In this document: positions 1 through 64,000 of the stretch, in pieces | How positions within the stretch are numbered: the stretch's first letter is position 1 | Layout: each line of letters starts with the position of its first letter | NCBI GenBank assembly: GCA_002840505.1 | Contig: PHBC01000003.1 | Location: 323,789-387,788, forward strand | DNA length: 64,000 bases | Reading direction: 5' to 3' | Source: Deltaproteobacteria bacterium HGW-Deltaproteobacteria-2 | GTDB lineage: Bacteria > Desulfobacterota > Syntrophia > Syntrophales > Smithellaceae | The notes under the pieces: generated by a model | What the model was told of the DNA's origin: nothing | Seen by the model: only the letters and a program-made list of their open reading frames with translations | Database searches by the model: none | Translations under genes and position numbers: made by a program

Positions 1-203
1 CTAACCCGTCCAAACATCTAATCCTCTAGTTTCCTGGATTCCGGCCGGAGTTTATCCCGCGTATGCGGGGCCGGAATGACAAAGGAAGTATTTCCTTAAT
101 TACTTAAATCTTGTCCCTTCTTTTCACATTTCACTATTCACTGTTTCTTCTAATCTTCCAATCATCTAATCTTCTAATCCTCTATTTTTCACCATTCACT
201 GTT
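1..203. repeat. Mosaic intergenic repeats
   Basis: No gene is visible. Positions 35-85 hold an imperfect palindrome of the 'gtcattccggc ... gccggaatcca' type. Positions 117-200 hold heptamer repeats (TTCACTA/TTCACTG) and octamer repeats (CTAATCTT and variants). The same modules recur in at least a dozen other gaps of this window. Reading along the minus strand, they follow directly after the stop codon of the Spy-like gene. Confidence 0.75.
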
Positions 204-758
204 CTAGTGTTTCATACCCTTCATATCATCCGCTGTTTTTTTATGGCTTTGTTTTTTATGGTCTTTTTTATCCATCTTCTTTTCGTGTTTTTCCTCACCC
301 ATTTTCATGTACATCATCTTATGCATGTTTTTAAACTGTTCTTCCGTCAAAATAGCCCGCATATCTTTCATGGCTTTTAGCATTTCCAAATGCTGAGCGG
401 TTTTCATATCTTCAATTTTCTTAACCGCGAATGTGGCCTTATCCAAATCAAAATTTTTCACTTCCATAATTTCCATAAGTTCGATCTGGGCAATCTTAAG
501 GTCAGCTTTTGATCTTATTTGCTTTTTCTGCATTTCTCTGTGTATTGGTTTCATCTTCGCCATCTGGTCATCGGTAAGCCCCATATGATCCGCATTCTCC
601 ATGCACATCATATCACCGCCCATCATGTCCATGTGGTCCATTTCCATCATCTGTCCATGTCCGCCACCATGACCTCCCATGGGCATATCCCTCATCTGTG
701 AAAAAGCAGGTACAGCAAAAACAAATGTCAATAACAACGAAAGTAATATTTTTTTCAT
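204..758 (-). CDS. Spy/CpxP-like periplasmic metal-stress protein
   Basis: Predicted periplasmic protein of 184 residues. The start at 758 is chosen because it gives a clean signal peptide (MKKILLSLLLTFVFAVPAFS) and is preceded by GGAG; the longer frame to 818 adds 20 unlikely residues. The mature N-terminus is very rich in Met, His and Gly (for example GGHGGGHGQMMEMDHMDMM), and the C-terminus is a Lys/His tail. Two LTxxQ motifs (LTDDQ and LTEEQ) match the signature of the Spy/CpxP/ZraP family. Members act as periplasmic chaperones or bind Zn or Cu during envelope stress. The Met/His-rich head suggests copper or zinc binding, which is inference. Confidence 0.8.
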   Translation of the reverse strand: MKKILLSLLLTFVFAVPAFSQMRDMPMGGHGGGHGQMMEMDHMDMMGGDMMCMENADHMGLTDDQMAKMKPIHREMQKKQIRSKADLKIAQIELMEIMEVKNFDLDKATFAVKKIEDMKTAQHLEMLKAMKDMRAILTEEQFKNMHKMMYMKMGEEKHEKKMDKKDHKKQSHKKTADDMKGMKH

Positions 759-831
759 AACCTTCTCCAGTTTGTCTGATTTAAATTCTTTTATTTGTAA
801 GTCGAACATTCCCGCCAAAGGCGGAACAAAT

Positions 832-1041
832 CTATTCAGGTTTATACTTAAACGATACTCTTAATTTCGCCCGATACTCCACAACTTTTCCTTTTTCCAC
901 TCTCATATCGAGTTCTTTTACTTCAGCAATCCTTATTTCTTTTAAGGTTTTTGCTGTGACTTCAACAGCATTTTTAGCAGCATCTTCCCATGATTTATCA
1001 CTGCTTCCGATAATTTCGATAACTTTATAAACATTGCTCAT
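832..1041 (-). CDS. Dodecin family flavin-binding protein
   Basis: 69 residues, the usual dodecin length. It begins MSNVYKVIEIIGSS and carries the SWEDAAKNAV helix in which the Trp stacks on flavin in known dodecins, followed by two strands (RVEKGKVVEYRAKL, RVSFKYKP). Dodecins are soluble dodecamers that store or buffer flavins. The start at 1041 has an AGAAAGGA ribosome site; the longer frame to 1164 overlaps nothing and adds 41 residues absent from the family. It sits between a Spy-like and a CsbD-like gene on the same strand, a stress-type neighbourhood. Confidence 0.88.
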   Translation of the reverse strand: MSNVYKVIEIIGSSDKSWEDAAKNAVEVTAKTLKEIRIAEVKELDMRVEKGKVVEYRAKLRVSFKYKPE

Positions 1042-1151
1042 AATCTTTATCCTTTCTTTTAATTTGGTTAAATAAAAATGGTTAATCGGGCTGTTTTCAT
1101 ACGTTAAAAAATCTTCCATATGAATAATATCCAAGCTTATGCGTTCTCTTA

Positions 1152-1331
1152 CTACCGCCCCCAAACCTTCTTGACCTGACCGATCTTTTCCTGAACCTGG
1201 CCGGTTATCTTTTCAACTGTACCTTCCTCTTCCAACTTGGGATTGTCGCTTATTTCCCCGGCAACTTCCTTGACCTTACCCTTCACTTTGTGAAACATGC
1301 CTTCTGCTTTGTCTTGTGTGCTCGATTTCAT
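1152..1331 (-). CDS. CsbD-like stress protein
   Basis: A 59-residue ORF beginning MKSSTQDKAEGMFHKVKGK and ending in KKVWGR. It has the typical CsbD pattern: a K[AV]xGxxxxxKGKxKExxG block near the N-terminus and a second GQVQEKIGQVKK block. CsbD proteins are small hydrophilic general-stress proteins of unknown biochemical role. A GGAGAACAGT ribosome site precedes the ATG at 1331. It lies 110 bases upstream of the dodecin gene on the same strand. Confidence 0.8.
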   Translation of the reverse strand: MKSSTQDKAEGMFHKVKGKVKEVAGEISDNPKLEEEGTVEKITGQVQEKIGQVKKVWGR

Positions 1332-1370
1332 ACTGTTCTCCTTTAGGTTTTTGATTTATCTGCTGGAGTG

Positions 1371-1751
1371 TTATTCTTTTTCCTTGCTCTTAAGCCAATC
1401 TCTCGCAGCATCGTTATTGGTAAAATATTTAAATGACACACCGGCTTTCTTTGCTGTAATTTCATGAAACGATTGGAAGTTAGCGTTCTGAGGAATGTCC
1501 ATAATGGCGACTTTAAGCCTATAAATATCGGGAGGGTAATTTCTGACATTAAAAAATGCTTCTGTAAAGAAACGTCCCTTGATAGCACGAATATCCGCCA
1601 GCACATTCTCTACGCTATTTTCCATTATGACTGCGGTCACTTCATTTGTTATCTTTTCAGCAGCACTTTCTATTACTTCGCCTGTTAGAATAATTTCAAG
1701 AATTCCTTCATTCACAGATGATGAGATTTGATATTCTTCTTTCTTTTCCAT
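1371..1751 (-). CDS. Small STAS/SpoIIAA-like protein, function unknown
   Basis: 126 residues with no signal peptide and no cysteine. The pattern is an N-terminal beta strand (GILEIILTGEV), a helix, a buried strand (VENVLADIRAIKG) and later a strand (RLKVAIMDIPQ). It ends with FKYFTNNDAARDWLKSKEKE, which resembles the last helix of SpoIIAA/STAS-like proteins. STAS-like folds often act in anti-anti-sigma signalling or lipid binding, but no partner gene is nearby. The assignment rests on pattern only. It belongs to the minus-strand cluster with CsbD and dodecin. Confidence 0.55.
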   Translation of the reverse strand: MEKKEEYQISSSVNEGILEIILTGEVIESAAEKITNEVTAVIMENSVENVLADIRAIKGRFFTEAFFNVRNYPPDIYRLKVAIMDIPQNANFQSFHEITAKKAGVSFKYFTNNDAARDWLKSKEKE

Positions 1752-1852
1752 TTATGAATTCTTTATCGCTTAACAATTAATATTCTAACTTCGCTTTTCC
1801 CGATAAGTGGTATTGCCTACTCAACTTTTTTGTCTCAACATGCTGACGGTCT

Positions 1853-2023
1853 TCATTTCGTCTCCGTTACCTCTATCTTTTCTGCTCTGCTCTCTCTTAA
1901 TTCATCGTCTGTCTTTATCCCTCTTGACTGGGAGATCTGCTCGGCAACAAAAATAAATGCTATCAAAATAATGGATGCCATAAACGAAAATAACACCCAT
2001 GCAGACTTTTCAAATGGATTCAT
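1853..2023 (-). CDS. Small single-pass membrane protein
   Basis: 56 residues when started at MNPFEKSAW (position 2023), where TTGGGGAAAATT supplies a ribosome site; an ATG 18 bases upstream is possible. One transmembrane helix (about residues 8-30, WVLFSFMASIILIAFIFVA) is followed by a charged tail rich in Arg and Glu. I do not recognise it. It is on the same strand as its neighbours and about 100 bases upstream of the STAS-like gene. Confidence 0.5.
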   Translation of the reverse strand: MNPFEKSAWVLFSFMASIILIAFIFVAEQISQSRGIKTDDELRESRAEKIEVTETK

Positions 2024-2477
2024 AATTTTCCCCAATTTCATTTAAAGGTCATCCTTTTGTTCAGGTTTAAAGGTGCCCTTCCTATTTTGAGAAGGTCCAA
2101 GATAAAAGAATTAATCCGGGTCTTTTTGACCTTTCTTGTAGGTATCAGGCATAACCATAACCCTACTGATGGGGGGGAGACACCTGAGACGAATGTTTGA
2201 CCGTTCTTATCTTTCTGTTTCAGCATCATGCAGATAGTAATTGCAACTATCCTGCCAACAACCGGAAATACTCAGATATTTTAATTCATCTTTAATAGTA
2301 TGTGGTTAGATTAATCAGAGGGAATTATGGCGATGTATGAAATTATTCGTTTGGCCTCAACATACGGTGGAACCTCAGCATATTGAGGGGATTCATGATC
2401 AGCGAGTTTCACTAACTTTCAATTTGGGATTAGATGAGAATTGCCATTTGCAATCAGTTTTATAGTCCCCATCTGAA

Positions 2478-3143
2478 TCAAGGGCAATATCGCTTGCCTT
2501 TAGCCATTTCAAACAATTTGCAGTCGCCCAATGTACAAGCTTTTTGCACATCACGGCAGAAAAGATTTTTGTTGCCCAGCATAAAATAAGCACGCCCTCG
2601 GCTGGTGTAGGCCAAGGCATCATCAGGCTTCAGGTTGATGGCCTCGTTATAATCCACTATGGCACGCTTCAGCTTGCCAAGGTTATCGTAAGCAATTCCC
2701 CTGTTGTAATAGAGGTTGGCATCTTTCGGCTTCAGGCTGATGGCCTTATTGAAATCATCAATGGCCTGTTGATACTGATGGAGGCTATTGTGAGCATCTC
2801 CCTTATTGTTGTAGGCTTCGGCTAAATCCGGTTGCAGGCGTATGGCCTCGTTATAATCCACTATGGCACGCTGATACTGGCCGAGCTTAGCGAAAACAAT
2901 CCCCCGGTTGCTGTAAATCTCAGCTAATTCCGGTCGCAGGCGTATGGCCTCGTTATATTCTTCAATGGCCTGCTGATACTGGCCGCGGTTCGCGCAGGCA
3001 ATCCCATTGTTGCTGTGGGCAATGGCATCATCAGGTTTTTGTTTAACGGTATTATCAGCCTTCAGTTTATTAGCATTGTTCAAATCCGAGCAGGAACAGA
3101 GAAACATTAAAACAAGAAAGACGGCAACGATAATTTTGCGCAT
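2478..3143 (-). CDS. TPR-repeat lipoprotein
   Basis: 221 residues. The N-terminus MRKIIVAVFLVLMFLCSCS is a signal peptide with a lipobox-like LCSC, so lipid attachment at Cys18 is likely. Residues about 38-185 are consecutive 34-residue TPR units, seen in repeated phrases such as GQYQQAIEEYNEAIRLRPE and KLKRAIVDYNEAINLKPD. A short Cys-rich end follows (CRDVQKACTLGDCKLF). TPR proteins are scaffolds for protein contacts. A close paralogue with the same leader lies at 20921-21493, and the two share similarity in the DNA just past their stop codons. Confidence 0.8.
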   Translation of the reverse strand: MRKIIVAVFLVLMFLCSCSDLNNANKLKADNTVKQKPDDAIAHSNNGIACANRGQYQQAIEEYNEAIRLRPELAEIYSNRGIVFAKLGQYQRAIVDYNEAIRLQPDLAEAYNNKGDAHNSLHQYQQAIDDFNKAISLKPKDANLYYNRGIAYDNLGKLKRAIVDYNEAINLKPDDALAYTSRGRAYFMLGNKNLFCRDVQKACTLGDCKLFEMAKGKRYCP

Positions 3144-3396
3144 ATCAGCTCCGTTTATATTGTTATCATAATTATTGAAAAAAGAGCATGAATGATTAAA
3201 GACAATGAATTTTTTTCATTGAATTGTTCTCTGAGGGCATTCTTCATAGCTGCTCTTTTAAAATACAAAAAACCCGTTCTCTTTTTTACGAAACGTGGTT
3301 TTAACTTCAGTCTTTGGCACCCTCAAGGAAAGTAGGGTTATAAATTAGTCAACGAGTTACCTCTTAAGTTAAATATTTCCCTTAACTCTTCTAATG

Positions 3397-3510
3397 TTAA
3401 GGCTGTCTTTTGGGCTGCTTATCAAACTTGTCTTTTGACTTTTGTTTCTGTCTTACAGCGTTCTGCTTCTGCCCCTTTTCCTTGTCTTTTTTGCCGCCCT
3501 TGTCTCCCAT
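3397..3510 (-). CDS. Very small Lys-rich conserved protein
   Basis: 37 residues, beginning MGDKGGKKDKEKGQKQ and ending DKQPKRQP. It is almost entirely Lys, Gln, Asp and Gly, so probably unstructured. The ATG at 3510 follows a strong ribosome site (AAGGAGAGATGTA). I recall small proteins of this composition starting MGDKGGKKDKEK in many proteobacteria, so I believe it is genuine, but I cannot name a function. Confidence 0.6.
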   Translation of the reverse strand: MGDKGGKKDKEKGQKQNAVRQKQKSKDKFDKQPKRQP

Positions 3511-3547
3511 TACATCTCTCCTTTCTTTAAAGGTCCTCTGTTTTAGG

Positions 3548-3721
3548 CTAAAATGATTCCTTTATAGACATCTTCCATTTGTGATTTGGGTCACTCACAA
3601 AAGATTGTTCCTCAGCACTTCCATCCTCATCTGTTTTACATGTTCTGACAATCCATCCTCCATGAACTTCTTTTCTGTCACTTTTAATTTTTTTACCTAT
3701 AGCTCTTACGGCTTCCCACAT
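3548..3721 (-). CDS. Small hypothetical protein
   Basis: 57 residues starting MWEAVRAIGKKIKSDRKEV, with an AAGGGGAGTTTAAA ribosome site before the ATG at 3721. It has an ordinary protein composition with one Cys, two Trp near the middle and end, and no membrane segment. It lies 37 bases upstream of the Lys-rich mini-gene on the same strand, so the two may be co-transcribed. Function unknown. Confidence 0.5.
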   Translation of the reverse strand: MWEAVRAIGKKIKSDRKEVHGGWIVRTCKTDEDGSAEEQSFVSDPNHKWKMSIKESF

Positions 3722-3986
3722 TTTAAACTCCCCTTTCCTTGTTAATTTCCCCTGGCAAAAAAAAACGAGACCCGCATATGCCGTCTTGTCATTTAACTGG
3801 AGTCCTTCATTTTAATTCTTGGTCTTTTACGGGTGATAATCACCACAAAGACCCTGTGATTTCTTTTTTGTTAACTTCCAGTAGAATAGACTCAATACGG
3901 GCATCGCAGTATCTCGTATTTATAAGATAGTGTTGCTTATCATCAATGTCAATGACTGTGCCTATGTTTGCCGGGATCGCATGTGA

Positions 3987-4223
3987 CTAAAGGAAAAAAA
4001 ACCAGGAGAGCACTGCCACCATCGAGAGAACGAACCCAACCACGGCGAACCAGGCGGGACGAATGACTAGTGTTCCCTTTGACTCTTCCAGTTCTTGTGT
4101 CTTCTCGCGTTGTTTCTTATCCTTATTATCTAGCTTTCTTTCGGTCTTCTTCTGCAGATCCTTTTTTTGTTTATGGTCCACGGATTCACACCCCAGCAAA
4201 ATTCTTGGTTTACCAGACGACAT
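3987..4223 (-). CDS. Small tail-anchored-like membrane protein
   Basis: 78 residues. The first 50 are strongly charged (KKDLQKKTERKLDNKDKKQR), probably helical or coiled. One C-terminal transmembrane helix follows (about residues 57-78, AWFAVVGFVLSMVAVLSWFF). The topology resembles a tail-anchored or C-terminally anchored protein. An AAAGGAGAGCAACG ribosome site lies upstream. The reading frame stays open for 48 codons past the TAG stop (see findings). Function unknown. Confidence 0.45.
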   Translation of the reverse strand: MSSGKPRILLGCESVDHKQKKDLQKKTERKLDNKDKKQREKTQELEESKGTLVIRPAWFAVVGFVLSMVAVLSWFFFL

Positions 4224-4279
4224 GACGTCTGGTTTTCGTTGCTCTCCTTTTATTTAAATTAGATTATGAGCCACGAATT

Positions 4280-4426
4280 TCATTTGTCGCATATACTAAT
4301 TGGGTTGATATCTCGTTGCTGTTTAAGTAACATATTGTAAGTTCGTTTAAGTCCCTTCTCATCCATCCAAGACAAACAGACTCTGGCATAAGACAGATAA
4401 TCCGTGTAATCTTTAAATCCCCTCAA
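4280..4426 (-). CDS. Possible 48-residue protein with TTG start
   Basis: The frame has a TTG start at 4426, five bases after AGGAG, and reads RGFKDYTDYLSYARVCLSW ... NPISICDK. The residue mix looks like a real folded helix-rich protein rather than noise. It would precede the tail-anchored protein gene by 56 bases on the same strand. There is no recognisable family, and the unusual start makes the call tentative. Confidence 0.3.
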   Translation of the reverse strand: MRGFKDYTDYLSYARVCLSWMDEKGLKRTYNMLLKQQRDINPISICDK

Positions 4427-4559
4427 TCTTTCTCCTATTGTTTTTTCTCATTATAAAGATATTAATTGCAAGTAGCCTGCCAACAATCGGAAATAATCAG
4501 AAATCTTAATTCATCCTTTAATAGTAAGTAGTTAGATTAACAAGACGGAACAACGGGGG

Positions 4560-4975
4560 ATGTATGAAATGATTCGTTCGGCCTCAACATGCGGTGGAAC
4601 CTCAACATATTGAGGGGCACCCTTCACCTTCTCTGTCATTGCGAGGCAGCCCTCGGCTGCCGCCTGCCCTCGATGTAATCGGGGTGGCAATCTTTTCCCT
4701 ACGCCTTTCTTTGCGTCCCTCCCTTGATGGGAGGGATTGAGGGAGGGTGAAACATTTTCTGTCATACCGGTCCCGCATACGCGGGATTTTACTCCGGCGG
4801 GGATCCAAGAACAGAAAACTGGATTCCCGATCAGGTCGGGAATGACAAATGAAGTTTACTGTTTTTTCTAAACCTCTAATCCTCTAACCTTCTAATCTTC
4901 TATTTTCCAATCCTCTAACCATCCAATCATCTAATCTTCTACCTTCACCCTTCACCATTCACTTTTCTTTTCTCC
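4560..4975. repeat. Repeat-filled gap upstream of the ABC-F gene
   Basis: This stretch holds no convincing gene. It contains the module 'cattgcgaggc ... gccctcgatg ... tggcaatc' (4636-4692), the 'gtccctcccttgatgggag ... gagggagggtgaa' palindrome (4713-4752), the 'gcatacgcggg ... gatcc' module (4764-4812), and then octamer (4869-4940) and heptamer (4943-4965) repeats. Spurious ORFs on the minus strand arise from these repeats. Confidence 0.75.
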
Positions 4976-4998
4976 AAAGCTAATATATAGTCCCGCGC

Positions 4999-6789
4999 AT
5001 GGCCGTATTATTGAATCTCGACAAAATCAGCAAATCATTTGGAACCAAAGCTCTTTTTACAGACCTTTGCCTGACCGTTAACGAGGGTGAAAGGATAGGA
5101 ATCATCGGTGATAACGGAACAGGGAAAACCACGTTAACTAAAATAATGGTGAACCTCGAAAGCACCGATGCAGGCAATATCGCCATCAGAAAAAACTTAA
5201 AAACAGCCTATATACCTCAAGTCAGTAATTACGAGGCTTTCGCTACTGTGTGGGACATTGTTGCCAGCAGGGCTGCCACCGATTTTAAAAATGCCGACGT
5301 AAAAACAGCCAAAGCCTTAAGTATCGTTGGTTTTAATGATCATGCCGTAAAAGTCAACACACTTTCCGGCGGCTGGACAAAGCGGCTGGATATTGCCTGC
5401 GGGATAGTTAATGAACCGGAACTTTTAATTTTAGACGAGCCGACAAATCATCTGGACTATCAGGCACTGGCCTGGCTGGAAAATTTTTTAGGTTCCGCCA
5501 GGTTTACCTGGGTAATGGTCAGTCACGACAGATTTTTACTGGAGCGCTGCGCCAATAGAATTGTGGAAATAAGCAAACGCTACGAAGGCAATATTTTTTA
5601 CTCCGATGGCAGATATGATGATTTTTTAGAAAAACGTCTGCTCTACATTGAACAACAAAACAAGCTCGAAGCCGTAATGTCCAACAAAGTGCGGGCAGAA
5701 ATAGAGTGGTTAAGAAGAGGCCCCAAAGCCCGCAGGACAAAAGCCAAATACAGAATAGACGAAGCTCATAACTTAATAAAAGAATTGGCGGATTTAAAAG
5801 AGAAAAAGCAAACATCCAGGACCGAAATAGAATTCAGTGCCTCCAACAGAAAAACCAAAGTGCTGGTTAAAATCAAAAACATCAGCAAATCATTCGGCGA
5901 TAAACATATTTTGAAAAACTTCACCGTCAATCTTACAACCGGTTTGCGTATTGGATTGCTCGGAGGAAACGGTGTTGGTAAAACGACCCTGTTAACGTTG
6001 CTCAGCAAACAAATAGAACCTGATGCGGGCAGCGTGGAGCATGCCGACAATTTAAAAATAGTTTATTTTGACCAATTAAGAGAATCCCTGCATCAGCAAA
6101 AAACCATCAAGCAATTTTTAGCCGACGGCAATGACACCGTCATCTTTAAAGACAGACCGGTTCATCTTGTTTCGTGGATAAAACGCTTTGGTTTTGCAAC
6201 TGAGCAGATCAACTCCACCATTGCATCGCTATCCGGCGGAGAACAGGCCAGAATATTAATTGCCAAACTTATGCTTCAACCTGCGGATATCTTACTTTTG
6301 GACGAACCGACCAATGATCTGGATATAAGAACAATCGAAACACTCGAAGAAAATCTTCTGGAATTTGGCGGTTTGCTGGTTATCGTTTCGCATGATCGCT
6401 ACATGATATCCCGAGTATGCAGTTTGTTTATCGGTTTTACAACTGATGCCAAGGCAGAACTTTTTGCCGACTACGAACAATGGGAAGAAAGTTTAAAAAC
6501 AAGCAAAAAAGAAAATACCGGCGATGCCCGCAAAACAGACAAAGATAAAGGACCTAAAAAAGAAAAAACAAAACTGAGCTATAAAGAAAAGCTGGAACTG
6601 CAGGATGTAGAAAAACAAATTGAAATTTTACATGACAAAATCAAATTACTGGAAGCACAGTTGGCCGACCCTAAAAACTTCAGCGACTATATTTTACTCC
6701 ATAAATTAACAGAAGAAATTGCAGCAGATAAAGACGCCCTGGATAAATTTTACCACCGCTGGGAGTATTTGACAGAGCGTACGATGTAA
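4999..6789 (+). CDS. uup: ABC-F family ATPase, Uup-like
   Basis: 596 residues with two ABC ATPase domains and no membrane segment, the layout of ABC-F proteins that act on the ribosome or on DNA. Domain 1 has Walker A GDNGTGKTT (residues 38-46), signature LSGGW and Walker B LLILDEPTNHLD. Domain 2 has Walker A GGNGVGKTT, signature LSGGE and LLLDEPTNDLD. A charged linker is followed by a C-terminal coiled coil (about residues 525-596), which is the mark of Uup rather than EttA. Uup has been linked to ribosome function and to precise transposon excision. The start has only a weak ribosome site but matches the family N-terminus. Confidence 0.85.
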   Translation: MAVLLNLDKISKSFGTKALFTDLCLTVNEGERIGIIGDNGTGKTTLTKIMVNLESTDAGNIAIRKNLKTAYIPQVSNYEAFATVWDIVASRAATDFKNADVKTAKALSIVGFNDHAVKVNTLSGGWTKRLDIACGIVNEPELLILDEPTNHLDYQALAWLENFLGSARFTWVMVSHDRFLLERCANRIVEISKRYEGNIFYSDGRYDDFLEKRLLYIEQQNKLEAVMSNKVRAEIEWLRRGPKARRTKAKYRIDEAHNLIKELADLKEKKQTSRTEIEFSASNRKTKVLVKIKNISKSFGDKHILKNFTVNLTTGLRIGLLGGNGVGKTTLLTLLSKQIEPDAGSVEHADNLKIVYFDQLRESLHQQKTIKQFLADGNDTVIFKDRPVHLVSWIKRFGFATEQINSTIASLSGGEQARILIAKLMLQPADILLLDEPTNDLDIRTIETLEENLLEFGGLLVIVSHDRYMISRVCSLFIGFTTDAKAELFADYEQWEESLKTSKKENTGDARKTDKDKGPKKEKTKLSYKEKLELQDVEKQIEILHDKIKLLEAQLADPKNFSDYILLHKLTEEIAADKDALDKFYHRWEYLTERTM

Positions 6790-6794
6790 ATCCA

Positions 6795-7060
6795 GCCCAC
6801 AGCCGTCATTCCGGCATGGGTCTAGCCGGAATCCATTTGTCTTTTAATACTGGATACCGGCCTTCGCCGGTATGACAGCACTTTACACAGGTCCGCCTCC
6901 TGTCATTTCCGCAATTCATTTATTGTAATTGCCATTGCGAGGCGCACCTTGTGCGCCGTGGCAATCTTTCATTCTGTTATTCCCGTCCCGCATACGCGGG
7001 ATCAACTCCGGCGGGAATCCAGAATTATATGTCATTAAGAGTCCCGTGATGTCGGACCCG
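6795..7060. repeat. Mosaic palindromic repeats between uup and the Nudix gene
   Basis: Four palindromic modules in series and no gene: 'gtcattccggc ... gccggaatcca' (6805-6836), 'ctggataccggcc ... ccggtatgaca' (6849-6876), 'cattgcgaggcgcacc ... gtggcaatc' (6932-6969) and 'cccgcatacgcggg ... cgggaatccag' (6982-7022). Any of them could fold as a hairpin in the transcripts that converge here. Confidence 0.75.
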
Positions 7061-7072
7061 GCAATATTTTAT

Positions 7073-7549
7073 TTAATCCATTCCCAAATACTTTTGTAGT
7101 TGTTCCAAAAAACCGCGTTGACCTGCCAATAACTTTTCCCGCGCCTGCAAAATTGTAAACCAGCCGCCTTTATCCGCTTCCGGAAATGCCTGTTCTTTTC
7201 CTGAGCGGGGCGGCCATTCCATCGTAAACAGATTACTCTTTATTGATGTTGCATCAATATTTCCCTCAACCGCCCAGGCATAAACTATTTTTCCACTGGG
7301 CTGTTTTAGTGGTATTAATTCTATAAACTCGCCTGTGATATCAGAACCGGTTTCTTCGCGAAACTCACGTTTAGCTGCTTCTAAAGGATCTTCTCCCGCT
7401 TCGAATTCACCTTTGGGAACAGACCAGGATCCTTCATCCTTTTTTTCCCAATAAGGTCCTCCGGGATGAATAAGAAATACTTCCAAACCATCATCTAATG
7501 CACGATACAGCAAAATTCCGGCACTTGTTTTTTTCATTTTGCTTTTCAT
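7073..7549 (-). CDS. Nudix hydrolase
   Basis: 158 residues with a full Nudix box, GEFEAGEDPLEAAKREFREE followed by TG, at about residues 48-69; it fits GX5EX7REUXEEXGU. The N-terminus (KKTSAGILLYR) and the segment FLIHPGGPYWEKKDEGSWS match the NTP or diadenosine polyphosphate hydrolase subgroup, whose members often sanitise nucleotides. The substrate cannot be read from sequence. The gene is on the minus strand, downstream of the ArsC-like gene and separated from it by repeats. Confidence 0.85.
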   Translation of the reverse strand: MKSKMKKTSAGILLYRALDDGLEVFLIHPGGPYWEKKDEGSWSVPKGEFEAGEDPLEAAKREFREETGSDITGEFIELIPLKQPSGKIVYAWAVEGNIDATSIKSNLFTMEWPPRSGKEQAFPEADKGGWFTILQAREKLLAGQRGFLEQLQKYLGMD

Positions 7550-7555
7550 CTTTTA

Positions 7556-7680
7556 GTGACACTCGCTAAGAGCGAGAGAAACAAAGATCGAATCTTTGTC
7601 ATTCCGGCGAAGGCCGGAATCCAGTTTTATTTTTTCCTGGATGCCGTTCTTCAACGGCATGACAGTCATAAAATCCCCCC
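7556..7680. repeat. Palindromic repeat modules
   Basis: Contains 'ctcgctaagagcgag' (7561-7575), 'cattccggcgaaggccggaa' (7600-7619) and 'ctggatgccgttc ... aacggcatgaca' (7637-7666). These are the same module families seen in other gaps. An ORF running rightward through here is built from repeat sequence and was left out. Confidence 0.65.
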
Positions 7681-7687
7681 GGAGGGA

Positions 7688-8032
7688 CTACTTGATAATT
7701 CCTACCAACACCTTGCTGTCCGCACCAAAATAAACATTCCTGCCGATCTTCACCAGGGGACGGCGGATAAAGCGCGGCTCTTTGAGCATGAGATCAATCA
7801 AATCATTATCAGAAAGTTTTGCCTGATCCAACCCCAGCGCCTTGAAACTTGGAGATTTGAAACTGAACATATCGGAGGCTGATTTTCCCTGTAACAACAT
7901 CTTGATTTCCTCGCGCGTGAAAGGTGTCTTGAAAAAATCACGCTCGTTGATTTCTACCTTCTTTTGCGAAAGAAACTCCTTCGCTTTCCGGCATGTGGTT
8001 CACTTATTCCAGCAGAAAAAGTCAACTGTCAT
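7688..8032 (-). CDS. ArsC/Spx-family protein, predicted selenoprotein (in-frame UGA)
   Basis: The reading frame from ATG 8032 to the stop at 7688 is 114 codons, the normal length of the ArsC/Spx/YffB family, with one in-frame TGA at codon 11 (8000-8002). It reads MTVDFFCWNK-[TGA]-TTCRKAKEFL. The TGA replaces the first Cys of the redox CxxC that family members carry at this spot, giving U-x-x-C-R. An AGGAG ribosome site precedes the ATG. The family features continue past the TGA, including the EPRFIRRPLV segment with the RP motif. A SECIS-type hairpin follows the TGA. I read this as Sec-containing arsenate-reductase-like oxidoreductase. A plain nonsense mutation is the alternative; the start at MLLQ (7900) would remove the active site. 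Confidence 0.8.
7966..8002 (-). promoter_or_regulatory. Candidate bacterial SECIS element with UGA
   Basis: On the minus strand, fifteen bases after the TGA (8002-8000), GCGAAGG (7984-7978) pairs with CTTTCGC (7972-7966), seven pairs including one G-U. They close a five-base loop AGTTT whose second base is G. Known bacterial SECIS elements sit within the coding sequence just after UGA and have a short stem with a G in the first two loop positions, about 16-37 bases from the UGA; here the G is 24 bases away. SelB would bind this hairpin. Confidence 0.65.
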
Positions 8033-8153
8033 AATCTTTTCTCCTAATAGGGCAAGATGAAACTATGTTGGAGCTTTGATCGAAGTGATACCCGCTAAAA
8101 GCAACCGGGTCATAGTGCTACCATGCAGTCTTTTTTTCACTATTCACGAGGAA

Positions 8154-9350
8154 CTATTCACTATCAGGCTTAACAAAAAGATAATAGAGTTGGCCTTCGC
8201 GGTATGTTTTGCCGGCCAGTTCACCGGCACGGTTACCAACTCCCATATAAACATCGCAACGGCCTGCCGCCCGGATAGCGCCGCCTGTATCCTGATCCAA
8301 AGCAAATCCTACGGGCGTGTCTAAATCAACCGCGGTAAAGGCAAACATCGCTCTGGGATAAATGGACTTATCCGTTGCAATCGTTCTAAATGGAGTTACC
8401 GATTCATTGAGTGAACCCCTCGGTTCACCTGTCTCAGGCCTGAAGAAAACAAAACGGGGGTTTTCATTAACATACATATCGACTTCATTGGGATGTGCCT
8501 TAAAATAATCAATCATAGCTTTCATGTTGATATCTTTTTCGGTAAACTTTCCGTCGGCTATCATTTTTTTTCTGATACTCTGGTACTCCCAGCCGTTATG
8601 AGCGGCATAGGCTATACCTTCAGTCTGTCCGTCAGGCATTCGTATTTTGGCTGAACCCTGCACATGCACAATATAAACCTCAAACGGATCGCTAAGCCAG
8701 ACAAGCTCGTTGCCTGCAAGCATATTTGATTTTTGTATATCCACCCTGCTTGGGTATTTATGGATCTGTCCATCAGGCGCCCTTTGTCCCTGAATCGTTC
8801 CATCGGGATCTTTTATCAGATCGTCAGGCGTCTTGTATAAAGGATATTTGAAACGATCTGTTCGTACAGGAGAACCGTCAAAAATCGGCGTATAATATCC
8901 TGTAAACAATACTGTGCCCTGATCATCACAGCCGACTGAAATATACGTATCGAATTTTTCCCGCAAAACCTTATTCATTTGCTGGGGTGACAATTTTAAA
9001 GAAACAAGTTTTTCCAGCTCCTGCAGGCTTTTTACCGCCTGCTCGTGAGTGATGTCGCCATAAGGATAGAAGTTTTTGCTGGATGGTTTAGCCATATAGC
9101 TTAGACTGCGGGCGATTGCTTCCTGCAAGCCGTCGAGATCAGAGCAAGCCTTTGTGTAGTCTGGAATCTGCTTGGGATCGGTAATTTTTCTTAATGCCAG
9201 TTCGCCCGGCGGCAATTGACGAAAATAATCTTTTTGCGGTGGCTCTAACGGCATGTGCGTAACAACTGTAGTAAGACGGCCCTGGCAACCCGCAAGCACT
9301 AAAAATGCAATGACCAATAACAATCCGGGGGGAATAATTATATTTTTCAT
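8154..9350 (-). CDS. mltA: Membrane-bound lytic murein transglycosylase A
   Basis: 398-residue lipoprotein. The start at 9350 gives a lipoprotein leader (LLLVIAFLVLAGC, Cys22) and leaves 61 bases to the upstream stop, whereas the longer frame to 9482 would run into the neighbour. MltA cleaves the MurNAc-GlcNAc bond of peptidoglycan with 1,6-anhydro product. The MltA domain spans the middle, including VLFTGYYTPIFDGSP and the VQGSAKIRMPDG strand. The C-terminal 3D domain contains DQDTGGAIRAAGRCDVYMG, where the Asp of DTGG is the expected catalytic acid. It acts at the outer membrane inner leaflet. Confidence 0.92.
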   Translation of the reverse strand: MKNIIIPPGLLLVIAFLVLAGCQGRLTTVVTHMPLEPPQKDYFRQLPPGELALRKITDPKQIPDYTKACSDLDGLQEAIARSLSYMAKPSSKNFYPYGDITHEQAVKSLQELEKLVSLKLSPQQMNKVLREKFDTYISVGCDDQGTVLFTGYYTPIFDGSPVRTDRFKYPLYKTPDDLIKDPDGTIQGQRAPDGQIHKYPSRVDIQKSNMLAGNELVWLSDPFEVYIVHVQGSAKIRMPDGQTEGIAYAAHNGWEYQSIRKKMIADGKFTEKDINMKAMIDYFKAHPNEVDMYVNENPRFVFFRPETGEPRGSLNESVTPFRTIATDKSIYPRAMFAFTAVDLDTPVGFALDQDTGGAIRAAGRCDVYMGVGNRAGELAGKTYREGQLYYLFVKPDSE

Positions 9351-9411
9351 GGCGCAAGCATAAGATAAAACAGTCCTGTATGTCAAAAGAAAAGTGTGGC
9401 GCTGGACACCT

Positions 9412-11187
9412 TTAACCATTCCGCTTATTCTGTTTTGCCCACGGCCTGCATGTTCCTCTGTAACAATCGCTTTCGGTTTCACCGCGCACTTGCAAAGTAT
9501 TTGGTGATAGTTGAGACCACGCCACAGCGCTCCTGGAACTGATCACATGGAAAAGCCCGTTGGTCATCATTGCTGTGATATTGAAAAAATCGGCCTGATA
9601 AGGCGCCCGATAAGATTTAGACTTTTTCTCCTTACCAGTAAGCAAGGCGACGCGCGTCAAACCCATTTCGGCGAGACTGACACTCGAAGGAACGGGATGA
9701 TCGAACCATGAAGCAAATACCGGCTTAAAATCAGCCGCTCTGGACTCCACCCATTTTTCGCCGTCCCGGAACGATTCAACATAAGCGGCCATTGTCGTCA
9801 TCAGCGTATTCCATGATGCATCATTTTCATACATCATACTGATTGCGGTAAGCAGCGCCGCGGCATCGAACAGGAAACTTTGATTTTGTTTTGCTCCATT
9901 ATAATACGAATGCCCCAGAGCTTTGCCATTCCAAAACAAATCAATCAACCGCCGGATGATCTGCGCGGCTTTTTCTTCCAATTGGGGCTGCTCCAGATTC
10001 CGTCCGGCCTGAATCAGGGCCATGGCGACTAATGCATTTATCCCGCAAAGAATTTTATTGTCCCGCGCCGGCTGTGGCCGCTTTTTACGCAGAGACAGGA
10101 GCTTCTCCTCAATATCCCGAAGATCAACATCATTTTTTCTAATCAAGTGGATACGGCCTTCAAAGTTGCCCTGCTCATCAATATAGTATGATTTACAAAA
10201 ACGTTTAAATTCATCCGGCGCAAGGAAATCTTTAAGTTCACTATAGCCCCAGACATAAGTTGCCCCTTCCACATGTCCGGTATCTGCGTCATGCGCCGAA
10301 ATGAATAATCCGTCATCCGCAAAACAATCATTAAGACAACGGACAATGCCTTCCGCCATTTTTTTATACTCGTTTTCTCCAATAACCTTATAAGCCAGGG
10401 AATAACACCACAGCGCCATTGCCTGATCATAGAGCATCTTTTCGAAATGCGGAATTGTCCATTGGCGATCCACACAATAGCGAAAGATACCGCCTTGCAG
10501 ATGATCATTGAGTCCCCGCAACCGCATGGCATCAAGAGTTTTGCGGCAAAGGGTTTGAACATCAGGATTATTTTCCACACAGAGGAAATACAAAAGATAT
10601 AACAGCGTGGAGTGCGGAGGAAATTTTTGTGCCGGACCAAAACCACCATACTCAGGATCGTAATAGGATAATAGATTTTTAACTAAAGACTCCTCTGCAG
10701 CATTCGATGGGTGTACTTCTTCGTTGATAAAAGGCTCAATATCATCAGCGTTTTTTTCATAATACTCATGAACTTTTTTAGCTATGCTTAAAAATGAGTA
10801 TTGCGGCGCGTAGGTCAGCGCATGAATAGGACGAAGATCGGCAGTCAGAAACACATTGAGAGGCCAGCCGCCATTTCCGCTTAGCGCGGTAAGATACTGC
10901 ATCATAAACTGATCGATGTCCGGCCTCTGTTCTCTGTCCACCTTAATGCAGATAAAATGGCTGTTCAGAAAGTCGGCAGTTTCGATATCCGAAAAAGCCT
11001 CAGCCGCCATCACGTGACACCAATGGCACGTGGCATAGCCGACGGAAACAAAAAGCGGTTTTTTCTCGTCAACCGCGTGCTGAATTATTTCCGCGCTCCA
11101 TTCCTGCCACCAGACAGGATTGGATGTATGCTGCAGAAGATAAGGAGATAATGATTTATCAAGATTATTTCGTTTAAGGTCCGACAT
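9412..11187 (-). CDS. YyaL/SPATA20-type thioredoxin-domain protein (DUF255)
   Basis: 591 residues. The N-terminal thioredoxin-like DUF255 domain (residues about 5-165) starts with NNLDKSLSPYLLQHTSNPV and carries CHWCH at residues 54-58. The rest is a six-hairpin (alpha/alpha)6 toroid like those of N-acylglucosamine epimerases, seen in HFEKMLYDQA and ISAHDADTG. The family is usually nearer 680 residues, so this copy is somewhat short, but the usual Cys-containing end (DCYRGTCRPW) is kept. Its biochemical role is not established. It is followed by mltA on the same strand. Confidence 0.85.
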   Translation of the reverse strand: MSDLKRNNLDKSLSPYLLQHTSNPVWWQEWSAEIIQHAVDEKKPLFVSVGYATCHWCHVMAAEAFSDIETADFLNSHFICIKVDREQRPDIDQFMMQYLTALSGNGGWPLNVFLTADLRPIHALTYAPQYSFLSIAKKVHEYYEKNADDIEPFINEEVHPSNAAEESLVKNLLSYYDPEYGGFGPAQKFPPHSTLLYLLYFLCVENNPDVQTLCRKTLDAMRLRGLNDHLQGGIFRYCVDRQWTIPHFEKMLYDQAMALWCYSLAYKVIGENEYKKMAEGIVRCLNDCFADDGLFISAHDADTGHVEGATYVWGYSELKDFLAPDEFKRFCKSYYIDEQGNFEGRIHLIRKNDVDLRDIEEKLLSLRKKRPQPARDNKILCGINALVAMALIQAGRNLEQPQLEEKAAQIIRRLIDLFWNGKALGHSYYNGAKQNQSFLFDAAALLTAISMMYENDASWNTLMTTMAAYVESFRDGEKWVESRAADFKPVFASWFDHPVPSSVSLAEMGLTRVALLTGKEKKSKSYRAPYQADFFNITAMMTNGLFHVISSRSAVAWSQLSPNTLQVRGETESDCYRGTCRPWAKQNKRNG

Positions 11188-11194
11188 TTCTTAA

Positions 11195-11635
11195 TCCCCT
11201 TCGCTATTCACTATTCACCATTAACCGTTCCTGATTTTTCTCATATATTAACGCATCTTTGTCAATTATTCGTTAATTTGATGATAAAATGACTTCGATT
11301 AACGATTTTTATTATACCTGTCCTATTAATTTTTCAAACGCAGTACAATAATATTGGTAAGGGTGAAATCTTTTTAATCCGGCATGGTTCTGGCCGGAAT
11401 CCAGTCATTAACTTCCCGCCCTTGAGGGGAGGGATTGAGGGAGGGTGATTTTTTCCATTCACCCTTTTAATTGTCATTGCGAGACGCCACTCAGGCGTCG
11501 TGGCAATCTAAAGCGTCCAAACCTCCAATCCTCTAACCTTCTGCTTTTCTTTTTCACCCTTCACTGTTTTTTCTAATCCTCCAATCCGCCAATCCGTCCA
11601 ATCCTTTATTCTTCCCCTTTAACCGTCCCCGATTA
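11195..11635. repeat. Gene-free gap with repeats
   Basis: Heptamer repeats at 11203-11228; AT-rich sequence to about 11370 with no visible signal; then modules 'ccggcatggttctggccgg' (11381-11399), 'cccgcccttgaggggaggga' and following (11414-11447) and 'cattgcgagacgcc ... cgtggcaatct' (11476-11511); then octamer and heptamer repeats (11515-11610). Read on the minus strand, the last group directly follows the stop codon of the GlsB-like gene. Confidence 0.7.
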
Positions 11636-11887
11636 CTACCCTTTTTTAATCAGAGAAACAATGAATAGCAGAAGTACGGCTCCAACAGTCGCAGTAAATA
11701 TTGAACCAAGCAGGCCACCGGTCGTGATACCAATTAAACCAAAGGCAAAGCCTCCAACTACCGAGCCTATTATGCCGACAATAATATTACCAAGCAGACT
11801 AAAACCGCCGCTTTTCATTAAAATCCCGGCCAACCAACCTGCAACAGCGCCAATAGCTAAAAATGTTATCAATCCGGTTATGCTCAT
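11636..11887 (-). CDS. GlsB/YeaQ/YmgE-family small membrane protein
   Basis: 83 residues with three hydrophobic segments rich in Gly: ITFLAIGAVAGWLAGILM, LLGNIIVGIIGSVVGGFAF and a third ending VGAVLLLFIVSLIKKG. This is the transglycosylase-associated protein family, small inner-membrane proteins induced by stress. The biochemical function is unknown. An AGGAGGGCTAAAGTT ribosome site precedes the ATG. Confidence 0.9.
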   Translation of the reverse strand: MSITGLITFLAIGAVAGWLAGILMKSGGFSLLGNIIVGIIGSVVGGFAFGLIGITTGGLLGSIFTATVGAVLLLFIVSLIKKG

Positions 11888-11935
11888 AACTTTAGCCCTC
11901 CTTCTGTTGAATGTTTTAGTTTTACGGCTTTGTCA

Positions 11936-12084
11936 TTGGGAATCCAGTATTTAATACCCTTCACTATTCACTATTCACCGTTCACCATTCACCGTTCACC
12001 ATTCACCATTCACCATTCACTCTTCCCTAATCCTCCAATCCGTCCAATCCTCTATTCTTTATCCCTTGTCTTTTTCACTATTCA
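11936..12084. repeat. Long heptamer repeat array
   Basis: From about 11955 to 12025 the sequence is an almost uninterrupted run of TTCACTA/TTCACCG/TTCACCA heptamers, followed by octamer units (12030-12056) and more heptamers up to the stop codon of the next minus-strand gene. This is the longest array of its type in the window. On the minus strand it reads GTGAATAGTGAATGG, with TGA or TAG in every frame. Confidence 0.8.
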
Positions 12085-12303
12085 CTATTCGCCGTCCCCT
12101 ATTATTTGTTTTTTGTTTCTACAAATATCATATAAAATATTACATTTTTGTTCGCAAGCCTGCTTCATTCCAACTGTTGATGGACAATTAAAATTACATA
12201 CCTGTTTATCCCACATGCATTTAGCCTCGGTGCACGACTGACATAAAATTGACATTACTAAGAATAGCATAATTCCAATTATTTTAAAGATACTGTTATT
12301 CAT
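12085..12303 (-). CDS. Small Cys-rich lipoprotein
   Basis: 72 residues starting at MNNSIFKIIGIM (12303), which has a GGAGGCAAT ribosome site; the longer frame is rejected. The signal peptide ends in ILCQSC, so Cys24 is the likely lipidated residue. The mature part has six further cysteines (CMWDKQVCNFNC, ACEQKCNILYDIC) in pairs suggestive of disulfides. The stop codon lies inside a GAATAGTGAATAG heptamer repeat. No family recognised. Confidence 0.6.
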   Translation of the reverse strand: MNNSIFKIIGIMLFLVMSILCQSCTEAKCMWDKQVCNFNCPSTVGMKQACEQKCNILYDICRNKKQIIGDGE

Positions 12304-12394
12304 ATTGCCTCCTTTAAAGGTCTTAGTGAATCTAATCATTAATATACAAGCTTCGCTTGTAATAATAAAGGATTCGTTCTCTCATTCTATTTCT

Positions 12395-12521
12395 TGCGCG
12401 TCATTCCCGACTCGAAGACTGGCTAATGCCGGTTGATCGGGAATCCAGTTTTCTTCAGCCTTGTCCCCCGCTGGCGGGGGTGTCACGCAGTGACGGAGGT
12501 GGAGTTTTCTTCCTCTATTTT
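12395..12521. repeat. Palindromic and G-rich repeat modules
   Basis: Contains the 'gtcattcccgactcgaag ... tgatcgggaatccag' module (12400-12450) and a 'gtcccccgctggcgggggtg' hairpin with 'cacgcagtgacggaggtgga' (12463-12504). The latter pair is repeated almost exactly at 14351-14393. Confidence 0.7.
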
Positions 12522-12848
12522 TCACATTTCACTCTTCACCGGTTTTTTAAACCTTGAACCTTGAACAGACTTTCCTTTGCCTGCATCTTTCCAGTTCCAC
12601 CACTTCAATTTTTCAGGATCATGTTTGGTATTGGATGCAAAATATACGGCACATCGAAATACATACAACATACAACGATCTATCGGTTTCCCCATTCTTT
12701 TACGCAAATCATTGTAGAGAACTTCAGGATTTCTATTGCGTAGATCATTTACTTGCTTGATTCCAATAATTCGCAAATCTTCTGCAATAGATTTTCCAAC
12801 ACCCGGGATTGTCAGTAATTCATCTGCTGTCTTTTTAACACGTTTCAA
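12522..12848 (-). CDS. Helix-hairpin-helix protein of the Cdd1 'pathogenicity locus' family
   Basis: 108 residues. The N-terminal half is a helix-hairpin-helix unit (IPGVGKSIAEDLRIIGI), and the conserved core DRCMLYVFRCAVYFASN is typical of the Cdd1 family. HhH motifs bind DNA non-specifically; the cellular role of Cdd1 proteins is unknown. The last 15 or so residues (SVQGSRFKKPVKSEM) are encoded by intergenic repeat sequence, so the natural C-terminus was probably shorter. Confidence 0.75.
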   Translation of the reverse strand: MKRVKKTADELLTIPGVGKSIAEDLRIIGIKQVNDLRNRNPEVLYNDLRKRMGKPIDRCMLYVFRCAVYFASNTKHDPEKLKWWNWKDAGKGKSVQGSRFKKPVKSEM

Positions 12849-12892
12849 ATTAATTGCACCCGCCTTATTTCATTAACAGCCATCCCTAATTA

Positions 12893-13426
12893 TTATGCTT
12901 TCCCTTTTGCCTTGCGATACAGTATGGGGAGAAGAAAACGGCAAAGAAGCTTCCGCCAGCCGGCCATTTTATAAGCTTCGGAAGCAAGACTGTGCCCGCA
13001 CGCAGAGCACTCCGGTGCATACCAGGAAAACGGCGCGCCGCATTCAGGACAAGACCAGCGTTTTTTCTGTGCCGCAAGCCAGGTATCAACACCATCGAAT
13101 TTGATAACCGTCAAACTGGGCGCTGCTTCACTGACGTGAGGAAGAAACTTTGCCGCCGATTGCCATTGCTTGTACATCTTGCAGGGATAATCGACGCAAT
13201 CAACGCAGTGGGCAATGCCTTTGCTCACCGCACAATCGCGGAATTTGCATAACCGGCAACCCGCATAAAGCTTATCGGATTTACAGCCGCTGCAGGCGAT
13301 TTCTTCTTTCGGCACACTTCCCAGGCAGGCAACAAACCCGTCATAATGCCCGGTCGCGCCGCTCATATATACCGAACATGCACCGCAATAAATTCCACAA
13401 TAGCTGTCGGGATTAAAGTTCTTCAT
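12893..13426 (-). CDS. DUF3795 Cys-rich protein with zinc ribbon
   Basis: 177 residues. The DUF3795 N-terminal region (YCGIYCGACSVYMSG ... CSGCKSD ... CRLCKFRDCAVSKG ... CVDCVDYPCK) has about twelve cysteines likely to bind metal or iron-sulfur. A second module near residue 125 has CPECGAPFSWYAPECSACG, a zinc ribbon. No enzymatic function is known. A shorter DUF3795 paralogue lies at 46040-46384. Confidence 0.8.
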   Translation of the reverse strand: MKNFNPDSYCGIYCGACSVYMSGATGHYDGFVACLGSVPKEEIACSGCKSDKLYAGCRLCKFRDCAVSKGIAHCVDCVDYPCKMYKQWQSAAKFLPHVSEAAPSLTVIKFDGVDTWLAAQKKRWSCPECGAPFSWYAPECSACGHSLASEAYKMAGWRKLLCRFLLPILYRKAKGKA

Positions 13427-13489
13427 AAAATAAATCCATCTCCCAGAAGAAACTCTAAATTAAATAAAATCATTCCCTTTATTTTTTCA

Positions 13490-13610
13490 CTTTTCACTCT
13501 TCACGTTTCTTTGCTAACCCGTCCAAACATCTAAACCGTCTAATCATCTATTCTTTGCCTTTGTCCTTTTCCCCTTTCACTCTTCACCATTCACTGTTCA
13601 CCCTTCACTA
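13490..13610. repeat. Heptamer and octamer repeats
   Basis: TTCACTC/TTCACCA heptamers and 'ccgtccaaacatctaaaccg' octamer units fill the gap. They directly follow the stop codon of the flavin-reductase-like gene when read on the minus strand. Confidence 0.7.
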
Positions 13611-14108
13611 TTACGTTTCATAACAAGCTTGTATCTCACCAAAATAAAGCGTGTGATAATCTTTTTGCGGATAAAGGGCCTTATCATAATCTTTATCCAG
13701 ATGAGCAGGATTCATAGCGGATTTGTAAACTATTTTGCATTCAAAATGAATCCCCGGCACCTTGATGATCGGCGACACGACCTTCTGCCCGTCTGCTGTT
13801 TCCAGATTGCACATCTTGAACTTATCCACATCACGGCTCGATTTCGATCCGCAAAAGGCGATTGCCTTGCTCATATCTCCTGAAGGGACTGTAACAGTAA
13901 AGTCTTGAGCCTTTTCCATAATACCGAAAGTGTGACGTGTAGTTCGCACTGCCACCATCATGATTGGCTTTTGCCAGATGACTCCGAAAGTGGCCCAGCC
14001 GATTGTCATCGTGTTAAGCGCGTCCGCGGCCTTAACGGTTAAGAAAGCTCCTTTCTTGATTTTACTCATGGCATCTTCAGCAATGCTCATATAATTTAGA
14101 TTTTTCAT
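13611..14108 (-). CDS. Flavin reductase-like FMN-binding protein
   Basis: 165 residues of the flavoredoxin/flavin reductase-like fold. Segments visible are AFLTVKAADALNTMTIGW (FMN-contact strand), KPIMMVAVRTTRHTFGIM and AQDFTVTVPSGDMSKAIAFC. The family binds FMN non-covalently and moves electrons to flavins or other acceptors. It stands alone between repeat-filled gaps. An AAGGAGATTATC ribosome site supports the start at 14108. Confidence 0.85.
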   Translation of the reverse strand: MKNLNYMSIAEDAMSKIKKGAFLTVKAADALNTMTIGWATFGVIWQKPIMMVAVRTTRHTFGIMEKAQDFTVTVPSGDMSKAIAFCGSKSSRDVDKFKMCNLETADGQKVVSPIIKVPGIHFECKIVYKSAMNPAHLDKDYDKALYPQKDYHTLYFGEIQACYET

Positions 14109-14139
14109 GATAATCTCCTTTCATACTGTCATTATCCTC

Positions 14140-14453
14140 TTTACTTCCCTCCCTTGAGGGGAGGGATTCAGGGAGGGTGATATTTTACCACCAGCCTCAC
14201 TCTTATTTGTCATTCCGAATCCCGACGTGTCGAGGATGAGGAATCTTAAAGATTTCTCGTCATTTCATTCCTCGAAATGACAATCTGTCATTCCCGGCTC
14301 GCAGACTGGCGAATGCCTGGATGATCGGGAATCCAGTTTTCTTCAGCCTTGTCCCCCGCTGGCGGGGGTGTCACGCAGTGACGGAGGTGGAGTTTTCTTC
14401 ACCGGTTTTTTAAACCATGAACGTTGAACATAGAACATTGAACCTAGAACTTT
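14140..14453. repeat. Dense mosaic of repeat modules
   Basis: Holds 'cctcccttgaggggaggga' (14149-14167), a 'gtcattccgaatcccgacg ... attcctcgaaatgaca' module (14210-14282), 'gtcattcccggctcg ... gatcgggaatccag' (14289-14336), the 'gtcccccgctggcgggggtg' hairpin (14350-14369) and TGAAC-type heptamers (14416-14450). No gene. Confidence 0.75.
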
Positions 14454-14654
14454 TTACTCTTCACCCTGCTCTTCAGTTTTTTCCTGATTTTCTTTTCCTT
14501 TATTCATTTCTCGAATGAGTTCATTGGACTGATTTAATATTCGCGTAGCTTCCGCCTCCAGTTTTCTCATTTTCTTTTCCAGAGCGTCGTCTTCCAGCTC
14601 GGCGTCTAAAACTTCATCTTCAATTGCTTCAACATCTTTAATTTCATCAGTCAT
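14454..14654 (-). CDS. Small acidic coiled-coil protein
   Basis: 66 residues, more than a third Glu or Asp (DEIKDVEAIEDEVLDAELED), with a heptad-like central part (MRKLEAEATRILNQSNELI). There is no membrane segment or Cys. A GGGAGAATATTTTATC ribosome site is present. The C-terminal QGEE and stop codon fall within GGTGAAGAGTAA, a heptamer repeat derivative. Function unknown. Confidence 0.5.
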   Translation of the reverse strand: MTDEIKDVEAIEDEVLDAELEDDALEKKMRKLEAEATRILNQSNELIREMNKGKENQEKTEEQGEE

Positions 14655-15088
14655 GATAAAATATTCTCCCTTATCTTATGGCTAAAAACACTAAATTATC
14701 ACTTTAGTTTATTCTATATATTTAGAAGTATTTTGCAAGCCGCAGGAAAGATATCTTTTCATAAACGACTATTTATCAGGACGTTGCACAAAAGTCGCGA
14801 CTAATATGCAAAGCGTTGCATAATAGTCGCCTTGCTATTATTGAGTCATACCTAATCTTTCGTTCACATCTTTATTTCCCGCCCTTGCGGGGAGGGATTC
14901 AGGGAGGGTGAAATTATTTTGCTTCCCCCTTTTCTAAAGGGGGATTGACGGGGATTTCCGGGAATCCAGAACATTTAAATAGAACCGTTGACCCTTATAA
15001 TATTTTATTACATTGCGGAAAGAATCAGCGTCAAATGTCAAGATTAAAGATTTGACACTATTTCCCCAAGTGTTTTTTGACCATTTTA
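14655..15088. other. Gene-free stretch before the restriction-modification island
   Basis: AT-rich sequence with three elements: tandem imperfect palindromes at 14766-14830 (separate entry), the 'cccgcccttgcggggaggga' module (14879-14911) and AT-rich DNA leading to the controller operator. No ORF above 40 codons looked real. This is the left edge of the island; no att site or insertion-sequence end is visible. Confidence 0.55.
14766..14830. repeat. Tandem imperfect palindromes
   Basis: The second unit is the clearer: GCGACTA (14797-14803) pairs with TAGTCGC (14824-14830), and ATGCAA (14806-14811) with TTGCAT (14816-14821) around an AGCG loop. The first unit (14766-14797) is a weaker copy, CGACTATTTAT ... 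TGCACAAAAGTCG. The core GTTGCATAATAGTCGC therefore appears in alternating orientations. This could be an operator array or a mobile palindromic element. Confidence 0.5.
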
Positions 15089-15129
15089 AGTCATATGTGA
15101 CTTATAGTCCGTGGACTAATAATAAACAT
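15089..15129 (+). promoter_or_regulatory. Controller-protein operator (C-box)
   Basis: Contains AGTCATATGTGACT followed by the overlapping GACTTATAGTC-CGTG-GACTAAT. This GACT-N3-AGTC-CGTG pattern is the C-box bound by C proteins of restriction-modification systems. From memory it is nearly identical to the Esp1396I operator on its left half. It lies 18-58 bases upstream of the controller gene, as expected for autoregulation of the C-R operon. Confidence 0.75.
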
Positions 15130-15146
15130 TACGAGAATATAAAATA

Positions 15147-15380
15147 ATGAAAACAAAACTAATTCAAGCTGTGGCTTTGACGATTCGTCATTTCCGTAAA
15201 TCCTGTGACATGAGTCAGGAAGATCTCGCCTATAAGGCTGGACTGGATAGGACTTATATATCTGGCATTGAACGCGGGGTGCGAAACATCACTTTAGATT
15301 CGCTGGAGAAAATAATCGATGCATTAAGCGTTGATGCTCAGACATTTTTTGCTCATGTTACAAAATTAGCGAATGACTGA
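15147..15380 (+). CDS. Restriction-modification controller protein (XRE family)
   Basis: 77 residues, the standard size of C proteins, with one helix-turn-helix of the XRE type: SQEDLAYKAGLDRTYISGIE. The RTYISGIERG recognition helix followed by NITLDSLEKI is the usual C-protein core. C proteins bind as dimers to their own C-boxes, first activating and then repressing transcription of C and the endonuclease, so that methylation precedes cutting after transfer. The endonuclease gene follows by 53 bases on the same strand. Confidence 0.88.
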   Translation: MKTKLIQAVALTIRHFRKSCDMSQEDLAYKAGLDRTYISGIERGVRNITLDSLEKIIDALSVDAQTFFAHVTKLAND

Positions 15381-15433
15381 CATAACTGATGGTGCCACAG
15401 TTATCAATTCTACCAATATCGAGGGACTGAAAT

Positions 15434-17035
15434 TTGACTAGTCACAAGTACGGTCGAGGAAAATTTGAGGCTCACCCCAATTATATTGAATATATGAAAA
15501 TGATCGTATCTCATCATAACTATGCGGGGATGCCGAACGCTAAAGCTGCTGATGGAAGAATAAACTGGCAAGTAAGTTCAGGGAAGACGACCTCATTTTA
15601 CAAGGATTATCTTGCACGTAAAGCATGGTGGGTGCAAAAGGCTGATCAATTAAGATTGCCAGGGCGTAACGATGAAAACGACCGATTTACATTGGCAGCG
15701 AGAATTATTCACCCAACAGGTTATCGTGTATGTCGACTTTGCGGAGAAAGTTTCAATGTTGGTTATTTTTACATTAATCACACCTTTGCACATCGCCTGA
15801 ATAAAGATTTTCCAGCACTTGATATTACTAAAGGACAGTCAATTGATGATTTTCTTCTTCAATTAGAGAAAATAATGTCAGATGTTTCAATTATGGAATA
15901 TTTTTGCTCATTATTTCCAGAACGAAGGAAATTCTTCAAAAAATATGGAATGACTAAGGAGGCATTTGAAAAAAGCAGCTATATCCGATCATATATGCTT
16001 TCTCCGGGATTTATGGGGAATCCCCCAGATCGCCTAGATGGATTTCATGATTATCACAACACTTGTCGGAAAAAGAATGATCCAGGACGATTTGATGATA
16101 ACATGCGCGGATATAATCACGATCGTCGCAGTTTTGAATGGTGGGCTGAAGGAAATTGGGCATTGGCTGATGCTTTATATAACAAAGCTGGTCTAGGCAC
16201 ATGTTCCTTCCCAGGTTGTGGAAAGATACTTGAAAAAGTAAGTCCTGATCACGTTGGGCCCCTGGCATGTGGTTTCAAACAGCTTCCCTTATTCGTGCCC
16301 ACTTGCCAAAACCATAATTCCGCTAAGAATCGGCGATTTAGTATACGCGATGTTTATAAATTGCTTGAGTACGAAAATTTGACGCAACAGAGCGTAGCTT
16401 CCTGGCAAGTAAGAGCACATTGGGATTGTTACAAGACTATTGTCTCCGACGACAATCAAACCAAGGCATTGAGCAATTCTCTTCGTTCACTGCAAGACAT
16501 GTATTTGAGGACTCTTTGGGAAGTACGTAAGACCGGGCAAGTGCGTTTTTTGATTACTTTATTGAAGCCAGAATATGCCCTAGAAGAATTTGAGTTCACC
16601 GCACTTGATCCGGGAAATCTGACCTTTGCTAACGTTAAAACACAAAAAAAAATAACCAAGCTACGCAAAAGCTTGGCAGCAAGAATAGTCAGAATTGCAT
16701 TCGAAGCATTAGCTGAATATGCATCGAAACCTATTGAGCGCCGTAATATGGTTCGATCAGACTTTCAAGAGAATGAAAGAATAATCCGAGAAGCAGTCAA
16801 GCAGATTGCCGGTAATACTTGCCATGAAGATCAAGCTTGGCGAAATGCAATGCGTGAGTCTTTAACTCCAGAACAAAAAGAGAAAAATATCGCATTGCTC
16901 TTAGTTTCTCACAAGGTGCCCCAAAATGAAAAAGACATAACAGCAAAACAAATATTACAAACCGTTTTTGATACAATTGGAAAATCGGCCGCAGTTGATT
17001 TCAGTAGATATGAATTAATTCCAGATGAAATTTAG
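15434..17035 (+). CDS. Type IIS HNH restriction endonuclease, Alw26I/Eco31I/Esp3I-like
   Basis: 533 residues if started at the TTG at 15434, seven bases after GAGGGA; the next in-frame ATG (15494) would drop 20 residues. A zinc-bound HNH nuclease core lies near residues 258-300: CSFPGCGKILEKVSPDHVGP, then TCQNHNSAKNRRF. An earlier Cys pair and His (CRLCGE ... INHTFAH) may hold another zinc. Core spacing and length suit the Alw26I/Eco31I/Esp3I family, which cut outside GTCTC-type sites. The adjacent double methyltransferase supports this, because asymmetric GTCTC sites need adenine methylation on one strand and cytosine methylation on the other. Exact specificity is not readable. Confidence 0.75.
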   Translation: MTSHKYGRGKFEAHPNYIEYMKMIVSHHNYAGMPNAKAADGRINWQVSSGKTTSFYKDYLARKAWWVQKADQLRLPGRNDENDRFTLAARIIHPTGYRVCRLCGESFNVGYFYINHTFAHRLNKDFPALDITKGQSIDDFLLQLEKIMSDVSIMEYFCSLFPERRKFFKKYGMTKEAFEKSSYIRSYMLSPGFMGNPPDRLDGFHDYHNTCRKKNDPGRFDDNMRGYNHDRRSFEWWAEGNWALADALYNKAGLGTCSFPGCGKILEKVSPDHVGPLACGFKQLPLFVPTCQNHNSAKNRRFSIRDVYKLLEYENLTQQSVASWQVRAHWDCYKTIVSDDNQTKALSNSLRSLQDMYLRTLWEVRKTGQVRFLITLLKPEYALEEFEFTALDPGNLTFANVKTQKKITKLRKSLAARIVRIAFEALAEYASKPIERRNMVRSDFQENERIIREAVKQIAGNTCHEDQAWRNAMRESLTPEQKEKNIALLLVSHKVPQNEKDITAKQILQTVFDTIGKSAAVDFSRYELIPDEI

Positions 17036-20000
17036 AACTCATAGCCTGAAAGCCATCGAAGCAATTCATTACTAGATTTTACGGGCAAACTGAGCCCTGA
17101 TAGGGCATCTGAAACAGTGTGCGGCGGACGGAGGACTGAATCAAAAAGGTCAGGATCAATTCGGGCTTCTCTCCTCCCATTACATTTTTTATATACTGGC
17201 TCAGGTGGTCTCAAATCAATTAAGGAATCTGTTGTCGCAACAACAAAGACCCGCCTCCGCATTTGTGGAGTACCATATTGCTCCGCACATAATATCCACA
17301 CTGGTTCAAATACTCGATACCCAATATCTTTAAGCGACCGGCATATATCTTTAAGAACCTGTCCCTTGTTGAATGTAACAAGTCCCTCAACATTTTCCAG
17401 TAAAAAAATACGAGGGCGTAGCATTTCTGCAAAGTGCAAATAAATAGAGGCTAGGTCGTTTCGTTTATCGTCAATTAAGCGAAAACCAGCGTGAGAAAAT
17501 CCCTGACATGGTGGGCCACCAACCAACATGTCAAGACTCCGCCCATTGAGAGATATAATCAATTGTTCTATGATATTTTCAAATGCTTTTAGATCATGAA
17601 GATCTCGTCTAAAAACAGAAGTATAACCAGCCCGATAAGCCTTCGGTTCTAAATCACAAGGCCGATTGAAACAATAAGTGTCTAAAGCTTCTTTATTATT
17701 GTCAATTGCGCCGATGATTTCCCATCCAGCATTTTCTAAGCCTAAACTCAAGCCACCTGCGCCGCAAAATACATCAACTAAGCAACGCGATTGAGCATAC
17801 TGAATGAACTTTTTACCTATCGCTAATGCCAGTAATGGTGGCACAGCATTGCCAATTTGGTTGTGGATAGCCCCTTCGCTGCCTAGGAAAATGTATTTAT
17901 CTGGGAAGCTTTGCAGGCGGGCCGCTTCACGACTAGTGAGAGTGCGATCAATCACTGGATGGATGTGTGTTCCATTTCCGGGCCGATTATAGTATGTATT
18001 AATCGTATAAGCGGGTTGGTCTCGCCTCAAGCGTCCGTAATAAGTCGTTCGTACGACACCTCTTTCAGCCGTCATTTCACGAATTTGCTTCAAACGCTTT
18101 GATGGCACACTATCGGGTATGTTTTGCCAATTACCGCCCTCTGGCACGTAGGAAATTATCAAACGGTCTAACTCGGAAAGTGATGGCTCCAAGTGGTTAA
18201 AGAATAAATTGCTGATTCCAGAAGTCAAGAAACGTACCCCTCGCTTCATATGAACTGCAAAATTAACAGATCTCATTACATTGCAACTGCCAATTTGAGA
18301 CAGAATTGCGCGAAGCTCGGTTTCGGGGTTAAGACCATATGACAGTCCAACAGCCGCTTCAAGGAGATCAACAAGCCAGTCTGTGTTGACTTGGCCTTCA
18401 TTTTTAGCAAATTGTTCTAATTGATAAGCACAAGAAATAATGACAGGGAACCATTCTTCTAACTCTGGGAATGGTAAATTATCTATCTCGTAATTACCAA
18501 CATGATTGTTACTGTTCTCAATCCTGAAATACCAATCGAGCACCGCGCTATTTAACAATCCTAAAAGGATATATAGCCTTTCCGCTGACTCAATTTCATT
18601 TTCTGATGCAACAGAGATAAAATTGCATGAGTTTCCAACCGCATGTTTTGCTGGTATTTGACAAAATAATAGACGCCTGGACTGCTGTGCATATGAGCAT
18701 TGACGACCAACTATTCTTGGGACATCATAATATTGATGTTTCGGTTTATTGGTAATGAATTCTATAAAACCATGCGGATCAAGATAAGACGGTTTTTCCA
18801 ATGAGGATGAGTGTTTAAATGCAAAACGTTCAACATGTTCCCCTCTAACCAATCGAATTTTGGTCTTATTAGCTAAAAAAAGTGGTTTAGCGACCGTTTG
18901 ATCCACCTCACCTCTTGCGTTAGTAACCCAAGAAACTCTACCCAATTTAGTTAGTTGAGATAGGCGTTCGAATAATTCAAGATCAAATCCAGAAACGCGA
19001 GGTATTGCAAAATCTGTTTGCGCCATCGACTTTAACCGTTCATAACTAATCATTCTAGGACTCTTGTTGGGTTCTGAAAGTTTATCAATTCTAAAAGCTT
19101 TTTTGTCGCTTTGATCAAGAAATGTTATCGAGGTTGCTTGGTTGACTGTAGAAAATTTCCCGCCATCTTCTTCAATTAGAATAATACGATCAATTAACCG
19201 TCTTTCTAGAAGAACCTTCCGCAGTGCTCGCCCCGCACTACCTGACATCCAAGAGTCAGGAGAAATAATTGCAATCATGGCACCATTAAATGCTAACTCT
19301 GCACAAGCTCTAAAAAAGAGTTTCGAATATTCTAGGATTCCGTGCTCATTAGCAATAAATGAATATTTCATGCGGAGATGCTTGACATAATCAGCAACGC
19401 TAGCCTGAAGATTGGAAACAGAAGTTGATAATTCAATATTTCCATTTTGTAAAGAGGTCTCAGTGTTAGTAGCACGATCTTTGGTTAGCCTTAGTCGGCC
19501 ATATGGCGGATTAATAATCACACTAGTCTCATTTGCAGTCAGCATAATTGTTTCGGTCAAAAGATAGCTTAAACCATCACCTACAACAACAGCAATCTTT
19601 CCGTTATAACCGGATAGTTCTGCAACACGCTTTATCACAATTTTAGCCCATTCCGCTAATTGCTTATCTAATTCAACGCCAATTAATTGTTCATAATTAT
19701 ATTCATTAGAGAAAATCAACGAGGCGCACAGTAAGACACCACTCCCCAAGCAGGGATCTAAGAGAGTAGATATTTTTTCTTTTCTTGAGAGTCCTTTAAC
19801 CATGACTTCCGCAATGTGCGGAGGGGTGAAGAATATACCGTAATGTTTGGCAACTGAGAGATTCTTTATCGGACGACATGGGGCAATTGGATCGTATATC
19901 TGATAGAAAGTTTGCTCAATTACTTTTGAGGCCAGAAATGTAACGATATAAGGATCTTCTTCCAGTAGCACATGCTCAGTCAAGACGGTTGTCGTCACTA

Positions 20001-20202
20001 GATCATTAAAAACTAGAGCAGCGCGACCACTTGGTAGTGGTAGCTTATCATGATATAGATCAAAGTGTGAATAATCATCCAATTTTGCGTGAGAACTATT
20101 CCATCCCACAACAATACGCTCGGAGGTTTCTTTGCGAAGTTGCTGGGCTCGCTTCTCAAACCAAGTAATACTAGGAATTTTCTCAAGAATGTTGAAAGTC
20201 AT
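17032..20202 (-). CDS. Fused m6A and circularly permuted m5C DNA methyltransferase
   Basis: 1056 residues, two enzymes in one chain. Residues 1 to about 640 are an N6-adenine methyltransferase: motif I LLDPCLGSGVLL (147-158), catalytic NPPYGR (231-236), then a TaqI-like recognition domain. Residues about 690-1056 are a C5-cytosine methyltransferase with motifs out of usual order: recognition region, motif IX REAARLQSFPD, motif X QIGNAVPP, then motif I DVFCGAGGLSLGL, catalytic PPCQGFS, ENV and QYGTPQMRRRVFVV. This is the circular permutation known from M.BssHII. It converges on the endonuclease gene with a 4-base overlap of the two stops. Together the domains would protect both strands of an asymmetric site. 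Confidence 0.9.
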   Translation of the reverse strand: MTFNILEKIPSITWFEKRAQQLRKETSERIVVGWNSSHAKLDDYSHFDLYHDKLPLPSGRAALVFNDLVTTTVLTEHVLLEEDPYIVTFLASKVIEQTFYQIYDPIAPCRPIKNLSVAKHYGIFFTPPHIAEVMVKGLSRKEKISTLLDPCLGSGVLLCASLIFSNEYNYEQLIGVELDKQLAEWAKIVIKRVAELSGYNGKIAVVVGDGLSYLLTETIMLTANETSVIINPPYGRLRLTKDRATNTETSLQNGNIELSTSVSNLQASVADYVKHLRMKYSFIANEHGILEYSKLFFRACAELAFNGAMIAIISPDSWMSGSAGRALRKVLLERRLIDRIILIEEDGGKFSTVNQATSITFLDQSDKKAFRIDKLSEPNKSPRMISYERLKSMAQTDFAIPRVSGFDLELFERLSQLTKLGRVSWVTNARGEVDQTVAKPLFLANKTKIRLVRGEHVERFAFKHSSSLEKPSYLDPHGFIEFITNKPKHQYYDVPRIVGRQCSYAQQSRRLLFCQIPAKHAVGNSCNFISVASENEIESAERLYILLGLLNSAVLDWYFRIENSNNHVGNYEIDNLPFPELEEWFPVIISCAYQLEQFAKNEGQVNTDWLVDLLEAAVGLSYGLNPETELRAILSQIGSCNVMRSVNFAVHMKRGVRFLTSGISNLFFNHLEPSLSELDRLIISYVPEGGNWQNIPDSVPSKRLKQIREMTAERGVVRTTYYGRLRRDQPAYTINTYYNRPGNGTHIHPVIDRTLTSREAARLQSFPDKYIFLGSEGAIHNQIGNAVPPLLALAIGKKFIQYAQSRCLVDVFCGAGGLSLGLENAGWEIIGAIDNNKEALDTYCFNRPCDLEPKAYRAGYTSVFRRDLHDLKAFENIIEQLIISLNGRSLDMLVGGPPCQGFSHAGFRLIDDKRNDLASIYLHFAEMLRPRIFLLENVEGLVTFNKGQVLKDICRSLKDIGYRVFEPVWILCAEQYGTPQMRRRVFVVATTDSLIDLRPPEPVYKKCNGRREARIDPDLFDSVLRPPHTVSDALSGLSLPVKSSNELLRWLSGYEF

Positions 20203-20920
20203 GCAATCCCTTTATTTTGTGATTCATAGTCTACGCAATTATTATCATGAAATCAAGGCCTCATCCTTATCTCAGAAATAATCCGAAAGCCTCTGCACAG
20301 CGCTTTTTGCATTGCGCTTAAGATTTAAAACATAGTATTTTTTGACGGTAATGATAAACGAAATAATAACTCTTTTGCGATCCGCTACATAATAATGAAT
20401 GTACAAACCTCCTAGCCTACAATCTTGGCAAACTGCCGCGATGCACGAGGAATGTAGCAGGCGAGTATTGCTGCACCATGATGTCGGCATGATTAAAAGC
20501 AAATGAGGATGATTATTTAAATGTTCTTTATCAATTACTACTTACTCGTATCTAATTAGATTATCTTCTATAAGATAAGACCTTTATTGTTTTTAATCGG
20601 CGTAAAAAACACCCTTTTCAACTTCTGTGTTACATGCCAGGTAAAGTTCACCACGTTTCTAAAAGTTGAATTTCACTAACAACATAGTAAAAACATTGCA
20701 ACTATAAAATGAGGAAAAGAGAAGAATAGAGGATTAGACGGTTTAGATGATTGGTCGGTTTATATGATAGTGAGTGTAATTAGTTTTTCTTAACACAATT
20801 TGTATTAATTATTTGAAGAAAATCTTGTCGGCTAAATATTTCTTTCACCTACTAATCCATAGTATTTTGTAGTTGTCATAATTGAGGATTGCCATTTGTA
20901 ACCAGTTTTAGCCTGCTAAC
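20203..20920. other. Gene-free stretch right of the restriction-modification island
   Basis: About 700 bases, AT-rich. A 76-codon minus-strand frame at 20272-20502 looks like noise (many Cys, Leu and Tyr, no ribosome site). Octamer repeats occur at 20728-20765. At 20884-20913 the sequence resembles the region just past the other TPR gene (2440-2470). No integrase, transposase or tRNA marks the edge. Confidence 0.5.
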
Positions 20921-21493
20921 TTATTTTCCATATTTATTTAGAATATCAATAAAACATGCCGTGTTTCTTACATTGTCAAAATCTTTATCTTCTTGAATAT
21001 GCTTCGAATCGTTGAATCCCCTTTCCATTGCTAATCTTAACGAGTTGCAGGATTGTATAGCGTCTTTTTGCAGAGCCAATAAGCAAGCTTTGTTGTAGTA
21101 TGCTACGGCATAATCCGGATTCAGACGGATGGCTTCGTTATAGTCCTTGATAGCAAGCTGATACTGGCGGAGGGAAACATAAGAAAGTCCCCTATTGTTG
21201 TAAAATACGGCATAATCCGGCTTTAGACGGATGGCCACGTTAAAATCCTTGATGGCCATCTGATACTGGTGGAGATTTCTGTAAGCAATCCCCCTGCTGT
21301 TGTAAGCAAGGGCAGAATCCGGCTCCAGTTGAAGAGCGTTGTTCAAATATTCAATAGCTTTCCCCGGATCTGTATATTTTTCCCCATCCCATAATTCTAA
21401 TGCATAATTAAACCAGTTTGCTGCCGTTATGCTCATTGCCGGAGAACAAAGAAAGGTTAAAACTAGAAAAATGGCAACAATAATTTTGCGCAT
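20921..21493 (-). CDS. TPR-repeat exported protein
   Basis: 190 residues. The ATG at 21493 is chosen because it follows AGAGGAGAGATT; the upstream ATG lies within that site. The leader MRKIIVAIFLVLTFLCSPAMS is nearly the same as in the TPR lipoprotein at 2478-3143, but here a signal peptidase I site (AMS) or Cys16 are alternatives. TPR units follow (ALQLEPDSALAYNSRGIAYR, NVAIRLKPDYAVFYNNRG and others). The C-terminal part (SCNSLRLAMERGFNDSKHIQ) matches the end domain of TPR proteins that finish with KDFDNVR. Confidence 0.78.
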   Translation of the reverse strand: MRKIIVAIFLVLTFLCSPAMSITAANWFNYALELWDGEKYTDPGKAIEYLNNALQLEPDSALAYNSRGIAYRNLHQYQMAIKDFNVAIRLKPDYAVFYNNRGLSYVSLRQYQLAIKDYNEAIRLNPDYAVAYYNKACLLALQKDAIQSCNSLRLAMERGFNDSKHIQEDKDFDNVRNTACFIDILNKYGK

Positions 21494-21803
21494 AATCTCT
21501 CCTCTCAATAATTAATATACAAACTTCGCTTTTCTCAATAACCCAAATCACATAATAGCATTTTCCATTTTTTTAAAGAGAAAAAACATTCTCATTTATT
21601 ACGGATTGAAAGCTACTATTTTTATTACGGTTGACGATTGGTTTCTTTCAGGAAGAAAGAAATAAAATTCCGATTTCGTAATCGTCGTAATTACTTCTTA
21701 CAAAGTATTAGCAAGGAACAATTGCCAGAATTGAGTATTACTGATGGTGATATATTCTTAACATCACAATTTTCAATCTTATGCGACATTGAAAATTAGT
21801 ATA
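21494..21803. other. AT-rich intergenic stretch
   Basis: About 310 bases with no recognised signal. A rightward frame from a TTG at 21638 to a TAG at 21799 (53 residues) has a protein-like composition but no ribosome site, so it is not called. Confidence 0.4.
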
Positions 21804-22871
21804 TTACATCACTCCCCTGTTTTTCGCGATCTGCATCATCTGTTCGCCGCCTGTCTTTGGTGGTATTCGCCTTTTAGCATCGGGCTTTGGAATGAGTCCC
21901 ATCGCCTCTGATGGACATGTAGTAACACACAGACCACAGCCTATGCAACGGTCAAGGTCGACTTGTGCAACACCGTCTTTATTAATGATAATCGCCTCCA
22001 TCTGGCACCGATCCAGGCATATTTCACAGCCGGTGCAGTTTTCCCCGTTTATCACAGTTTGGTAATTAGAAAATACGAGTTCTGCCGGTTTGGGAAATTT
22101 TTTCACCGCCAAGAGAATACCACAGCAGTCGCCACAGCAGTTGCACATCCCGCCAGGGTTCTGGGCGGTGCTGGGCTGAGTTACAAGCCCCGCTTCTTGT
22201 GCTTTTCTTAATATTTCGACTGCTTCTTCAACATCCACTTGTCTTCCCATTTTGTTTTCTATATAAAACCGCGCAAAAGACCCGAACGAAAAACAGTTTT
22301 CGATGGGTTTATCGCAACCTTTGCCCCTGATTTTTTTCCCCTTCCGGCAAATGCATTCGGATACAGCGATAATATCCTTATTCTTAATGATCGCAACCGC
22401 GTCATCGAATGCAGCCACGTGGTGTTCAGGTACAATCGATTTCTCTACAGGGACGGTGCGGAGTAAAAGCCCGTCAGCCTCCGCTATGGATTGATTTAAT
22501 CTCTGGTCAAAATACTGCTCCATCAGATCTTCCAGTTCGCGATCAAGACGTTTGACCTGAAACTCGTACAGACCAATTATGAAGGCAGTTGCCCCGTATT
22601 TGACCGAATCCCCTTTTCTAAGCCTGAAAAGAAGGCCGCGCTTCGCCATGTCTTCCAAATGACCGGCTACTTCTTCAATCGGACTTCCCAGCCGCTGCGC
22701 AACTAATCCCGGCTCTTCCAACATAGGCGACATGTTGAGAAACATCTCCGCGTCTTTTTGATTGAACAACTTTTTCAATATAGTTATTTCAATTCCCGTT
22801 TCTGTCGCGGGAAATCCCGAGGAATACATATCAAGCCTTTGCTGTAATCTGCGAAAAATATCTTCTGACAT
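21804..22871 (-). CDS. 4Fe-4S protein with winged-helix-like N-terminus
   Basis: 355 residues from ATG 22871, which has GGAGGGACACAACA upstream. Residues about 1-125 resemble a winged helix (EPGLVAQRLGSPIEEVAGHL ... GLLFRLRKGDSVKYGA). A first Cys set follows (CICRKGKKIRGKGCDKPIENC), then CNCCGDCC, and at the end two 4Fe-4S ferredoxin motifs (CTGCEICLDRC and CIGCGLCVTTCP). The layout suggests a redox-responsive or electron-transfer protein. I do not know its partner. A second member starts at 63315. Confidence 0.75.
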   Translation of the reverse strand: MSEDIFRRLQQRLDMYSSGFPATETGIEITILKKLFNQKDAEMFLNMSPMLEEPGLVAQRLGSPIEEVAGHLEDMAKRGLLFRLRKGDSVKYGATAFIIGLYEFQVKRLDRELEDLMEQYFDQRLNQSIAEADGLLLRTVPVEKSIVPEHHVAAFDDAVAIIKNKDIIAVSECICRKGKKIRGKGCDKPIENCFSFGSFARFYIENKMGRQVDVEEAVEILRKAQEAGLVTQPSTAQNPGGMCNCCGDCCGILLAVKKFPKPAELVFSNYQTVINGENCTGCEICLDRCQMEAIIINKDGVAQVDLDRCIGCGLCVTTCPSEAMGLIPKPDAKRRIPPKTGGEQMMQIAKNRGVM

Positions 22872-23558
22872 TGTTGTGTCCCTCCATTTTATTTGAATAA
22901 AGGTTAAGGGGTTAGGTTGATGAGTTAACAATGGTATAACTGGGTTGTACTCTTATTCTAATTATAAAAATTGTCAATCCCTTCTAAAGAGAGAATTTTT
23001 ATTTAATCATTATCAATTGAACGGTTGAATAAATATCAAGACTGAAGGTTTAAAAATTACAGGAAGAAAGAAATACGTAAAAGCGAGTGTCATTAAAGAG
23101 TAGATGATTAGACGGATTGGCGGCTTAGAGGATTGGACGGATTGGAAGATTAGAAAAAACAGTGAATGGTGAAAAGGACAAAGGGGCAAAGAATAGATGA
23201 TTAGACGGATTGGAGGATTGGACGGGTTAGTAAAGAAACGTGAAGAGTTAAAAGAAAACTCCACCCCGTCCCGATTTTGCATCGGGACACCCCTCGGAAA
23301 CTCTCCCGACTTCGCGCCAGCGGGGGACAGGGCCGAAGGTGAATGGTGTCCCGCGGCATCCCGACGAGTCGGGATTCGCCTTACGCTTCGAACGTCGTCC
23401 CGATTCATCGGGACTCGTTCTTAGCTTGGCTCATTAAAAAGAAAAAATCACCCTCCCTCAATCCCTCCCCTCAAGGGAGGGAAGTTAAAAACTGGATACC
23501 GGCCTCCGCCGGTATGACAAATGTGGGAAAACGAGGGACAGCGATCTCTGAAATATTT
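22872..23558. repeat. Gene-free gap with dense repeats
   Basis: 22930-23090 is AT-rich with no ORF. From 23099 come octamer units (GGATTGGCGGCTTAGAGG-like), heptamers (23160-23172), octamers again (23196-23232), a 'tcccgacgagtcggga' module (23358-23373), the 'cctcaatccctcccctcaag' module (23454-23481) and 'ggataccggcctccgccggt' (23493-23513). Long apparent ORFs on both strands here are repeat artefacts. Confidence 0.7.
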
Positions 23559-23891
23559 CTATAGAATCGCGACTATGTTAATTTCTTTCAGGATTGCATC
23601 TTTGTCTTTTGCAGGCATATTAAGGAATTTTAGACCCATTCCATGATCTTTGGACGAAGCACCTTTGTTAATCCACATAACTTCTGCATTTATTTCTATT
23701 TTTTTTAAATTGCCTATGGAAAAAATCAATTTTATTGTTGACCCTACTGCCGGCGGTTTTTCTGTCTCAATAAACATGCCATCTGCCGAAATATTTTTTG
23801 TAAAAGATATGAGATAATCATGTTCATGTACATATGAAATTTCAACTTTAGTATCTGCCCTTTTATTTATCCTGCGTTCATCTTTTGACAT
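23559..23891 (-). CDS. PilZ domain protein
   Basis: 110 residues. A PilZ-like barrel is seen in RRINKRADTKVEISYV, then SFTKNISADGMFIET, and later EINAVMWIN-type strand and GMGLKFLNM. The RxxxR near the start and the D/NxSxxG motif (NISADG) are the c-di-GMP-binding elements. This form, PilZ alone with a lysine-rich middle, is common in deltaproteobacteria and myxobacteria. It probably reads out c-di-GMP. GGAGATAAT precedes the ATG. Confidence 0.82.
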   Translation of the reverse strand: MSKDERRINKRADTKVEISYVHEHDYLISFTKNISADGMFIETEKPPAVGSTIKLIFSIGNLKKIEINAEVMWINKGASSKDHGMGLKFLNMPAKDKDAILKEINIVAIL

Positions 23892-23919
23892 ATTATCTCC
23901 ATTTCATTCAGCATAGAAT

Positions 23920-23996
23920 TATCCCGCGGCACTTCGTGCCTGGGATAGTTCGTCCAACAAATTCCAGTGCGCTACGCTTCTGGAATTTGGGACTCA
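23920..23996. repeat. Palindromic module at a gene 3' end
   Basis: AATTCCAGTGCGCTACGCTT-type hairpin (CAAATTCCAG pairing with CTGGAATTTG) plus 'cggcacttcgtgcc'. Read on the minus strand it begins TAGTGAGTCCCAAATTCCAG right at the stop of the ZIP gene. Related copies sit at the ends of the genes at 39978 and 56134. Confidence 0.6.
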
Positions 23997-24731
23997 CTAA
24001 TATTTTGAAAGAATAAAAGCGGTTAAAAATCCCAGGATGGTTAAAATCCCGATAAGATATCCGCCTTCTTCATAAGCTTCAGGCATCATACTATCTGCAA
24101 GCATTGCCAGGATTGCCCCTGATGCAAAAGACTCGATTATGCCGAGAGTATTTAAATCCAGCTTTTGCAGGAACAGGAAACTTAAAACAACACTCAATGC
24201 AACACATATGCTTACTATTGACCATGACAGATATATCTGCTTTTTGGATAAACCCTCTTTTTGCAAATCGTTGATGGATGATATGCTCTCGGGGAGGTTG
24301 GACATAAATATTGCAACGAGCATTAAGAATCCAATTCCATTTTTACTCAGAAGAGATACGCCCAAAGCCACTGATTCCGGAATCCCGTCAAGAAGAGCGC
24401 CTAATACAATTGCCTTCCCGTTTGTTTCTTTTATGGTTGTAAAATGCTTCTTTCTTTTATGGTTTCTTCCGCCATATCTGTGGATCAGAAAATCCCCGAA
24501 TATAAAAACCAGACCGCCTAATAAGAACCCTATGATTATGGCATCAAACCCTCCATGTTTAAACGCTTCGTCCATGAGCCCGAAAGTTAAAGCACAGATG
24601 AGAACACCTGATCCAAAGGCCATTATTGCCGCAATAATTCTCTGGCTGAATTTAAAAGTGGTGCCTAGTATTACACCAAGGATTAAAGAAAAACCGGTTA
24701 GAAATGCATATAATAAAACTTGTGTTGTCAT
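23997..24731 (-). CDS. ZIP-family divalent metal transporter
   Basis: 244 residues with about eight hydrophobic helices. A His/Lys/Arg-rich cytoplasmic loop (HRYGGRNHKRKKH) separates helices 3 and 4. The conserved metal-site helices are DGIPESVALG and NLPESISS, matching the two (H/D)xxPE signatures of ZIP proteins, GufA-like branch. It would import Zn or another divalent cation across the inner membrane. No clear regulator is adjacent. Confidence 0.85.
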   Translation of the reverse strand: MTTQVLLYAFLTGFSLILGVILGTTFKFSQRIIAAIMAFGSGVLICALTFGLMDEAFKHGGFDAIIIGFLLGGLVFIFGDFLIHRYGGRNHKRKKHFTTIKETNGKAIVLGALLDGIPESVALGVSLLSKNGIGFLMLVAIFMSNLPESISSINDLQKEGLSKKQIYLSWSIVSICVALSVVLSFLFLQKLDLNTLGIIESFASGAILAMLADSMMPEAYEEGGYLIGILTILGFLTAFILSKY

Positions 24732-24747
24732 AAGTGTTCACATAAAA

Positions 24748-24908
24748 AGGTTCTACGTTCTACGTTTAAAATACCGGTAAAGAGTAAAATGTCAATGGTG
24801 AAAAGGCCAATGGCATGACAAAACAAAATATCACCCTCCTCAATCCCTCCCCTCAAGGGCGGGAAGAAAAATCGACTACCCGCTTAAAAATAAGGGAAAC
24901 TGTGAGTT
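24748..24908. repeat. Heptamer repeats and C-rich module
   Basis: GTTCTACGTTCTACG heptamers at 24751-24765, GTCAATGGTGAAAAGG units at 24791-24806, and the 'ctcaatccctcccctcaagg' module at 24838-24863. Their orientation is opposite to both flanking minus-strand genes, an exception to the usual arrangement. Confidence 0.6.
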
Positions 24909-26087
24909 TCAAATCGTCCCCAATTCTTTTAAGCATTCCTTAATTCCCAGTACGCGCGCGCCACTGCTAATCGGGTATCCGGTATCCGTCATGGGACATA
25001 CAATCCGGGCTCGCTCCGGCTTCAGTGCTTTGACTGTGTCGGCAAATCCCCGTGAAAGATGTGGCGTCAGTGAGGCCTTGATCTCGATTGCCAGGCGTCT
25101 TTTCCCCCGGACTAAGACAAGATCAATTTCCTCGCCTGATGATGTTCTATAGAAAAAAGGCTGCCACAATGGTAACGACGCAATAATTTGTTCAATACAC
25201 CAGCCTTCCCATGATGCTCCGAATACAGGATACCCGTAAAGTTCTGTCATGCTGTCAATCTCTAAAATGGTGTGTAAAAGACCGCTGTCACGCAGATATA
25301 TCTTAGGCGATTTGACCAGGCGTTTTTTCAGGTTGATCTCCAGAGGCGGCAGAACGCGCACCATGAAGGTCTGCTCCAGAATATCAAGATATTTGCGAAC
25401 TGTGTTGTGCGATATGTCCATTGATTGACCGATTTTCGAGGCATTAAAAATGCAGCCATGATAGTGCGCGATCATTTTCCAAAAACGCGACATGACTGGT
25501 ATGGGCATGGTAAATCCAAGGGACGGTATGTCACGACTCAAATAATCCTGAATCATATCTCTTCGCCATGTATCGCTTTGCGAGTCTTCCGGCGCGAGAA
25601 ACGCGGGCGGGAAACCTCCCCGCCACCAATGTTTTTTAAAATCACGATTCTTATCGCTTTTATCGTTCTGAAGTTCCGACCAGGTAAAAGGCGTCAGTTC
25701 AATGTAGTGGATACGTCCGGCAAGTGTTTCACCACCCTGCCTGATAAGATCACGTGATGCGGAACCCAGAATAAGAAATCGCCCCGGACGCCTGTCCTTA
25801 TCTATTAGCGCTCTTAAAAGCGGGAATAGATCTGGCCGTAATTGTACTTCATCTATACAGATTAATTGCCGGGAGTGTTCCCCAAGAAACAATTCCGCGT
25901 CGGCAAGCTTGCGCATGTCCGACGGAAGTTCCAGATCAAGAAAGAGGGCATCTTTATTATTCTGCAGAATGTGACGGACCAGTGTTGATTTGCCGCATTG
26001 ACGCGGACCAATAAGCGCTGTAACCGGATTATGTTGTAGAGATTTTTGTATTTCACCGGCTTTGCTTCGTTCTATATATCTTTGCAT
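24909..26087 (-). CDS. AAA-type ATP-binding protein with DUF4143
   Basis: 392 residues. Walker A GPRQCGKSTLV (about residues 27-37), Walker B QLICIDEVQLRPD, and the middle and C-terminal DUF4143 region (GGFPPAFLA, RDMIQDYLSRDIPSLG, GEEIDLVLVRGKRRLAIEIK). The last segment looks like a PD-(D/E)xK-type nuclease remnant (EIDLVL ... AIEIKAS). The family is widespread and often horizontally moved. No function is proven, and it stands alone here. Confidence 0.85.
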   Translation of the reverse strand: MQRYIERSKAGEIQKSLQHNPVTALIGPRQCGKSTLVRHILQNNKDALFLDLELPSDMRKLADAELFLGEHSRQLICIDEVQLRPDLFPLLRALIDKDRRPGRFLILGSASRDLIRQGGETLAGRIHYIELTPFTWSELQNDKSDKNRDFKKHWWRGGFPPAFLAPEDSQSDTWRRDMIQDYLSRDIPSLGFTMPIPVMSRFWKMIAHYHGCIFNASKIGQSMDISHNTVRKYLDILEQTFMVRVLPPLEINLKKRLVKSPKIYLRDSGLLHTILEIDSMTELYGYPVFGASWEGWCIEQIIASLPLWQPFFYRTSSGEEIDLVLVRGKRRLAIEIKASLTPHLSRGFADTVKALKPERARIVCPMTDTGYPISSGARVLGIKECLKELGTI

Positions 26088-26195
26088 ATTGTCACCGTCA
26101 ATTACAATTTACAAAGATAATATCATGAAATATTCCTTTTGTCATCCTGTTTTTCCAGTATCTTTGCAGCTTGTCTCACGATCATAGAAACCGCA

Positions 26196-26915
26196 TTATT
26201 TTAAGTAACCTTTAAACAAATAATCCAAATCATCTACCATCCGGCTGTCTATCGAGAAGTTTACGCTGCCGGCAAAAATATCAAGCACAACTAAAGCATT
26301 AAGAGTAGCGTCTTTACCCTCAATAGTCCTGAGCCTTTTACAAAAGCTTTCGTTAACTATACTTACATTCTCATACGCCTGGGCCAGTTTCTTCAAATCC
26401 CAATCAGGCTGACTGCCCTGCTGATATAAAAAATACTGCCCCAGCAGATACATCGATATGGCGCGATATTTAGTTTCCTCTACCGTAGCAAAGGGCAGAT
26501 GAAAACGTACCATAGGCTTTAATTTCTCAAAAACAGGGCACCCGCTGGTAACCATATATATGCCGATCAAAGAACTAACTCCGTGCTGTAAAGTTACTTT
26601 TTTACTATATTTTCTTTCTTGGGCAGTAACAATAACCTCTACCTGTTCGTGAGAAACGAAATTGCGGAAGTAATCTATGATGTCTGCTATGTTAATAGCT
26701 ATGGGACAGAATTCGTATTGATCATTCAAAGTACAATTAGGGCACTTGAAACAGCCGAGTTTTGTCCATTCAGGGCGAGCTTTATTTTCCGTTTGTGTTA
26801 AATTCAAAGTGACGCTGTCTAACTCAATGTTAAATTCTCTCTCCTCTCCGTCTTGGAATATAAATTTGTAATTGTAGGTTATTTTACGTGCAGAACCGTG
26901 GACACCGTCATTCAT
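26196..26915 (-). CDS. Hypothetical protein, possibly DUF6901
   Basis: 239 residues with an excellent ribosome site (AGGAGGT). The N-terminus is a beta-rich segment (YNYKFIFQDGEEREFNIELD) followed by a Cys cluster, GCFKCPNCTLNDQYEFCP, that may bind zinc. The second half is helical. The start pattern resembles the family I remember as DUF6901, but I cannot confirm it. It is last of three minus-strand genes that may share a transcript. Confidence 0.6.
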   Translation of the reverse strand: MNDGVHGSARKITYNYKFIFQDGEEREFNIELDSVTLNLTQTENKARPEWTKLGCFKCPNCTLNDQYEFCPIAINIADIIDYFRNFVSHEQVEVIVTAQERKYSKKVTLQHGVSSLIGIYMVTSGCPVFEKLKPMVRFHLPFATVEETKYRAISMYLLGQYFLYQQGSQPDWDLKKLAQAYENVSIVNESFCKRLRTIEGKDATLNALVVLDIFAGSVNFSIDSRMVDDLDYLFKGYLK

Positions 26916-27029
26916 GGTTAAGTTACCTCCTATGCCTGGCCTGCTTAGTTAAGCCACAAGGCCCGTTATCTTTTTTCGATAAGAGAGTGAATAGTATGCC
27001 GCTGCGCTTCGGGGATAATTACATTTACG

Positions 27030-27512
27030 CTATTTCTTTATGATTTCGACTTTATAGATCACTCCGTCGCAGTGGTGTATTCTGGCATATACGCCCTCTT
27101 TCAAAACACCGCCATGGGCAATCGACTCGTTGTATCCTGTATTTGCATGAAAGTAGTCAATTTCAAACGGCTGACCGTCGATGGTAATTTTGTCGCCGGA
27201 TGTATGTCCCTGATAGGGCTGTGTGCGAATTACATGAACGATACCTTCTGCTACCTCAATATTTTTTGCGTTGCACAAGATAGCATAATTGAAAAGTTCC
27301 ACATGCCCTAACCACCATCCGATTCCTATTAATACCATAATGCCGAATATACTCCTCGGTAGAGGACCTGCTAACTTCTCACGTATCCGTTTATAAAAGA
27401 TCACTCCTAAGATACCGCCAATAATCAGGACCATGCTAAAAATAAAGTGGAACCATCCGCTCATTTGCGCGCTTTGCGATGTTAAATCATATACGGTGGT
27501 AAATTCATTCAT
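27030..27512 (-). CDS. Two-helix membrane protein with soluble C-terminal domain
   Basis: 160 residues. Transmembrane helices lie near residues 19-40 (GWFHFIFSMVLIIGGILGVIF) and 53-70. The C-terminal half is beta-rich (GDKITIDGQPFEIDYFHANT, YARIHHCDGVIYKVEI). I do not recognise it. It follows the ATC-hydrolase-like gene by 23 bases on the same strand. Confidence 0.5.
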   Translation of the reverse strand: MNEFTTVYDLTSQSAQMSGWFHFIFSMVLIIGGILGVIFYKRIREKLAGPLPRSIFGIMVLIGIGWWLGHVELFNYAILCNAKNIEVAEGIVHVIRTQPYQGHTSGDKITIDGQPFEIDYFHANTGYNESIAHGGVLKEGVYARIHHCDGVIYKVEIIKK

Positions 27513-27535
27513 TTTGGTTGGTCCAAAATTATACG

Positions 27536-27991
27536 TTAGTCCTTGTTTACGGCATTGGTGGTATAAACGGTGTCGCAGATAGCATCTCCAGCGGCTCTGG
27601 TTTTAATAATCTTTAAGGTTGTCTTGCCGTCTGTTGCTGTACAAAAATATTCACGATCAATCGCCATAACCGCTTCGCAGAGTTGCCTCGATGTGTTTTC
27701 CAGTCCGAAAGGACATTTTGTCCCCTGAATCTGGAATTTTTCGTCGGATATGGAAATCACATTTATCGTCGTCGGGTCGAAGTTTTTTGTAAAGGCCGTG
27801 GCAATAGTCGAAAGATTACAATTTGTCAGCTTACTCTTGACTTTAAGTCCTAAAGCCTTGCCCTGACGTCCGAGAATGTTGTCGATTATGGGCAATATTT
27901 CATCGCCGTATTTCTCGTAAAAGGCTTTGATTAAAAGCCCCTGAGCCTCTGTTGCATTTTTCGGTAATGTATCATTTGTTTTTTCGGACAT
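27536..27991 (-). CDS. L-2-amino-thiazoline-4-carboxylate hydrolase-like protein
   Basis: 151 residues. The segment GTKCPFGLENTSRQLCEAVM followed by REYFCTATDG has the spaced Cys pattern (CPF ... LC ... YF) seen in the ATC hydrolase superfamily, whose founding member opens a thiazoline ring to make cysteine; most members have unknown substrates. A GGTGAG ribosome site is weak but present. Family assignment is tentative. Confidence 0.5.
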   Translation of the reverse strand: MSEKTNDTLPKNATEAQGLLIKAFYEKYGDEILPIIDNILGRQGKALGLKVKSKLTNCNLSTIATAFTKNFDPTTINVISISDEKFQIQGTKCPFGLENTSRQLCEAVMAIDREYFCTATDGKTTLKIIKTRAAGDAICDTVYTTNAVNKD

Positions 27992-28237
27992 GCGTTATCT
28001 CACCAATTCAGATATTTTTACTTTCTTATTTATATAGAAGGCATTGCTTATTGACAGCAAGACTATATGAAGAACGGTTTGTTATGTCAATAAAAACCCG
28101 TTTTTTTACGATTGGTTTTCATAATATTTCCCGGCGCAGCACTTCGGGGATTTGGGACCCGCTATAAGCGAGTATCATTACTTGACATAGCATGACAAAT
28201 TTTTTATTCTTCATCATCAGAATATGAGGGGCAATCC

Positions 28238-28657
28238 ATGGTTTTTACAGAAACGATTTCGATTAATACAAAAGGCTTCTGCGACATTATTAATATAACT
28301 CCCCAGGTGTTTTCTATTTTAAAACAATCACCAGTTGCCGATGGACTGGTTACCATTTTCTGTCCCGGTTCTACGGGCGCGATAACGACCATTGAATATG
28401 AGTCCGGTGCGTTGCAGGATTTAAAAGAAGCACTGGAGAGAATTGCGCCATCAGACATCCCTTATGCGCATGATAGACGATGGGAAGATGGCAATGGGTT
28501 CTCTCACGTCCGTGCGGCATTGATGAAGCCTTCGCTTTCCGTTCCCGTAGTCAGCGGCAAGCTGGCTTTGGGAACATGGCAGCAGGTTGTGTTCATCGAC
28601 TTTGATAATCGTTCACGGCACAGAGAAATTATTGTGCAAGTTATTGGGGAAGAATAG
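28238..28657 (+). CDS. YjbQ/UPF0047 family protein
   Basis: 139 residues, the usual length. Hallmarks are GLVTIFCPGSTGAITTIEYE, the DRRWEDGNGFSHVRAA segment (metal-binding His) and GTWQQVVFIDFD near the end. Members have weak thiamine-phosphate-synthase activity in E. coli assays; the physiological role is unsettled. Repeat sequence begins at its TAG stop. Confidence 0.92.
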   Translation: MVFTETISINTKGFCDIINITPQVFSILKQSPVADGLVTIFCPGSTGAITTIEYESGALQDLKEALERIAPSDIPYAHDRRWEDGNGFSHVRAALMKPSLSVPVVSGKLALGTWQQVVFIDFDNRSRHREIIVQVIGEE

Positions 28658-28706
28658 ATGATTAGAAGATTGGAAGGTTAGGCGGATTAGAGGATTGGGA
28701 AAAAAC
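28657..28706 (+). repeat. Octamer repeats acting as intergenic spacer
   Basis: The whole gap is octamer units such as GATTAGAAGATTGGAAGG. The last unit (AGAGGATTGGG) sits 8-18 bases before the ATG at 28707, where it may serve as the ribosome site of the next gene. Confidence 0.6.
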
Positions 28707-29072
28707 ATGGAAAGTTTTTTGGATAAAATTAAAAAAGATGTGAAAAAGGGATGGGAAGAAGGATTTGCTGCAGTTATGCAGGGGGCGAATGTCGTATCCG
28801 TGAAAATGAATGAACTCTCCGAGGAAGGGAAAAGACAGTATAAGCTATTTAATCTGCACGTGAAAATAAAAGATCAGATGAATGAACTGGGCGAAATTGC
28901 TTGTGCTGTTCTCAAAAGCAACAAAAGTCTGGATGAAGATAAAAAGATAAAATCTGCGTTTACAAAGATCAAAAAACTCGAATGGCAGTTAAGTAAACTC
29001 GCCGATGGCAAAAAGATAAATGTCGCCGCACCCAAAAAGTCTGCGAAGAAAACAGCGAAGAAAAGAAAGTGA
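28707..29072 (+). CDS. Lys-rich hypothetical protein
   Basis: 121 residues from MESFLDKIKKDVKKGWEEG. It is helical and charged, with a tail of Lys and Ala (PKKSAKKTAKKRK) like a histone H1 tail, which could bind nucleic acid. There is no Trp/Cys cluster. It follows YjbQ on the same strand behind a repeat-derived ribosome site. No family recognised. Confidence 0.55.
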   Translation: MESFLDKIKKDVKKGWEEGFAAVMQGANVVSVKMNELSEEGKRQYKLFNLHVKIKDQMNELGEIACAVLKSNKSLDEDKKIKSAFTKIKKLEWQLSKLADGKKINVAAPKKSAKKTAKKRK

Positions 29073-29756
29073 ACGATAGATGATTAGAGGATTAGACGGA
29101 TTGGAGGATTGGATAAAAAAACTATTCAATGTTCTACGTTCTAAGTTCAAGGTTCACAGATTTAAGATTTAAGTAATTAAGTAAACACTTCCTTTGTCAT
29201 TCCGGCCCCGCATACGCGGGATAAACTCCGGTCGGAATCCAAGAAACTAAAAGATTAGAGGATTAGAAAAAACAGTGAAGGGTGAAATGTGAATGGCAAC
29301 AAAATTTTCACCCTCCCTCAATCCCTCCCCTCAAGGGAGGGAAGTAAAAAAGGGGAATGACAAAAATAGTGAATGGTATTCCGCTGCGTCCCGACGACGT
29401 CGGGATTCGCCTTACGCTTCAAGCTGCACTTCGTTTTATTTCTTAATAATAAAATGTCCTCACTATCCCGCGGCACTTCGTGCCTGGGATAGTTCTTAGC
29501 GAGTATCACTAATTTTTCTTGACTTTTCAACTATTTAGCGTTATAAATAAGCATCATTCAAATGAAGCATTGTCAATCGGTTAACAACCACATTAAACCC
29601 CTTTTGAAGGGTATTACCATGGAAAAGTTATTGAAATCCTGTTCCTGAAAAAAGGCGGGTTTTTGTGTTTTTATCATTCCTTCTAAACAAAGCATTATCA
29701 TTTTTTCAGGATTGGAAATGATTCGATTTAGGAATCAAAACCGGAAGAGGTGTTTG
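29073..29756. repeat. Gene-free gap with repeats
   Basis: Octamers (29082-29113), GTTCTACGTTCTAAG heptamers (29131-29158), a 'cattccggccccgcatacg ... ggtcggaatcca' module (29199-29241), octamers (29248-29268), heptamers (29273-29295), 'ctcaatccctcccctcaagg' (29318-29341), 'tcccgacgacgtcgggat' (29388-29405) and 'cggcacttcgtgcctggg' (29470-29487). 29520-29750 is AT-rich upstream DNA, probably holding the promoter of the next operon, though I cannot pick one. Confidence 0.7.
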
Positions 29757-31178
29757 ATGAAGACGTCTTTTGAATTCAAAAAGTTATGCTTAGTCTTTTT
29801 AGTGGGCATGCTGATTTTCTCTTTATCAGGATGTTCTAGCAGCGACAGCAATAATCAGGTTCAAGAATTCCCGGTGGTTGTCTTTTCGGATGTTCATTTC
29901 AATCCTTTTTATGATCCGTCTCTTTTTGAGGCGCTTGTCGCGGCAGACGCCGGCGAGTGGGAGGATATTTTTAAGACATCGAAAATAACAGCACCTTCGG
30001 TATGGGGTGCCGATACCAACTACCCTTTGCTTGCGCTTGCGCTCTCTTCCATAAAGCAGAACTTAGGAGCGAGTCCGCTCATTATTTTTACCGGCGACAT
30101 TCTGGGGCATTACCTTCCACAACAGTTTTATCAGAACATAAATGGAACTTCCAGCCCTCGAAACGATGCAGACGTTGCAGCCATGAAGGCATTTACCGAC
30201 AAAACGGTTGCCTTTTTCATGCAGCAGGCGAGATCATCTGCCGGAAACATTCCCGTCATGTTCGCCATCGGAAATAGCGATTCGTACACAGGGCTTGGCC
30301 CGGACAGCAGTTTTCTTTCCAATACGGCTGAAATATACTACACACAGTTTTTGAACGGCATTGCAGATCATCAGACATTTCTTAACACTTTCACGAGCGG
30401 AGGATATTACTCCGCGGAGATGCCGGGAACTAACTTGATGGTGATAGGACTCAATACATTTGAGTTTTCCCCGTATTTCGGCAATGCCAATTTGAGTGCG
30501 GTAACCGCCGAGCTCGCCTGGCTTGATACAACACTGGCGTTGGCCCAGGCCGGGGGTAAAAAGGTTTGGCTCTTAATGCATGTACCACCCGGGGCGGATA
30601 AATATTCGACTGCCCAATCTGTCGATGCCAACGGTCATATTACAACTGCCGCAATGATGTGGAACCAGGACTATCAAACAAGTTTTCTGCAAATACTTTC
30701 CAAGTATCCGGGCCTGATAACCCAGATGCTTACCGCGCATACGCATATGGACGAATATCGCATCGTGTCACCCGATATTCTGGCTGTTACAACGCCCGGC
30801 ATAGCTCCATATTTTGGCAATAATCCCGCTTTTAAGATCTTTACGATTTCCGGCGATACTTTCAAAGCTACCGACTACATGTCCCTGAACTATGACCTCG
30901 CTGTCAATCCCGAACAGTTCAACAACTATTATACATTTTCGACAACGTATCTCCTGCAGGGTTTTCTAAACGATTCTTTGTTGCAACTTTATCCGGAGTT
31001 GGCTACGGACATTGCAAAACAGCAACTTTACAGAGAGCACTATTTTTCAGGACATAATTACACTATTCCCGTTACCGGTACTTTTAATCCTATTACCGAT
31101 AAGGATTGGCCTGTTTACTGGTGCGGCATAGGCCATATGGACGAACAAGGCTTAATCGATTGTGTGAACTCCTATTAA
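29757..31178 (+). CDS. Acid-sphingomyelinase-like metallophosphoesterase lipoprotein
   Basis: 473 residues from MKTSFEFKKLCLVFLVGM; the leader ends LSLSGC-type (FSLSGCSSS), a lipobox. Calcineurin-like metal ligands appear in order: FSDVHF, FTGDILGH, IGNSDSY (the family's GNH changed to GNS), LLMHVPPG and LTAHTHMDEY. Overall spacing resembles acid sphingomyelinase-like phosphodiesterases (SMPDL type). It would hydrolyse phosphodiester or nucleotide substrates outside the cytoplasm. First of three exported phosphohydrolase-like genes; the next starts 27 bases on. Confidence 0.8.
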   Translation: MKTSFEFKKLCLVFLVGMLIFSLSGCSSSDSNNQVQEFPVVVFSDVHFNPFYDPSLFEALVAADAGEWEDIFKTSKITAPSVWGADTNYPLLALALSSIKQNLGASPLIIFTGDILGHYLPQQFYQNINGTSSPRNDADVAAMKAFTDKTVAFFMQQARSSAGNIPVMFAIGNSDSYTGLGPDSSFLSNTAEIYYTQFLNGIADHQTFLNTFTSGGYYSAEMPGTNLMVIGLNTFEFSPYFGNANLSAVTAELAWLDTTLALAQAGGKKVWLLMHVPPGADKYSTAQSVDANGHITTAAMMWNQDYQTSFLQILSKYPGLITQMLTAHTHMDEYRIVSPDILAVTTPGIAPYFGNNPAFKIFTISGDTFKATDYMSLNYDLAVNPEQFNNYYTFSTTYLLQGFLNDSLLQLYPELATDIAKQQLYREHYFSGHNYTIPVTGTFNPITDKDWPVYWCGIGHMDEQGLIDCVNSY

Positions 31179-31205
31179 CGTGCATAAACAAGGAGGATTA
31201 CGATT

Positions 31206-32660
31206 ATGAAAAGAACATCCTTTGTATGGTCGTTGTTTCTGATTCTTGCCCTGACACTGCTCGCCGGATGCTCAAGCAGTTCCGGTTCCAACCCTGCGCT
31301 TTCCGCAGACAACATCAATCTGATCTTTGTGGTAAGCCCGGATTTGGCGTATCAGACACCCGGTGACGTCAATTCAGACACGGCAAACCTCAGTAATCAG
31401 GGTTTACATCGCTCGCTCCTCATGGCCACGTACCTGAAAACGCATCTGCTGGGGACAAACAATGTAACCGGTATTTACACGCTCGCACCGATGACGCATT
31501 TGCAGACCGCAAACAATTATCCTGATATGGCGGCAATCGGATTCATTCAGCAGTTTGCCCTTCTCAACCAGGTCACAGTACAAGGTACGACCGCCAATAG
31601 CTACCCGATCAATACAGCGTATGCTCTAGGGGACGTGCCCGGCGGTGTTATAGAGCCTAGTCCATACATCCCCGATGCCCAGGGGCTGGCTTTCAACGAC
31701 GCGAGCAACAACAATATTACCCTCGTAACCCGTATCATCAACGCAAATCAGCCGGGCTTTTATGTCTTCTCTGCTCCATGGGAAACCATCAGTGCCCTGC
31801 TGACAAATATCAAAACGACCAGGGGGTATAACCTGAATCTTCCCGATACCTACATGGGCACAAATTTTGTCTATGTGATCTCTATTACACCGCAGGGTTT
31901 CGCCAGCCTGGCTGCCTTCGACAGCAAACTGAATCCGCCCGCCACCTACCCGGTGCTGCCACCGCCGCCGATAGTCAGCGCTTCCTGCACGCAGCAGGAC
32001 TATTTCAGTTACACACTGATCGATGGGGTTAACGGCGTCAAAGTTCCGACGGGAGCCAACACCAACCAAACGGTTTACCTGATCCGGCACGCAGAGGCGC
32101 ATCCGACGGACAGTTTCGAAGACGGCAACTTTGTCGGCGCGGGGCAATGGCGCGCGCTATCCCTTCCCAACTTTCTTCCCTACGCTCTGCGGGGCCAACC
32201 CAGTCCCACCGTGGTTTATTCCATCGACCCCGCTCAGTCGTTCACTCTGGCGGCTGACTTCAGTGTTTCCTATGTCAGGCCCTCATTAACAGTGCTGCCT
32301 TATGCCATCGCCAATAATCTGCCTTATTATCTGGTTGCGGGTTTTTATATCGGGGAGGCGACCGATCCGGGTGTAGCCGAAGCCACCAGTAACTTTTTAT
32401 TTACGAACCTTGCCGGCGTCAATCTCTCCAATCAAACCGTACTGTTGGCGTGGGAACACGAACACTATCCACCGCTCATAACGTATCTTCTCCAGAGCTA
32501 TGGCGTCACCGTCCCACCAACGGCGTTCCCCTGGCCGCAGACCGATTACGACACGATCTGGACGGTGAAGCTTGATGCCCAGGGAAACCTGACCGTGAAC
32601 AACGCGCTGTGCGAAGGCATCGATTCCGCATCGCTGCCGAAAACGGCTCCTAAGTTCTGA
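31206..32660 (+). CDS. Histidine-phosphatase-like lipoprotein
   Basis: 484 residues. The lipoprotein leader ends LTLLAGCSSS. An RHAE motif (YLIRHAEAHP, near residue 293) with a later WEHEH (AWEHEHYPPL) fits the two-half catalytic site of the histidine phosphatase superfamily (phosphoglycerate-mutase-like). The long N-terminal part (residues 40-280) contains a second, degenerate copy of a similar fold or an unknown domain. An AGGAGG ribosome site is present. Middle gene of the exported phosphohydrolase cluster. Confidence 0.65.
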   Translation: MKRTSFVWSLFLILALTLLAGCSSSSGSNPALSADNINLIFVVSPDLAYQTPGDVNSDTANLSNQGLHRSLLMATYLKTHLLGTNNVTGIYTLAPMTHLQTANNYPDMAAIGFIQQFALLNQVTVQGTTANSYPINTAYALGDVPGGVIEPSPYIPDAQGLAFNDASNNNITLVTRIINANQPGFYVFSAPWETISALLTNIKTTRGYNLNLPDTYMGTNFVYVISITPQGFASLAAFDSKLNPPATYPVLPPPPIVSASCTQQDYFSYTLIDGVNGVKVPTGANTNQTVYLIRHAEAHPTDSFEDGNFVGAGQWRALSLPNFLPYALRGQPSPTVVYSIDPAQSFTLAADFSVSYVRPSLTVLPYAIANNLPYYLVAGFYIGEATDPGVAEATSNFLFTNLAGVNLSNQTVLLAWEHEHYPPLITYLLQSYGVTVPPTAFPWPQTDYDTIWTVKLDAQGNLTVNNALCEGIDSASLPKTAPKF

Positions 32661-32735
32661 GAGTCAGGGCGCGATATTGGAGTTAAGGATCAAAACATAG
32701 TCAACAGATATTCAGACATATAGAGGAGGCGTTTT

Positions 32736-34739
32736 ATGAAACTATCGTATGAGTTCAAAAAGTTCTGTTTAGTCTTTTTAACGGGCTTGCTGATATTTTC
32801 TTTGTCGGGATGCTCAAGCAGTGATAACAATCAAGTTCAGGGATACCCGATTGATTCCGATGTTCAAACAACGGACCAGCGGATGCTTTCATTTTCTATG
32901 GACTTCGCATCTAATACGACAAGACTTTCCCAGGTTTCACAATATGATGGATGGGGCTATGGCATCTGGACATTCGGAGCTCCACTGCCAGCAGAGACGC
33001 GGACCACTTCAGCAACATTCGGTATCATGCCGGATGGTTATGTCGTTCCAACGCTTCCTCCAAAAGCAAAACTTTTAAATTTCTTTACCATCACCGATAT
33101 CCATATAACCGACAAAGAAGCGCCAAACCAGATGATTTACCTCCAGCAACTTGATCCAACATGGTCAGGGAATAACACTTCCATCTACTCACCGATCATG
33201 ATGTACACCACCCATGTCCTCGACGCCGCCATTCAGACGGCAAACGCCCTGCACAACAAAGATAACAAAGCAAATCCTTTTGATTTCGGCATCTCTCTGG
33301 GCGACACCTGCAACAATACTTCGTACAACGAGCTGAGGTGGTATATCGACGTCATTGACGGCAAGGTCATTACCCCTAGTTCCGGCGATCATCTCGGAGC
33401 AAACACCATCGACTACCAGAAGCCCTACAAGGCCGCGGGACTGGATAAATCGATCCCCTGGTATCAGGCTCTCGGCAATCACGATCACTTCTACATCGGT
33501 TCTTTCCCTGTCGATGCCAACGCGACTCTTGGTATCCGGAATTCATACATCAGCCGTTATGTCTGGGCTGTAGCTGATTTTCTTAACCCCACTCTCGAAG
33601 GCACCTTTCCAGTCATGTTCAATATGGACAACATGAAGACGGGAACATTGTATTATCAAGGCGTAATCGATGGTTCAACTCCTTTAGGTAACATTATCCA
33701 TGCCGGTGAGGTCGGAGCCCCCGGGTTCACCGAACCCCCTACGGTTATCGCCGATGCGAATCGCCGCTCGCTTTTGAGAACGGAGTGGATTAGCGAATTT
33801 TTTAATACATCTTCAAATCCCGTCGGTCACGGTTTTAATCTGGTCAATCCCACCCAGCAGAGTGGTTTTGCCTGTTATAGTTTCCTGCCGAAGTCGAATA
33901 TACCGATCAAAGTTATCGTGCTCGACGATACTCAGTCGGAAGCCGACGGTTCTAAAGATATTCACGGCCATGGGTTTCTTGACGCGAACCGCTGGGCCTG
34001 GCTTCGGGCAGAACTGGCGGCTGGTCAGGCTGCCAATCAACTCATGATCATCGCGGCGCATATCCCGATCGCCGTCGTAAAGATTGGCGACGAGACCGAA
34101 TGGTGGCTTGGTGACAGGACTGCCAGACCCACGGACAGTTGGTGGACTGATACTATAGCTACTACTGATAATGCCGTAACTTTGGCAGAACTGGTTAGTA
34201 CTCTCCAAAACACGCCGAATCTTCTCATGTGGATCGCCGGACATCGTCATCTCAATACCGTTAAAGCATTTATTTCTCCCGATCCAACACATCCTGAATA
34301 CGGCTTCTGGCAGGTGGAAACTTCATCGCTGCATGATTTCCCGCAGCAGTTTCGCACGTTTGAAATCTACCTAAACAGTGACTATACCATATCAATCAAA
34401 ACGATCAATGTTGACCCGGCGGTTAAAGCAGGGTCGCCTGCTGCGACATCGCGCAAGTATGCAATTGCGGCCCAGCAGATCGTTCAAAATAATTTAAGAT
34501 TAAATAATCCGAATCCGGCAACACTTACTGCTGGCCCCCCTCCTCTTACAAACCTTCCCAGCATGGACCCGACCAGGCCGCAGGCAGGCGCCCAATTCCC
34601 CGCCGGCAATCCTAACACAGACCCGACGATCATCTATGGAGTTGCACCGGGAGTCCCTTACAATGCGTCATATAATGCAATGCTCTACAAACAATTAAGT
34701 CCGGCCATGAAGGCGTATATGCAGGCACTGTTTCCATAA
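32736..34739 (+). CDS. TIGR03768-like metallophosphoesterase lipoprotein
   Basis: 667 residues. The leader (EFKKFCLVFLTGLLIFSLSG then Cys) is almost the same as that of the gene at 29757. Calcineurin-like motifs are complete: TDIHITD (about residue 118), LGDTCNN (187), LGNHDHF (245), AAHIP (439) and AGHRHLN (500). The spacing suits the TIGR03768 family of large exported metallophosphoesterases. An AGGAGGCG ribosome site lies upstream. The substrate is unknown; phosphate scavenging from organic phosphodiesters is a reasonable inference. Confidence 0.82.
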   Translation: MKLSYEFKKFCLVFLTGLLIFSLSGCSSSDNNQVQGYPIDSDVQTTDQRMLSFSMDFASNTTRLSQVSQYDGWGYGIWTFGAPLPAETRTTSATFGIMPDGYVVPTLPPKAKLLNFFTITDIHITDKEAPNQMIYLQQLDPTWSGNNTSIYSPIMMYTTHVLDAAIQTANALHNKDNKANPFDFGISLGDTCNNTSYNELRWYIDVIDGKVITPSSGDHLGANTIDYQKPYKAAGLDKSIPWYQALGNHDHFYIGSFPVDANATLGIRNSYISRYVWAVADFLNPTLEGTFPVMFNMDNMKTGTLYYQGVIDGSTPLGNIIHAGEVGAPGFTEPPTVIADANRRSLLRTEWISEFFNTSSNPVGHGFNLVNPTQQSGFACYSFLPKSNIPIKVIVLDDTQSEADGSKDIHGHGFLDANRWAWLRAELAAGQAANQLMIIAAHIPIAVVKIGDETEWWLGDRTARPTDSWWTDTIATTDNAVTLAELVSTLQNTPNLLMWIAGHRHLNTVKAFISPDPTHPEYGFWQVETSSLHDFPQQFRTFEIYLNSDYTISIKTINVDPAVKAGSPAATSRKYAIAAQQIVQNNLRLNNPNPATLTAGPPPLTNLPSMDPTRPQAGAQFPAGNPNTDPTIIYGVAPGVPYNASYNAMLYKQLSPAMKAYMQALFP

Positions 34740-35007
34740 GCATAAGCAAGAAGGAGCGCTATGTTTCTGCAAAAGGGGTAAAGAGTAAAGACAGATGATT
34801 GGAGGATTGGAGGATTAGGGAAAAAGTGAATGGTGCCCCACGGCATCCCGACGAGTCGGGATTCGCCTTACGCTTCTCCCGATAAAATCGGGATCAGCTT
34901 GGCTCACTAAAGGGTGAAGATAGATTGCCACCCCGATTACATCGAGGACAGGCTGCAGCCGAGGGCTGCCTCGCAATGACATTTAAGGTGAAAGATAAAA
35001 ATACGAA
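34740..35007. repeat. Repeat modules after the phosphohydrolase operon
   Basis: Octamers (34794-34818), 'tcccgacgagtcgggat' (34847-34863), 'ctcccgataaaatcgggat' (34876-34894) and the 'gattgccaccccgat ... ctcgcaatgaca' module (34923-34982). No gene. Confidence 0.65.
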
Positions 35008-35037
35008 GCCCCTCAAGTCTTTCTGACCTTGAGGGGC
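35008..35037 (-). terminator. Rho-independent terminator
   Basis: Perfect 10-base-pair stem GCCCCTCAAG / CTTGAGGGGC with a 10-base loop. On the minus strand it is followed by TTCGTATTTTTATC. It would end the transcript of the small membrane protein gene at 35138. Confidence 0.75.
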
Positions 35038-35137
35038 AAAAGTGGGGTGGGAGGTGTGTTACTTTAACAGATCATGCTTTTTTACTCTTACCTCACTTGA
35101 AATATTCTTTTTTGTTTATCTTCTGTTAAAGTACTTT

Positions 35138-35413
35138 TTAGCTTACAAATGTTTTTACAGCTTCAATAACCGGGTTGGTGAACATAGCCATCAGGATTGT
35201 GTAAAGAGCGAATGCGCCGACTACTTCTCCAACATACATCTTTTCATATTTACGTTTCAGGGAAACTATGATCAATCCACCAAGGATTAAGCATCCAAGT
35301 TGGAAATATGGGAAATTAGTGGCGCCTGTTGCCGCAAATTCAGCAAATCCGAAAGTTGCCGTTAAAAGAATTACTGCCATCGTCACTATTGTGGTTGCTA
35401 ATGTCTTTTTCAT
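35138..35413 (-). CDS. Small exported membrane protein
   Basis: 91 residues. A signal-like first helix (MKKTLATTIVTMAVILLTAT, cleavage after GFA likely) is followed by two more transmembrane helices (FQLGCLILGGLIIVSL and VVGAFALYTILMAMF). An AAGGAGGTAACAGATC ribosome site precedes it. There is no recognised family. It has its own terminator and long upstream region, so it is probably a highly expressed single gene. Confidence 0.6.
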   Translation of the reverse strand: MKKTLATTIVTMAVILLTATFGFAEFAATGATNFPYFQLGCLILGGLIIVSLKRKYEKMYVGEVVGAFALYTILMAMFTNPVIEAVKTFVS

Positions 35414-35781
35414 GATCTGTTACCTCCTTTAAGGTAATTTGTTTATTTGTCTTTATATTAATGAAAAGACCGTGCCAGATCTTCAGGGAAAACAAAATAA
35501 TTTTTATCTGCTTGAAATATAAGGATATATAATTAATGCCTGCTTTGGCAACAACGCTCAAAAACCAATTTTGAATTCTTTTTCATAATGAAACGTTCAA
35601 GCCATTGAAAGAAATGTTCAGATTGTATGAGATTGTCTGAATAGATTACTGCGCACCGGATGCAATTAGCAATGCGAACCAGCTTATTTCTCTACATTGA
35701 GTATTTAATCCTTCCCGAAATGTTGTTTTTCTACCTTGGCCCGTCCATGCAACATACCAATATATATAGATATGTTACTCA
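35414..35781. other. AT-rich upstream region
   Basis: No gene or repeat module is visible in this divergent gap. It should contain the promoter of the small membrane protein at 35138 (minus strand). I could not choose one with confidence. Confidence 0.4.
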
Positions 35782-35819
35782 ATATCTTGTGGTCAAAATT
35801 TACTTGACACACAAGATAT
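35782..35819. promoter_or_regulatory. Long inverted repeat with embedded -35 box
   Basis: ATATCTTGTGGTCAA (35782-35796) pairs with TTGAC-A-CACAAGATAT (35804-35819): fifteen pairs with one bulged A around a 7-base loop. TTGACA at 35804-35809 is a good -35 hexamer for rightward transcription. The symmetry suggests an operator for a dimeric regulator controlling the 3D-domain gene about 220 bases downstream. Confidence 0.5.
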
Positions 35820-35839
35820 AGTCTGTTAGAAATAAAGTA

Positions 35840-36030
35840 ACCTTTTATTAAAACTCCATTTCCTTATTCTTCTGATATTTTTTCTGCTCTAGATCAGCAT
35901 GAGACAATAAGGACGAATTAGCAGATTCCACTCTTTATGAGAGTGTTTAAATAGAGGAGCTACGGGTAGGCAAAGGTAGCCATAACCCAATCTGTGCAAA
36001 AGAGTGATTTTGCTCTTTTCAACACAAGGA
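35840..36030 (+). ncRNA. Candidate structured 5' leader (unassigned cis-regulatory RNA)
   Basis: Upstream of the 3D-domain gene. GCAGATT (35921-35927) can pair with AATCTGT (35989-35995), enclosing hairpin ACTCT/AGAGT and a GCTAC/GTAGC stem. GGGT after GCTAC can pair with ACCC after GTAGC, giving a pseudoknot. It is followed by a terminator-like hairpin AAAAGAG/CTCTTTT (35998-36019) and then AAGGAGGT. The GCTACGGGT and GGTAGCC parts recall the class I c-di-GMP (GEMM) riboswitch, but its other conserved segments are missing. Confidence 0.4.
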
Positions 36031-36037
36031 GGTCATT

Positions 36038-36556
36038 ATGACAAGAATAAACCTATTAGTAGCAAAAGTTGTGCTTTTAGGAGTTTGTATCCTGTGTATT
36101 TCATCTGTCAGTGTATGGGCAGAAGAAATCAAAATATCAGTGACAGCGTACACGTTGAAGGAGTGTTACCATAATAAAGGTAAGACAGCTTCCGGAGAAA
36201 TGGTTAGAACCGGGATAGTCGCTGTTTCACCAGACTTAGAACGTAAAGGGCTTAAATTAGGAACTGAAATCAATATAAGTGATATGGGAACCTTTATAGT
36301 CAAAGATCGGACAAGTCGCAAAAACCGTGGTAATGTGGATATTTACATGAATTCGTACGATAAGGCATTACAATTTGGGAGACAGAAATATACCCTGGTG
36401 TTAAATCAAGGGCCAGAAGATTTTCTTAAAGAATTCTATAATTCTTTATTTACACGGTTTGATTTCAATTCTGAGTATAATATGAATGAGATTAATGCTG
36501 TTAAAAGATCTATCTCTCTCTTTGGTAAAGAAAAGTATGTCTGTATTCTAGATTAA
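36038..36556 (+). CDS. Exported 3D-domain protein
   Basis: 172 residues with a signal peptide (to about residue 29, SVSVWA). The mature start EEIKISVTAYTLKECYHNKG is followed by GIVAVSPDL and KVKDRTS-type segments, then VDIYMNSYDKALQFG; these are the 3D-domain strands with Asp residues also found at the C-terminus of MltA and in Rpf/YabE proteins. Such domains act on or bind peptidoglycan. An ideal ribosome site (AAGGAGGTCATT) sits behind a long structured leader. Confidence 0.78.
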   Translation: MTRINLLVAKVVLLGVCILCISSVSVWAEEIKISVTAYTLKECYHNKGKTASGEMVRTGIVAVSPDLERKGLKLGTEINISDMGTFIVKDRTSRKNRGNVDIYMNSYDKALQFGRQKYTLVLNQGPEDFLKEFYNSLFTRFDFNSEYNMNEINAVKRSISLFGKEKYVCILD

Positions 36557-36576
36557 TTTATTTAGATTTTAGTAAA

Positions 36577-36617
36577 TTACCATCTAGGGGTATATGCTCC
36601 TCACCCCTAGATGGTAA
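36577..36617 (+). terminator. Strong hairpin after the 3D-domain gene
   Basis: A perfect 14-base-pair stem, TTACCATCTAGGGG / CCCCTAGATGGTAA, with a 13-base loop, 21 bases past the stop codon. It lacks a long T-run, so it may end transcription only partly or protect the mRNA 3' end. Confidence 0.55.
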
Positions 36618-36786
36618 AAATACTAACTGCCTGACGGCTTCCCCCAACAAACAAATCATCAACCTCGGCAAAGATGCCGGACTTTAATCTGTAATAAAGG
36701 AGATGGTGTATTTTCTTCTTTTAAAAATAATGAATAGTGCTATTATGTTATTCAACTTATCGTAAAAAAGCTCATTAGTAAATACA

Positions 36787-36948
36787 ATGTCGAGAAAAAG
36801 TTTCATAATGATTGGGATGATTATAGGTTCCGTAGCAGGAGGGTATGCACCTATACTGCTCGGTGCTGACTCAATCTCCGTTTCGTTAGTAGGAAGTACC
36901 ATTGGTGGACTTCTTGGCATATGGGGAGGCTTCAAGCTTTATGGATAA
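36787..36948 (+). CDS. Small glycine-zipper membrane protein
   Basis: 53 residues, MSRKSFIMIGMIIGSVAGGY ... TIGGLLGIWGGFKLYG. There are two hydrophobic helices with GxxxG patterns. It is too short for routine gene calling, and the opposite-strand frame over it is a shadow. No clear ribosome site is visible (TAAATACA), which lowers confidence. Function unknown. Confidence 0.45.
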   Translation: MSRKSFIMIGMIIGSVAGGYAPILLGADSISVSLVGSTIGGLLGIWGGFKLYG

Positions 36949-37015
36949 ATACAAATAACTAAAAAGATAAATCGTAACCGGTTATTATTCCACTTGGCTT
37001 GTCTTAAGGAATCAG

Positions 37016-37156
37016 ATGAAAAAAACCAGTGACAAAAAGCATAAAAATACTGGTGCCCCAAATAATGTCCACCGGCGCAGGCGGGCAGATTATGCACTGC
37101 GTGAGAGTGTGAAGAAAAATAAAATACAAATCAAGAGAGGGAAAGCCGGTATTTAA
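37016..37156 (+). CDS. Small basic protein
   Basis: 46 residues, rich in Lys and Arg (MKKTSDKKHKNTGAPNN, then VHRRRRADYALRESVKKN). TAAGGAATCAG gives a plausible ribosome site. It could bind nucleic acid or ribosomes, but composition is the only evidence. It lies 35 bases upstream of the next gene. Confidence 0.35.
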   Translation: MKKTSDKKHKNTGAPNNVHRRRRADYALRESVKKNKIQIKRGKAGI

Positions 37157-37191
37157 AGATTTTAATATCGTACTTCCCCCGGAATGTAATT

Positions 37192-37524
37192 ATGTCCGAT
37201 GAAGTCTGCAGGTATGAACTTAATAGAAAAGTAAGGAATATTCTGGTTAGTCATAATGCTGATATGACTAAAATCAGTTATACCAGTTCCAACAGAACGG
37301 TATGTATATACGGCTCTCTATGGAATAATAATAATACAGATTTCAATATGTCCACCGTCAAAGCTTTGGTTTCGGATTTAATGAACATCCCTCGCGTTAA
37401 CTCCATTCAATTCGATTTGGACAACTGGGTTATTGTTGCTGACCCCGGAGAATTAGTTGTTATGAAAGGGAAAGAATCTGAGATGCTGCCATGGGGCAAG
37501 GATAAAAATGACCCATTCTTATAA
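37192..37524 (+). CDS. BON-like small protein
   Basis: 110 residues. ELNRKVRNILVSHNADMTKI followed by VCIYGSLWN and VKALVSDLMNIPRVNSIQF resembles a BON domain (helix-strand-strand-helix-strand), which often binds phospholipid or appears in osmotic-stress proteins, but without an export signal. No family certain. Heptamer repeats start 7 bases past the stop. Confidence 0.5.
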   Translation: MSDEVCRYELNRKVRNILVSHNADMTKISYTSSNRTVCIYGSLWNNNNTDFNMSTVKALVSDLMNIPRVNSIQFDLDNWVIVADPGELVVMKGKESEMLPWGKDKNDPFL

Positions 37525-37740
37525 AGGTGAATGGTGAAGAGTAAATAGTGAATGGTAAAAATACTGTTCAATGTTCTATGTTCAAGGTTAAGAAAAACAG
37601 ATTTAAGGAATTAAGTAACCGGGAAAGAACCGTGAATAGTGAATAGTGCCCCGCAGCGCGGCGTCCCGACGACGTCGGGATTCCACTAGCGCTTCGAGCG
37701 GCACTCCGCTTGCTCTCAGCGAGTGTCACTAAATGGTGAA
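37525..37740 (+). repeat. Heptamer arrays and palindromic module
   Basis: GTGAATGGTGAAGAGT heptamers (37527-37556), GTTCAATGTTCTATG heptamers (37564-37590), then 'tcccgacgacgtcgggat' (37664-37681) and 'cagcgagtgtcactaa' (37717-37732). Confidence 0.7.
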
Positions 37741-37763
37741 CAGAAAAGGAGAGAAGGTTCGTT

Positions 37764-38129
37764 ATGAAAGAAAGAAGGAAAGCTCAGCGACTGAAGGAAT
37801 TAAACGAAATCACTATATCCGTCACTCCCGGAGAAAAAAATATTACTAAGAAAAAATTACTGTATAACTACAGCAAGGATATCTCTGCGTCCGGTGCTAA
37901 AATTGAGTCCAGTATTCTTTTCCCCGTCGATACCCTCCTCAAGATAGATTTCAAATTAAAGAATCTGGAAAAAGAAATATCCGCCCTGGGAAAAATAAAA
38001 TGGATCAAAGTCCTTATTGAGGACAAATCTTATGAAGCGGGAGTGGAATTCGTCGATATACCAAGCGAAGCAGTCAAGAAACTTGAGAAATACATCTCGC
38101 AAATAATTAAGACTAAATCTCTCAAATAA
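37764..38129 (+). CDS. PilZ domain protein
   Basis: 121 residues. MKERRKAQRLKELNEITIS with the RxxxR start, YSKDISASGAKIES (the (D/N)xSxxG motif) and AGVEFVDIP near the end make a PilZ domain. It likely binds c-di-GMP. It differs from the PilZ protein at 23559 but has the same single-domain form. An AAGGAGAGAAGGTTCG ribosome site is present. Confidence 0.8.
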   Translation: MKERRKAQRLKELNEITISVTPGEKNITKKKLLYNYSKDISASGAKIESSILFPVDTLLKIDFKLKNLEKEISALGKIKWIKVLIEDKSYEAGVEFVDIPSEAVKKLEKYISQIIKTKSLK

Positions 38130-38210
38130 AAAATCTAACGAGTCTTAATCCGGTTGCGTGTCATTTTGAATTTTTGCAATAAATATTTAAAATAATCAAA
38201 GGCACCAATA

Positions 38211-38702
38211 ATGTTTAAAATAGAAAAAATCATATCCGGCGGGCAGACCGGAGCGGACAGGGCAGCGCTTGATTTTGCCATTGACCATGACATGCCCTAT
38301 GGCGGGTCGGTTCCCAAAGGCAGAAGAACCGAGGACGGCAGGCTTCCCGTAAAATATCATCTTCAGGAAATGCCCACGGAAAACTATTCCAAGCGAACGC
38401 TGCAGAATGTTCTCGATTCCGACGGAACCGTGATCGTCTCTCATGGATTTCTCACCGGTGGATCGGCATTAACCAGAGAATTTGCCATACAGCACAAAAA
38501 ACACTGGATTCATATAGACTTGAAAGAATTGCCCCTGCAAGAGGCGGCAGAAAGCCTCTCTTCCTGGCTACAAGAAAATGAGATCAAGGTGCTCAATGTA
38601 GCCGGTCCTAAGGCCGGCAAAGACCCGAAGATCTATGAGGCAACATCACAACTGCTTGAAGAAACTTTAAACAAGTCCCCATTCGCTACGCTTCGGGGAT
38701 AA
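38211..38702 (+). CDS. SLOG/putative molybdenum carrier family protein
   Basis: 163 residues of Rossmann-like SLOG fold: KIISGGQTGADRAALDFAID at the start (nucleotide-loop GGQTGAD), GGSVPKGRRTEDG, and a later TVIVSHGFLTGGSALT segment. Pfam calls this family 'putative molybdenum carrier', by analogy; it probably binds a nucleotide-type ligand. The last residues (SPFATLRG) are encoded by repeat DNA. Confidence 0.85.
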   Translation: MFKIEKIISGGQTGADRAALDFAIDHDMPYGGSVPKGRRTEDGRLPVKYHLQEMPTENYSKRTLQNVLDSDGTVIVSHGFLTGGSALTREFAIQHKKHWIHIDLKELPLQEAAESLSSWLQENEIKVLNVAGPKAGKDPKIYEATSQLLEETLNKSPFATLRG

Positions 38703-38762
38703 TTCGACTTGCGCTTCCCCCGATAAAATCGGGATTAGCGAGTCTCATTAGGAGAAAACTAA

Positions 38763-39587
38763 GTGAACACGTTAAAAGTTGTCATGTTGATTAGTATGCT
38801 TTCCGGTCTTCTGGTGATTGTCGGATATTTGCTCGGCAGGAGAAAAGGTGTTGTCATCGCTCTGATAATTTCCGCCGTAATGAATTTTGGCAGCTACTGG
38901 TTTTCTGATTCCATCGTTTTGAAAATGTATGACGCTCAGCCGGTGACGCAGGCTGAAGCCCCTGATCTTTATGTTGCGGTGGAATCATTGACCAAAAAAG
39001 CAGAAATACCAATGCCGAAGTTGTATGTTATTCCAACCAACACACCCAATGCGTTTGCTACAGGCAGAAATGAAGATCATGCGGCGGTCGCAGTAACTTC
39101 CGGTCTTTTGAGTTTGATGAACAATGATGAACTCGAAGGCGTCATAGCACATGAGCTGTCTCACATCAAACATAAGGATATTTTAATCAGCACGATGGCG
39201 GCAACTATTGCCAGCGCCGTTGTTTTGTTATCACGCTGGAGTGTCTTCTTCGGAGGTGACGACAGCAGTGTTATCAGCGCCATTGCCATAGCCATTATCG
39301 CGCCTGTCGCGGCAACACTGGTGCAGACGGCCATCTCCCGATCCCGGGAATACGAAGCCGATGCCGGCAGCGCCAGAGTAACCGGCAATCCCGAAGCATT
39401 GGCCGGCGCTTTGATGAAATTGTCCAACATGTCCAGGGTTGTGCCGATGGGCGCCAATCCTGCAACAGCGCATATGTTTATAGTTAATCCGCTCTCCGGC
39501 TCAACTATCATGAGTTTATTCAGCACTCATCCGCCTGTTGAAAAGAGAATTGAACGATTGCTGGAGATGAAGGACGGTTCGACGTAA
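38763..39587 (+). CDS. htpX: HtpX-type membrane M48 metalloprotease
   Basis: 274 residues with a GTG start behind TTAGGAGAAAACTAA. Two N-terminal transmembrane helices (about 5-25 and 30-50) are followed by the zinc motif HELSH (in GVIAHELSHIKHKD), two more hydrophobic segments, and the third ligand in EYEADAGSARVTG. HtpX degrades misfolded inner-membrane proteins with its active site in the cytoplasm. The Cys-free, 274-residue form is normal. Confidence 0.92.
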   Translation: MNTLKVVMLISMLSGLLVIVGYLLGRRKGVVIALIISAVMNFGSYWFSDSIVLKMYDAQPVTQAEAPDLYVAVESLTKKAEIPMPKLYVIPTNTPNAFATGRNEDHAAVAVTSGLLSLMNNDELEGVIAHELSHIKHKDILISTMAATIASAVVLLSRWSVFFGGDDSSVISAIAIAIIAPVAATLVQTAISRSREYEADAGSARVTGNPEALAGALMKLSNMSRVVPMGANPATAHMFIVNPLSGSTIMSLFSTHPPVEKRIERLLEMKDGST

Positions 39588-39648
39588 TCCCTCGTCTCTG
39601 CCAATACCGACAAGTCGTGGATTTGCGGAATAGGTTCCAATACATTAT

Positions 39649-39819
39649 TCATTTTTTAATAATATAGAGTAAGAAAATTATAATTATAATAATAAAAATT
39701 ACTCCATATCCTGCTCCCGTAACGCCACTCCACCTGAATATATCTCCAACTATTTCCATTCCCACGTAATCAAATGCCTTAATTATAAAGTTACCTATCT
39801 CATAAGCGATATTATCCAT
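39649..39819 (-). CDS. Small membrane peptide
   Basis: 56 residues: MDNIAYEIGNFIIKAFDYVG, then EIVGDIFRW, a GVTGAGYG turn and an Ile-rich transmembrane end (IFIIIIIIFLLYIIKK). A purine-rich AAGAAGGCGGGGGTAATC ribosome site precedes it. No family recognised. The poly-Ile helix is unusual. Confidence 0.45.
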   Translation of the reverse strand: MDNIAYEIGNFIIKAFDYVGMEIVGDIFRWSGVTGAGYGVIFIIIIIIFLLYIIKK

Positions 39820-39904
39820 TTTAGATTACCCCCGCCTTCTTTAAAGGTCTTGTGTTGCAGGTTTATGAGGTCTTTTATCATAATTTGCTTCGTTCGTCTT
39901 TCCA

Positions 39905-39977
39905 CAGCGCTACGCACCAAGTGTAATTCGTCCAACAAGCTTCCGTGCGCTTCGCTTCTTAAATTTGGGACTCACTA
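39905..39977 (-). repeat. Palindromic module at a gene 3' end
   Basis: Same family as 23920-23996: 'cgtccaacaagcttccgtgc ... cttcttaaatttgggactca'. It abuts the stop of the following minus-strand gene. Confidence 0.5.
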
Positions 39978-40460
39978 TCAGCTTGGCTCACGACGCAGCT
40001 CAATCCAGATATTGACAACAGATACGCTGATTAAGTTCAATGTGGTAGCAGCATACCAAAAATAGGTTTCCTGACGGTCAAGCAGTGTAATCCAGCCGGA
40101 CCAAAGAACAAAACAGATTATGGAAAAGGAAAGCAAGGTATCAATAGCCAGAAAAAGGCCCGGCCTTTTTAAAAGTCTTCCGGCCTGAGCGATAGTGCAG
40201 TATTCAACAGGAGCCTCCCGGCCGGAAAGGTGAAAATAAATACGTGTCAGGTTCATGATCAGATCTGTCAAAGCCCAGGCTATGACCAGCCAGGCTAAGA
40301 CGCGAAAGGAGACTGACGCCACACCCGCGCGCAGAGCAAGCAGGCCGAAGATCAGCTTGAATACGCAGAAAGGCACACCGATGGTCAAGGCCTGAAAGGC
40401 AGGCGACAAAAAAATACTGTCTCCAATTTTTTCCACCCTCTGCCGAGTTTGTTCTTTCAT
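39978..40460 (-). CDS. Four-helix membrane protein, unknown
   Basis: 160 residues with about four transmembrane helices (ALTIGVPFCVFKLIFGLLAL, VLAWLVIAWALTDLIMNL, FLAIDTLLSFSIICFVLW and a last one near ATTLNLISVSVVNI). I see no catalytic motif. The start at 40460 has a weak ribosome site. It stands alone. Confidence 0.55.
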   Translation of the reverse strand: MKEQTRQRVEKIGDSIFLSPAFQALTIGVPFCVFKLIFGLLALRAGVASVSFRVLAWLVIAWALTDLIMNLTRIYFHLSGREAPVEYCTIAQAGRLLKRPGLFLAIDTLLSFSIICFVLWSGWITLLDRQETYFWYAATTLNLISVSVVNIWIELRREPS

Positions 40461-40540
40461 AAGATACTCACATGAATATTTTAAGTTCTAAGTTCCAGGT
40501 TTAATATTTCACAGCGCTATGTTCGGCAGAACGTCTTAAA

Positions 40541-40996
40541 TTACTTGCCGGGGCAGACTGCCTTTTGAAGAGCATCTCCCGTTGAATCAGGTTGTATTTC
40601 AAACCATTTCTTTTCTTTTGTTTCCCCTCCGGCATATATTGCTTTATTATCCTTATCATAATGACTTATTGCTAACACAGCTATACTGCGCTTCGTACAG
40701 TCTATTTCATATAAACATGTTTTTGAGGAAAGGTTTCCATATTCCTCCACAGACAAGCCATCTTTTATTCTGGACTGTAATTCTATCGTTTTACCGACAT
40801 CAGAATAGATTTCTTTAGCTAAGACCTGAACTGCATTATTTGCAGAATCCACTTTCATGCTTCCTTTGCTATATGAATATACATTCCCATCTTTGTCTGT
40901 CTTATATTTCACCCAATCGGATGAACTATTCTCACAACCGGCAACAAGAAATAATACCGAAAGCAACAAAGAAATAACTGAAATGTTTTTTTTCAT
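40541..40996 (-). CDS. Lipoprotein, surface-adhesin E-like
   Basis: 151 residues. The leader ends FLVAGC (Cys21), a perfect lipobox. The mature part, WVKYKTDKDGNVYSYSKGSM ... CLYEIDC ... KKWFEIQPDS, matches the small surface-adhesin-E-like (Haemophilus protein E) pattern with two Cys that may form a disulfide. AAGGAGTGATTT is the ribosome site. Confidence 0.65.
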   Translation of the reverse strand: MKKNISVISLLLSVLFLVAGCENSSSDWVKYKTDKDGNVYSYSKGSMKVDSANNAVQVLAKEIYSDVGKTIELQSRIKDGLSVEEYGNLSSKTCLYEIDCTKRSIAVLAISHYDKDNKAIYAGGETKEKKWFEIQPDSTGDALQKAVCPGK

Positions 40997-41041
40997 AAAT
41001 CACTCCTTTATCAATAAAGCAGTTGTTTATTTTTTGCTCCA

Positions 41042-41542
41042 TCACTTCTCAAGCACCTGCATCTCTTTAGCCTCAGTTATAAGCCATTTCTTCTCAATCT
41101 TTTGCAGGTTGAATTCCAGCGCCAGCGCCTGGTCGTTCTTTTGGCCGTAAGCATCGGTTGCTTTTATATAGGCTGTGGCGACGGCATGCGCCTGCGGAAC
41201 CTGAAGAGATTCAATTTTCAAATCTTCAAGCTCAACAGAAAGATTTCTATAATAATTTCTTCCCATCGTCAGGTAGGCCGGCACATCATTTTGTAAAACG
41301 GCTCGGGAAATATTGTAGCCCGGTATATCGATCTGACATGTTTGAGCCATTTTTTCCTGCACGTGTTTGATGCGTGATATAATTTCCAATTGATTTTCGC
41401 CCGGTGCCCAGGTCATTTCTTTTGCCAGCGAGCGTAACTGCTTTTTCACAGCCCTCGCCTCCCAGTCAACGGACAAAAGCAAAAGTACTACGCCTGCCGC
41501 AACAATTATTAACGCCACGGCAAGATACTTTTTTGTTACCAT
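41042..41542 (-). CDS. Single-pass membrane protein, unknown
   Basis: 166 residues. One N-terminal helix (YLAVALIIVAAGVVLLLLSV) anchors a periplasmic part with a helix and a beta-rich SnoaL/NTF2-like end (VATAYIKATDAYGQKNDQAL, LEFNLQKIEKKWLITEAKEM). Its start overlaps the end of the signal peptidase gene by 7 bases, so the two are translationally coupled. Confidence 0.6.
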   Translation of the reverse strand: MVTKKYLAVALIIVAAGVVLLLLSVDWEARAVKKQLRSLAKEMTWAPGENQLEIISRIKHVQEKMAQTCQIDIPGYNISRAVLQNDVPAYLTMGRNYYRNLSVELEDLKIESLQVPQAHAVATAYIKATDAYGQKNDQALALEFNLQKIEKKWLITEAKEMQVLEK

Positions 41543-42033
41543 AACGGCTCTCCTGCAATACGGGTTACAGGTGTCTGACCAAAAGTATGCCCTCTTGCAG
41601 GCATACTGCGATTGTCTCCCACTACATAAACATGCCCGGGCTTGACGATAGTGGGTGGAATATTCCAGTCGCTTTTGCCCGCGACGTAGGGCTCGTTAAC
41701 TTTTTTGCCGTCCACAAAAAGATTGCCTTCTCTGAATTCAACACTCTGGCCTTCGGTAGCCACGACGCGCTTCAGCAGCATAATCTTTTGTCCTGCCATC
41801 CGCACAGTCACAACATCCGGCGGCGCGGGCTTGGAAAACAGATAACGCAGGGCAAAGCAGAAATTAAACGAACCGGTGACATAGTTGGGCGCCATGCTCT
41901 CGCCCTGAATGCGAAACGGTATGAATACGTATTTAAAAATAATGAAGGCGGTGATGGCAACCACGGCGACGCGCAGTAAATAGCGTTTTGTTATTTGCGG
42001 GAAAAAGAATTTTTTTATGGCGCTATCCGTCAT
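41536..42033 (-). CDS. Signal peptidase I-like S26 protease
   Basis: 165 residues. One transmembrane helix (VAVVAITAFIIFKYVFIPF) is followed by the catalytic Ser in RIQGESMAPN and Lys in IMLLKRVVA, then GDNRSMPARGHTFG. This is a short S26 peptidase like TraF or archaeal-length LepB, lacking the second transmembrane helix of E. coli LepB. Its ATG overlaps the stop of the upstream SDR gene (ATGA), so three genes (SDR, peptidase, membrane protein) form one operon. Confidence 0.85.
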   Translation of the reverse strand: MTDSAIKKFFFPQITKRYLLRVAVVAITAFIIFKYVFIPFRIQGESMAPNYVTGSFNFCFALRYLFSKPAPPDVVTVRMAGQKIMLLKRVVATEGQSVEFREGNLFVDGKKVNEPYVAGKSDWNIPPTIVKPGHVYVVGDNRSMPARGHTFGQTPVTRIAGEPLW

Positions 42034-42875
42034 TTTTTTTCAATAGCCTTTTTTAATGACTTATCCATAAAGCGGTTTATTGTCAGCATGATAAGATGAT
42101 AAATTGGGAAGCAGTATTTCTTGAAAAAGTAGAGCAACTTTATGTCGAAGGAAGTGATGACAAAAAATTTGCGGCTGCGAATTGCTCCGATGATTAAATC
42201 CGCAACTTTCTCCGGGGAAATTGCTCTTTTAAGAAAATGCGTGCGTGCCTTATCCGTTGCTTCTTTATCGGCGTGGATTTCCACGGTCTTCACTAACCCT
42301 GTATTAACGGCGCCGGGGCAAACTACGCTTACGTCTATTTTATGCTTTTTTAAATCATAGCGCAGAACCTCGGACATGCCTACAAGAGCATGCTTCGTTC
42401 CCGCGTAAACGACATGCCAGGGCAAGCCGATAATACCGGCGGTTGATGAAATGGTAACTATGTGCCCGCCGTTACCAGAGCGAATCATATCGGGCACAAA
42501 ACACTCCAGGCCGTGAATCGCTCCCCAGAGATTTACTTTGATTACTTTTTCCCAATCATTGTGACTCATATCTTCTATCTGGGAAAAAAGCGCGATGCCC
42601 GCAACATTTATCAGAATATCCAGAGAACCGAATCCTGCGTGAACATCTTTAGCGAAATCCGCCATGGCCTGATAATTGCCGACATCAAAAGGACGTGCCA
42701 GACACACAGTTCCGCCGACGTTGGAAATTACTTCAACCGTTTTTTTAAGGTCGTCTCCGTTTATATCGGTTAAAAACAAACGGCACCCCAACTTGCCCAT
42801 GGCTATCGCAGTGGCCCGGCCGATTCCGCTTGCGGCTCCGGTAATGAATACTTTCTTATTTTGCAGCTCCCGCAT
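42030..42875 (-). CDS. Short-chain dehydrogenase/reductase
   Basis: 281 residues from ATG 42875 (GGGAG ribosome site). Classical SDR features: the glycine-rich FITGAASGIGRATAIAMG, the NVAG motif (ILINVAGIAL), catalytic Ser in TISSTAG and the YxxxK pair (VYAGTKHAL), plus PGAVNTG. It reduces or oxidises a carbonyl or alcohol with NAD(P). A C-terminal hydrophobic/basic stretch (YFFKKYCFPIYHLIM) suggests membrane contact, as in acyl-group reductases. Confidence 0.9.
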   Translation of the reverse strand: MRELQNKKVFITGAASGIGRATAIAMGKLGCRLFLTDINGDDLKKTVEVISNVGGTVCLARPFDVGNYQAMADFAKDVHAGFGSLDILINVAGIALFSQIEDMSHNDWEKVIKVNLWGAIHGLECFVPDMIRSGNGGHIVTISSTAGIIGLPWHVVYAGTKHALVGMSEVLRYDLKKHKIDVSVVCPGAVNTGLVKTVEIHADKEATDKARTHFLKRAISPEKVADLIIGAIRSRKFFVITSFDIKLLYFFKKYCFPIYHLIMLTINRFMDKSLKKAIEKK

Positions 42876-43166
42876 TTTTATTCTCCCGAGTTGTTGGAAG
42901 ATTTGCCCACACGGTCTGTAATGCAAAAAATATTTTCATACTTTTTTTAAACTATAAGAATATCGGCCTTGTATGTCAAGGTAATCCTGGTTATACGATA
43001 CAGGGTTTAATGCTGATATTGGATCTCAAATACAAATTGCGCCGGAAATAAACTTTTTAATTGACACATAAATTTTATATGTTACTTTTTTAAGGTAAGG
43101 AATAGAAAATTTTTGAACCAGAGTATGAGATTATTTTCCACAAAAATATTTTGCCCCGGAGGAAAC

Positions 43167-44483
43167 ATGAGAATTCAAGTAAAAATTTATACTGCTTTAT
43201 TGCTTCTAGCCACCCTTGCGATTATGGCCTGCAGCCCAGGGGGGTGGGGTAATCCTGCGCTTACTTATACGGTAACATTTGACAGCCAGGGAGCAACGGT
43301 GGAGGCCGATCCGACAAGTATAACGGTAACATCGGGACAAACCGCAGGCACATTACCGACAGAACCGACCAGGACAGGTTATACTTTTGGCGGGTGGTAC
43401 ACAGAGGTAGATGGAGGAGGAACGGAATTTACAGCATCTACAACAGTAACTGCAAATATTACTGTTTATGCCAAATGGACACAAACAGTATTTGCCATTG
43501 GTGATACCGGTCCCGGCGGTGGAATTGTTTTCTACGTTACAGCAGACGGAATGAGCGGCCTGGAAGCAGCACCTGAGCTCTGGAACAGCGGTTCCGCAGA
43601 TCCCTACGCGTCGTGGAGCAATGTTACGACAACAGCAGTAGGAACGACAGGTACTGCATTGGGAACAGGATTGGCTAACAGCAATGCAATTATTGCTCAA
43701 GGAGGGCACACGGCTAGTGCGGCGCTGATATGCAGAAACTACACCGGCGGAGGATATACAGACTGGTATCTGCCTTCCAGAGACGAGCTTCTGGAAATGT
43801 ACGCGCAGAGAGCATACATCGGCGGCCTTTACACCACTGACGCCTACTGGAGTTCAACCGAGGCCAACGCAACCGACGGCATCCTTGTGCAAAACACCGA
43901 TGGCGTAGCGGCCAACATGGCCAAAAATGTCGTCGAGTGGGTTCGCCCCGTTCGGCACTTCGGAAGCACTCCTCTTGTTACGGAATATCTCAATAACGGA
44001 TTCGAAGAAGGCTCACTCGACGCGGGCGGATGGAATTACGAAAATGTCAGCGGAACCATCCCCTGGAGTATCGCAACCGTCACGTTGCATCCTTCCGGCA
44101 CGGCACCGCAAAGCGGATCATACATGGCGCGTTTCCAATCATATTCTTATTCCAGTGGAGAAATAGCACGCCTCTTCCGCACAAGCGGTTTTGCCATCCC
44201 CAGTCCGATCACCTCGGTTACACTAACCTTTTATATGTATCACGACACCGGATACTCCGGCGCTACAGACAGAGTACAAGCCCAAGTTTCCATAGATGGG
44301 GGTAGCAACTGGACAGACGTAGGATCGACTATCAACCGTTATGACGGTTCAACAGGATGGAAACAACACTCTATTGACCTGACTGCCTATGCGGGACAAA
44401 CGGTCACCCTTGGATTTTTGGGTATAAGCCAATATGGTAATGACATATACCTTGATAACATACTGGTCACAGGCAAAAATTAG
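43167..44483 (+). CDS. Multi-domain surface lipoprotein (InlB-B repeat, Lcl, C-terminal jelly roll)
   Basis: 438 residues from MRIQVKIYTALLL (GGAGGAAAC ribosome site), with lipobox IMAC. Order: one Listeria-Bacteroides (InlB-B) repeat of about 70 residues ending GYTFGGWYTEVDGGGTEFTA; an Lcl-type domain (DTGPGGGIVFYVTADG, DWYLPSRDELLEMY, AYWSSTEANATDG, WVRPVRHF); and a C-terminal MAM/CBM-like sandwich (GTAPQSGSYMARFQS, DNILVTGKN). Such proteins are surface-exposed and probably bind polysaccharide or another cell. A terminator follows. Confidence 0.8.
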   Translation: MRIQVKIYTALLLLATLAIMACSPGGWGNPALTYTVTFDSQGATVEADPTSITVTSGQTAGTLPTEPTRTGYTFGGWYTEVDGGGTEFTASTTVTANITVYAKWTQTVFAIGDTGPGGGIVFYVTADGMSGLEAAPELWNSGSADPYASWSNVTTTAVGTTGTALGTGLANSNAIIAQGGHTASAALICRNYTGGGYTDWYLPSRDELLEMYAQRAYIGGLYTTDAYWSSTEANATDGILVQNTDGVAANMAKNVVEWVRPVRHFGSTPLVTEYLNNGFEEGSLDAGGWNYENVSGTIPWSIATVTLHPSGTAPQSGSYMARFQSYSYSSGEIARLFRTSGFAIPSPITSVTLTFYMYHDTGYSGATDRVQAQVSIDGGSNWTDVGSTINRYDGSTGWKQHSIDLTAYAGQTVTLGFLGISQYGNDIYLDNILVTGKN

Positions 44484-44555
44484 CTAAGTAAAATATTAAC
44501 AGCAGCCCAAATTTTTTCGTTCGGGCGGAAAGTGTATTTTAATAAATGGGACCTA

Positions 44556-44586
44556 AGCCCGGGTAAAACTTTATCCGGGCTTTTTT
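44556..44586 (+). terminator. Rho-independent terminator
   Basis: AGCCCGGGTAAA pairs with TTTATCCGGGCT (with G-U), followed by TTTTTT. It lies 73 bases after the stop of the surface lipoprotein and would end its transcript. Confidence 0.85.
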
Positions 44587-44692
44587 AAATAAAGATTTTT
44601 TACTTAAGATGGCACCTGAACTTAAAAAAGAAATTATCTTGCGGCGATCCATAAACAAAATGAATCTAGATTTTTCTTGCCCAATCACAGTG

Positions 44693-46015
44693 TTATACAC
44701 CTGACATAATCCCCTGCGCGGCGATGATGCCGGATATCGCTGCTCCCACAATGCCGCGGCTTTTACCGGTGCCGTCACCGGCGACAAATACGCCTTTAAT
44801 ATTCGTTTCCATATAACGGTCAGTCGGAAAATGTGTGTCAAAAAACTTTATTTCCGGCGCGTAAATCAATGTTGACGGATGAAGAATTCCCGGAATTATT
44901 TTGTCCAGTGATTTGAGCGATTCCCATAGATTGTCCATAATACGTGCAGGCATGACCAAAGTGATGTCACCGGGGGTTGCGTTGCAGGTTGACTTGCAAA
45001 CTTCAAAATGACGGACCGTACTGTTGAATGTTGCCGCGGAACTTCTTCTCCCCTCCCGAAAATCGCCTATCCTTTGAACAATTGGTTTGCCGCCGCCCAG
45101 CAGAAAAAATTGTTTGGCAATACTTTGCCCGAACTCAGTGGTATCGGATAGCGGTTTGGTCAAAGCAACGGTGTTAATCAAGGCAAAATTTGTGTTTTTT
45201 GTCTTTTTGCCGGAGAGGGCATCGCCATTAATTAATTTGAATTTGCCGTAATTTTCCACCCGCACCCGCCCGCCGGGATTGGTGCAGAAGGTTCTTACTT
45301 TATCTCCATGGCGATGTGTTTTGAAAATAAATTTGGGATCGTAAACAATATCGGTAATACAATCGTAAAATTGTCTATTGAGCTCCAGGCGAATGCCCAC
45401 ATCAATCGGACCGAAATTATGGTTGATATTGAGCTCACTGGCCATATCACGAAACCAATAGGCTCCGCTGCGTCCGGGAGCGGCCAAAATGACTTGCGCA
45501 CTGTAGTTTGTTCTTTTTTTATCGCAGCGGCAAACAAGCCGGAATTTATTGTCACTGATTTTCTCGATGGCCACAGTTTCCGTGTTCAGCAGGAAATCGG
45601 TTCTTTTCAGATAGCCGCGCAAATAATCAACCAGCGCCTTGCCGTTATCCGTGCCCCAGTGCCACTGCTCGGGCGCGATAAATTGCGCGTCATGCTCAGA
45701 GGCCATGTCTTCAAGTGCCAGAAGCTTTTTATTATTATCAATAAAGGTTACTTGCCTGCAGCGCGGAAATCCGATAAACACCTGTTTAATTTCCTGCATC
45801 ATTTTTTCTGCCGTGTCGCGATCAATTTGCAGTTCATTAATATCCAGACCGACGCGGTAATCAAAATTCAGTTTACCGTCATTGAGCAGTCCTCCAGCGG
45901 GATACGAATGGCGATCAATAATGGCAATTTTATCCATCCCCAGTTTTTCCAACCATATCGCTGCGAAAATTCCTGCCGGACCCGAACCGATAATCAGAAC
46001 GTTATAGTTTCTCAT
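44693..46015 (-). CDS. FAD-dependent oxidoreductase
   Basis: 440 residues. A Rossmann start (VLIIGSGPAGIFAAIWLEKL) binds FAD; GIRLELNRQ and the closing NIKGVFVAGDGTGKSRGIVG contact FAD phosphate and ribose. It belongs to the family annotated as FAD-dependent dehydrogenases or uncharacterised NAD(FAD)-utilising enzymes, whose substrate is unknown. It is followed on the same strand after 24 bases by nothing coding; the upstream neighbour is a DUF3795 protein 25 bases away. Confidence 0.82.
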   Translation of the reverse strand: MRNYNVLIIGSGPAGIFAAIWLEKLGMDKIAIIDRHSYPAGGLLNDGKLNFDYRVGLDINELQIDRDTAEKMMQEIKQVFIGFPRCRQVTFIDNNKKLLALEDMASEHDAQFIAPEQWHWGTDNGKALVDYLRGYLKRTDFLLNTETVAIEKISDNKFRLVCRCDKKRTNYSAQVILAAPGRSGAYWFRDMASELNINHNFGPIDVGIRLELNRQFYDCITDIVYDPKFIFKTHRHGDKVRTFCTNPGGRVRVENYGKFKLINGDALSGKKTKNTNFALINTVALTKPLSDTTEFGQSIAKQFFLLGGGKPIVQRIGDFREGRRSSAATFNSTVRHFEVCKSTCNATPGDITLVMPARIMDNLWESLKSLDKIIPGILHPSTLIYAPEIKFFDTHFPTDRYMETNIKGVFVAGDGTGKSRGIVGAAISGIIAAQGIMSGV

Positions 46016-46039
46016 ATCATTACTCTGCTCTTTTCGTAT

Positions 46040-46384
46040 TTATGATTTTGCCCGCAGTTTTTCCAGCATTCTGCCCGCGTGAGGCGCAATGGAGTGAAAA
46101 TCCTTCAATTGCTCGCAGGCGTAATCCGCGCACACGGCACACGTGCTTACTTTTTTCTCCATCGCGCAGGCCCTGATGCCGCAGACACGGCAATGGCTAA
46201 AGAGCCGCCCGTTTGTTTGGAGACAGCCGTCACAATTTGCGTCTTCCGGTTTTATCTTCATTCCGTATTGTTTTGACCAGAGCTTGGCTACCTCGGCTCT
46301 GGCTTGATCATCATCGGCCTGGGTCGCCAAATAAACCGGACACTTGGAACAAATAATACCGCAGTACGCTATCATTGTTTCCAT
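46040..46384 (-). CDS. DUF3795 Cys-rich protein
   Basis: 114 residues: MIAYCGIICSKCPVYLATQA, then CDGCLQTNG, HCRVCGIRACAMEKKVSTCA and CADYACE. This is the same Cys pattern as the longer protein at 12893, without the zinc ribbon. It probably binds metal or an iron-sulfur cluster. It sits just upstream of the FAD oxidoreductase on the same strand, hinting at a shared redox task (inference). An AAAAGGAGAGAGCA ribosome site is present. Confidence 0.82.
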   Translation of the reverse strand: METMIAYCGIICSKCPVYLATQADDDQARAEVAKLWSKQYGMKIKPEDANCDGCLQTNGRLFSHCRVCGIRACAMEKKVSTCAVCADYACEQLKDFHSIAPHAGRMLEKLRAKS

Positions 46385-46466
46385 TGCTCTCTCCTTTTAA
46401 TATTTTGCCGCCAAATGTATTTAATGTAACAATTTCATTTTCAGTTACACTAAAAAATTGATTTTG

Positions 46467-47171
46467 TCAGTTTCTTGTTAATCCTTCTTCTGCGAAACTA
46501 AAAAATGTATTATCGCCGATAATAATGTGATCGAGAACTTTAATGTCCATGAGTTTCCCTGCGGCGGTTAATTCCTGAGTGAACTTTTTATCTTCCGGGC
46601 TGGGCGCAATATTGGCGCTGGGGTGATTGTGGACGCAGATAATTGCCGCAGCGAATTTTTGCAGAGCGGTGTGGATGATTTCCCGCACAATCGGCATGGC
46701 ATGGTTGACTGTGCCCACGGCGGCGTCGCTGATTTCGATGATTCGATTGTTACTGTTGAGATAGACAACTTTAAATATTTCTGTCTTGAGGTCGCGCATT
46801 TGCGGCATGATCATGTCAACGACATCTTGAGCGGAAGCAATCTTTTGCTTTGAACCATTGACTTCAACATCGCGAAAACGACGCCCGATTTCCAGAGCAG
46901 CCTGAATTTGCGCGATTTTGGCGGGCCCCAGTCCTTTGAATTCTTTCCACTCGCGTATATCGGTATGACTCATGTTGCGGAAGGTGCTGAATTTTTCAAT
47001 AATTCGGCGCGCCAGATCAATGGCGCTTTTTCCTTTTACTCCAGTACGCAAAAGGATTGCCAGAAGTTCGGAATTGCTCAGTGTTCCCGCGCCTTTTTTA
47101 AGTAATTTTTCCCTGGGCCGGTCATCCTGCGGCCATGATCCAATACCGGTTTTTTTGTTTGACTCAGCCAT
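46467..47171 (-). CDS. radC: RadC family protein
   Basis: 234 residues. The N-terminal helix-hairpin-helix-like region (RPREKLLKKGAGTLSNSELL) is followed by the JAB/MPN+ zinc site, HNHPSANIAPSPEDKKFT, that names the family. RadC was once linked to DNA repair, but its real role is uncertain. Complete and of ordinary length. Confidence 0.92.
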   Translation of the reverse strand: MAESNKKTGIGSWPQDDRPREKLLKKGAGTLSNSELLAILLRTGVKGKSAIDLARRIIEKFSTFRNMSHTDIREWKEFKGLGPAKIAQIQAALEIGRRFRDVEVNGSKQKIASAQDVVDMIMPQMRDLKTEIFKVVYLNSNNRIIEISDAAVGTVNHAMPIVREIIHTALQKFAAAIICVHNHPSANIAPSPEDKKFTQELTAAGKLMDIKVLDHIIIGDNTFFSFAEEGLTRN

Positions 47172-47339
47172 ATTATTTCTTTATTTCTTTTTTAACTTCC
47201 ATCCTGTATTTTTAAGTTATATTTGTAATATACAAAGGGAAAATCCATTAAGTCAAGGCATATAATTGATTGGATTGAGGTCTTGCATTTTTATCTCAAT
47301 CTTGCTATCAAAATAAGTTATAAGAATCGGGCTTAAATT

Positions 47340-48566
47340 ATGAATAATTATTTTCTCATCTTCATTTTGGGTCTGGCAATCATAGCAACTGTCAGTCTTG
47401 TGTACTCGATATGGCGCGGCCGCAAGTACGAGCAAAGACTAATCAGTATTATACACGGCTCTCCTATTCCCACTTTCGTGTTATCCAAGGATCATAAAAT
47501 AATTTATTGGAACAGGGCATTGCAGGCGCTGAGCAATATCAAACCCAGCGACGTTCTCGGTACAGATCATCAATGGAGAGCTTTTTACAGAAGTTCGCGA
47601 CCTTGTCTGGCCGATTTGATTCTGGACGATGAAATATATCAAAGTGGCAGATTGTACTCGGGAGAAGTAACCAAATCGAAACTATTGGACGATGCTTATG
47701 AAGTATCGCAATTTTTCCCCGATATGGGCGAAAGGGGAAAATGGTTTCGGATCACCGCGGCGGGACTGAGAGATTCCAATAATAATTTGTTCGGCGCCAT
47801 GGAAACACTGGAAGATATTACTGAACAAAAAGGGGCGCAGGATGAGCTTCTTCAACGAACAAAACTGGAATCATTGGGCACATTCGCGGGCGGTGTGGCG
47901 AAAGATTTTGACAGCCTTCTCTCCGCGATTTTGCGTAATGTTTTTCTGGCCAAAATATCCGCTACTGATGAAGATAAAATCATAGAAGACGGGCTGGCAG
48001 TGGCGGAACGGGCTGGCCTGCAAGCTAAACAACTGGCTCACCAGCTTAGCATGTTCGCTCAGGGCGGTTATCAGGTTCACAAAATGGAGCAGATGGAACC
48101 TCTTTTGAGAGAGGCCGCCCAAAATGTTTTTAAGGATTCCAATATCAAATGTAATATCTCCTTAGTCGAAGAGCTCTGGCCCTGCGAAATCGATGCTAAA
48201 CAGATCAGGCAGGTATTCGAAAATGTTTTGATCAATGCCAAAGAGGCCATGCCCGATGGCGGCACTGTGGATTTTATCGCCGAAAATACAACAATCGGAA
48301 CAAATATCAAGTCTTTGAAAAAGGGAAATTACGTCAGAATCATAATTAAGGACTATGGAGAGGGAATTCCCCCGGAAAATCTTTCCCGTATATTTGATCC
48401 CTATTTTACAACAAAAAAGAAGGGCCGGGGCGGTATCGGTCTGGGACTGGCCATCAGCGATTCCATCATTAAATACCACAATGGATTGATTTCAATCGAA
48501 TCCGCTGTTGGTCTAGGAACGACCTTTTCTATCTATCTGCCAGCAACATTCAAAAACGAAGCATAA
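47340..48566 (+). CDS. PAS sensor histidine kinase with Lys at the phosphoacceptor site
   Basis: 408 residues. One N-terminal transmembrane helix (about 5-24), a PAS domain (residues 32-165; IPTFVLSKDHKIIYWNRALQ, MFGAMETLEDIT-like end) and a complete HATPase: N box FENVLINAKEAMPDGG, G1 KDYGEGIPP, FDPYFTTKKKGRGGIGLGLA. The helix that normally reads GGIAHDFNN here reads GGVAKDFDS, so the phosphorylated His is Lys188. It can probably bind ATP but not form phosphohistidine in the usual place. No response regulator is adjacent. Confidence 0.85.
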   Translation: MNNYFLIFILGLAIIATVSLVYSIWRGRKYEQRLISIIHGSPIPTFVLSKDHKIIYWNRALQALSNIKPSDVLGTDHQWRAFYRSSRPCLADLILDDEIYQSGRLYSGEVTKSKLLDDAYEVSQFFPDMGERGKWFRITAAGLRDSNNNLFGAMETLEDITEQKGAQDELLQRTKLESLGTFAGGVAKDFDSLLSAILRNVFLAKISATDEDKIIEDGLAVAERAGLQAKQLAHQLSMFAQGGYQVHKMEQMEPLLREAAQNVFKDSNIKCNISLVEELWPCEIDAKQIRQVFENVLINAKEAMPDGGTVDFIAENTTIGTNIKSLKKGNYVRIIIKDYGEGIPPENLSRIFDPYFTTKKKGRGGIGLGLAISDSIIKYHNGLISIESAVGLGTTFSIYLPATFKNEA

Positions 48567-48696
48567 TCCAATTTGAATAACGACATTGACACCCCTTTGC
48601 TTTTTGAACAAAATAATGTCAAAATAGCTTAAAGAGGTGTCCATTGTTTTCGGATGCAGGTCATAGTAATGAACCGCAATATAGAGGGGAGAAATT

Positions 48697-50523
48697 ATGA
48701 TCACATACACGGAAAAGCAAATTGAAGAGCTGGATAAATTTTATAAACATCCGCGAAATCTTGTCGATTTATTTGAAGACACGGCAGCCAAATATGGTGA
48801 TCGGAATGCCATTGGAACAAAAAATCTTCAAACAAAACAATACGAGTGGATAACCTACAAACATCTTGCCGAAAGAATAAATAACGCCAGGGGCGGCCTT
48901 CACCAGTTGGGATTAAAGAAAGGTGACGCGGTAGGCGTTATCATCGGAAACTCCGTCGAATGGTATGTGTTGGAAAACGCTTCACACGGGCTCGGCGCAA
49001 TGTTTGTGCCGATGTACGAAAAGGAATTAACGAAGATATGGCAATACATTATCAAGGACAGCGGACTGAAATATCTTTTTGTTAAAGATGAAAAACTTTT
49101 TGAAAAGATAAAACATTTTAAAGATGAAATCGAAAATTTAAAAGAAATCTTTATCATCTACGGCGAAGGCACAAACAGCCTCCAGGCGCTGGAAGAAGCC
49201 GGTAAGAAGAATCCGGTCCAATCATATAAGCCTCATTGGTCGGAGCCGGCGGATTTGATTTATACGTCAGGAACTACCGGAGACCCCAAAGGCGTACTTC
49301 TCTCCCACGGCAATCTTTCGGCATGCTCTCAAGCCGGTTATCACATCTATCCTGTTCTTAATGAAAACTCCACCTCTCTGGCCATCCTTCCCTGGGCGCA
49401 CAGCTACGGGCTGAGCGCGGAGCTGCACAATTTCATGCAGTTCGGCGGAGCTATCGCGCTGATGGAATCGGTCGACACGCTGGCGGAAGATTTCCTCAAG
49501 GTCAGGCCTACATACCTTATAGCGGTCCCGAAAGTCTTCAATAGAATCTACGACGGTATTCAGGCGAAAATGCACGCAGAGGGCGGGCTCAAGAAAATAC
49601 TTTTCGATATGACGTGCCGGGAAGCGGTAAAATGCCGGGCCAAGGCGAATAAATCGGTAAAATTTAAAATACTCGATAAAATCGTATTTTCAAAAATCAG
49701 GGAAAGATTCGGAGGACGGCTGACAGGCGTTCTTACAGCCAGCGCGGTAATGAATCCTGATATTGCCATGTTCTTTGCCGATCTCGGCATACCCACTTAC
49801 GACGCATACGGGTTAACCGAAACTTCACCCGCAATTACAATGAATTCGCCGCTTTTGGGGAACAGGTATGGATCAGTCGGCAAATGTGTGGAAAATATGC
49901 ACGTAAAAATTGACAAGTCCATAGTTGATGATGAAAGCGGTGATGGAGAAATCATCGCTTACGGCGCTCATGTGATGATGGGATATCACAATAAGCCGGG
50001 TGAGACCGCTCAAGTCATGATGAAGGATAACTGGCAAGGCTTTCCAGGAATTCGCACCGGCGATCAGGGCCGCCTGACCGACGACGGTTTTCTCTATATT
50101 ACGGGAAGATTTAAAGATGAATATAAACTTTCCAACGGTAAATACATTCACCCTGAATCTATTGAAACCGACATCAAGCTGTTACATAACATTGCCAATG
50201 CTTTTGTATGGGGCGATGGCAAAGCATACAATATTGCTGTAATTGTTCCAGACTTCGCGACAATGAAAAAAGATGACCGGATCGCTAAATGGGCGCAGAG
50301 TTCCCCGCAGGAAGTAGTAAAGGATAAGAATATTCAAGATTTTTTATCGGAAGAAATTAAACGACATCTTAAAAAATCATACGGCGGATATGAAATACCT
50401 CAGAAATTCATATTTGCCAGTGAAGATTTCACTCTGGAAAACGGATTAGTTACCCAGACCATGAAACTCAAGCGCAAAGAGGCTCTGAAGGTCTATTCAA
50501 CGGAAATAGAAAAACTGTATTAA
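48697..50523 (+). CDS. Long-chain acyl-CoA synthetase (AMP-forming)
   Basis: 608 residues. It has the AMP-binding loop YTSGTTGDPKG (about residue 188), the motif YGLTETSP (about 371) and GIRTGDQGRLTDDGFLYITG with the lysine region near the end. The N-terminal NLVDLFEDTAAKYGDRNAI matches the FAA1-like (long-chain) branch. It activates fatty acids to acyl-CoA with ATP. It converges with an acyl-CoA dehydrogenase gene, fitting fatty-acid beta-oxidation. GAGGGGAGAAATT is the ribosome site. Confidence 0.9.
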   Translation: MITYTEKQIEELDKFYKHPRNLVDLFEDTAAKYGDRNAIGTKNLQTKQYEWITYKHLAERINNARGGLHQLGLKKGDAVGVIIGNSVEWYVLENASHGLGAMFVPMYEKELTKIWQYIIKDSGLKYLFVKDEKLFEKIKHFKDEIENLKEIFIIYGEGTNSLQALEEAGKKNPVQSYKPHWSEPADLIYTSGTTGDPKGVLLSHGNLSACSQAGYHIYPVLNENSTSLAILPWAHSYGLSAELHNFMQFGGAIALMESVDTLAEDFLKVRPTYLIAVPKVFNRIYDGIQAKMHAEGGLKKILFDMTCREAVKCRAKANKSVKFKILDKIVFSKIRERFGGRLTGVLTASAVMNPDIAMFFADLGIPTYDAYGLTETSPAITMNSPLLGNRYGSVGKCVENMHVKIDKSIVDDESGDGEIIAYGAHVMMGYHNKPGETAQVMMKDNWQGFPGIRTGDQGRLTDDGFLYITGRFKDEYKLSNGKYIHPESIETDIKLLHNIANAFVWGDGKAYNIAVIVPDFATMKKDDRIAKWAQSSPQEVVKDKNIQDFLSEEIKRHLKKSYGGYEIPQKFIFASEDFTLENGLVTQTMKLKRKEALKVYSTEIEKLY

Positions 50524-50537
50524 GAATTATGAAAACG

Positions 50538-50571
50538 AGCCCATATCCTCCGTCAACGGAAGATATGGGCT
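50538..50571. terminator. Bidirectional terminator candidate
   Basis: AGCCCATATC and GATATGGGCT pair, with CTTCCG/CGGAAG-like inner pairs, between two convergent genes. On the minus strand CGTTTTC follows. It probably ends both transcripts. Confidence 0.7.
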
Positions 50572-50617
50572 TAGCGTGGCTTTCCCCTTGTTAGGGCTTT
50601 TGTAAAATTACTTTTTA

Positions 50618-52333
50618 TTACTCGTTCATGGCGTATTCGCCATTCAAAACGGAAACATACTTTTCCCATACCTTGTTGTACTGCTCAGAATTCGCGACTG
50701 CCTTGATAAGCATGATCTTTGTGCAGTATTCCCGCTGTTCATCTTTGGAGCTGTGGTTGCCATAGATCTGCAGCGCAAAGTGAGCAAAGTCACGCACCAT
50801 GAAGTCGAAGATCTGGTTTAATATATCCGCATCAAATCCGTCGATCTTAGCCTGCTCAAGAATGAGCTGACCATAGACAACAATGGAAAACATCTCGCCC
50901 ACAGGCAGTGACCATGAGGGGTCCATATCCTGAGCCTTGTCCGGGCCGGCTTTTTCCAGCATCTCTTTGAATATTTCTATCTGCTTGATGAACGTCGCTA
51001 CATTCGGCAGACTCTTATTGTCCTCAAACACTGGTTTGTAGTCATGAAACTGGACTTTGCCTAAGCCCTTGGTGGGACCCTGATTAAACAGGAATAAATC
51101 ATCTGCAGTAGAAAAGTCGGGTGCCGTAGTTGTATACTCCATCGGGCTAAAGAAATAGTTCTTCATGAACTTGCGAATGAGCTGTACGTTTACATGCACC
51201 GTACCCTCGAGTTTGGAAGGTCCGCGTACATCGGCGGCGGCCATGTGGAATATTGTGTCCTTCTCGAAACCTTTGGCGGCAATCACATCCCAAAGTAAGT
51301 TGATGACTTCTTCAGACTGCAAAGTAACTTTCATTTTACTCGTGGGGTTGTAGAGAAGATAACGCCGGTCCTGATCTGACGCGCCCCGGAAATAATCGGT
51401 GGACCGACGCTGATAGAGCTTCATCCCGATTAAGCGCAGCCAGGCATCCATGAAGTTCTTTTTCACATGCGGCATGTCGGTTACCTTTACGCCATAGAGT
51501 ATGCGGTTGGACGCATGCGTAATGGCTTCATAGAAGCAGTGCTCAGCAATACCAATGGAGGCCGGACCGATGTTGAATTTGCCGATGTTTACAGTATTCA
51601 GAGCCGAATCCCAGGCATGGGAGCCCCGGGAGAGTATATCGTCCGCGGTGATAGGGTAATCGTGAAGGGCAAAGTTGGATACGTACTCCTGATGAGAGAT
51701 AACGTTTTTCTTCAATTCATACGCCTTGTTGCGGTAATTGGTAACAAAGAAGGTGTAGTCATCTGTGCCGTCTTTGATCTTGCCCAGGGTGGAGACCATC
51801 TCGGCCTCGTTGCCATTGCCGATATAGTACTTCTCGCCATTAGCGACGTATGTACCGTCACTTTTCGGTGTCAGTGCTGTCTCTACAGAGTAGATGTCGG
51901 CCCCGTGGGTTCTCTCGGACAGACCAAAAGCAAAAATCGCTCCTTCTTTAAGGAGTCTGGCAGCTTTCTTTTTTGCCGTTTCATTAGGACTCATCCAGAT
52001 AGGGCCTAAGCCCAGAATCGTTACCTGAAAACAATACCAGTAGCCCAAACCATAGAAAGCCAGTAATTCGCTGTACTCGCTGTTGCGCGCCGTGTCCCAG
52101 CGAGCATCGGGATCGCCCCCGGCATATTGTTTGGGGGTAAGCAGTTTAGCAAATATCCGCTCCTTGCCGATGAAATCGACAAACTCCTTATACCAGACCT
52201 TCTTGTTATAGTCGTCGAGAAGCCTCGTTTTACCCATCTTCTCAAAAAAGGCAATGGTCTTGTCCATGATAGCCTTTGACCCTTCGTCGGCCATGAGACT
52301 CTTGTATTTTTTCGGCTGTAGTAGAAAATTCAT
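50618..52333 (-). CDS. Acyl-CoA dehydrogenase (large form)
   Basis: 571 residues. The middle has FGLSERTHGADIYSVETALT and GEKYYIGNGNEAEMVST, the FAD-contact region of acyl-CoA dehydrogenases, then INIGPASIGIAEHCFYEAIT-like core helices and a C-terminal four-helix domain. At 571 residues it is longer than the 380-residue form and resembles the long acyl-CoA dehydrogenases used by fatty-acid-degrading anaerobes. It probably oxidises acyl-CoA with an electron-transfer flavoprotein. It converges on the acyl-CoA synthetase gene. Confidence 0.88.
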   Translation of the reverse strand: MNFLLQPKKYKSLMADEGSKAIMDKTIAFFEKMGKTRLLDDYNKKVWYKEFVDFIGKERIFAKLLTPKQYAGGDPDARWDTARNSEYSELLAFYGLGYWYCFQVTILGLGPIWMSPNETAKKKAARLLKEGAIFAFGLSERTHGADIYSVETALTPKSDGTYVANGEKYYIGNGNEAEMVSTLGKIKDGTDDYTFFVTNYRNKAYELKKNVISHQEYVSNFALHDYPITADDILSRGSHAWDSALNTVNIGKFNIGPASIGIAEHCFYEAITHASNRILYGVKVTDMPHVKKNFMDAWLRLIGMKLYQRRSTDYFRGASDQDRRYLLYNPTSKMKVTLQSEEVINLLWDVIAAKGFEKDTIFHMAAADVRGPSKLEGTVHVNVQLIRKFMKNYFFSPMEYTTTAPDFSTADDLFLFNQGPTKGLGKVQFHDYKPVFEDNKSLPNVATFIKQIEIFKEMLEKAGPDKAQDMDPSWSLPVGEMFSIVVYGQLILEQAKIDGFDADILNQIFDFMVRDFAHFALQIYGNHSSKDEQREYCTKIMLIKAVANSEQYNKVWEKYVSVLNGEYAMNE

Positions 52334-52587
52334 ATCTTACCCCTTTCTCCAATGATTTTTATTTTGTCGCACTCAGGCGATTTTTCTATTTTAACGCGAT
52401 TCTGTCTTTTCTGATAGAAGTATGAAGGTGAAAATGAAAATGTTACTATGTCAGAATGAAACGGATTTCAGAACTATTTGATGATATTACCGGATATTAA
52501 ACGTCAAGGCAACACAAATAATTTTTAACTAGACATGGAATTAAATTAAATTTATACTGCGTCACATTTTTTTGAAGGAGGCAAACG

Positions 52588-53286
52588 GTGAAAAAACTAA
52601 CGGCAACTCTTTTGTTTGTTGCATTCCTGTTTCCACTTTGTGTGTTTGCGGCAGACACACTTGTAGCAGATAAATTTAAGAAAAGTTTCCCTAAAAATAA
52701 TTTTGAAAGCATAACACCCACAACTATTAAAGGATTGTATGAAGTCTATAACGGCAGCCAGATATACTACTATATGCCGAAAGACGATGTAATTTTTTAT
52801 GGAAATTTGATTACAAAAGACGGGAAAAATCTGACCAGGGATAGCAATGCAAAAAAAATTGCGCAAAAAATGGCTAAAATGCCTTTGGACAGCGCTCTGA
52901 AAATTGGCAAGGGGAAAACGACTGTCGTAGAATTCATGGATCCCAACTGCTACCACTGCCGCCTGGCTTACAAATTCTTTTCTCAACGACAGGACGTAAC
53001 CTTATATGTTTTCTTTTTCCCGCTGTCTAAGGAATCGGCAGACAAAATTAAACACATTCTATGTTCAAAGGATGTATTAAAGACTTACGACGATGTCATG
53101 AATGGTAAGTATGACAACAATGCCCAACTTACTTTATGTACAGATAAAAAAGTTGATGAAACTGTTAAAACTCACATGCGGCTTGTTTCACAAATGGGAC
53201 TCAGAGGAACACCTTTGTTTTATATCAAAGGCCAGGTAGTTGATGGATTTGAACTTCCCGCGATTGAAAAACTCCTGAAAGAATAA
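52588..53286 (+). CDS. DsbC-like periplasmic thiol-disulfide protein
   Basis: 232 residues from a GTG start behind AAGGAGG. The signal peptide (MKKLTATLLFVAFLFPLCVF, cleavage AA-D) is followed by an N-terminal DsbC dimerisation-like region and then a thioredoxin fold with CYHC at 121-124. The cis-Pro loop is GTPLFY, and a further Cys pair is in ILCSKDV and LTLCTDKK. This is the DsbC/DsbG layout, so a disulfide isomerase or oxidase of the periplasm. A hairpin terminator follows. Confidence 0.85.
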   Translation: MKKLTATLLFVAFLFPLCVFAADTLVADKFKKSFPKNNFESITPTTIKGLYEVYNGSQIYYYMPKDDVIFYGNLITKDGKNLTRDSNAKKIAQKMAKMPLDSALKIGKGKTTVVEFMDPNCYHCRLAYKFFSQRQDVTLYVFFFPLSKESADKIKHILCSKDVLKTYDDVMNGKYDNNAQLTLCTDKKVDETVKTHMRLVSQMGLRGTPLFYIKGQVVDGFELPAIEKLLKE

Positions 53287-53307
53287 GCGTGATATAATAA
53301 AAACATT

Positions 53308-53342
53308 GGTAGCCGTTCTTCTTTAAAGGAGGAGCGGTTACC
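53308..53342. terminator. Hairpin between convergent genes
   Basis: GGTAGCCGTTCTTC pairs with GGAGGAGCGGTTACC (some G-U). The right arm includes the metG stop codon. On the minus strand it is followed by AATGTTTTTATT, a T-rich end typical of a terminator for metG. Confidence 0.6.
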
Positions 53343-55236
53343 GTATTTTCCCACCGGTTTTTGGTTCATGGTCGAACGTCAGAATAGTCAGGCCGTTATC
53401 CGTATCGGTAGCCAAAAGCATACCGTAAGATTCTACTCCCATTAATTTAGCCGGTTTTAAATTGGCAACAATTACTATTTTTTTGCCAATTAAATCCGCC
53501 GGAGTGTAATCCTTGCCGATTCCGGCAACAATTGTTCGTTCTTCACCGATATCGACTTTAAGTTTTATAAGTTTATTGGACTTGGGAACAGCCTCTGCTG
53601 CCAGTATTTTCCCCACGCGCAAATCAACTTTGGCGAATTCCTCGTAGTCAATTTCCGGTTTTAAATTAATAACGGCTGGTTTTTTCTCCGGAGTTTTGTT
53701 TTCCTTTTCCTGCACAATACGAGGGAAAAGCGATTCGCCCCGGATTAATGGACTCCCCGCCTTTAATGTATCGTCTTTCTTTATGCCGGCCAGATTCAGA
53801 TTTTTAGCGTCACCCGCTCCAACCTGCTGCAATATTTTCTCCGCGGTTTGCGGTATAAAAGGCATGAGCAAAATAGATATCGCCCGTAAGGCCGCAAGCA
53901 AATTATACATAATTGCCGTTAGTTTTTCTTTGTTCGCCGGATCTTTGTCCAAAGTCCACGGCTCATTTTCGACAATGTATTTGTTGGTGATATTGATAAG
54001 TTCCCAGATGGCAATCAAGGCTTTATGCAGTGACATATCTTTAAAGCTTGATTCAACTTCGGCAACTGCCTTCAGCGCGGCATCACGCAGGACGGAATCT
54101 TTTTTCTTTAGGTCGATTTGGGGCACTTTGCCGTCACAATACTTGACAGCCATGGTGATGGTGCGGCTGACCAGATTGCCCAGATCATTGGCCAAATCTG
54201 AATTTAACCGCTGGACGAAAGCTTCTTCAGAAAAATTGGAATCCAGCCCGAAAACCATATCCCTTAAAAGGAAATAACGGAAAGCATCCAAGCCGTATTT
54301 ATCCTTCAAATCAAGCGGCCGGACAATATTGCCGAGACTCTTGGACATTTTGCTCTGATCGGAATTCCAGTAACCATGCACATTCAAATGTTGATACGGT
54401 TCAATGCCGGCTGACTTGAGCATTGTCGGCCAGTAAATGCCGTGCGGCTTCAAAATATCTTTCGCAATGAGGTGTTCGGCCGCGGGCCAGAATGTTTCAA
54501 ATTTTTCGCCACCGGGATATCCCAGAGCGGTAACGTAATTAATCAGAGCGTCAAACCAGACATAAGTTACATAGTTTTCATCAAACGGTAGAGTGATGCC
54601 CCATTCCAGTCGGGACTTGGGACGCGATATGCAAAGATCCTCCAGCGGATCACGCAAAAACGCCAGCGCTTCATTTCTATATCTTTCCGGCCGGATGAAA
54701 TCAGGATTTTTACTAATATGATCAATCAGCCAATCCTGATATTTGCTCATTTTGAAGAAGTAATTTTTTTCCTCAATGTATTGCGGTTCCCTGCCATGCT
54801 CCGGACATTTATTATCAACTATTTCCTTCTCCGTCAGAAATCTTTCACAGCCGAAGCAATAATAACCGCCGTAACTGCCGAAATAAATATCACCGGCATC
54901 GTAAACTTTCTGAAGAATGTAACGCACTGTGTCGATATGATTGGCATCGGTTGTTCTGATGAAATAATCGTTGGTAATGGCAAGTTCAGGACAAAGAGCG
55001 CGAAACTGCGCGCTGATTTTGTCCGCATATTCCTGAGGAGTGATTCCGGCTTTCTGCGCGGCTTCAGCAATTTTATCGCCGTGCTCATCGGTGCCTGTAA
55101 CAAAAAAAGTTTTTTCGCCGGCCATGCGATGATATCTGGCCAGAACATCGGCAACAATTGTCGTATAAGCATGTCCTATATGCGGCGAAGCGTTAACGTA
55201 ATAAATTGGTGTTGTTATGTAAAATGATTTTGACAT
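53338..55236 (-). CDS. metG: Methionyl-tRNA synthetase
   Basis: 632 residues. HIGH motif in NASPHIGHAYTT, zinc knuckle CFGCERFLTEKEIVDNKCPE, KMSKS in DQSKMSKSLGN, then an anticodon-binding helical domain and a C-terminal tRNA-binding (EMAP/Trbp111) domain from KVDLRVGKILAAE to the end. It charges tRNA-Met. It is downstream of ricT in a tmk-holB-ricT-metG order common in deltaproteobacteria and Firmicutes. Confidence 0.96.
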   Translation of the reverse strand: MSKSFYITTPIYYVNASPHIGHAYTTIVADVLARYHRMAGEKTFFVTGTDEHGDKIAEAAQKAGITPQEYADKISAQFRALCPELAITNDYFIRTTDANHIDTVRYILQKVYDAGDIYFGSYGGYYCFGCERFLTEKEIVDNKCPEHGREPQYIEEKNYFFKMSKYQDWLIDHISKNPDFIRPERYRNEALAFLRDPLEDLCISRPKSRLEWGITLPFDENYVTYVWFDALINYVTALGYPGGEKFETFWPAAEHLIAKDILKPHGIYWPTMLKSAGIEPYQHLNVHGYWNSDQSKMSKSLGNIVRPLDLKDKYGLDAFRYFLLRDMVFGLDSNFSEEAFVQRLNSDLANDLGNLVSRTITMAVKYCDGKVPQIDLKKKDSVLRDAALKAVAEVESSFKDMSLHKALIAIWELINITNKYIVENEPWTLDKDPANKEKLTAIMYNLLAALRAISILLMPFIPQTAEKILQQVGAGDAKNLNLAGIKKDDTLKAGSPLIRGESLFPRIVQEKENKTPEKKPAVINLKPEIDYEEFAKVDLRVGKILAAEAVPKSNKLIKLKVDIGEERTIVAGIGKDYTPADLIGKKIVIVANLKPAKLMGVESYGMLLATDTDNGLTILTFDHEPKTGGKIR

Positions 55237-55259
55237 ACAAAAATAATCCCTATCACTAA

Positions 55260-56009
55260 TTACTGAAAATTGTCGAACTCATCCATTTTTTCCAAGTCTA
55301 CTGTTCGTTTGTCTTCCGGAGCTTCCTTACCGCCAGCCTTAGCAATTTTGGGGCATTTTTTCTGCCCGGCGTACCCTTCATGTTCGAAAGCCAGACAGCA
55401 CATCAACCGGCCGCACAAGCCGGAAATCTTTTCTGGATTTAGCGACATGCTTTGTTCTTTAGCCATTTTGACTGTGACCCTCTCCAGATTCTGCAATATA
55501 CCCGCGCAACAAACCGGCCGGCCGCAAATGGCAATACCTTTTGTCATGCGTGTTTCCTGACGGGCGCCGATTTGCTTCAGCTCTATTCGCACCTTGAATC
55601 TTTGGACCAGATCCTTGACCAGATCACGAAAATCAACTCTATTTTCAGCGGTAAAGTAAAAAATGATTTTGCTCTTTTCAAAAGAGCAATCCACTGTAAT
55701 CAATTTCATGGAAAGCCCTCTTTTTTGAATTTTTTCTAAACAAAACTTGCGAGCATCTTCTTCCAGTTTATCGTTCTCTTCTTTACGCTGCAGGTCTTCC
55801 GCTGTCACTTTGCGGACGACTTTCTTAAGATTTACCGGAGCTTCCGACAACGGACATCTTTTTACATCAGCGGCTACTACTCCCAGCGCCAGACCATTAT
55901 CAGTATTAACAATAACCTGATCTTTTTTATGAAGAATAAGATCGGCAGCGTTAAAATTATATATTCTGCCCTCTTCCTTAAATTTTATTCCAATAATATT
56001 TATAAGCAA
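55260..56009 (-). CDS. ricT: RicT/PSP1-domain protein (YaaT)
   Basis: 249 residues of the PSP1/RicT family. The conserved Cys cluster is at GRPVCCAGIL and SGLCGRLMCC, which in RicT takes part in Fe-S binding with RicA and RicF. KITVDCSFEKSKIIFYFTAE-like segment and the EKISGL loop are family marks. RicT works with RNase Y or in competence and sporulation control in Bacillus; the role here is open. It lies between holB and metG. Confidence 0.92.
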   Translation of the reverse strand: MLINIIGIKFKEEGRIYNFNAADLILHKKDQVIVNTDNGLALGVVAADVKRCPLSEAPVNLKKVVRKVTAEDLQRKEENDKLEEDARKFCLEKIQKRGLSMKLITVDCSFEKSKIIFYFTAENRVDFRDLVKDLVQRFKVRIELKQIGARQETRMTKGIAICGRPVCCAGILQNLERVTVKMAKEQSMSLNPEKISGLCGRLMCCLAFEHEGYAGQKKCPKIAKAGGKEAPEDKRTVDLEKMDEFDNFQ

Positions 56010-56099
56010 TTTTCACCCTGCCTGTTATTTTTAATCACGGGTATAAACCCTAGCGCAACCCTAATTACGCTCCAATGAGTGGGTTATTATACCCTCCGC

Positions 56100-56133
56100 T
56101 TGTAGCGGGATTGTTCGACTTACAAATTTCAAT
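56100..56133. repeat. Palindromic module
   Basis: 'cgcttgtagcgggattgttc' and 'aaatttcaattcacttcg' match the family at 23920 and 39905, again at the 3' end of a minus-strand gene (holB). Confidence 0.4.
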
Positions 56134-57141
56134 TCACTTCGTTTTTAAAATTTGAGTCTCACAATAATTTAGTTTAAATGCCATTGCTTCCAATGTCAAT
56201 GATTTGTTGACGTTTAGCTCGATTGTCTGCCCGGCCTGCTCGACCAGAGCAATATTCTGAAGAATTTGCTCCCCGGATAAATGCCCGGCTTGATCGGAAA
56301 TAAAAGAAGAATTGTCCCGGTTAATCAACATGTCGCTCTTTTTGGTTTCTTTATAAATCAAAACGTCCCTGAAAAACGTTTTAAGAATATTCAGCCCTTC
56401 TTTGATTTCCTTTTTCCCCTGCCCCAAAAAAGACGCGAAATTAATTAAGCTGAAAGGATCATCTTTACGTGTGATGGAAAGCAATTCCAGGAGTTCTGTC
56501 CGATACATAACGATATCATCTTTATTCAATTCTATCGCACGACCCAGTGAACCACCGGATAAGACAGCCAAAAGCAGAGCTGCTTGATTGTCCATGCCCA
56601 TCCGGTCAACAAGAAATTTCGCCACTATATCAAAACGCAAAGGGTTAAAACGAACGTGCTGACAACGCGAAATGATCGTCGGTAGCATTGAGTAAGGTCG
56701 GGATGTAACCAAAATCAATCTATTAGAGGGAGATGGTTCTTCCAGTATTTTTAAGAGTGCATTGGCTGCCTGATCGTTCATTTTGTCGGCATCATCAACA
56801 ATAAACACTCGCTGATTTGCTTCCAGCGGCTTACATTTCATCTGCTCCTGAATTTCGCGAATGGCATCAATGCGAATGAATTGGCCATCGGCTTCGACAG
56901 AAAAGACATCGGGATGACTACGGCGCTGGATTTTTCTGCAGGAAGAACATTCACCACAGGAATCATGGAGAGTATTTTCTTTCTCGCAGTTGAGAGCTTT
57001 GGCAAATTCCAAAGCCAGAGTTTTCTTGCCCACTGCGGAAATACCGCTAAAAAGATAAGCATGTCCTATTCGCTTTTGAGCCAAAGCTTTCCGGATAGTT
57101 TCTATTTTTTTTTCATGACCGTATATATCGTGAAATGACAT
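56134..57141 (-). CDS. holB: DNA polymerase III delta-prime subunit
   Basis: 335 residues. The P-loop is GISAVGKKT, followed by the clamp-loader zinc module CGECSSCRKIQRRSHPD, Walker B VFIVDDADKMNDQAANALLK and sensor 1 region TSRPYSMLPTIISRCQ (SRC motif). It is a clamp-loader component loading the beta clamp. It follows tmk on the same strand by 22 bases. Confidence 0.92.
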   Translation of the reverse strand: MSFHDIYGHEKKIETIRKALAQKRIGHAYLFSGISAVGKKTLALEFAKALNCEKENTLHDSCGECSSCRKIQRRSHPDVFSVEADGQFIRIDAIREIQEQMKCKPLEANQRVFIVDDADKMNDQAANALLKILEEPSPSNRLILVTSRPYSMLPTIISRCQHVRFNPLRFDIVAKFLVDRMGMDNQAALLLAVLSGGSLGRAIELNKDDIVMYRTELLELLSITRKDDPFSLINFASFLGQGKKEIKEGLNILKTFFRDVLIYKETKKSDMLINRDNSSFISDQAGHLSGEQILQNIALVEQAGQTIELNVNKSLTLEAMAFKLNYCETQILKTK

Positions 57142-57163
57142 AATTAAATGGTACTTTTAAAAA

Positions 57164-57811
57164 TCAATCTTTCAGATTTATGAAATTATTAATACACGTG
57201 CGCACATCTTTTTGAATCGTTTCAACATCGCGGTTCGCATCAATTAAGCGAAATCGATCCGGATCATTGTTCAAAATATTGAGATAACCTTCCCGAATTC
57301 TTCTATGAAAATCCATGTTTTCTTTTTCAAATCTATCGATGGAAGAAGATTCCTTGAGTTTATCATTGCGCCTATTTGCTCTTTGCAATCCAATTTCAAC
57401 AGGCAAATCGAAAAGCAAGGTCAAATCCGGTTTCAAAAGCATCGACGAATAATCGTTGATTAACTTGATAAATTTGTTATCAAGGCCCCGGCCGGCACCC
57501 TGATACGCATAAGTGGCATCGGAAAAACGATCGCACAAAACCACTTTATTTTGTTTTAATGCGGGCATGATTATCTCTCGGACATGTTGGGATCGCGCCG
57601 CGCAAAACAAAAACATCTCCGTCTCCGCGCACATATTATTATGTTCCCTGTTAAAAAGGATACTCCCGATTTTTCGTCCGATGTCGGTCCCGGATGGTTC
57701 CGCAGTAACAATAAGAGACACATTCCTCCGGCTTAAATATTCGGCAACAAGCTTTATTTGAGTTGATTTTCCCGAACCTTCAATGCCTTCAAAAGTTATT
57801 AATTTTTTCAC
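57164..57811 (-). CDS. tmk: Thymidylate kinase
   Basis: 215 residues. P-loop FEGIEGSGKSTQ at the N-terminus, VLCDRFSDATYAYQGAGRGL (the DR[FY] region and lid) and the LDVE-type middle DLTLLFDLPVEIGLQRANRR. It phosphorylates dTMP to dTDP. It heads the tmk-holB-ricT-metG order. Confidence 0.95.
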   Translation of the reverse strand: MKKLITFEGIEGSGKSTQIKLVAEYLSRRNVSLIVTAEPSGTDIGRKIGSILFNREHNNMCAETEMFLFCAARSQHVREIIMPALKQNKVVLCDRFSDATYAYQGAGRGLDNKFIKLINDYSSMLLKPDLTLLFDLPVEIGLQRANRRNDKLKESSSIDRFEKENMDFHRRIREGYLNILNNDPDRFRLIDANRDVETIQKDVRTCINNFINLKD

Positions 57812-57986
57812 TGGCTACCTCTCGCGCCTAATCTTGGAAAAATTACTACACATTGCCTGAAATGCACAACTCTAATTTTTGTTAAAATATTAAGGCGTAC
57901 TTAGCGGCAAGTAAAAGTGGTATGTAAATAAAGCCTCCCTAAAGCAGGAGCCGGGGGATTCCCAAGTCGCGGGATATAAAAAGGAG

Positions 57987-58030
57987 AAACCGGGAATATA
58001 TCCTTCTAAATATGGATCTATTCCCAGTTT
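57987..58030 (-). terminator. Hairpin after the ferredoxin gene
   Basis: AAACTGGGAATA pairs with TATTCCCGGTTT and ATCC with GGAT, followed on the minus strand by CTCCTTTTT. It ends the ferredoxin transcript. Confidence 0.7.
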
Positions 58031-58047
58031 CGAGTTTGCCAAATAAT

Positions 58048-58227
58048 CTATTTATTGTCCCCGGGTACAATTGCTTCCACCGGACATTGTTCGACACAAG
58101 TTCCGCAATCGTTACAAAGTTTAGCGTCAATAACATACTTATCTTCGCCTTCAGAAATTGCCTCGGTAGGGCACTCGCTCTCACAAGAACCGCAAGCTAT
58201 ACATTCGTCGGTAATTACATAAGCCAT
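58048..58227 (-). CDS. Small 2[4Fe-4S] ferredoxin
   Basis: 59 residues. Two classical cluster motifs, CIACGSCESECP and CNDCGTCVEQCP, with P-T/V-E-A-I following each. It is a typical clostridial-type ferredoxin of anaerobes. Start at 58227 (TTAAAGGAGTATTAAGAATT upstream). It transfers low-potential electrons and stands between tmk and the NifU-like gene. Confidence 0.94.
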   Translation of the reverse strand: MAYVITDECIACGSCESECPTEAISEGEDKYVIDAKLCNDCGTCVEQCPVEAIVPGDNK

Positions 58228-58433
58228 AATTCTTAATACTCCTTTTATTAATAATTATTTCAACAAAATTGAAGTTCACTAACAAGTTAGTTGTCAGAGA
58301 ATCTTTGTTAATCAAAACCAATGATAATCGTCAATTCACTAAACAGAAATCAATCCGGCATTCTCATTATCATAAACAGCAAAGATAAAACAAGATAGTT
58401 TTGCAGGGTAATTACAACAAAGAATACGAACAG

Positions 58434-58655
58434 TTAAACAGCTACAACTTCTTTGATTTCAGGAACTTGCGTTTTAATGACTTTTTCTATCCCCGCCTTC
58501 AAAGTCATTTGGGCCATGGGACAACCATGACAAGCACCGGTTAACTTTACCTTTACTATTCCATCTGAACTGACATCTATAAGCTCAACATCACCGCCAT
58601 CGGCCTGTAGATTGGGCCGGATAAGCTCAATAGCTTTTTGCACCTTCTCTTTCAT
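58434..58655 (-). CDS. NifU C-terminal domain protein
   Basis: 73 residues from ATG 58655 (AGGGGAAAATCAG ribosome site): KEKVQKAIELIRPNLQADGG ... CHGCPMAQMTLKAGIE. The CxxC pair is the cluster-binding site of NfuA/NifU-C scaffolds. It helps transfer Fe-S clusters. An upstream frame extension to 58718 overlaps the lipoprotein gene and is not used. Confidence 0.92.
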   Translation of the reverse strand: MKEKVQKAIELIRPNLQADGGDVELIDVSSDGIVKVKLTGACHGCPMAQMTLKAGIEKVIKTQVPEIKEVVAV

Positions 58656-58698
58656 CTGATTTTCCCCTAATCGGTTAAAATTAATTCTTTCCGCCCGT

Positions 58699-59298
58699 TC
58701 AATGCGGCATGTATGCAATCAATTTACGAGTAACATCACGGGCAACTTTAGTCAAACCAGGCTTGATCAACATATAATCTTCCTTTATATCATAGCCGCC
58801 TTTCCACATTAGTTTTCCGGTGGAGGCTTCATATAATTTCATGGTCATGCCGACAAACGCCTTTTTATCATCTTTCACAACAATATAATCCCACGAATCA
58901 ACAGAGACCATTAATAATGCGTCAACGCTGAGTAATTCGCCGATTTTTTTACTCAGATCAGGATCAGAAAAATTAACTGTCTGCAATTTAGAGAGATATT
59001 CCGTCATCGCCTTATTTAATTCTTCGTTGGCCGATAGCTGCGTGTTAAAACTTTCCGTTCCCACCACACCGGTGAACCACTTCTTTTCAATAAGCGCACC
59101 TTCAATATTTTTTTCTACTTCTGCCTTTACTTCTTTTGTCCCTTCAGGCCTCACCATTTCTATGGGAAGAACTGCTATTTTTTTTGGATGAAAATCATTA
59201 GCTTCCGGCGCTAACTGGGAAAAACGCAATCCGCCGCATGCGATCGTCGTCAAAACAAAAGTCAATAAAACTAATTTCACGAGCAATTTTTTTTTCAT
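58699..59298 (-). CDS. GNA1162/LpoB-like lipoprotein
   Basis: 199 residues. Leader to LTTIAC (lipobox Cys21), then a region IAVLPIEMVRPEG and LLSVDALLMVSVDSWDYIVV typical of the CsgG/LpoB/GNA1162 fold. Such proteins are outer-membrane lipoproteins; a role with cell-wall synthesis or with export is inference. GAAGAAGGGGGTTAGAATT is the ribosome site. Confidence 0.65.
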   Translation of the reverse strand: MKKKLLVKLVLLTFVLTTIACGGLRFSQLAPEANDFHPKKIAVLPIEMVRPEGTKEVKAEVEKNIEGALIEKKWFTGVVGTESFNTQLSANEELNKAMTEYLSKLQTVNFSDPDLSKKIGELLSVDALLMVSVDSWDYIVVKDDKKAFVGMTMKLYEASTGKLMWKGGYDIKEDYMLIKPGLTKVARDVTRKLIAYMPH

Positions 59299-59336
59299 AA
59301 TTCTAACCCCCTTCTTCGCTGAGCCAAACTCCTATA

Positions 59337-61064
59337 TCAGAAAATATACCACAGGAGAACACAAAAACCAGCCATGATATAGCTGGTTTCCAAAAGGCCT
59401 TCCTTAACAGCCCCGGAAAGCGCGGATTCTCTATCACAAAACCTAAAACAAATCCATATATATAATATGCAGGCAAGCAGAAAAATACTCAGAGCCGAAG
59501 TCCAATCCACCAAATAAGAAAAAAGAAGAAGAACCAATAATATCAACGAAATGATTCTTAGGATGGTTATTGTTCTCTTTCTGCCAAAGAACACGGGAAT
59601 CGTTTCCTGCCCTATTAATTTATCACTTTGGATTTCTAAAATATCCGACATTGCCGAACGAATAAAAACAATTCCAAAAGTAAAAACAAAAGCAACGATT
59701 AACCCGGCATGGAATGAAAAATCTCTGTTCAAGGCAGGCAAAATTGCCGCTACAATTCCCCAGGCAGCAGACATAAATATATTTTTCGAACCGGGCAGAT
59801 CTTTTAAGCTGCGGAAGTGCCATTTTTTAGGCAGGATTCTTATATTATAAATTACACCGGCAAGAGAAATGACAAACAAAAATATAAAAGGAATAACCGC
59901 GTTTTTTAACGCCAAAGTAAGAGCCACCGCTATAGAAAATAAAGCGGTAAAAAAATATAATTTACCATAGCGGTAGTAACTTTCTTCACGAAAAGAACCG
60001 ACAAGACCGGCCGGCTTGCGACTGAGCAGCCGATTTAAAACATGCATCGCGTAGACAAAGAAAGATGCGATCGCAATGGAAGACAGTGTCACGGGTATTT
60101 TTTGTAGCAGCATGCAGGCCAGACAAAGGCAACCGGCACCCAAAGCAGAATAAACATCTGTCTTGATCGCTGATATCCAAAGATTAAGCAATGTGCCTAT
60201 ACTCTTCAGTTTACGGCTTTGACCTTCCATAATTTTATCCATCACCCGATCGATAATCCAGTTGGGCGTGGAAGCACCTGCCGAAACTCCAATGCGATTA
60301 TAGGGGATGAAATTAATATTTTCCATTTCTGCGGGAGTTTCAATATGGAAAGAAGGAGTTTGCTGCTTTTGAGCAAGATCCGCCAGCCTTCTGGTATTGG
60401 CGCTATTTTTTCCGCCAACTATGAACATCGCATCCATTTCACTCGCCATTGCTATAACTTCCGCCTGTCGTTTTTCCGTTGAAGAACAAATAGTGTTAAA
60501 TACTATCGCGTGAGGATAAGCATTTTTAATCTTTTCAACAATCTTACTGTAATTTTCTGAATCCTGAGTTGTTTGAGCGACAACGCAGACTTTATCGATG
60601 GAAGATAATTCATCCACTTCATCCAAAGAGGAAATAATAATTCCCCTGCCGCCGGTGTAACCCAAAAGTCCATCAACTTCCGGATGCTCCTTATCGCCCA
60701 CAATCACCACAGTATAGTCCAGAGCCGCGTGTTTTTTGATAATAGATTGCACGTAACCAACTTTCGGACAGGTGGCATCAACAATTTTAATTCCGCTTTC
60801 CTTGATTTTTTTTCTTTCGGCGGGGGCGATACCGTGAGCGCGAATAATCAGGATGGCATTTTCTTTGTCTTTTATTTCTTCGATATTTTCGATCGGCTTA
60901 ACGCCGCGATTTTTGAGCAGTTCAATTGTTTGGGGATTATGAATTAATGGACCGTAAGTATAAATCCGGCGGCTGGTTTCATGCTGCGCTATATCCAGCA
61001 CAATATCCACAGCTCTGCGCACGCCCATGCAAAAGCCGGCAGTTTTGGCAAGTTTAATTTCCAT
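59337..61064 (-). CDS. ispH: IspH fused to a UbiA-like membrane domain
   Basis: 575 residues. Residues 1-280 are IspH (HMB-PP reductase), with cluster cysteines at 12, 99 and 193 (GFCMGV, DATCPK, TICSST) plus HPEVDG and GGKNSANTR; it makes IPP and DMAPP. From about residue 290 to 575 there are about eight transmembrane helices of UbiA prenyltransferase type, including SDILEIQSDKLIGQETIPVF (second Asp motif). The first motif (usually NDxxDxxxD) is degraded to LNRLLSRK, so activity is doubtful. Its start overlaps tlyA by 11 bases, suggesting translation coupling. Confidence 0.85.
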   Translation of the reverse strand: MEIKLAKTAGFCMGVRRAVDIVLDIAQHETSRRIYTYGPLIHNPQTIELLKNRGVKPIENIEEIKDKENAILIIRAHGIAPAERKKIKESGIKIVDATCPKVGYVQSIIKKHAALDYTVVIVGDKEHPEVDGLLGYTGGRGIIISSLDEVDELSSIDKVCVVAQTTQDSENYSKIVEKIKNAYPHAIVFNTICSSTEKRQAEVIAMASEMDAMFIVGGKNSANTRRLADLAQKQQTPSFHIETPAEMENINFIPYNRIGVSAGASTPNWIIDRVMDKIMEGQSRKLKSIGTLLNLWISAIKTDVYSALGAGCLCLACMLLQKIPVTLSSIAIASFFVYAMHVLNRLLSRKPAGLVGSFREESYYRYGKLYFFTALFSIAVALTLALKNAVIPFIFLFVISLAGVIYNIRILPKKWHFRSLKDLPGSKNIFMSAAWGIVAAILPALNRDFSFHAGLIVAFVFTFGIVFIRSAMSDILEIQSDKLIGQETIPVFFGRKRTITILRIISLILLVLLLFSYLVDWTSALSIFLLACILYIWICFRFCDRESALSGAVKEGLLETSYIMAGFCVLLWYIF

Positions 61065-61809
61065 TCTGTTCTTTCTTTCGCGCCAGAATAAAAAACTCTC
61101 TGTTGCCCGCCGGACCTAAAATTGGTGACGCGCAAGTTCCTTCAATTTCGAAACCAAGAGACTCGCAAAATTCGCTGATATCCTGCACTACGCGATCATG
61201 GATAGCGGGATCTTGCACTATGCCTCCCTTGCCTACTTCTTCTTTTGCGACTTCAAACTGCGGTTTAATCAACGCCATAATCTGCCCTTTATTGCCAAGC
61301 AATTTCACAACGGCAGGAAGAACAATTTTCAGAGAAATAAAGGAAGCATCAATTACGGCCAGATCAATTTGCTCGTCCAGATCAGCGCCGTCATAGTACC
61401 GGACATTGGTGCGTTCGATTACAACCACCCGCTTGTCTTCGCGCAACTTCCAGGCCAACTGACCGTAGGCGACATCCAGAGCGTAGACTTTTTTTGCACC
61501 CGCCTGCAAAAGGCAGTCCGTAAAACCTCCGGTGGAGGCTCCTACGTCAAGGGCAACAATATTTTCAACATTCAAGTTAAACTCTTTCAGGGCTCCCGCT
61601 AACTTCAATCCGCCTCGGCTCACATAAGGATTGTCTTCACCTTTTATATGAATTTCTGAGTCAATCGGAACAAGCTCTCCCGCTTTATCCGGATAGGCGT
61701 CATTAACTTTCACAGCGCGGGCCAAAATCAGCGCACGGGCTCGCTCTATCGTGGGCGACATTCCGCGATCAAGAAGCAATTTATCCAAACGAATCTTTTT
61801 GGCGGCCAT
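61054..61809 (-). CDS. tlyA: TlyA family rRNA methyltransferase
   Basis: 251 residues. An S4 domain at the start (IRLDKLLLDRGMSPTIERAR) is followed by an FtsJ-like SAM domain (VALDVGASTGGFTDCLLQAG, VYALDVAYGQLAWKL). TlyA methylates 2'-O of cytidines in 16S and 23S rRNA. It is upstream of the ispH fusion on the same strand, with overlapping genes. Confidence 0.92.
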   Translation of the reverse strand: MAAKKIRLDKLLLDRGMSPTIERARALILARAVKVNDAYPDKAGELVPIDSEIHIKGEDNPYVSRGGLKLAGALKEFNLNVENIVALDVGASTGGFTDCLLQAGAKKVYALDVAYGQLAWKLREDKRVVVIERTNVRYYDGADLDEQIDLAVIDASFISLKIVLPAVVKLLGNKGQIMALIKPQFEVAKEEVGKGGIVQDPAIHDRVVQDISEFCESLGFEIEGTCASPILGPAGNREFFILARKKEQNGN

Positions 61810-62165
61810 ATATTCAGGTAATTATTGTTGAGTTGTAAAATTATAAGATATTATTCAATTCGTGATTCCTGAATTGTGAACTACCAGATATTGCATGGTA
61901 AAACAAGTTTGAAAAAGACAGGCAATGGTTTCTCCATTTTATGGCTAAGATTATTTTGACACACCAGAAATTCTTCATAATAGCCAACTCTAAAAAAGTA
62001 AGTTCTTATCAATCTCACAGCAGTATTTGTGAACAATGGTTGACATAATGAACAGTGTTCATGTATTTTATTGCCATTACTGAATATTGAAAGCCGTTAT
62101 AATAACGTTTAACAAAAATTAACACTTGTCCGATTTAATGAGCTTTCGTTTTAGAGGTATCATCA
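61810..62165. promoter_or_regulatory. Promoter region of the alpha/beta hydrolase with palindromes
   Basis: No gene. TTGACA at 62040-62045 and TATTTT 18 bases on form a plausible promoter. A 15-base palindrome ATGAACAGTGTTCAT (62048-62062) fills the spacer, and another, CGTTATAATAACG (62095-62107), lies beyond. This is the look of a repressor-controlled promoter. Confidence 0.5.
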
Positions 62166-63077
62166 ATGGAACCTGTAAAAGGCGAATTAAAGATGGAATC
62201 ATTAATGATTCCAATGGACTCCATAGACAGTATTCATCTCAAACACATCTGCATAGATAAAGAAGGGCCCCCGATATTTATGCTGCATGGCGCGGTGGAA
62301 AACGGAAAGATCTGTTATTCTGATTCGGGACGTGCCGGACTTGGTCCCTATCTGGCCAGATACGGCTACGATGTTTACGTAGGTGACCTGCGCGGCAGGG
62401 GCCAAAGTACCCCTCATGTTAATGCCAATTCAAAATATGGCCAAACCGAGGCAATTACCGAGGACATACCCGCATTTATCGAAAAAATAATATCTCTCCG
62501 CGGCAATGTTCCCCAACGCTTTGTGTGCCATTCATGGGGTGGAGTATTAACCTCCTCGACCTTAGTGCGCTTTCCAAAATACAGGGAGCTCGTGAAATCA
62601 ATAGTATATCTCGGGGCAAAACGCAGGATATGTGTCTTTAACATGGACCGTCTTTTTCAAATCAACCATGTTTATTGCCGGCTCGGTAGAGAATTAGTAA
62701 AGAAACATGGATATTTCCCTTCCACCAAGCTGGGACTGGGTGACGATGAATCGGCGGGAATACGGCATGGCACAGATGCCTGGATATGGTCACTGAAGTG
62801 GGTCGATACTACCGATGGGTTTGATTACGGTGAGGCGGCAAAAAAGGTTCATCTCCCTCCGACACTCTACATGGCAGCAATCGATGACCCATGCCTGGGC
62901 CATCATAAGGATGTTTGGAATTTTATGATGGAATCAGGTGATCACGTAAAAGACTTTATGGTACTCAGCAAAAAAAACGGCAACCTGCACGATTACAACC
63001 ATGTCTCCATGATGACGCACAAAGACGCTCCGTTGGATCACTTTCCTAAGGTATTGGAATGGCTCACAAAATATTGA
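62166..63077 (+). CDS. Alpha/beta hydrolase
   Basis: 303 residues. Early oxyanion segment FMLHGAVENG, nucleophile elbow in VCHSWGGVL (Ser at HSWGG), strand VYVGDLRGRGQS, and catalytic Asp and His candidates later (AIDDPCLG, HDYNHVSMMTH). There is no signal peptide, so it is probably cytoplasmic. Substrate unknown: ester or lipid hydrolysis is likely. AGAGGT ribosome site. Confidence 0.85.
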   Translation: MEPVKGELKMESLMIPMDSIDSIHLKHICIDKEGPPIFMLHGAVENGKICYSDSGRAGLGPYLARYGYDVYVGDLRGRGQSTPHVNANSKYGQTEAITEDIPAFIEKIISLRGNVPQRFVCHSWGGVLTSSTLVRFPKYRELVKSIVYLGAKRRICVFNMDRLFQINHVYCRLGRELVKKHGYFPSTKLGLGDDESAGIRHGTDAWIWSLKWVDTTDGFDYGEAAKKVHLPPTLYMAAIDDPCLGHHKDVWNFMMESGDHVKDFMVLSKKNGNLHDYNHVSMMTHKDAPLDHFPKVLEWLTKY

Positions 63078-63227
63078 ATATTCCTGCCTACAATTTATTG
63101 TCTCATTCTTCTGTTGTAAGAGACCAGATATTGTAAGGTCAAATGATAGCGAACAGTCAACACTATTATGCCCTTTTTGTTAGCTTAAATTATATGGTTA
63201 TTTGACTTATTGTAAACAGTTTCTCAA

Positions 63228-63255
63228 TTGACATACAAGAACGTTTTGTTATATT
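63228..63255 (+). promoter_or_regulatory. Sigma-70-type promoter
   Basis: TTGACA (63228-63233), a 16-base spacer and TATATT (63250-63255), 60 bases before the ATG of the last gene. No other promoter in the gap matches better. Confidence 0.5.
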
Positions 63256-63314
63256 TTCACATATAAGCGGTGTCATTTAATAATCCCGGAAAATTGATAA
63301 ACGAGATTTCGAAT

Positions 63315-64000
63315 ATGTCAGATGACGCATACACATTATTGAGGCAATTTCTTGACCAGTTTCCGCTGGGATTTCCCGCGACCGCGTCCGGCGTTGAAAT
63401 GAAAATTCTCAAAAAGCTTTTCTCCGAAGAGGAGGCCCGGGTTGCCGTGCTTCTCACACCGTTTCCTGAAAATGTTCAGAGCATTGCGAAACGCACTGGC
63501 ATGGAAGCGGACTATCTTGGAAAAACGCTTGAACGCATGTCGTTAAAAGGCCTCGTATTCCGCTCGAAACGGCAAGGTGAAACGTTATATAACACCGCGC
63601 CTTTTATGGTTGGCATATATGAATATTCTGTCGGCAAACTGGATAGTGAGTTGGCCGCGTTGTATAAGGAATATTACGAGACTGCGTATCAAAAAGAAAT
63701 GGGTGCCAGCAATGTTCCCGGGTTTAAAGCGGTCCCTGTAGGGAAAAACATATCGCCGGACATCTCGGTTTTGCCATATCAATTTATCGAGGATGAAATA
63801 CGCGCGGCTACCAGCATCGCAGTAGCACCCTGCATATGCCGCAAGGAAGCACACATTAACGGCGAAGGATGCAACCATGAACTTGAGACCTGCCTTAGTT
63901 TCGGCGCCGCAGCGGAATATTACATCGGAAACGGCATCGGCAGAAGAATTGATACAAACGAGGCACTGAATATTCTCAAGTGCGCGGACGAAGCCGGGCT
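63315..64000 (+). CDS. Iron-sulfur protein with winged-helix-like N-terminus (truncated by window end)
   Basis: Partial, 228 codons, running off the end. It begins MSDDAYTLLRQFLDQFPLGF and is a paralogue of the protein at 21804-22871: both share FPATxxGxExxILKKLF, then the winged-helix-like region and the CICRKEAHINGEGCNHELET cluster. The ferredoxin-type part expected downstream is outside the window. The N-termini are close and the Cys spacing is identical. Confidence 0.75.
   Translation, partial: MSDDAYTLLRQFLDQFPLGFPATASGVEMKILKKLFSEEEARVAVLLTPFPENVQSIAKRTGMEADYLGKTLERMSLKGLVFRSKRQGETLYNTAPFMVGIYEYSVGKLDSELAALYKEYYETAYQKEMGASNVPGFKAVPVGKNISPDISVLPYQFIEDEIRAATSIAVAPCICRKEAHINGEGCNHELETCLSFGAAAEYYIGNGIGRRIDTNEALNILKCADEAG

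Follow-up and report, generated by a model that had tools for sequence, protein, structure and literature searches.

INTRODUCTION

ArsC-type proteins containing selenocysteine (Sec), including some with a UxxC motif, were reported between 2005 and 2008. Among them are a Sec arsenate reductase (COG1393) with a UxxS motif from the Sargasso Sea (PMC1088965), the Sec ArsC-like genes of Desulfotalea psychrophila and Desulfuromonas acetoxidans, described in 2006 (PMC1794560), and "Arsenate reductase 2" (cd03032), a UxxC protein represented by 42 marine sequences in the Global Ocean Sampling (GOS) selenoproteome (PMC2398784). NCBIfam also contains a model for an "ArsC family (seleno)protein" with a UxxC motif (NF041106, ArsC_rel_Se_1; PMC13188914). 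Our literature search found no paper naming Smithella together with selenocysteine.

Here, we analyzed a 64,000-nucleotide stretch of contig PHBC01000003.1 from Deltaproteobacteria bacterium HGW-Deltaproteobacteria-2 (Smithellaceae), referred to below as the window, in which an ArsC/Spx-family gene with an in-frame UGA codon had been predicted to encode a selenoprotein. The gene is present in a single copy in its own genome (3.28 Mb, 11 contigs). The original prediction presented it as a chromosomal example of a Sec ArsC-like protein; it would be one, but not the first, given the two species reported in 2006.

Compared with the described systems, the window protein agrees with GOS "Arsenate reductase 2" in being of the ArsC/Spx type with Sec first in UxxC, an agreement limited to the motif and an Spx-like affinity. 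The GOS sequences are marine, whereas the clade studied here comes from Smithellaceae, Syntrophaceae, and Chloroflexota; the two may represent the same family. It shares an ArsC-related fold, UxxC, and, for some members, Sec with the proteins of NF041106, but it scores only 36.9 bits with that model, which has a cut-off of 85. Seven other members of the clade score at most 31.9 bits or are absent from the matches, so that, judged by this model, the clade is outside the NF041106 subfamily. The Sargasso Sea protein likewise has Sec at the position of the catalytic Cys, but its motif is the UxxS expected of a true ArsC.

RESULTS AND DISCUSSION

A 114-codon frame contains a single UGA codon

Translation of the gene reads MTVDFFCWNK-UGA-TTCRKAKEFLSQKKVEINERDFFKTPFTREEIKMLLQGKSASDMFSFKSPSFKALGLDQAKLSDNDLIDLMLKEPRFIRRPLVKIGRNVYFGADSKVLVGIIK-TAG, with the residues after UGA beginning TTCRKAKEF and ending GIIK (Table 1). 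As originally described, the frame has 114 codons and one internal stop, a TGA at codon 11, at the position of the first Cys of the family's CxxC motif; the strand, absent from that description, is minus. Standard gene calling was also said to report 70 residues and to miss the active site, and the open reading frame listing indeed contains just this C-terminal part.

Table 1 Features of the predicted selenoprotein gene (positions in the window)
Feature	Position	Strand	Comment
Predicted selenoprotein gene	7688..8032	-	114 codons plus TAG stop; UGA codon 11 predicted to be read as Sec
In-frame UGA (Sec) codon, codon 11	8000..8002	-	Occupies the column of the catalytic Cys in E. coli ArsC (Cys12) and of the first Cys in Spx CxxC
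Codon 14 (TGC), putative resolving Cys of UxxC	7991..7993	-	Invariant in the 29 aligned sequences
SECIS-like hairpin	7966..7984	-	Arms 7984-7978 and 7972-7966; loop AGUUU 7977-7973, second base G; covaries in orthologues
Shine-Dalgarno-like AGGAG	8041..8045	-	8 nt upstream of ATG (8032)
70-aa ORF of standard calling (table 11)	7688..7900	-	C-terminal part, without the active site

The protein has an ArsC/Spx fold but lacks landmarks of both ArsC and Spx

The window protein matched PF03960 (ArsC) with 58.2 bits (gathering cut-off, 24) and TIGR01617 (arsC_related) with 79.6 bits (cut-off, 75.05); two orthologues fell slightly under the latter cut-off, with 72.7 (L031) and 68.2 (L037) bits. An AlphaFold2 model built from the orthologue alignment had a pLDDT of 93.4, and the best Foldseek matches to it were Spx, YffB, and ArsC, many with a TM-score of at least 0.8 and several between 0.83 and 0.87. 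In the orthologue alignment, U11, C14, R31, S60-P61-S62, E85-P86-R87, and R90-R91-P92 are invariant, and C7 is nearly so, although it is absent from the more distant f79 group described below.

The fold, the position of the catalytic Cys, and one of three arginines are common to the window protein and E. coli ArsC (NP_417960.1), which has CxxS where the window protein has UxxC. The catalytic arginines of ArsC we take to be Arg60, Arg94, and Arg107. Only Arg94 is kept, as Arg91; Arg60 is replaced by Ser57 and Arg107 by Ala104. An ordinary arsenate reductase in which Sec replaces Cys12 would be consistent with the fold, the PF03960 match, the invariance of Arg91, and the occurrence of Sec ArsC proteins (UxxS) in marine metagenomes (PMC1088965), but it is at odds with the two lost arginines and with a TIGR00014 (arsC) score of 46.6 bits, where the cut-off is 106. 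In addition, ars genes are absent beside the gene in the window, and none were recognized among the related loci listed. On the arginine triad and the model scores, we rejected arsenate reduction as the main reading and consider it improbable.

By sequence, the nearest solved structures are those of Spx (B. subtilis; PDB 1z3e, 3gfk, and 7f75; E value of 2e-19), which has the same fold and its CxxC at the same position, with Cys where the window protein would have Sec. This proximity, together with the name "Spx/MgsR family" carried by TIGR01617, could point to a regulator that binds RNA polymerase and uses UxxC as a redox switch. However, the window protein has a gap of two residues opposite Asp51-Gly52 of Spx, it ends about 15 residues earlier so that the C-terminal tail is absent, and the dedicated Spx models were missed (62.1 bits against a cut-off of 123 and 48.9 against 152). 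Gly52 is presumably a contact of Spx with the alpha-CTD. With this residue and the tail missing, we rejected an Spx function, to which we give little credence. Thus, the ArsC/Spx family assignment of the original prediction holds for the fold, through arsC_related, and probably fails for function as an arsenate reductase or as Spx, on residues and model scores.

UGA is conserved at codon 11

A search of 60 relatives recovered an orthologue in 20 genomes (the window's own included), each with exactly one TGA. In 155 genomes of the class there were 35 matches, 34 of them full-length copies with one TGA, which occupies the same column in all translations. The 35th, in genome G133 (locus L073, G133:C68:9214-9477), has lost its N-terminus before about codon 20, has apparently decayed, and is uninformative on codon 11 either way. 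GTDB contigs provided 15 further loci, several of them from the same genomes, with TGA in all; five of the 15 are from Chloroflexota (L045, L046, L047, L051, and L052). Close relatives with neither Cys nor UGA at this codon had been named as evidence that would speak against a selenoprotein; the full-length close orthologues all have UGA. Searches of viral contigs returned one weak 35% fragment match only, and those of plasmids returned only classical arsC/Spx-type relatives with less than 60% identity.

Codon 11 is TGA in all 28 distinct, non-fragment orthologues, while their terminal stops are mixed (TAA in 12, TGA in 11, and TAG in 5). Were codon 11 a stop in decay, it would not be TGA throughout, so this pattern argues against one. 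If the locus were a pseudogene or a sequencing error, UGA would be a plain stop and the product a 70-aa remnant or nothing at all, as the single in-frame stop and the 70-aa gene call might suggest; the truncated G133 copy shows that decay does occur in the family. Against this, the UGA and the hairpin described below are kept across independent assemblies and two phyla, the residues preceding the UGA (F5, C7, and W8) are kept in the orthologues, and on either side of the UGA, codons have changed more at the third position than at the first and second. We therefore rejected this explanation on the grounds of conservation and regard it as hardly credible.

A broader draw from the phylum identified a more distant group, family f79, with the pattern FLWKST-[C or U]-[S/T]TCR. 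At the alignment column of codon 11, five genomes of this group encode Cys and two carry UGA. In the tree, f79 is the sister group of the main clade, and its two UGA sequences sit among the Cys ones. SelA is present in both UGA carriers and missing from two of the five genomes with Cys. This alternation amounts to the classical Cys/Sec pair test.

Two orthologues differ from this general picture in other respects. In a Dehalococcoidia orthologue (L051), codon 8, elsewhere Trp, is TAG (3022-3024) in addition to the UGA at codon 11; it is seen in one assembly only and may reflect sequencing error, decay, or recoding. Loci L037 and L075, whose two genomes (family f14) belong to the same order as that of the window, cluster with Dehalococcoidia L045 to L047 on a starred branch of the tree, which suggests transfer between phyla or a binning error.

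A SECIS-like hairpin follows the UGA codon

The sequence 3' of the UGA is ACCACATGCCGGAAA-GCGAAGG-AGTTT-CTTTCGC, in which a stem of 7 pairs starts 15 nt after the UGA and closes a 5-base loop whose second base is G, exactly as originally predicted. The UGA-to-loop distance is 22 nt, and a G lies within the first two loop bases, as in bacterial SECIS elements. Folding of the region downstream of the UGA with ViennaRNA gave -9.8 kcal/mol and one extra A-U pair inside the loop.

With the protein held fixed, all 7 pairs arose by chance in 0.7% of random synonymous recodings of the window sequence alone. Across 30 distinct orthologue sequences, 96% of the cells of the 7-pair helix are paired, compared to 53 ± 2.6% under the recoding null (2000 simulations; maximum, 62%), a null that ignores the relatedness of the sequences, so that the slide and covariation controls are the better guard. 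When the 3' arm was displaced, 32 to 72% of cells were paired, compared to 95.9% in place (28 sequences). Changes on both sides of a pair were found in 18 cells, where two pairs switch from G-C to A-U, one in 6 sequences and the other in 12. The covariation score was reached by 0 of 500 shuffles, a count that is not a probability given the relatedness of the sequences; the slide control is unaffected by this. The outermost pair is lost in 5 of the 28 SECIS rows, and in the divergent Chloroflexota locus L052 all seven pairs are kept with different letters (GCGGGAG-CGGCG-CTCTCGC).

The genome encodes the machinery for selenocysteine insertion

The original prediction had called for a search for selA, selB, selC, and selD, with a lack of selB and selC counting against it. 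All four are present in the genome: selA (522 bits), selB (377 bits; cut-off, 242), selD (383 bits; cut-off, 125), and a gene for tRNA-Sec (73.8 bits; cut-off, 47) that has a UCA anticodon, a G discriminator, and an encoded CCA. Since SelA occurs in 91 of 92 good genomes of the class, its co-occurrence with the gene there carries little weight. The selD gene (L054, G000:C5:258649-259578) itself has an in-frame TGA at the active site (SAG-UGA-ACK), making it a Sec-SelD. There is also a second tRNA-Sec-like gene (L003, G000:C1:453455-453545; 54.9 bits, cut-off 47) with a UCA anticodon, a U discriminator, and no encoded CCA. Copies of tRNA-Sec without G73 have been judged mostly nonfunctional (PMC5330540), and this one is probably a degenerate copy. 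Codon usage was also scanned across the window for other UGA readthrough genes, by a method blind to the present gene too; no candidate exceeded the threshold.

Reading of the UGA as an amino acid other than Sec, by suppression with Trp or Cys, is extremely unlikely: sequence alone cannot name the amino acid, but the use of TGA as terminal stop in 11 of the 28 orthologues means that UGA also terminates genes in these organisms, the orthologues specify Trp8 with a normal Trp codon, and the hairpin, the sel genes, and the Sec/Cys exchange point to Sec. Together with the conservation of UGA, these last three lines of evidence support the selenoprotein reading with which we began, and the comparisons made here strongly support a gene for a bacterial selenoprotein that has a UxxC redox motif and whose SECIS is conserved.

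A proposed role in thiol-disulfide exchange

As a whole, the locus is best explained, with high probability in our estimation, by a Sec-decoded UGA in a gene for a UxxC protein of the ArsC/Spx fold that acts as a thiol-disulfide oxidoreductase. The computed results are the reading frame, the conservation of the UGA and of the SECIS, the sel genes, and the predicted fold; from these, we infer Sec incorporation, the redox chemistry, and the kinds of substrate and donor as follows. SelB carrying Sec-tRNA(Sec), bound to the hairpin 15 to 34 nt after the UGA, would insert selenocysteine at codon 11, and the product would be a 114-residue protein of the ArsC/Spx (thioredoxin-like) fold with a U-x-x-C motif. 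The Sec selenolate would attack a disulfide or other oxidized substrate, Cys14 would resolve the intermediate via a U-C selenenylsulfide, and the latter would then be reduced by a thioredoxin- or glutaredoxin-type donor. A small thiol/selenol-disulfide oxidoreductase is the most likely assignment because membership in ArsC and Spx fails while U11, C14, and the other residues stay invariant.

Comparison of related loci found no conserved operon pointing to a substrate. In the window, the neighbors encode MltA, NUDIX, and DUF255 proteins, with no functional link, and the MltA and NUDIX neighbors recur in only a few relatives. The Dehalococcoidia loci L046 and L047 (2.4 to 5.3 kb) have a common order of membrane protein, seleno-ArsC-like gene, Staygreen-domain gene, and MsrA (L046) or MsrB (L047). 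The Staygreen-domain gene is found 3' of the seleno-ArsC-like gene in L045 and L046, and L047 has a similar sequence there. This arrangement in Dehalococcoidia is the sole functional hint from context, and a suggestive one only. A Sec-glutaredoxin has been reported to reduce Sec-MsrA in Clostridium (Kim et al. 2011, as cited in PMC13188914). A more specific proposal, which we consider possible but doubtful, is that the clade forms a distinct, nearly Cys-free, never described or modeled selenoprotein subfamily of Smithellaceae/Syntrophaceae-type bacteria, exchanged with Chloroflexota and dedicated to redox repair, for example, as an electron donor to methionine sulfoxide reductases.

If UGA is read as Sec, the gene represents an additional subfamily of selenoproteins, one whose members annotation pipelines would cut to an inactive C-terminal part. 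With UGA in all full-length copies found of the main clade and Sec or Cys in its sister group, the family offers a clean natural test of what a small UxxC protein with one domain gains from Sec. For hard-to-culture bacteria of syntrophic lineages, it also suggests a thiol chemistry based on selenium.

Other features of the window

A 1056-aa ORF at 17032-20202 (-) appears by eye to join an N6-adenine (NPPY) to a C5-cytosine (PPCQG) methyltransferase, and beside it lies a 533-aa ORF at 15434-17035 (+) with zinc-finger/HNH-like Cys motifs; together, they look like a restriction-modification or defense locus. An inverted repeat, ATTCCGGCGAAGGCCGGAAT, is located at 7601-7620, and similar short motifs near 6800-7030 indicate that it is possibly a dispersed intergenic repeat.
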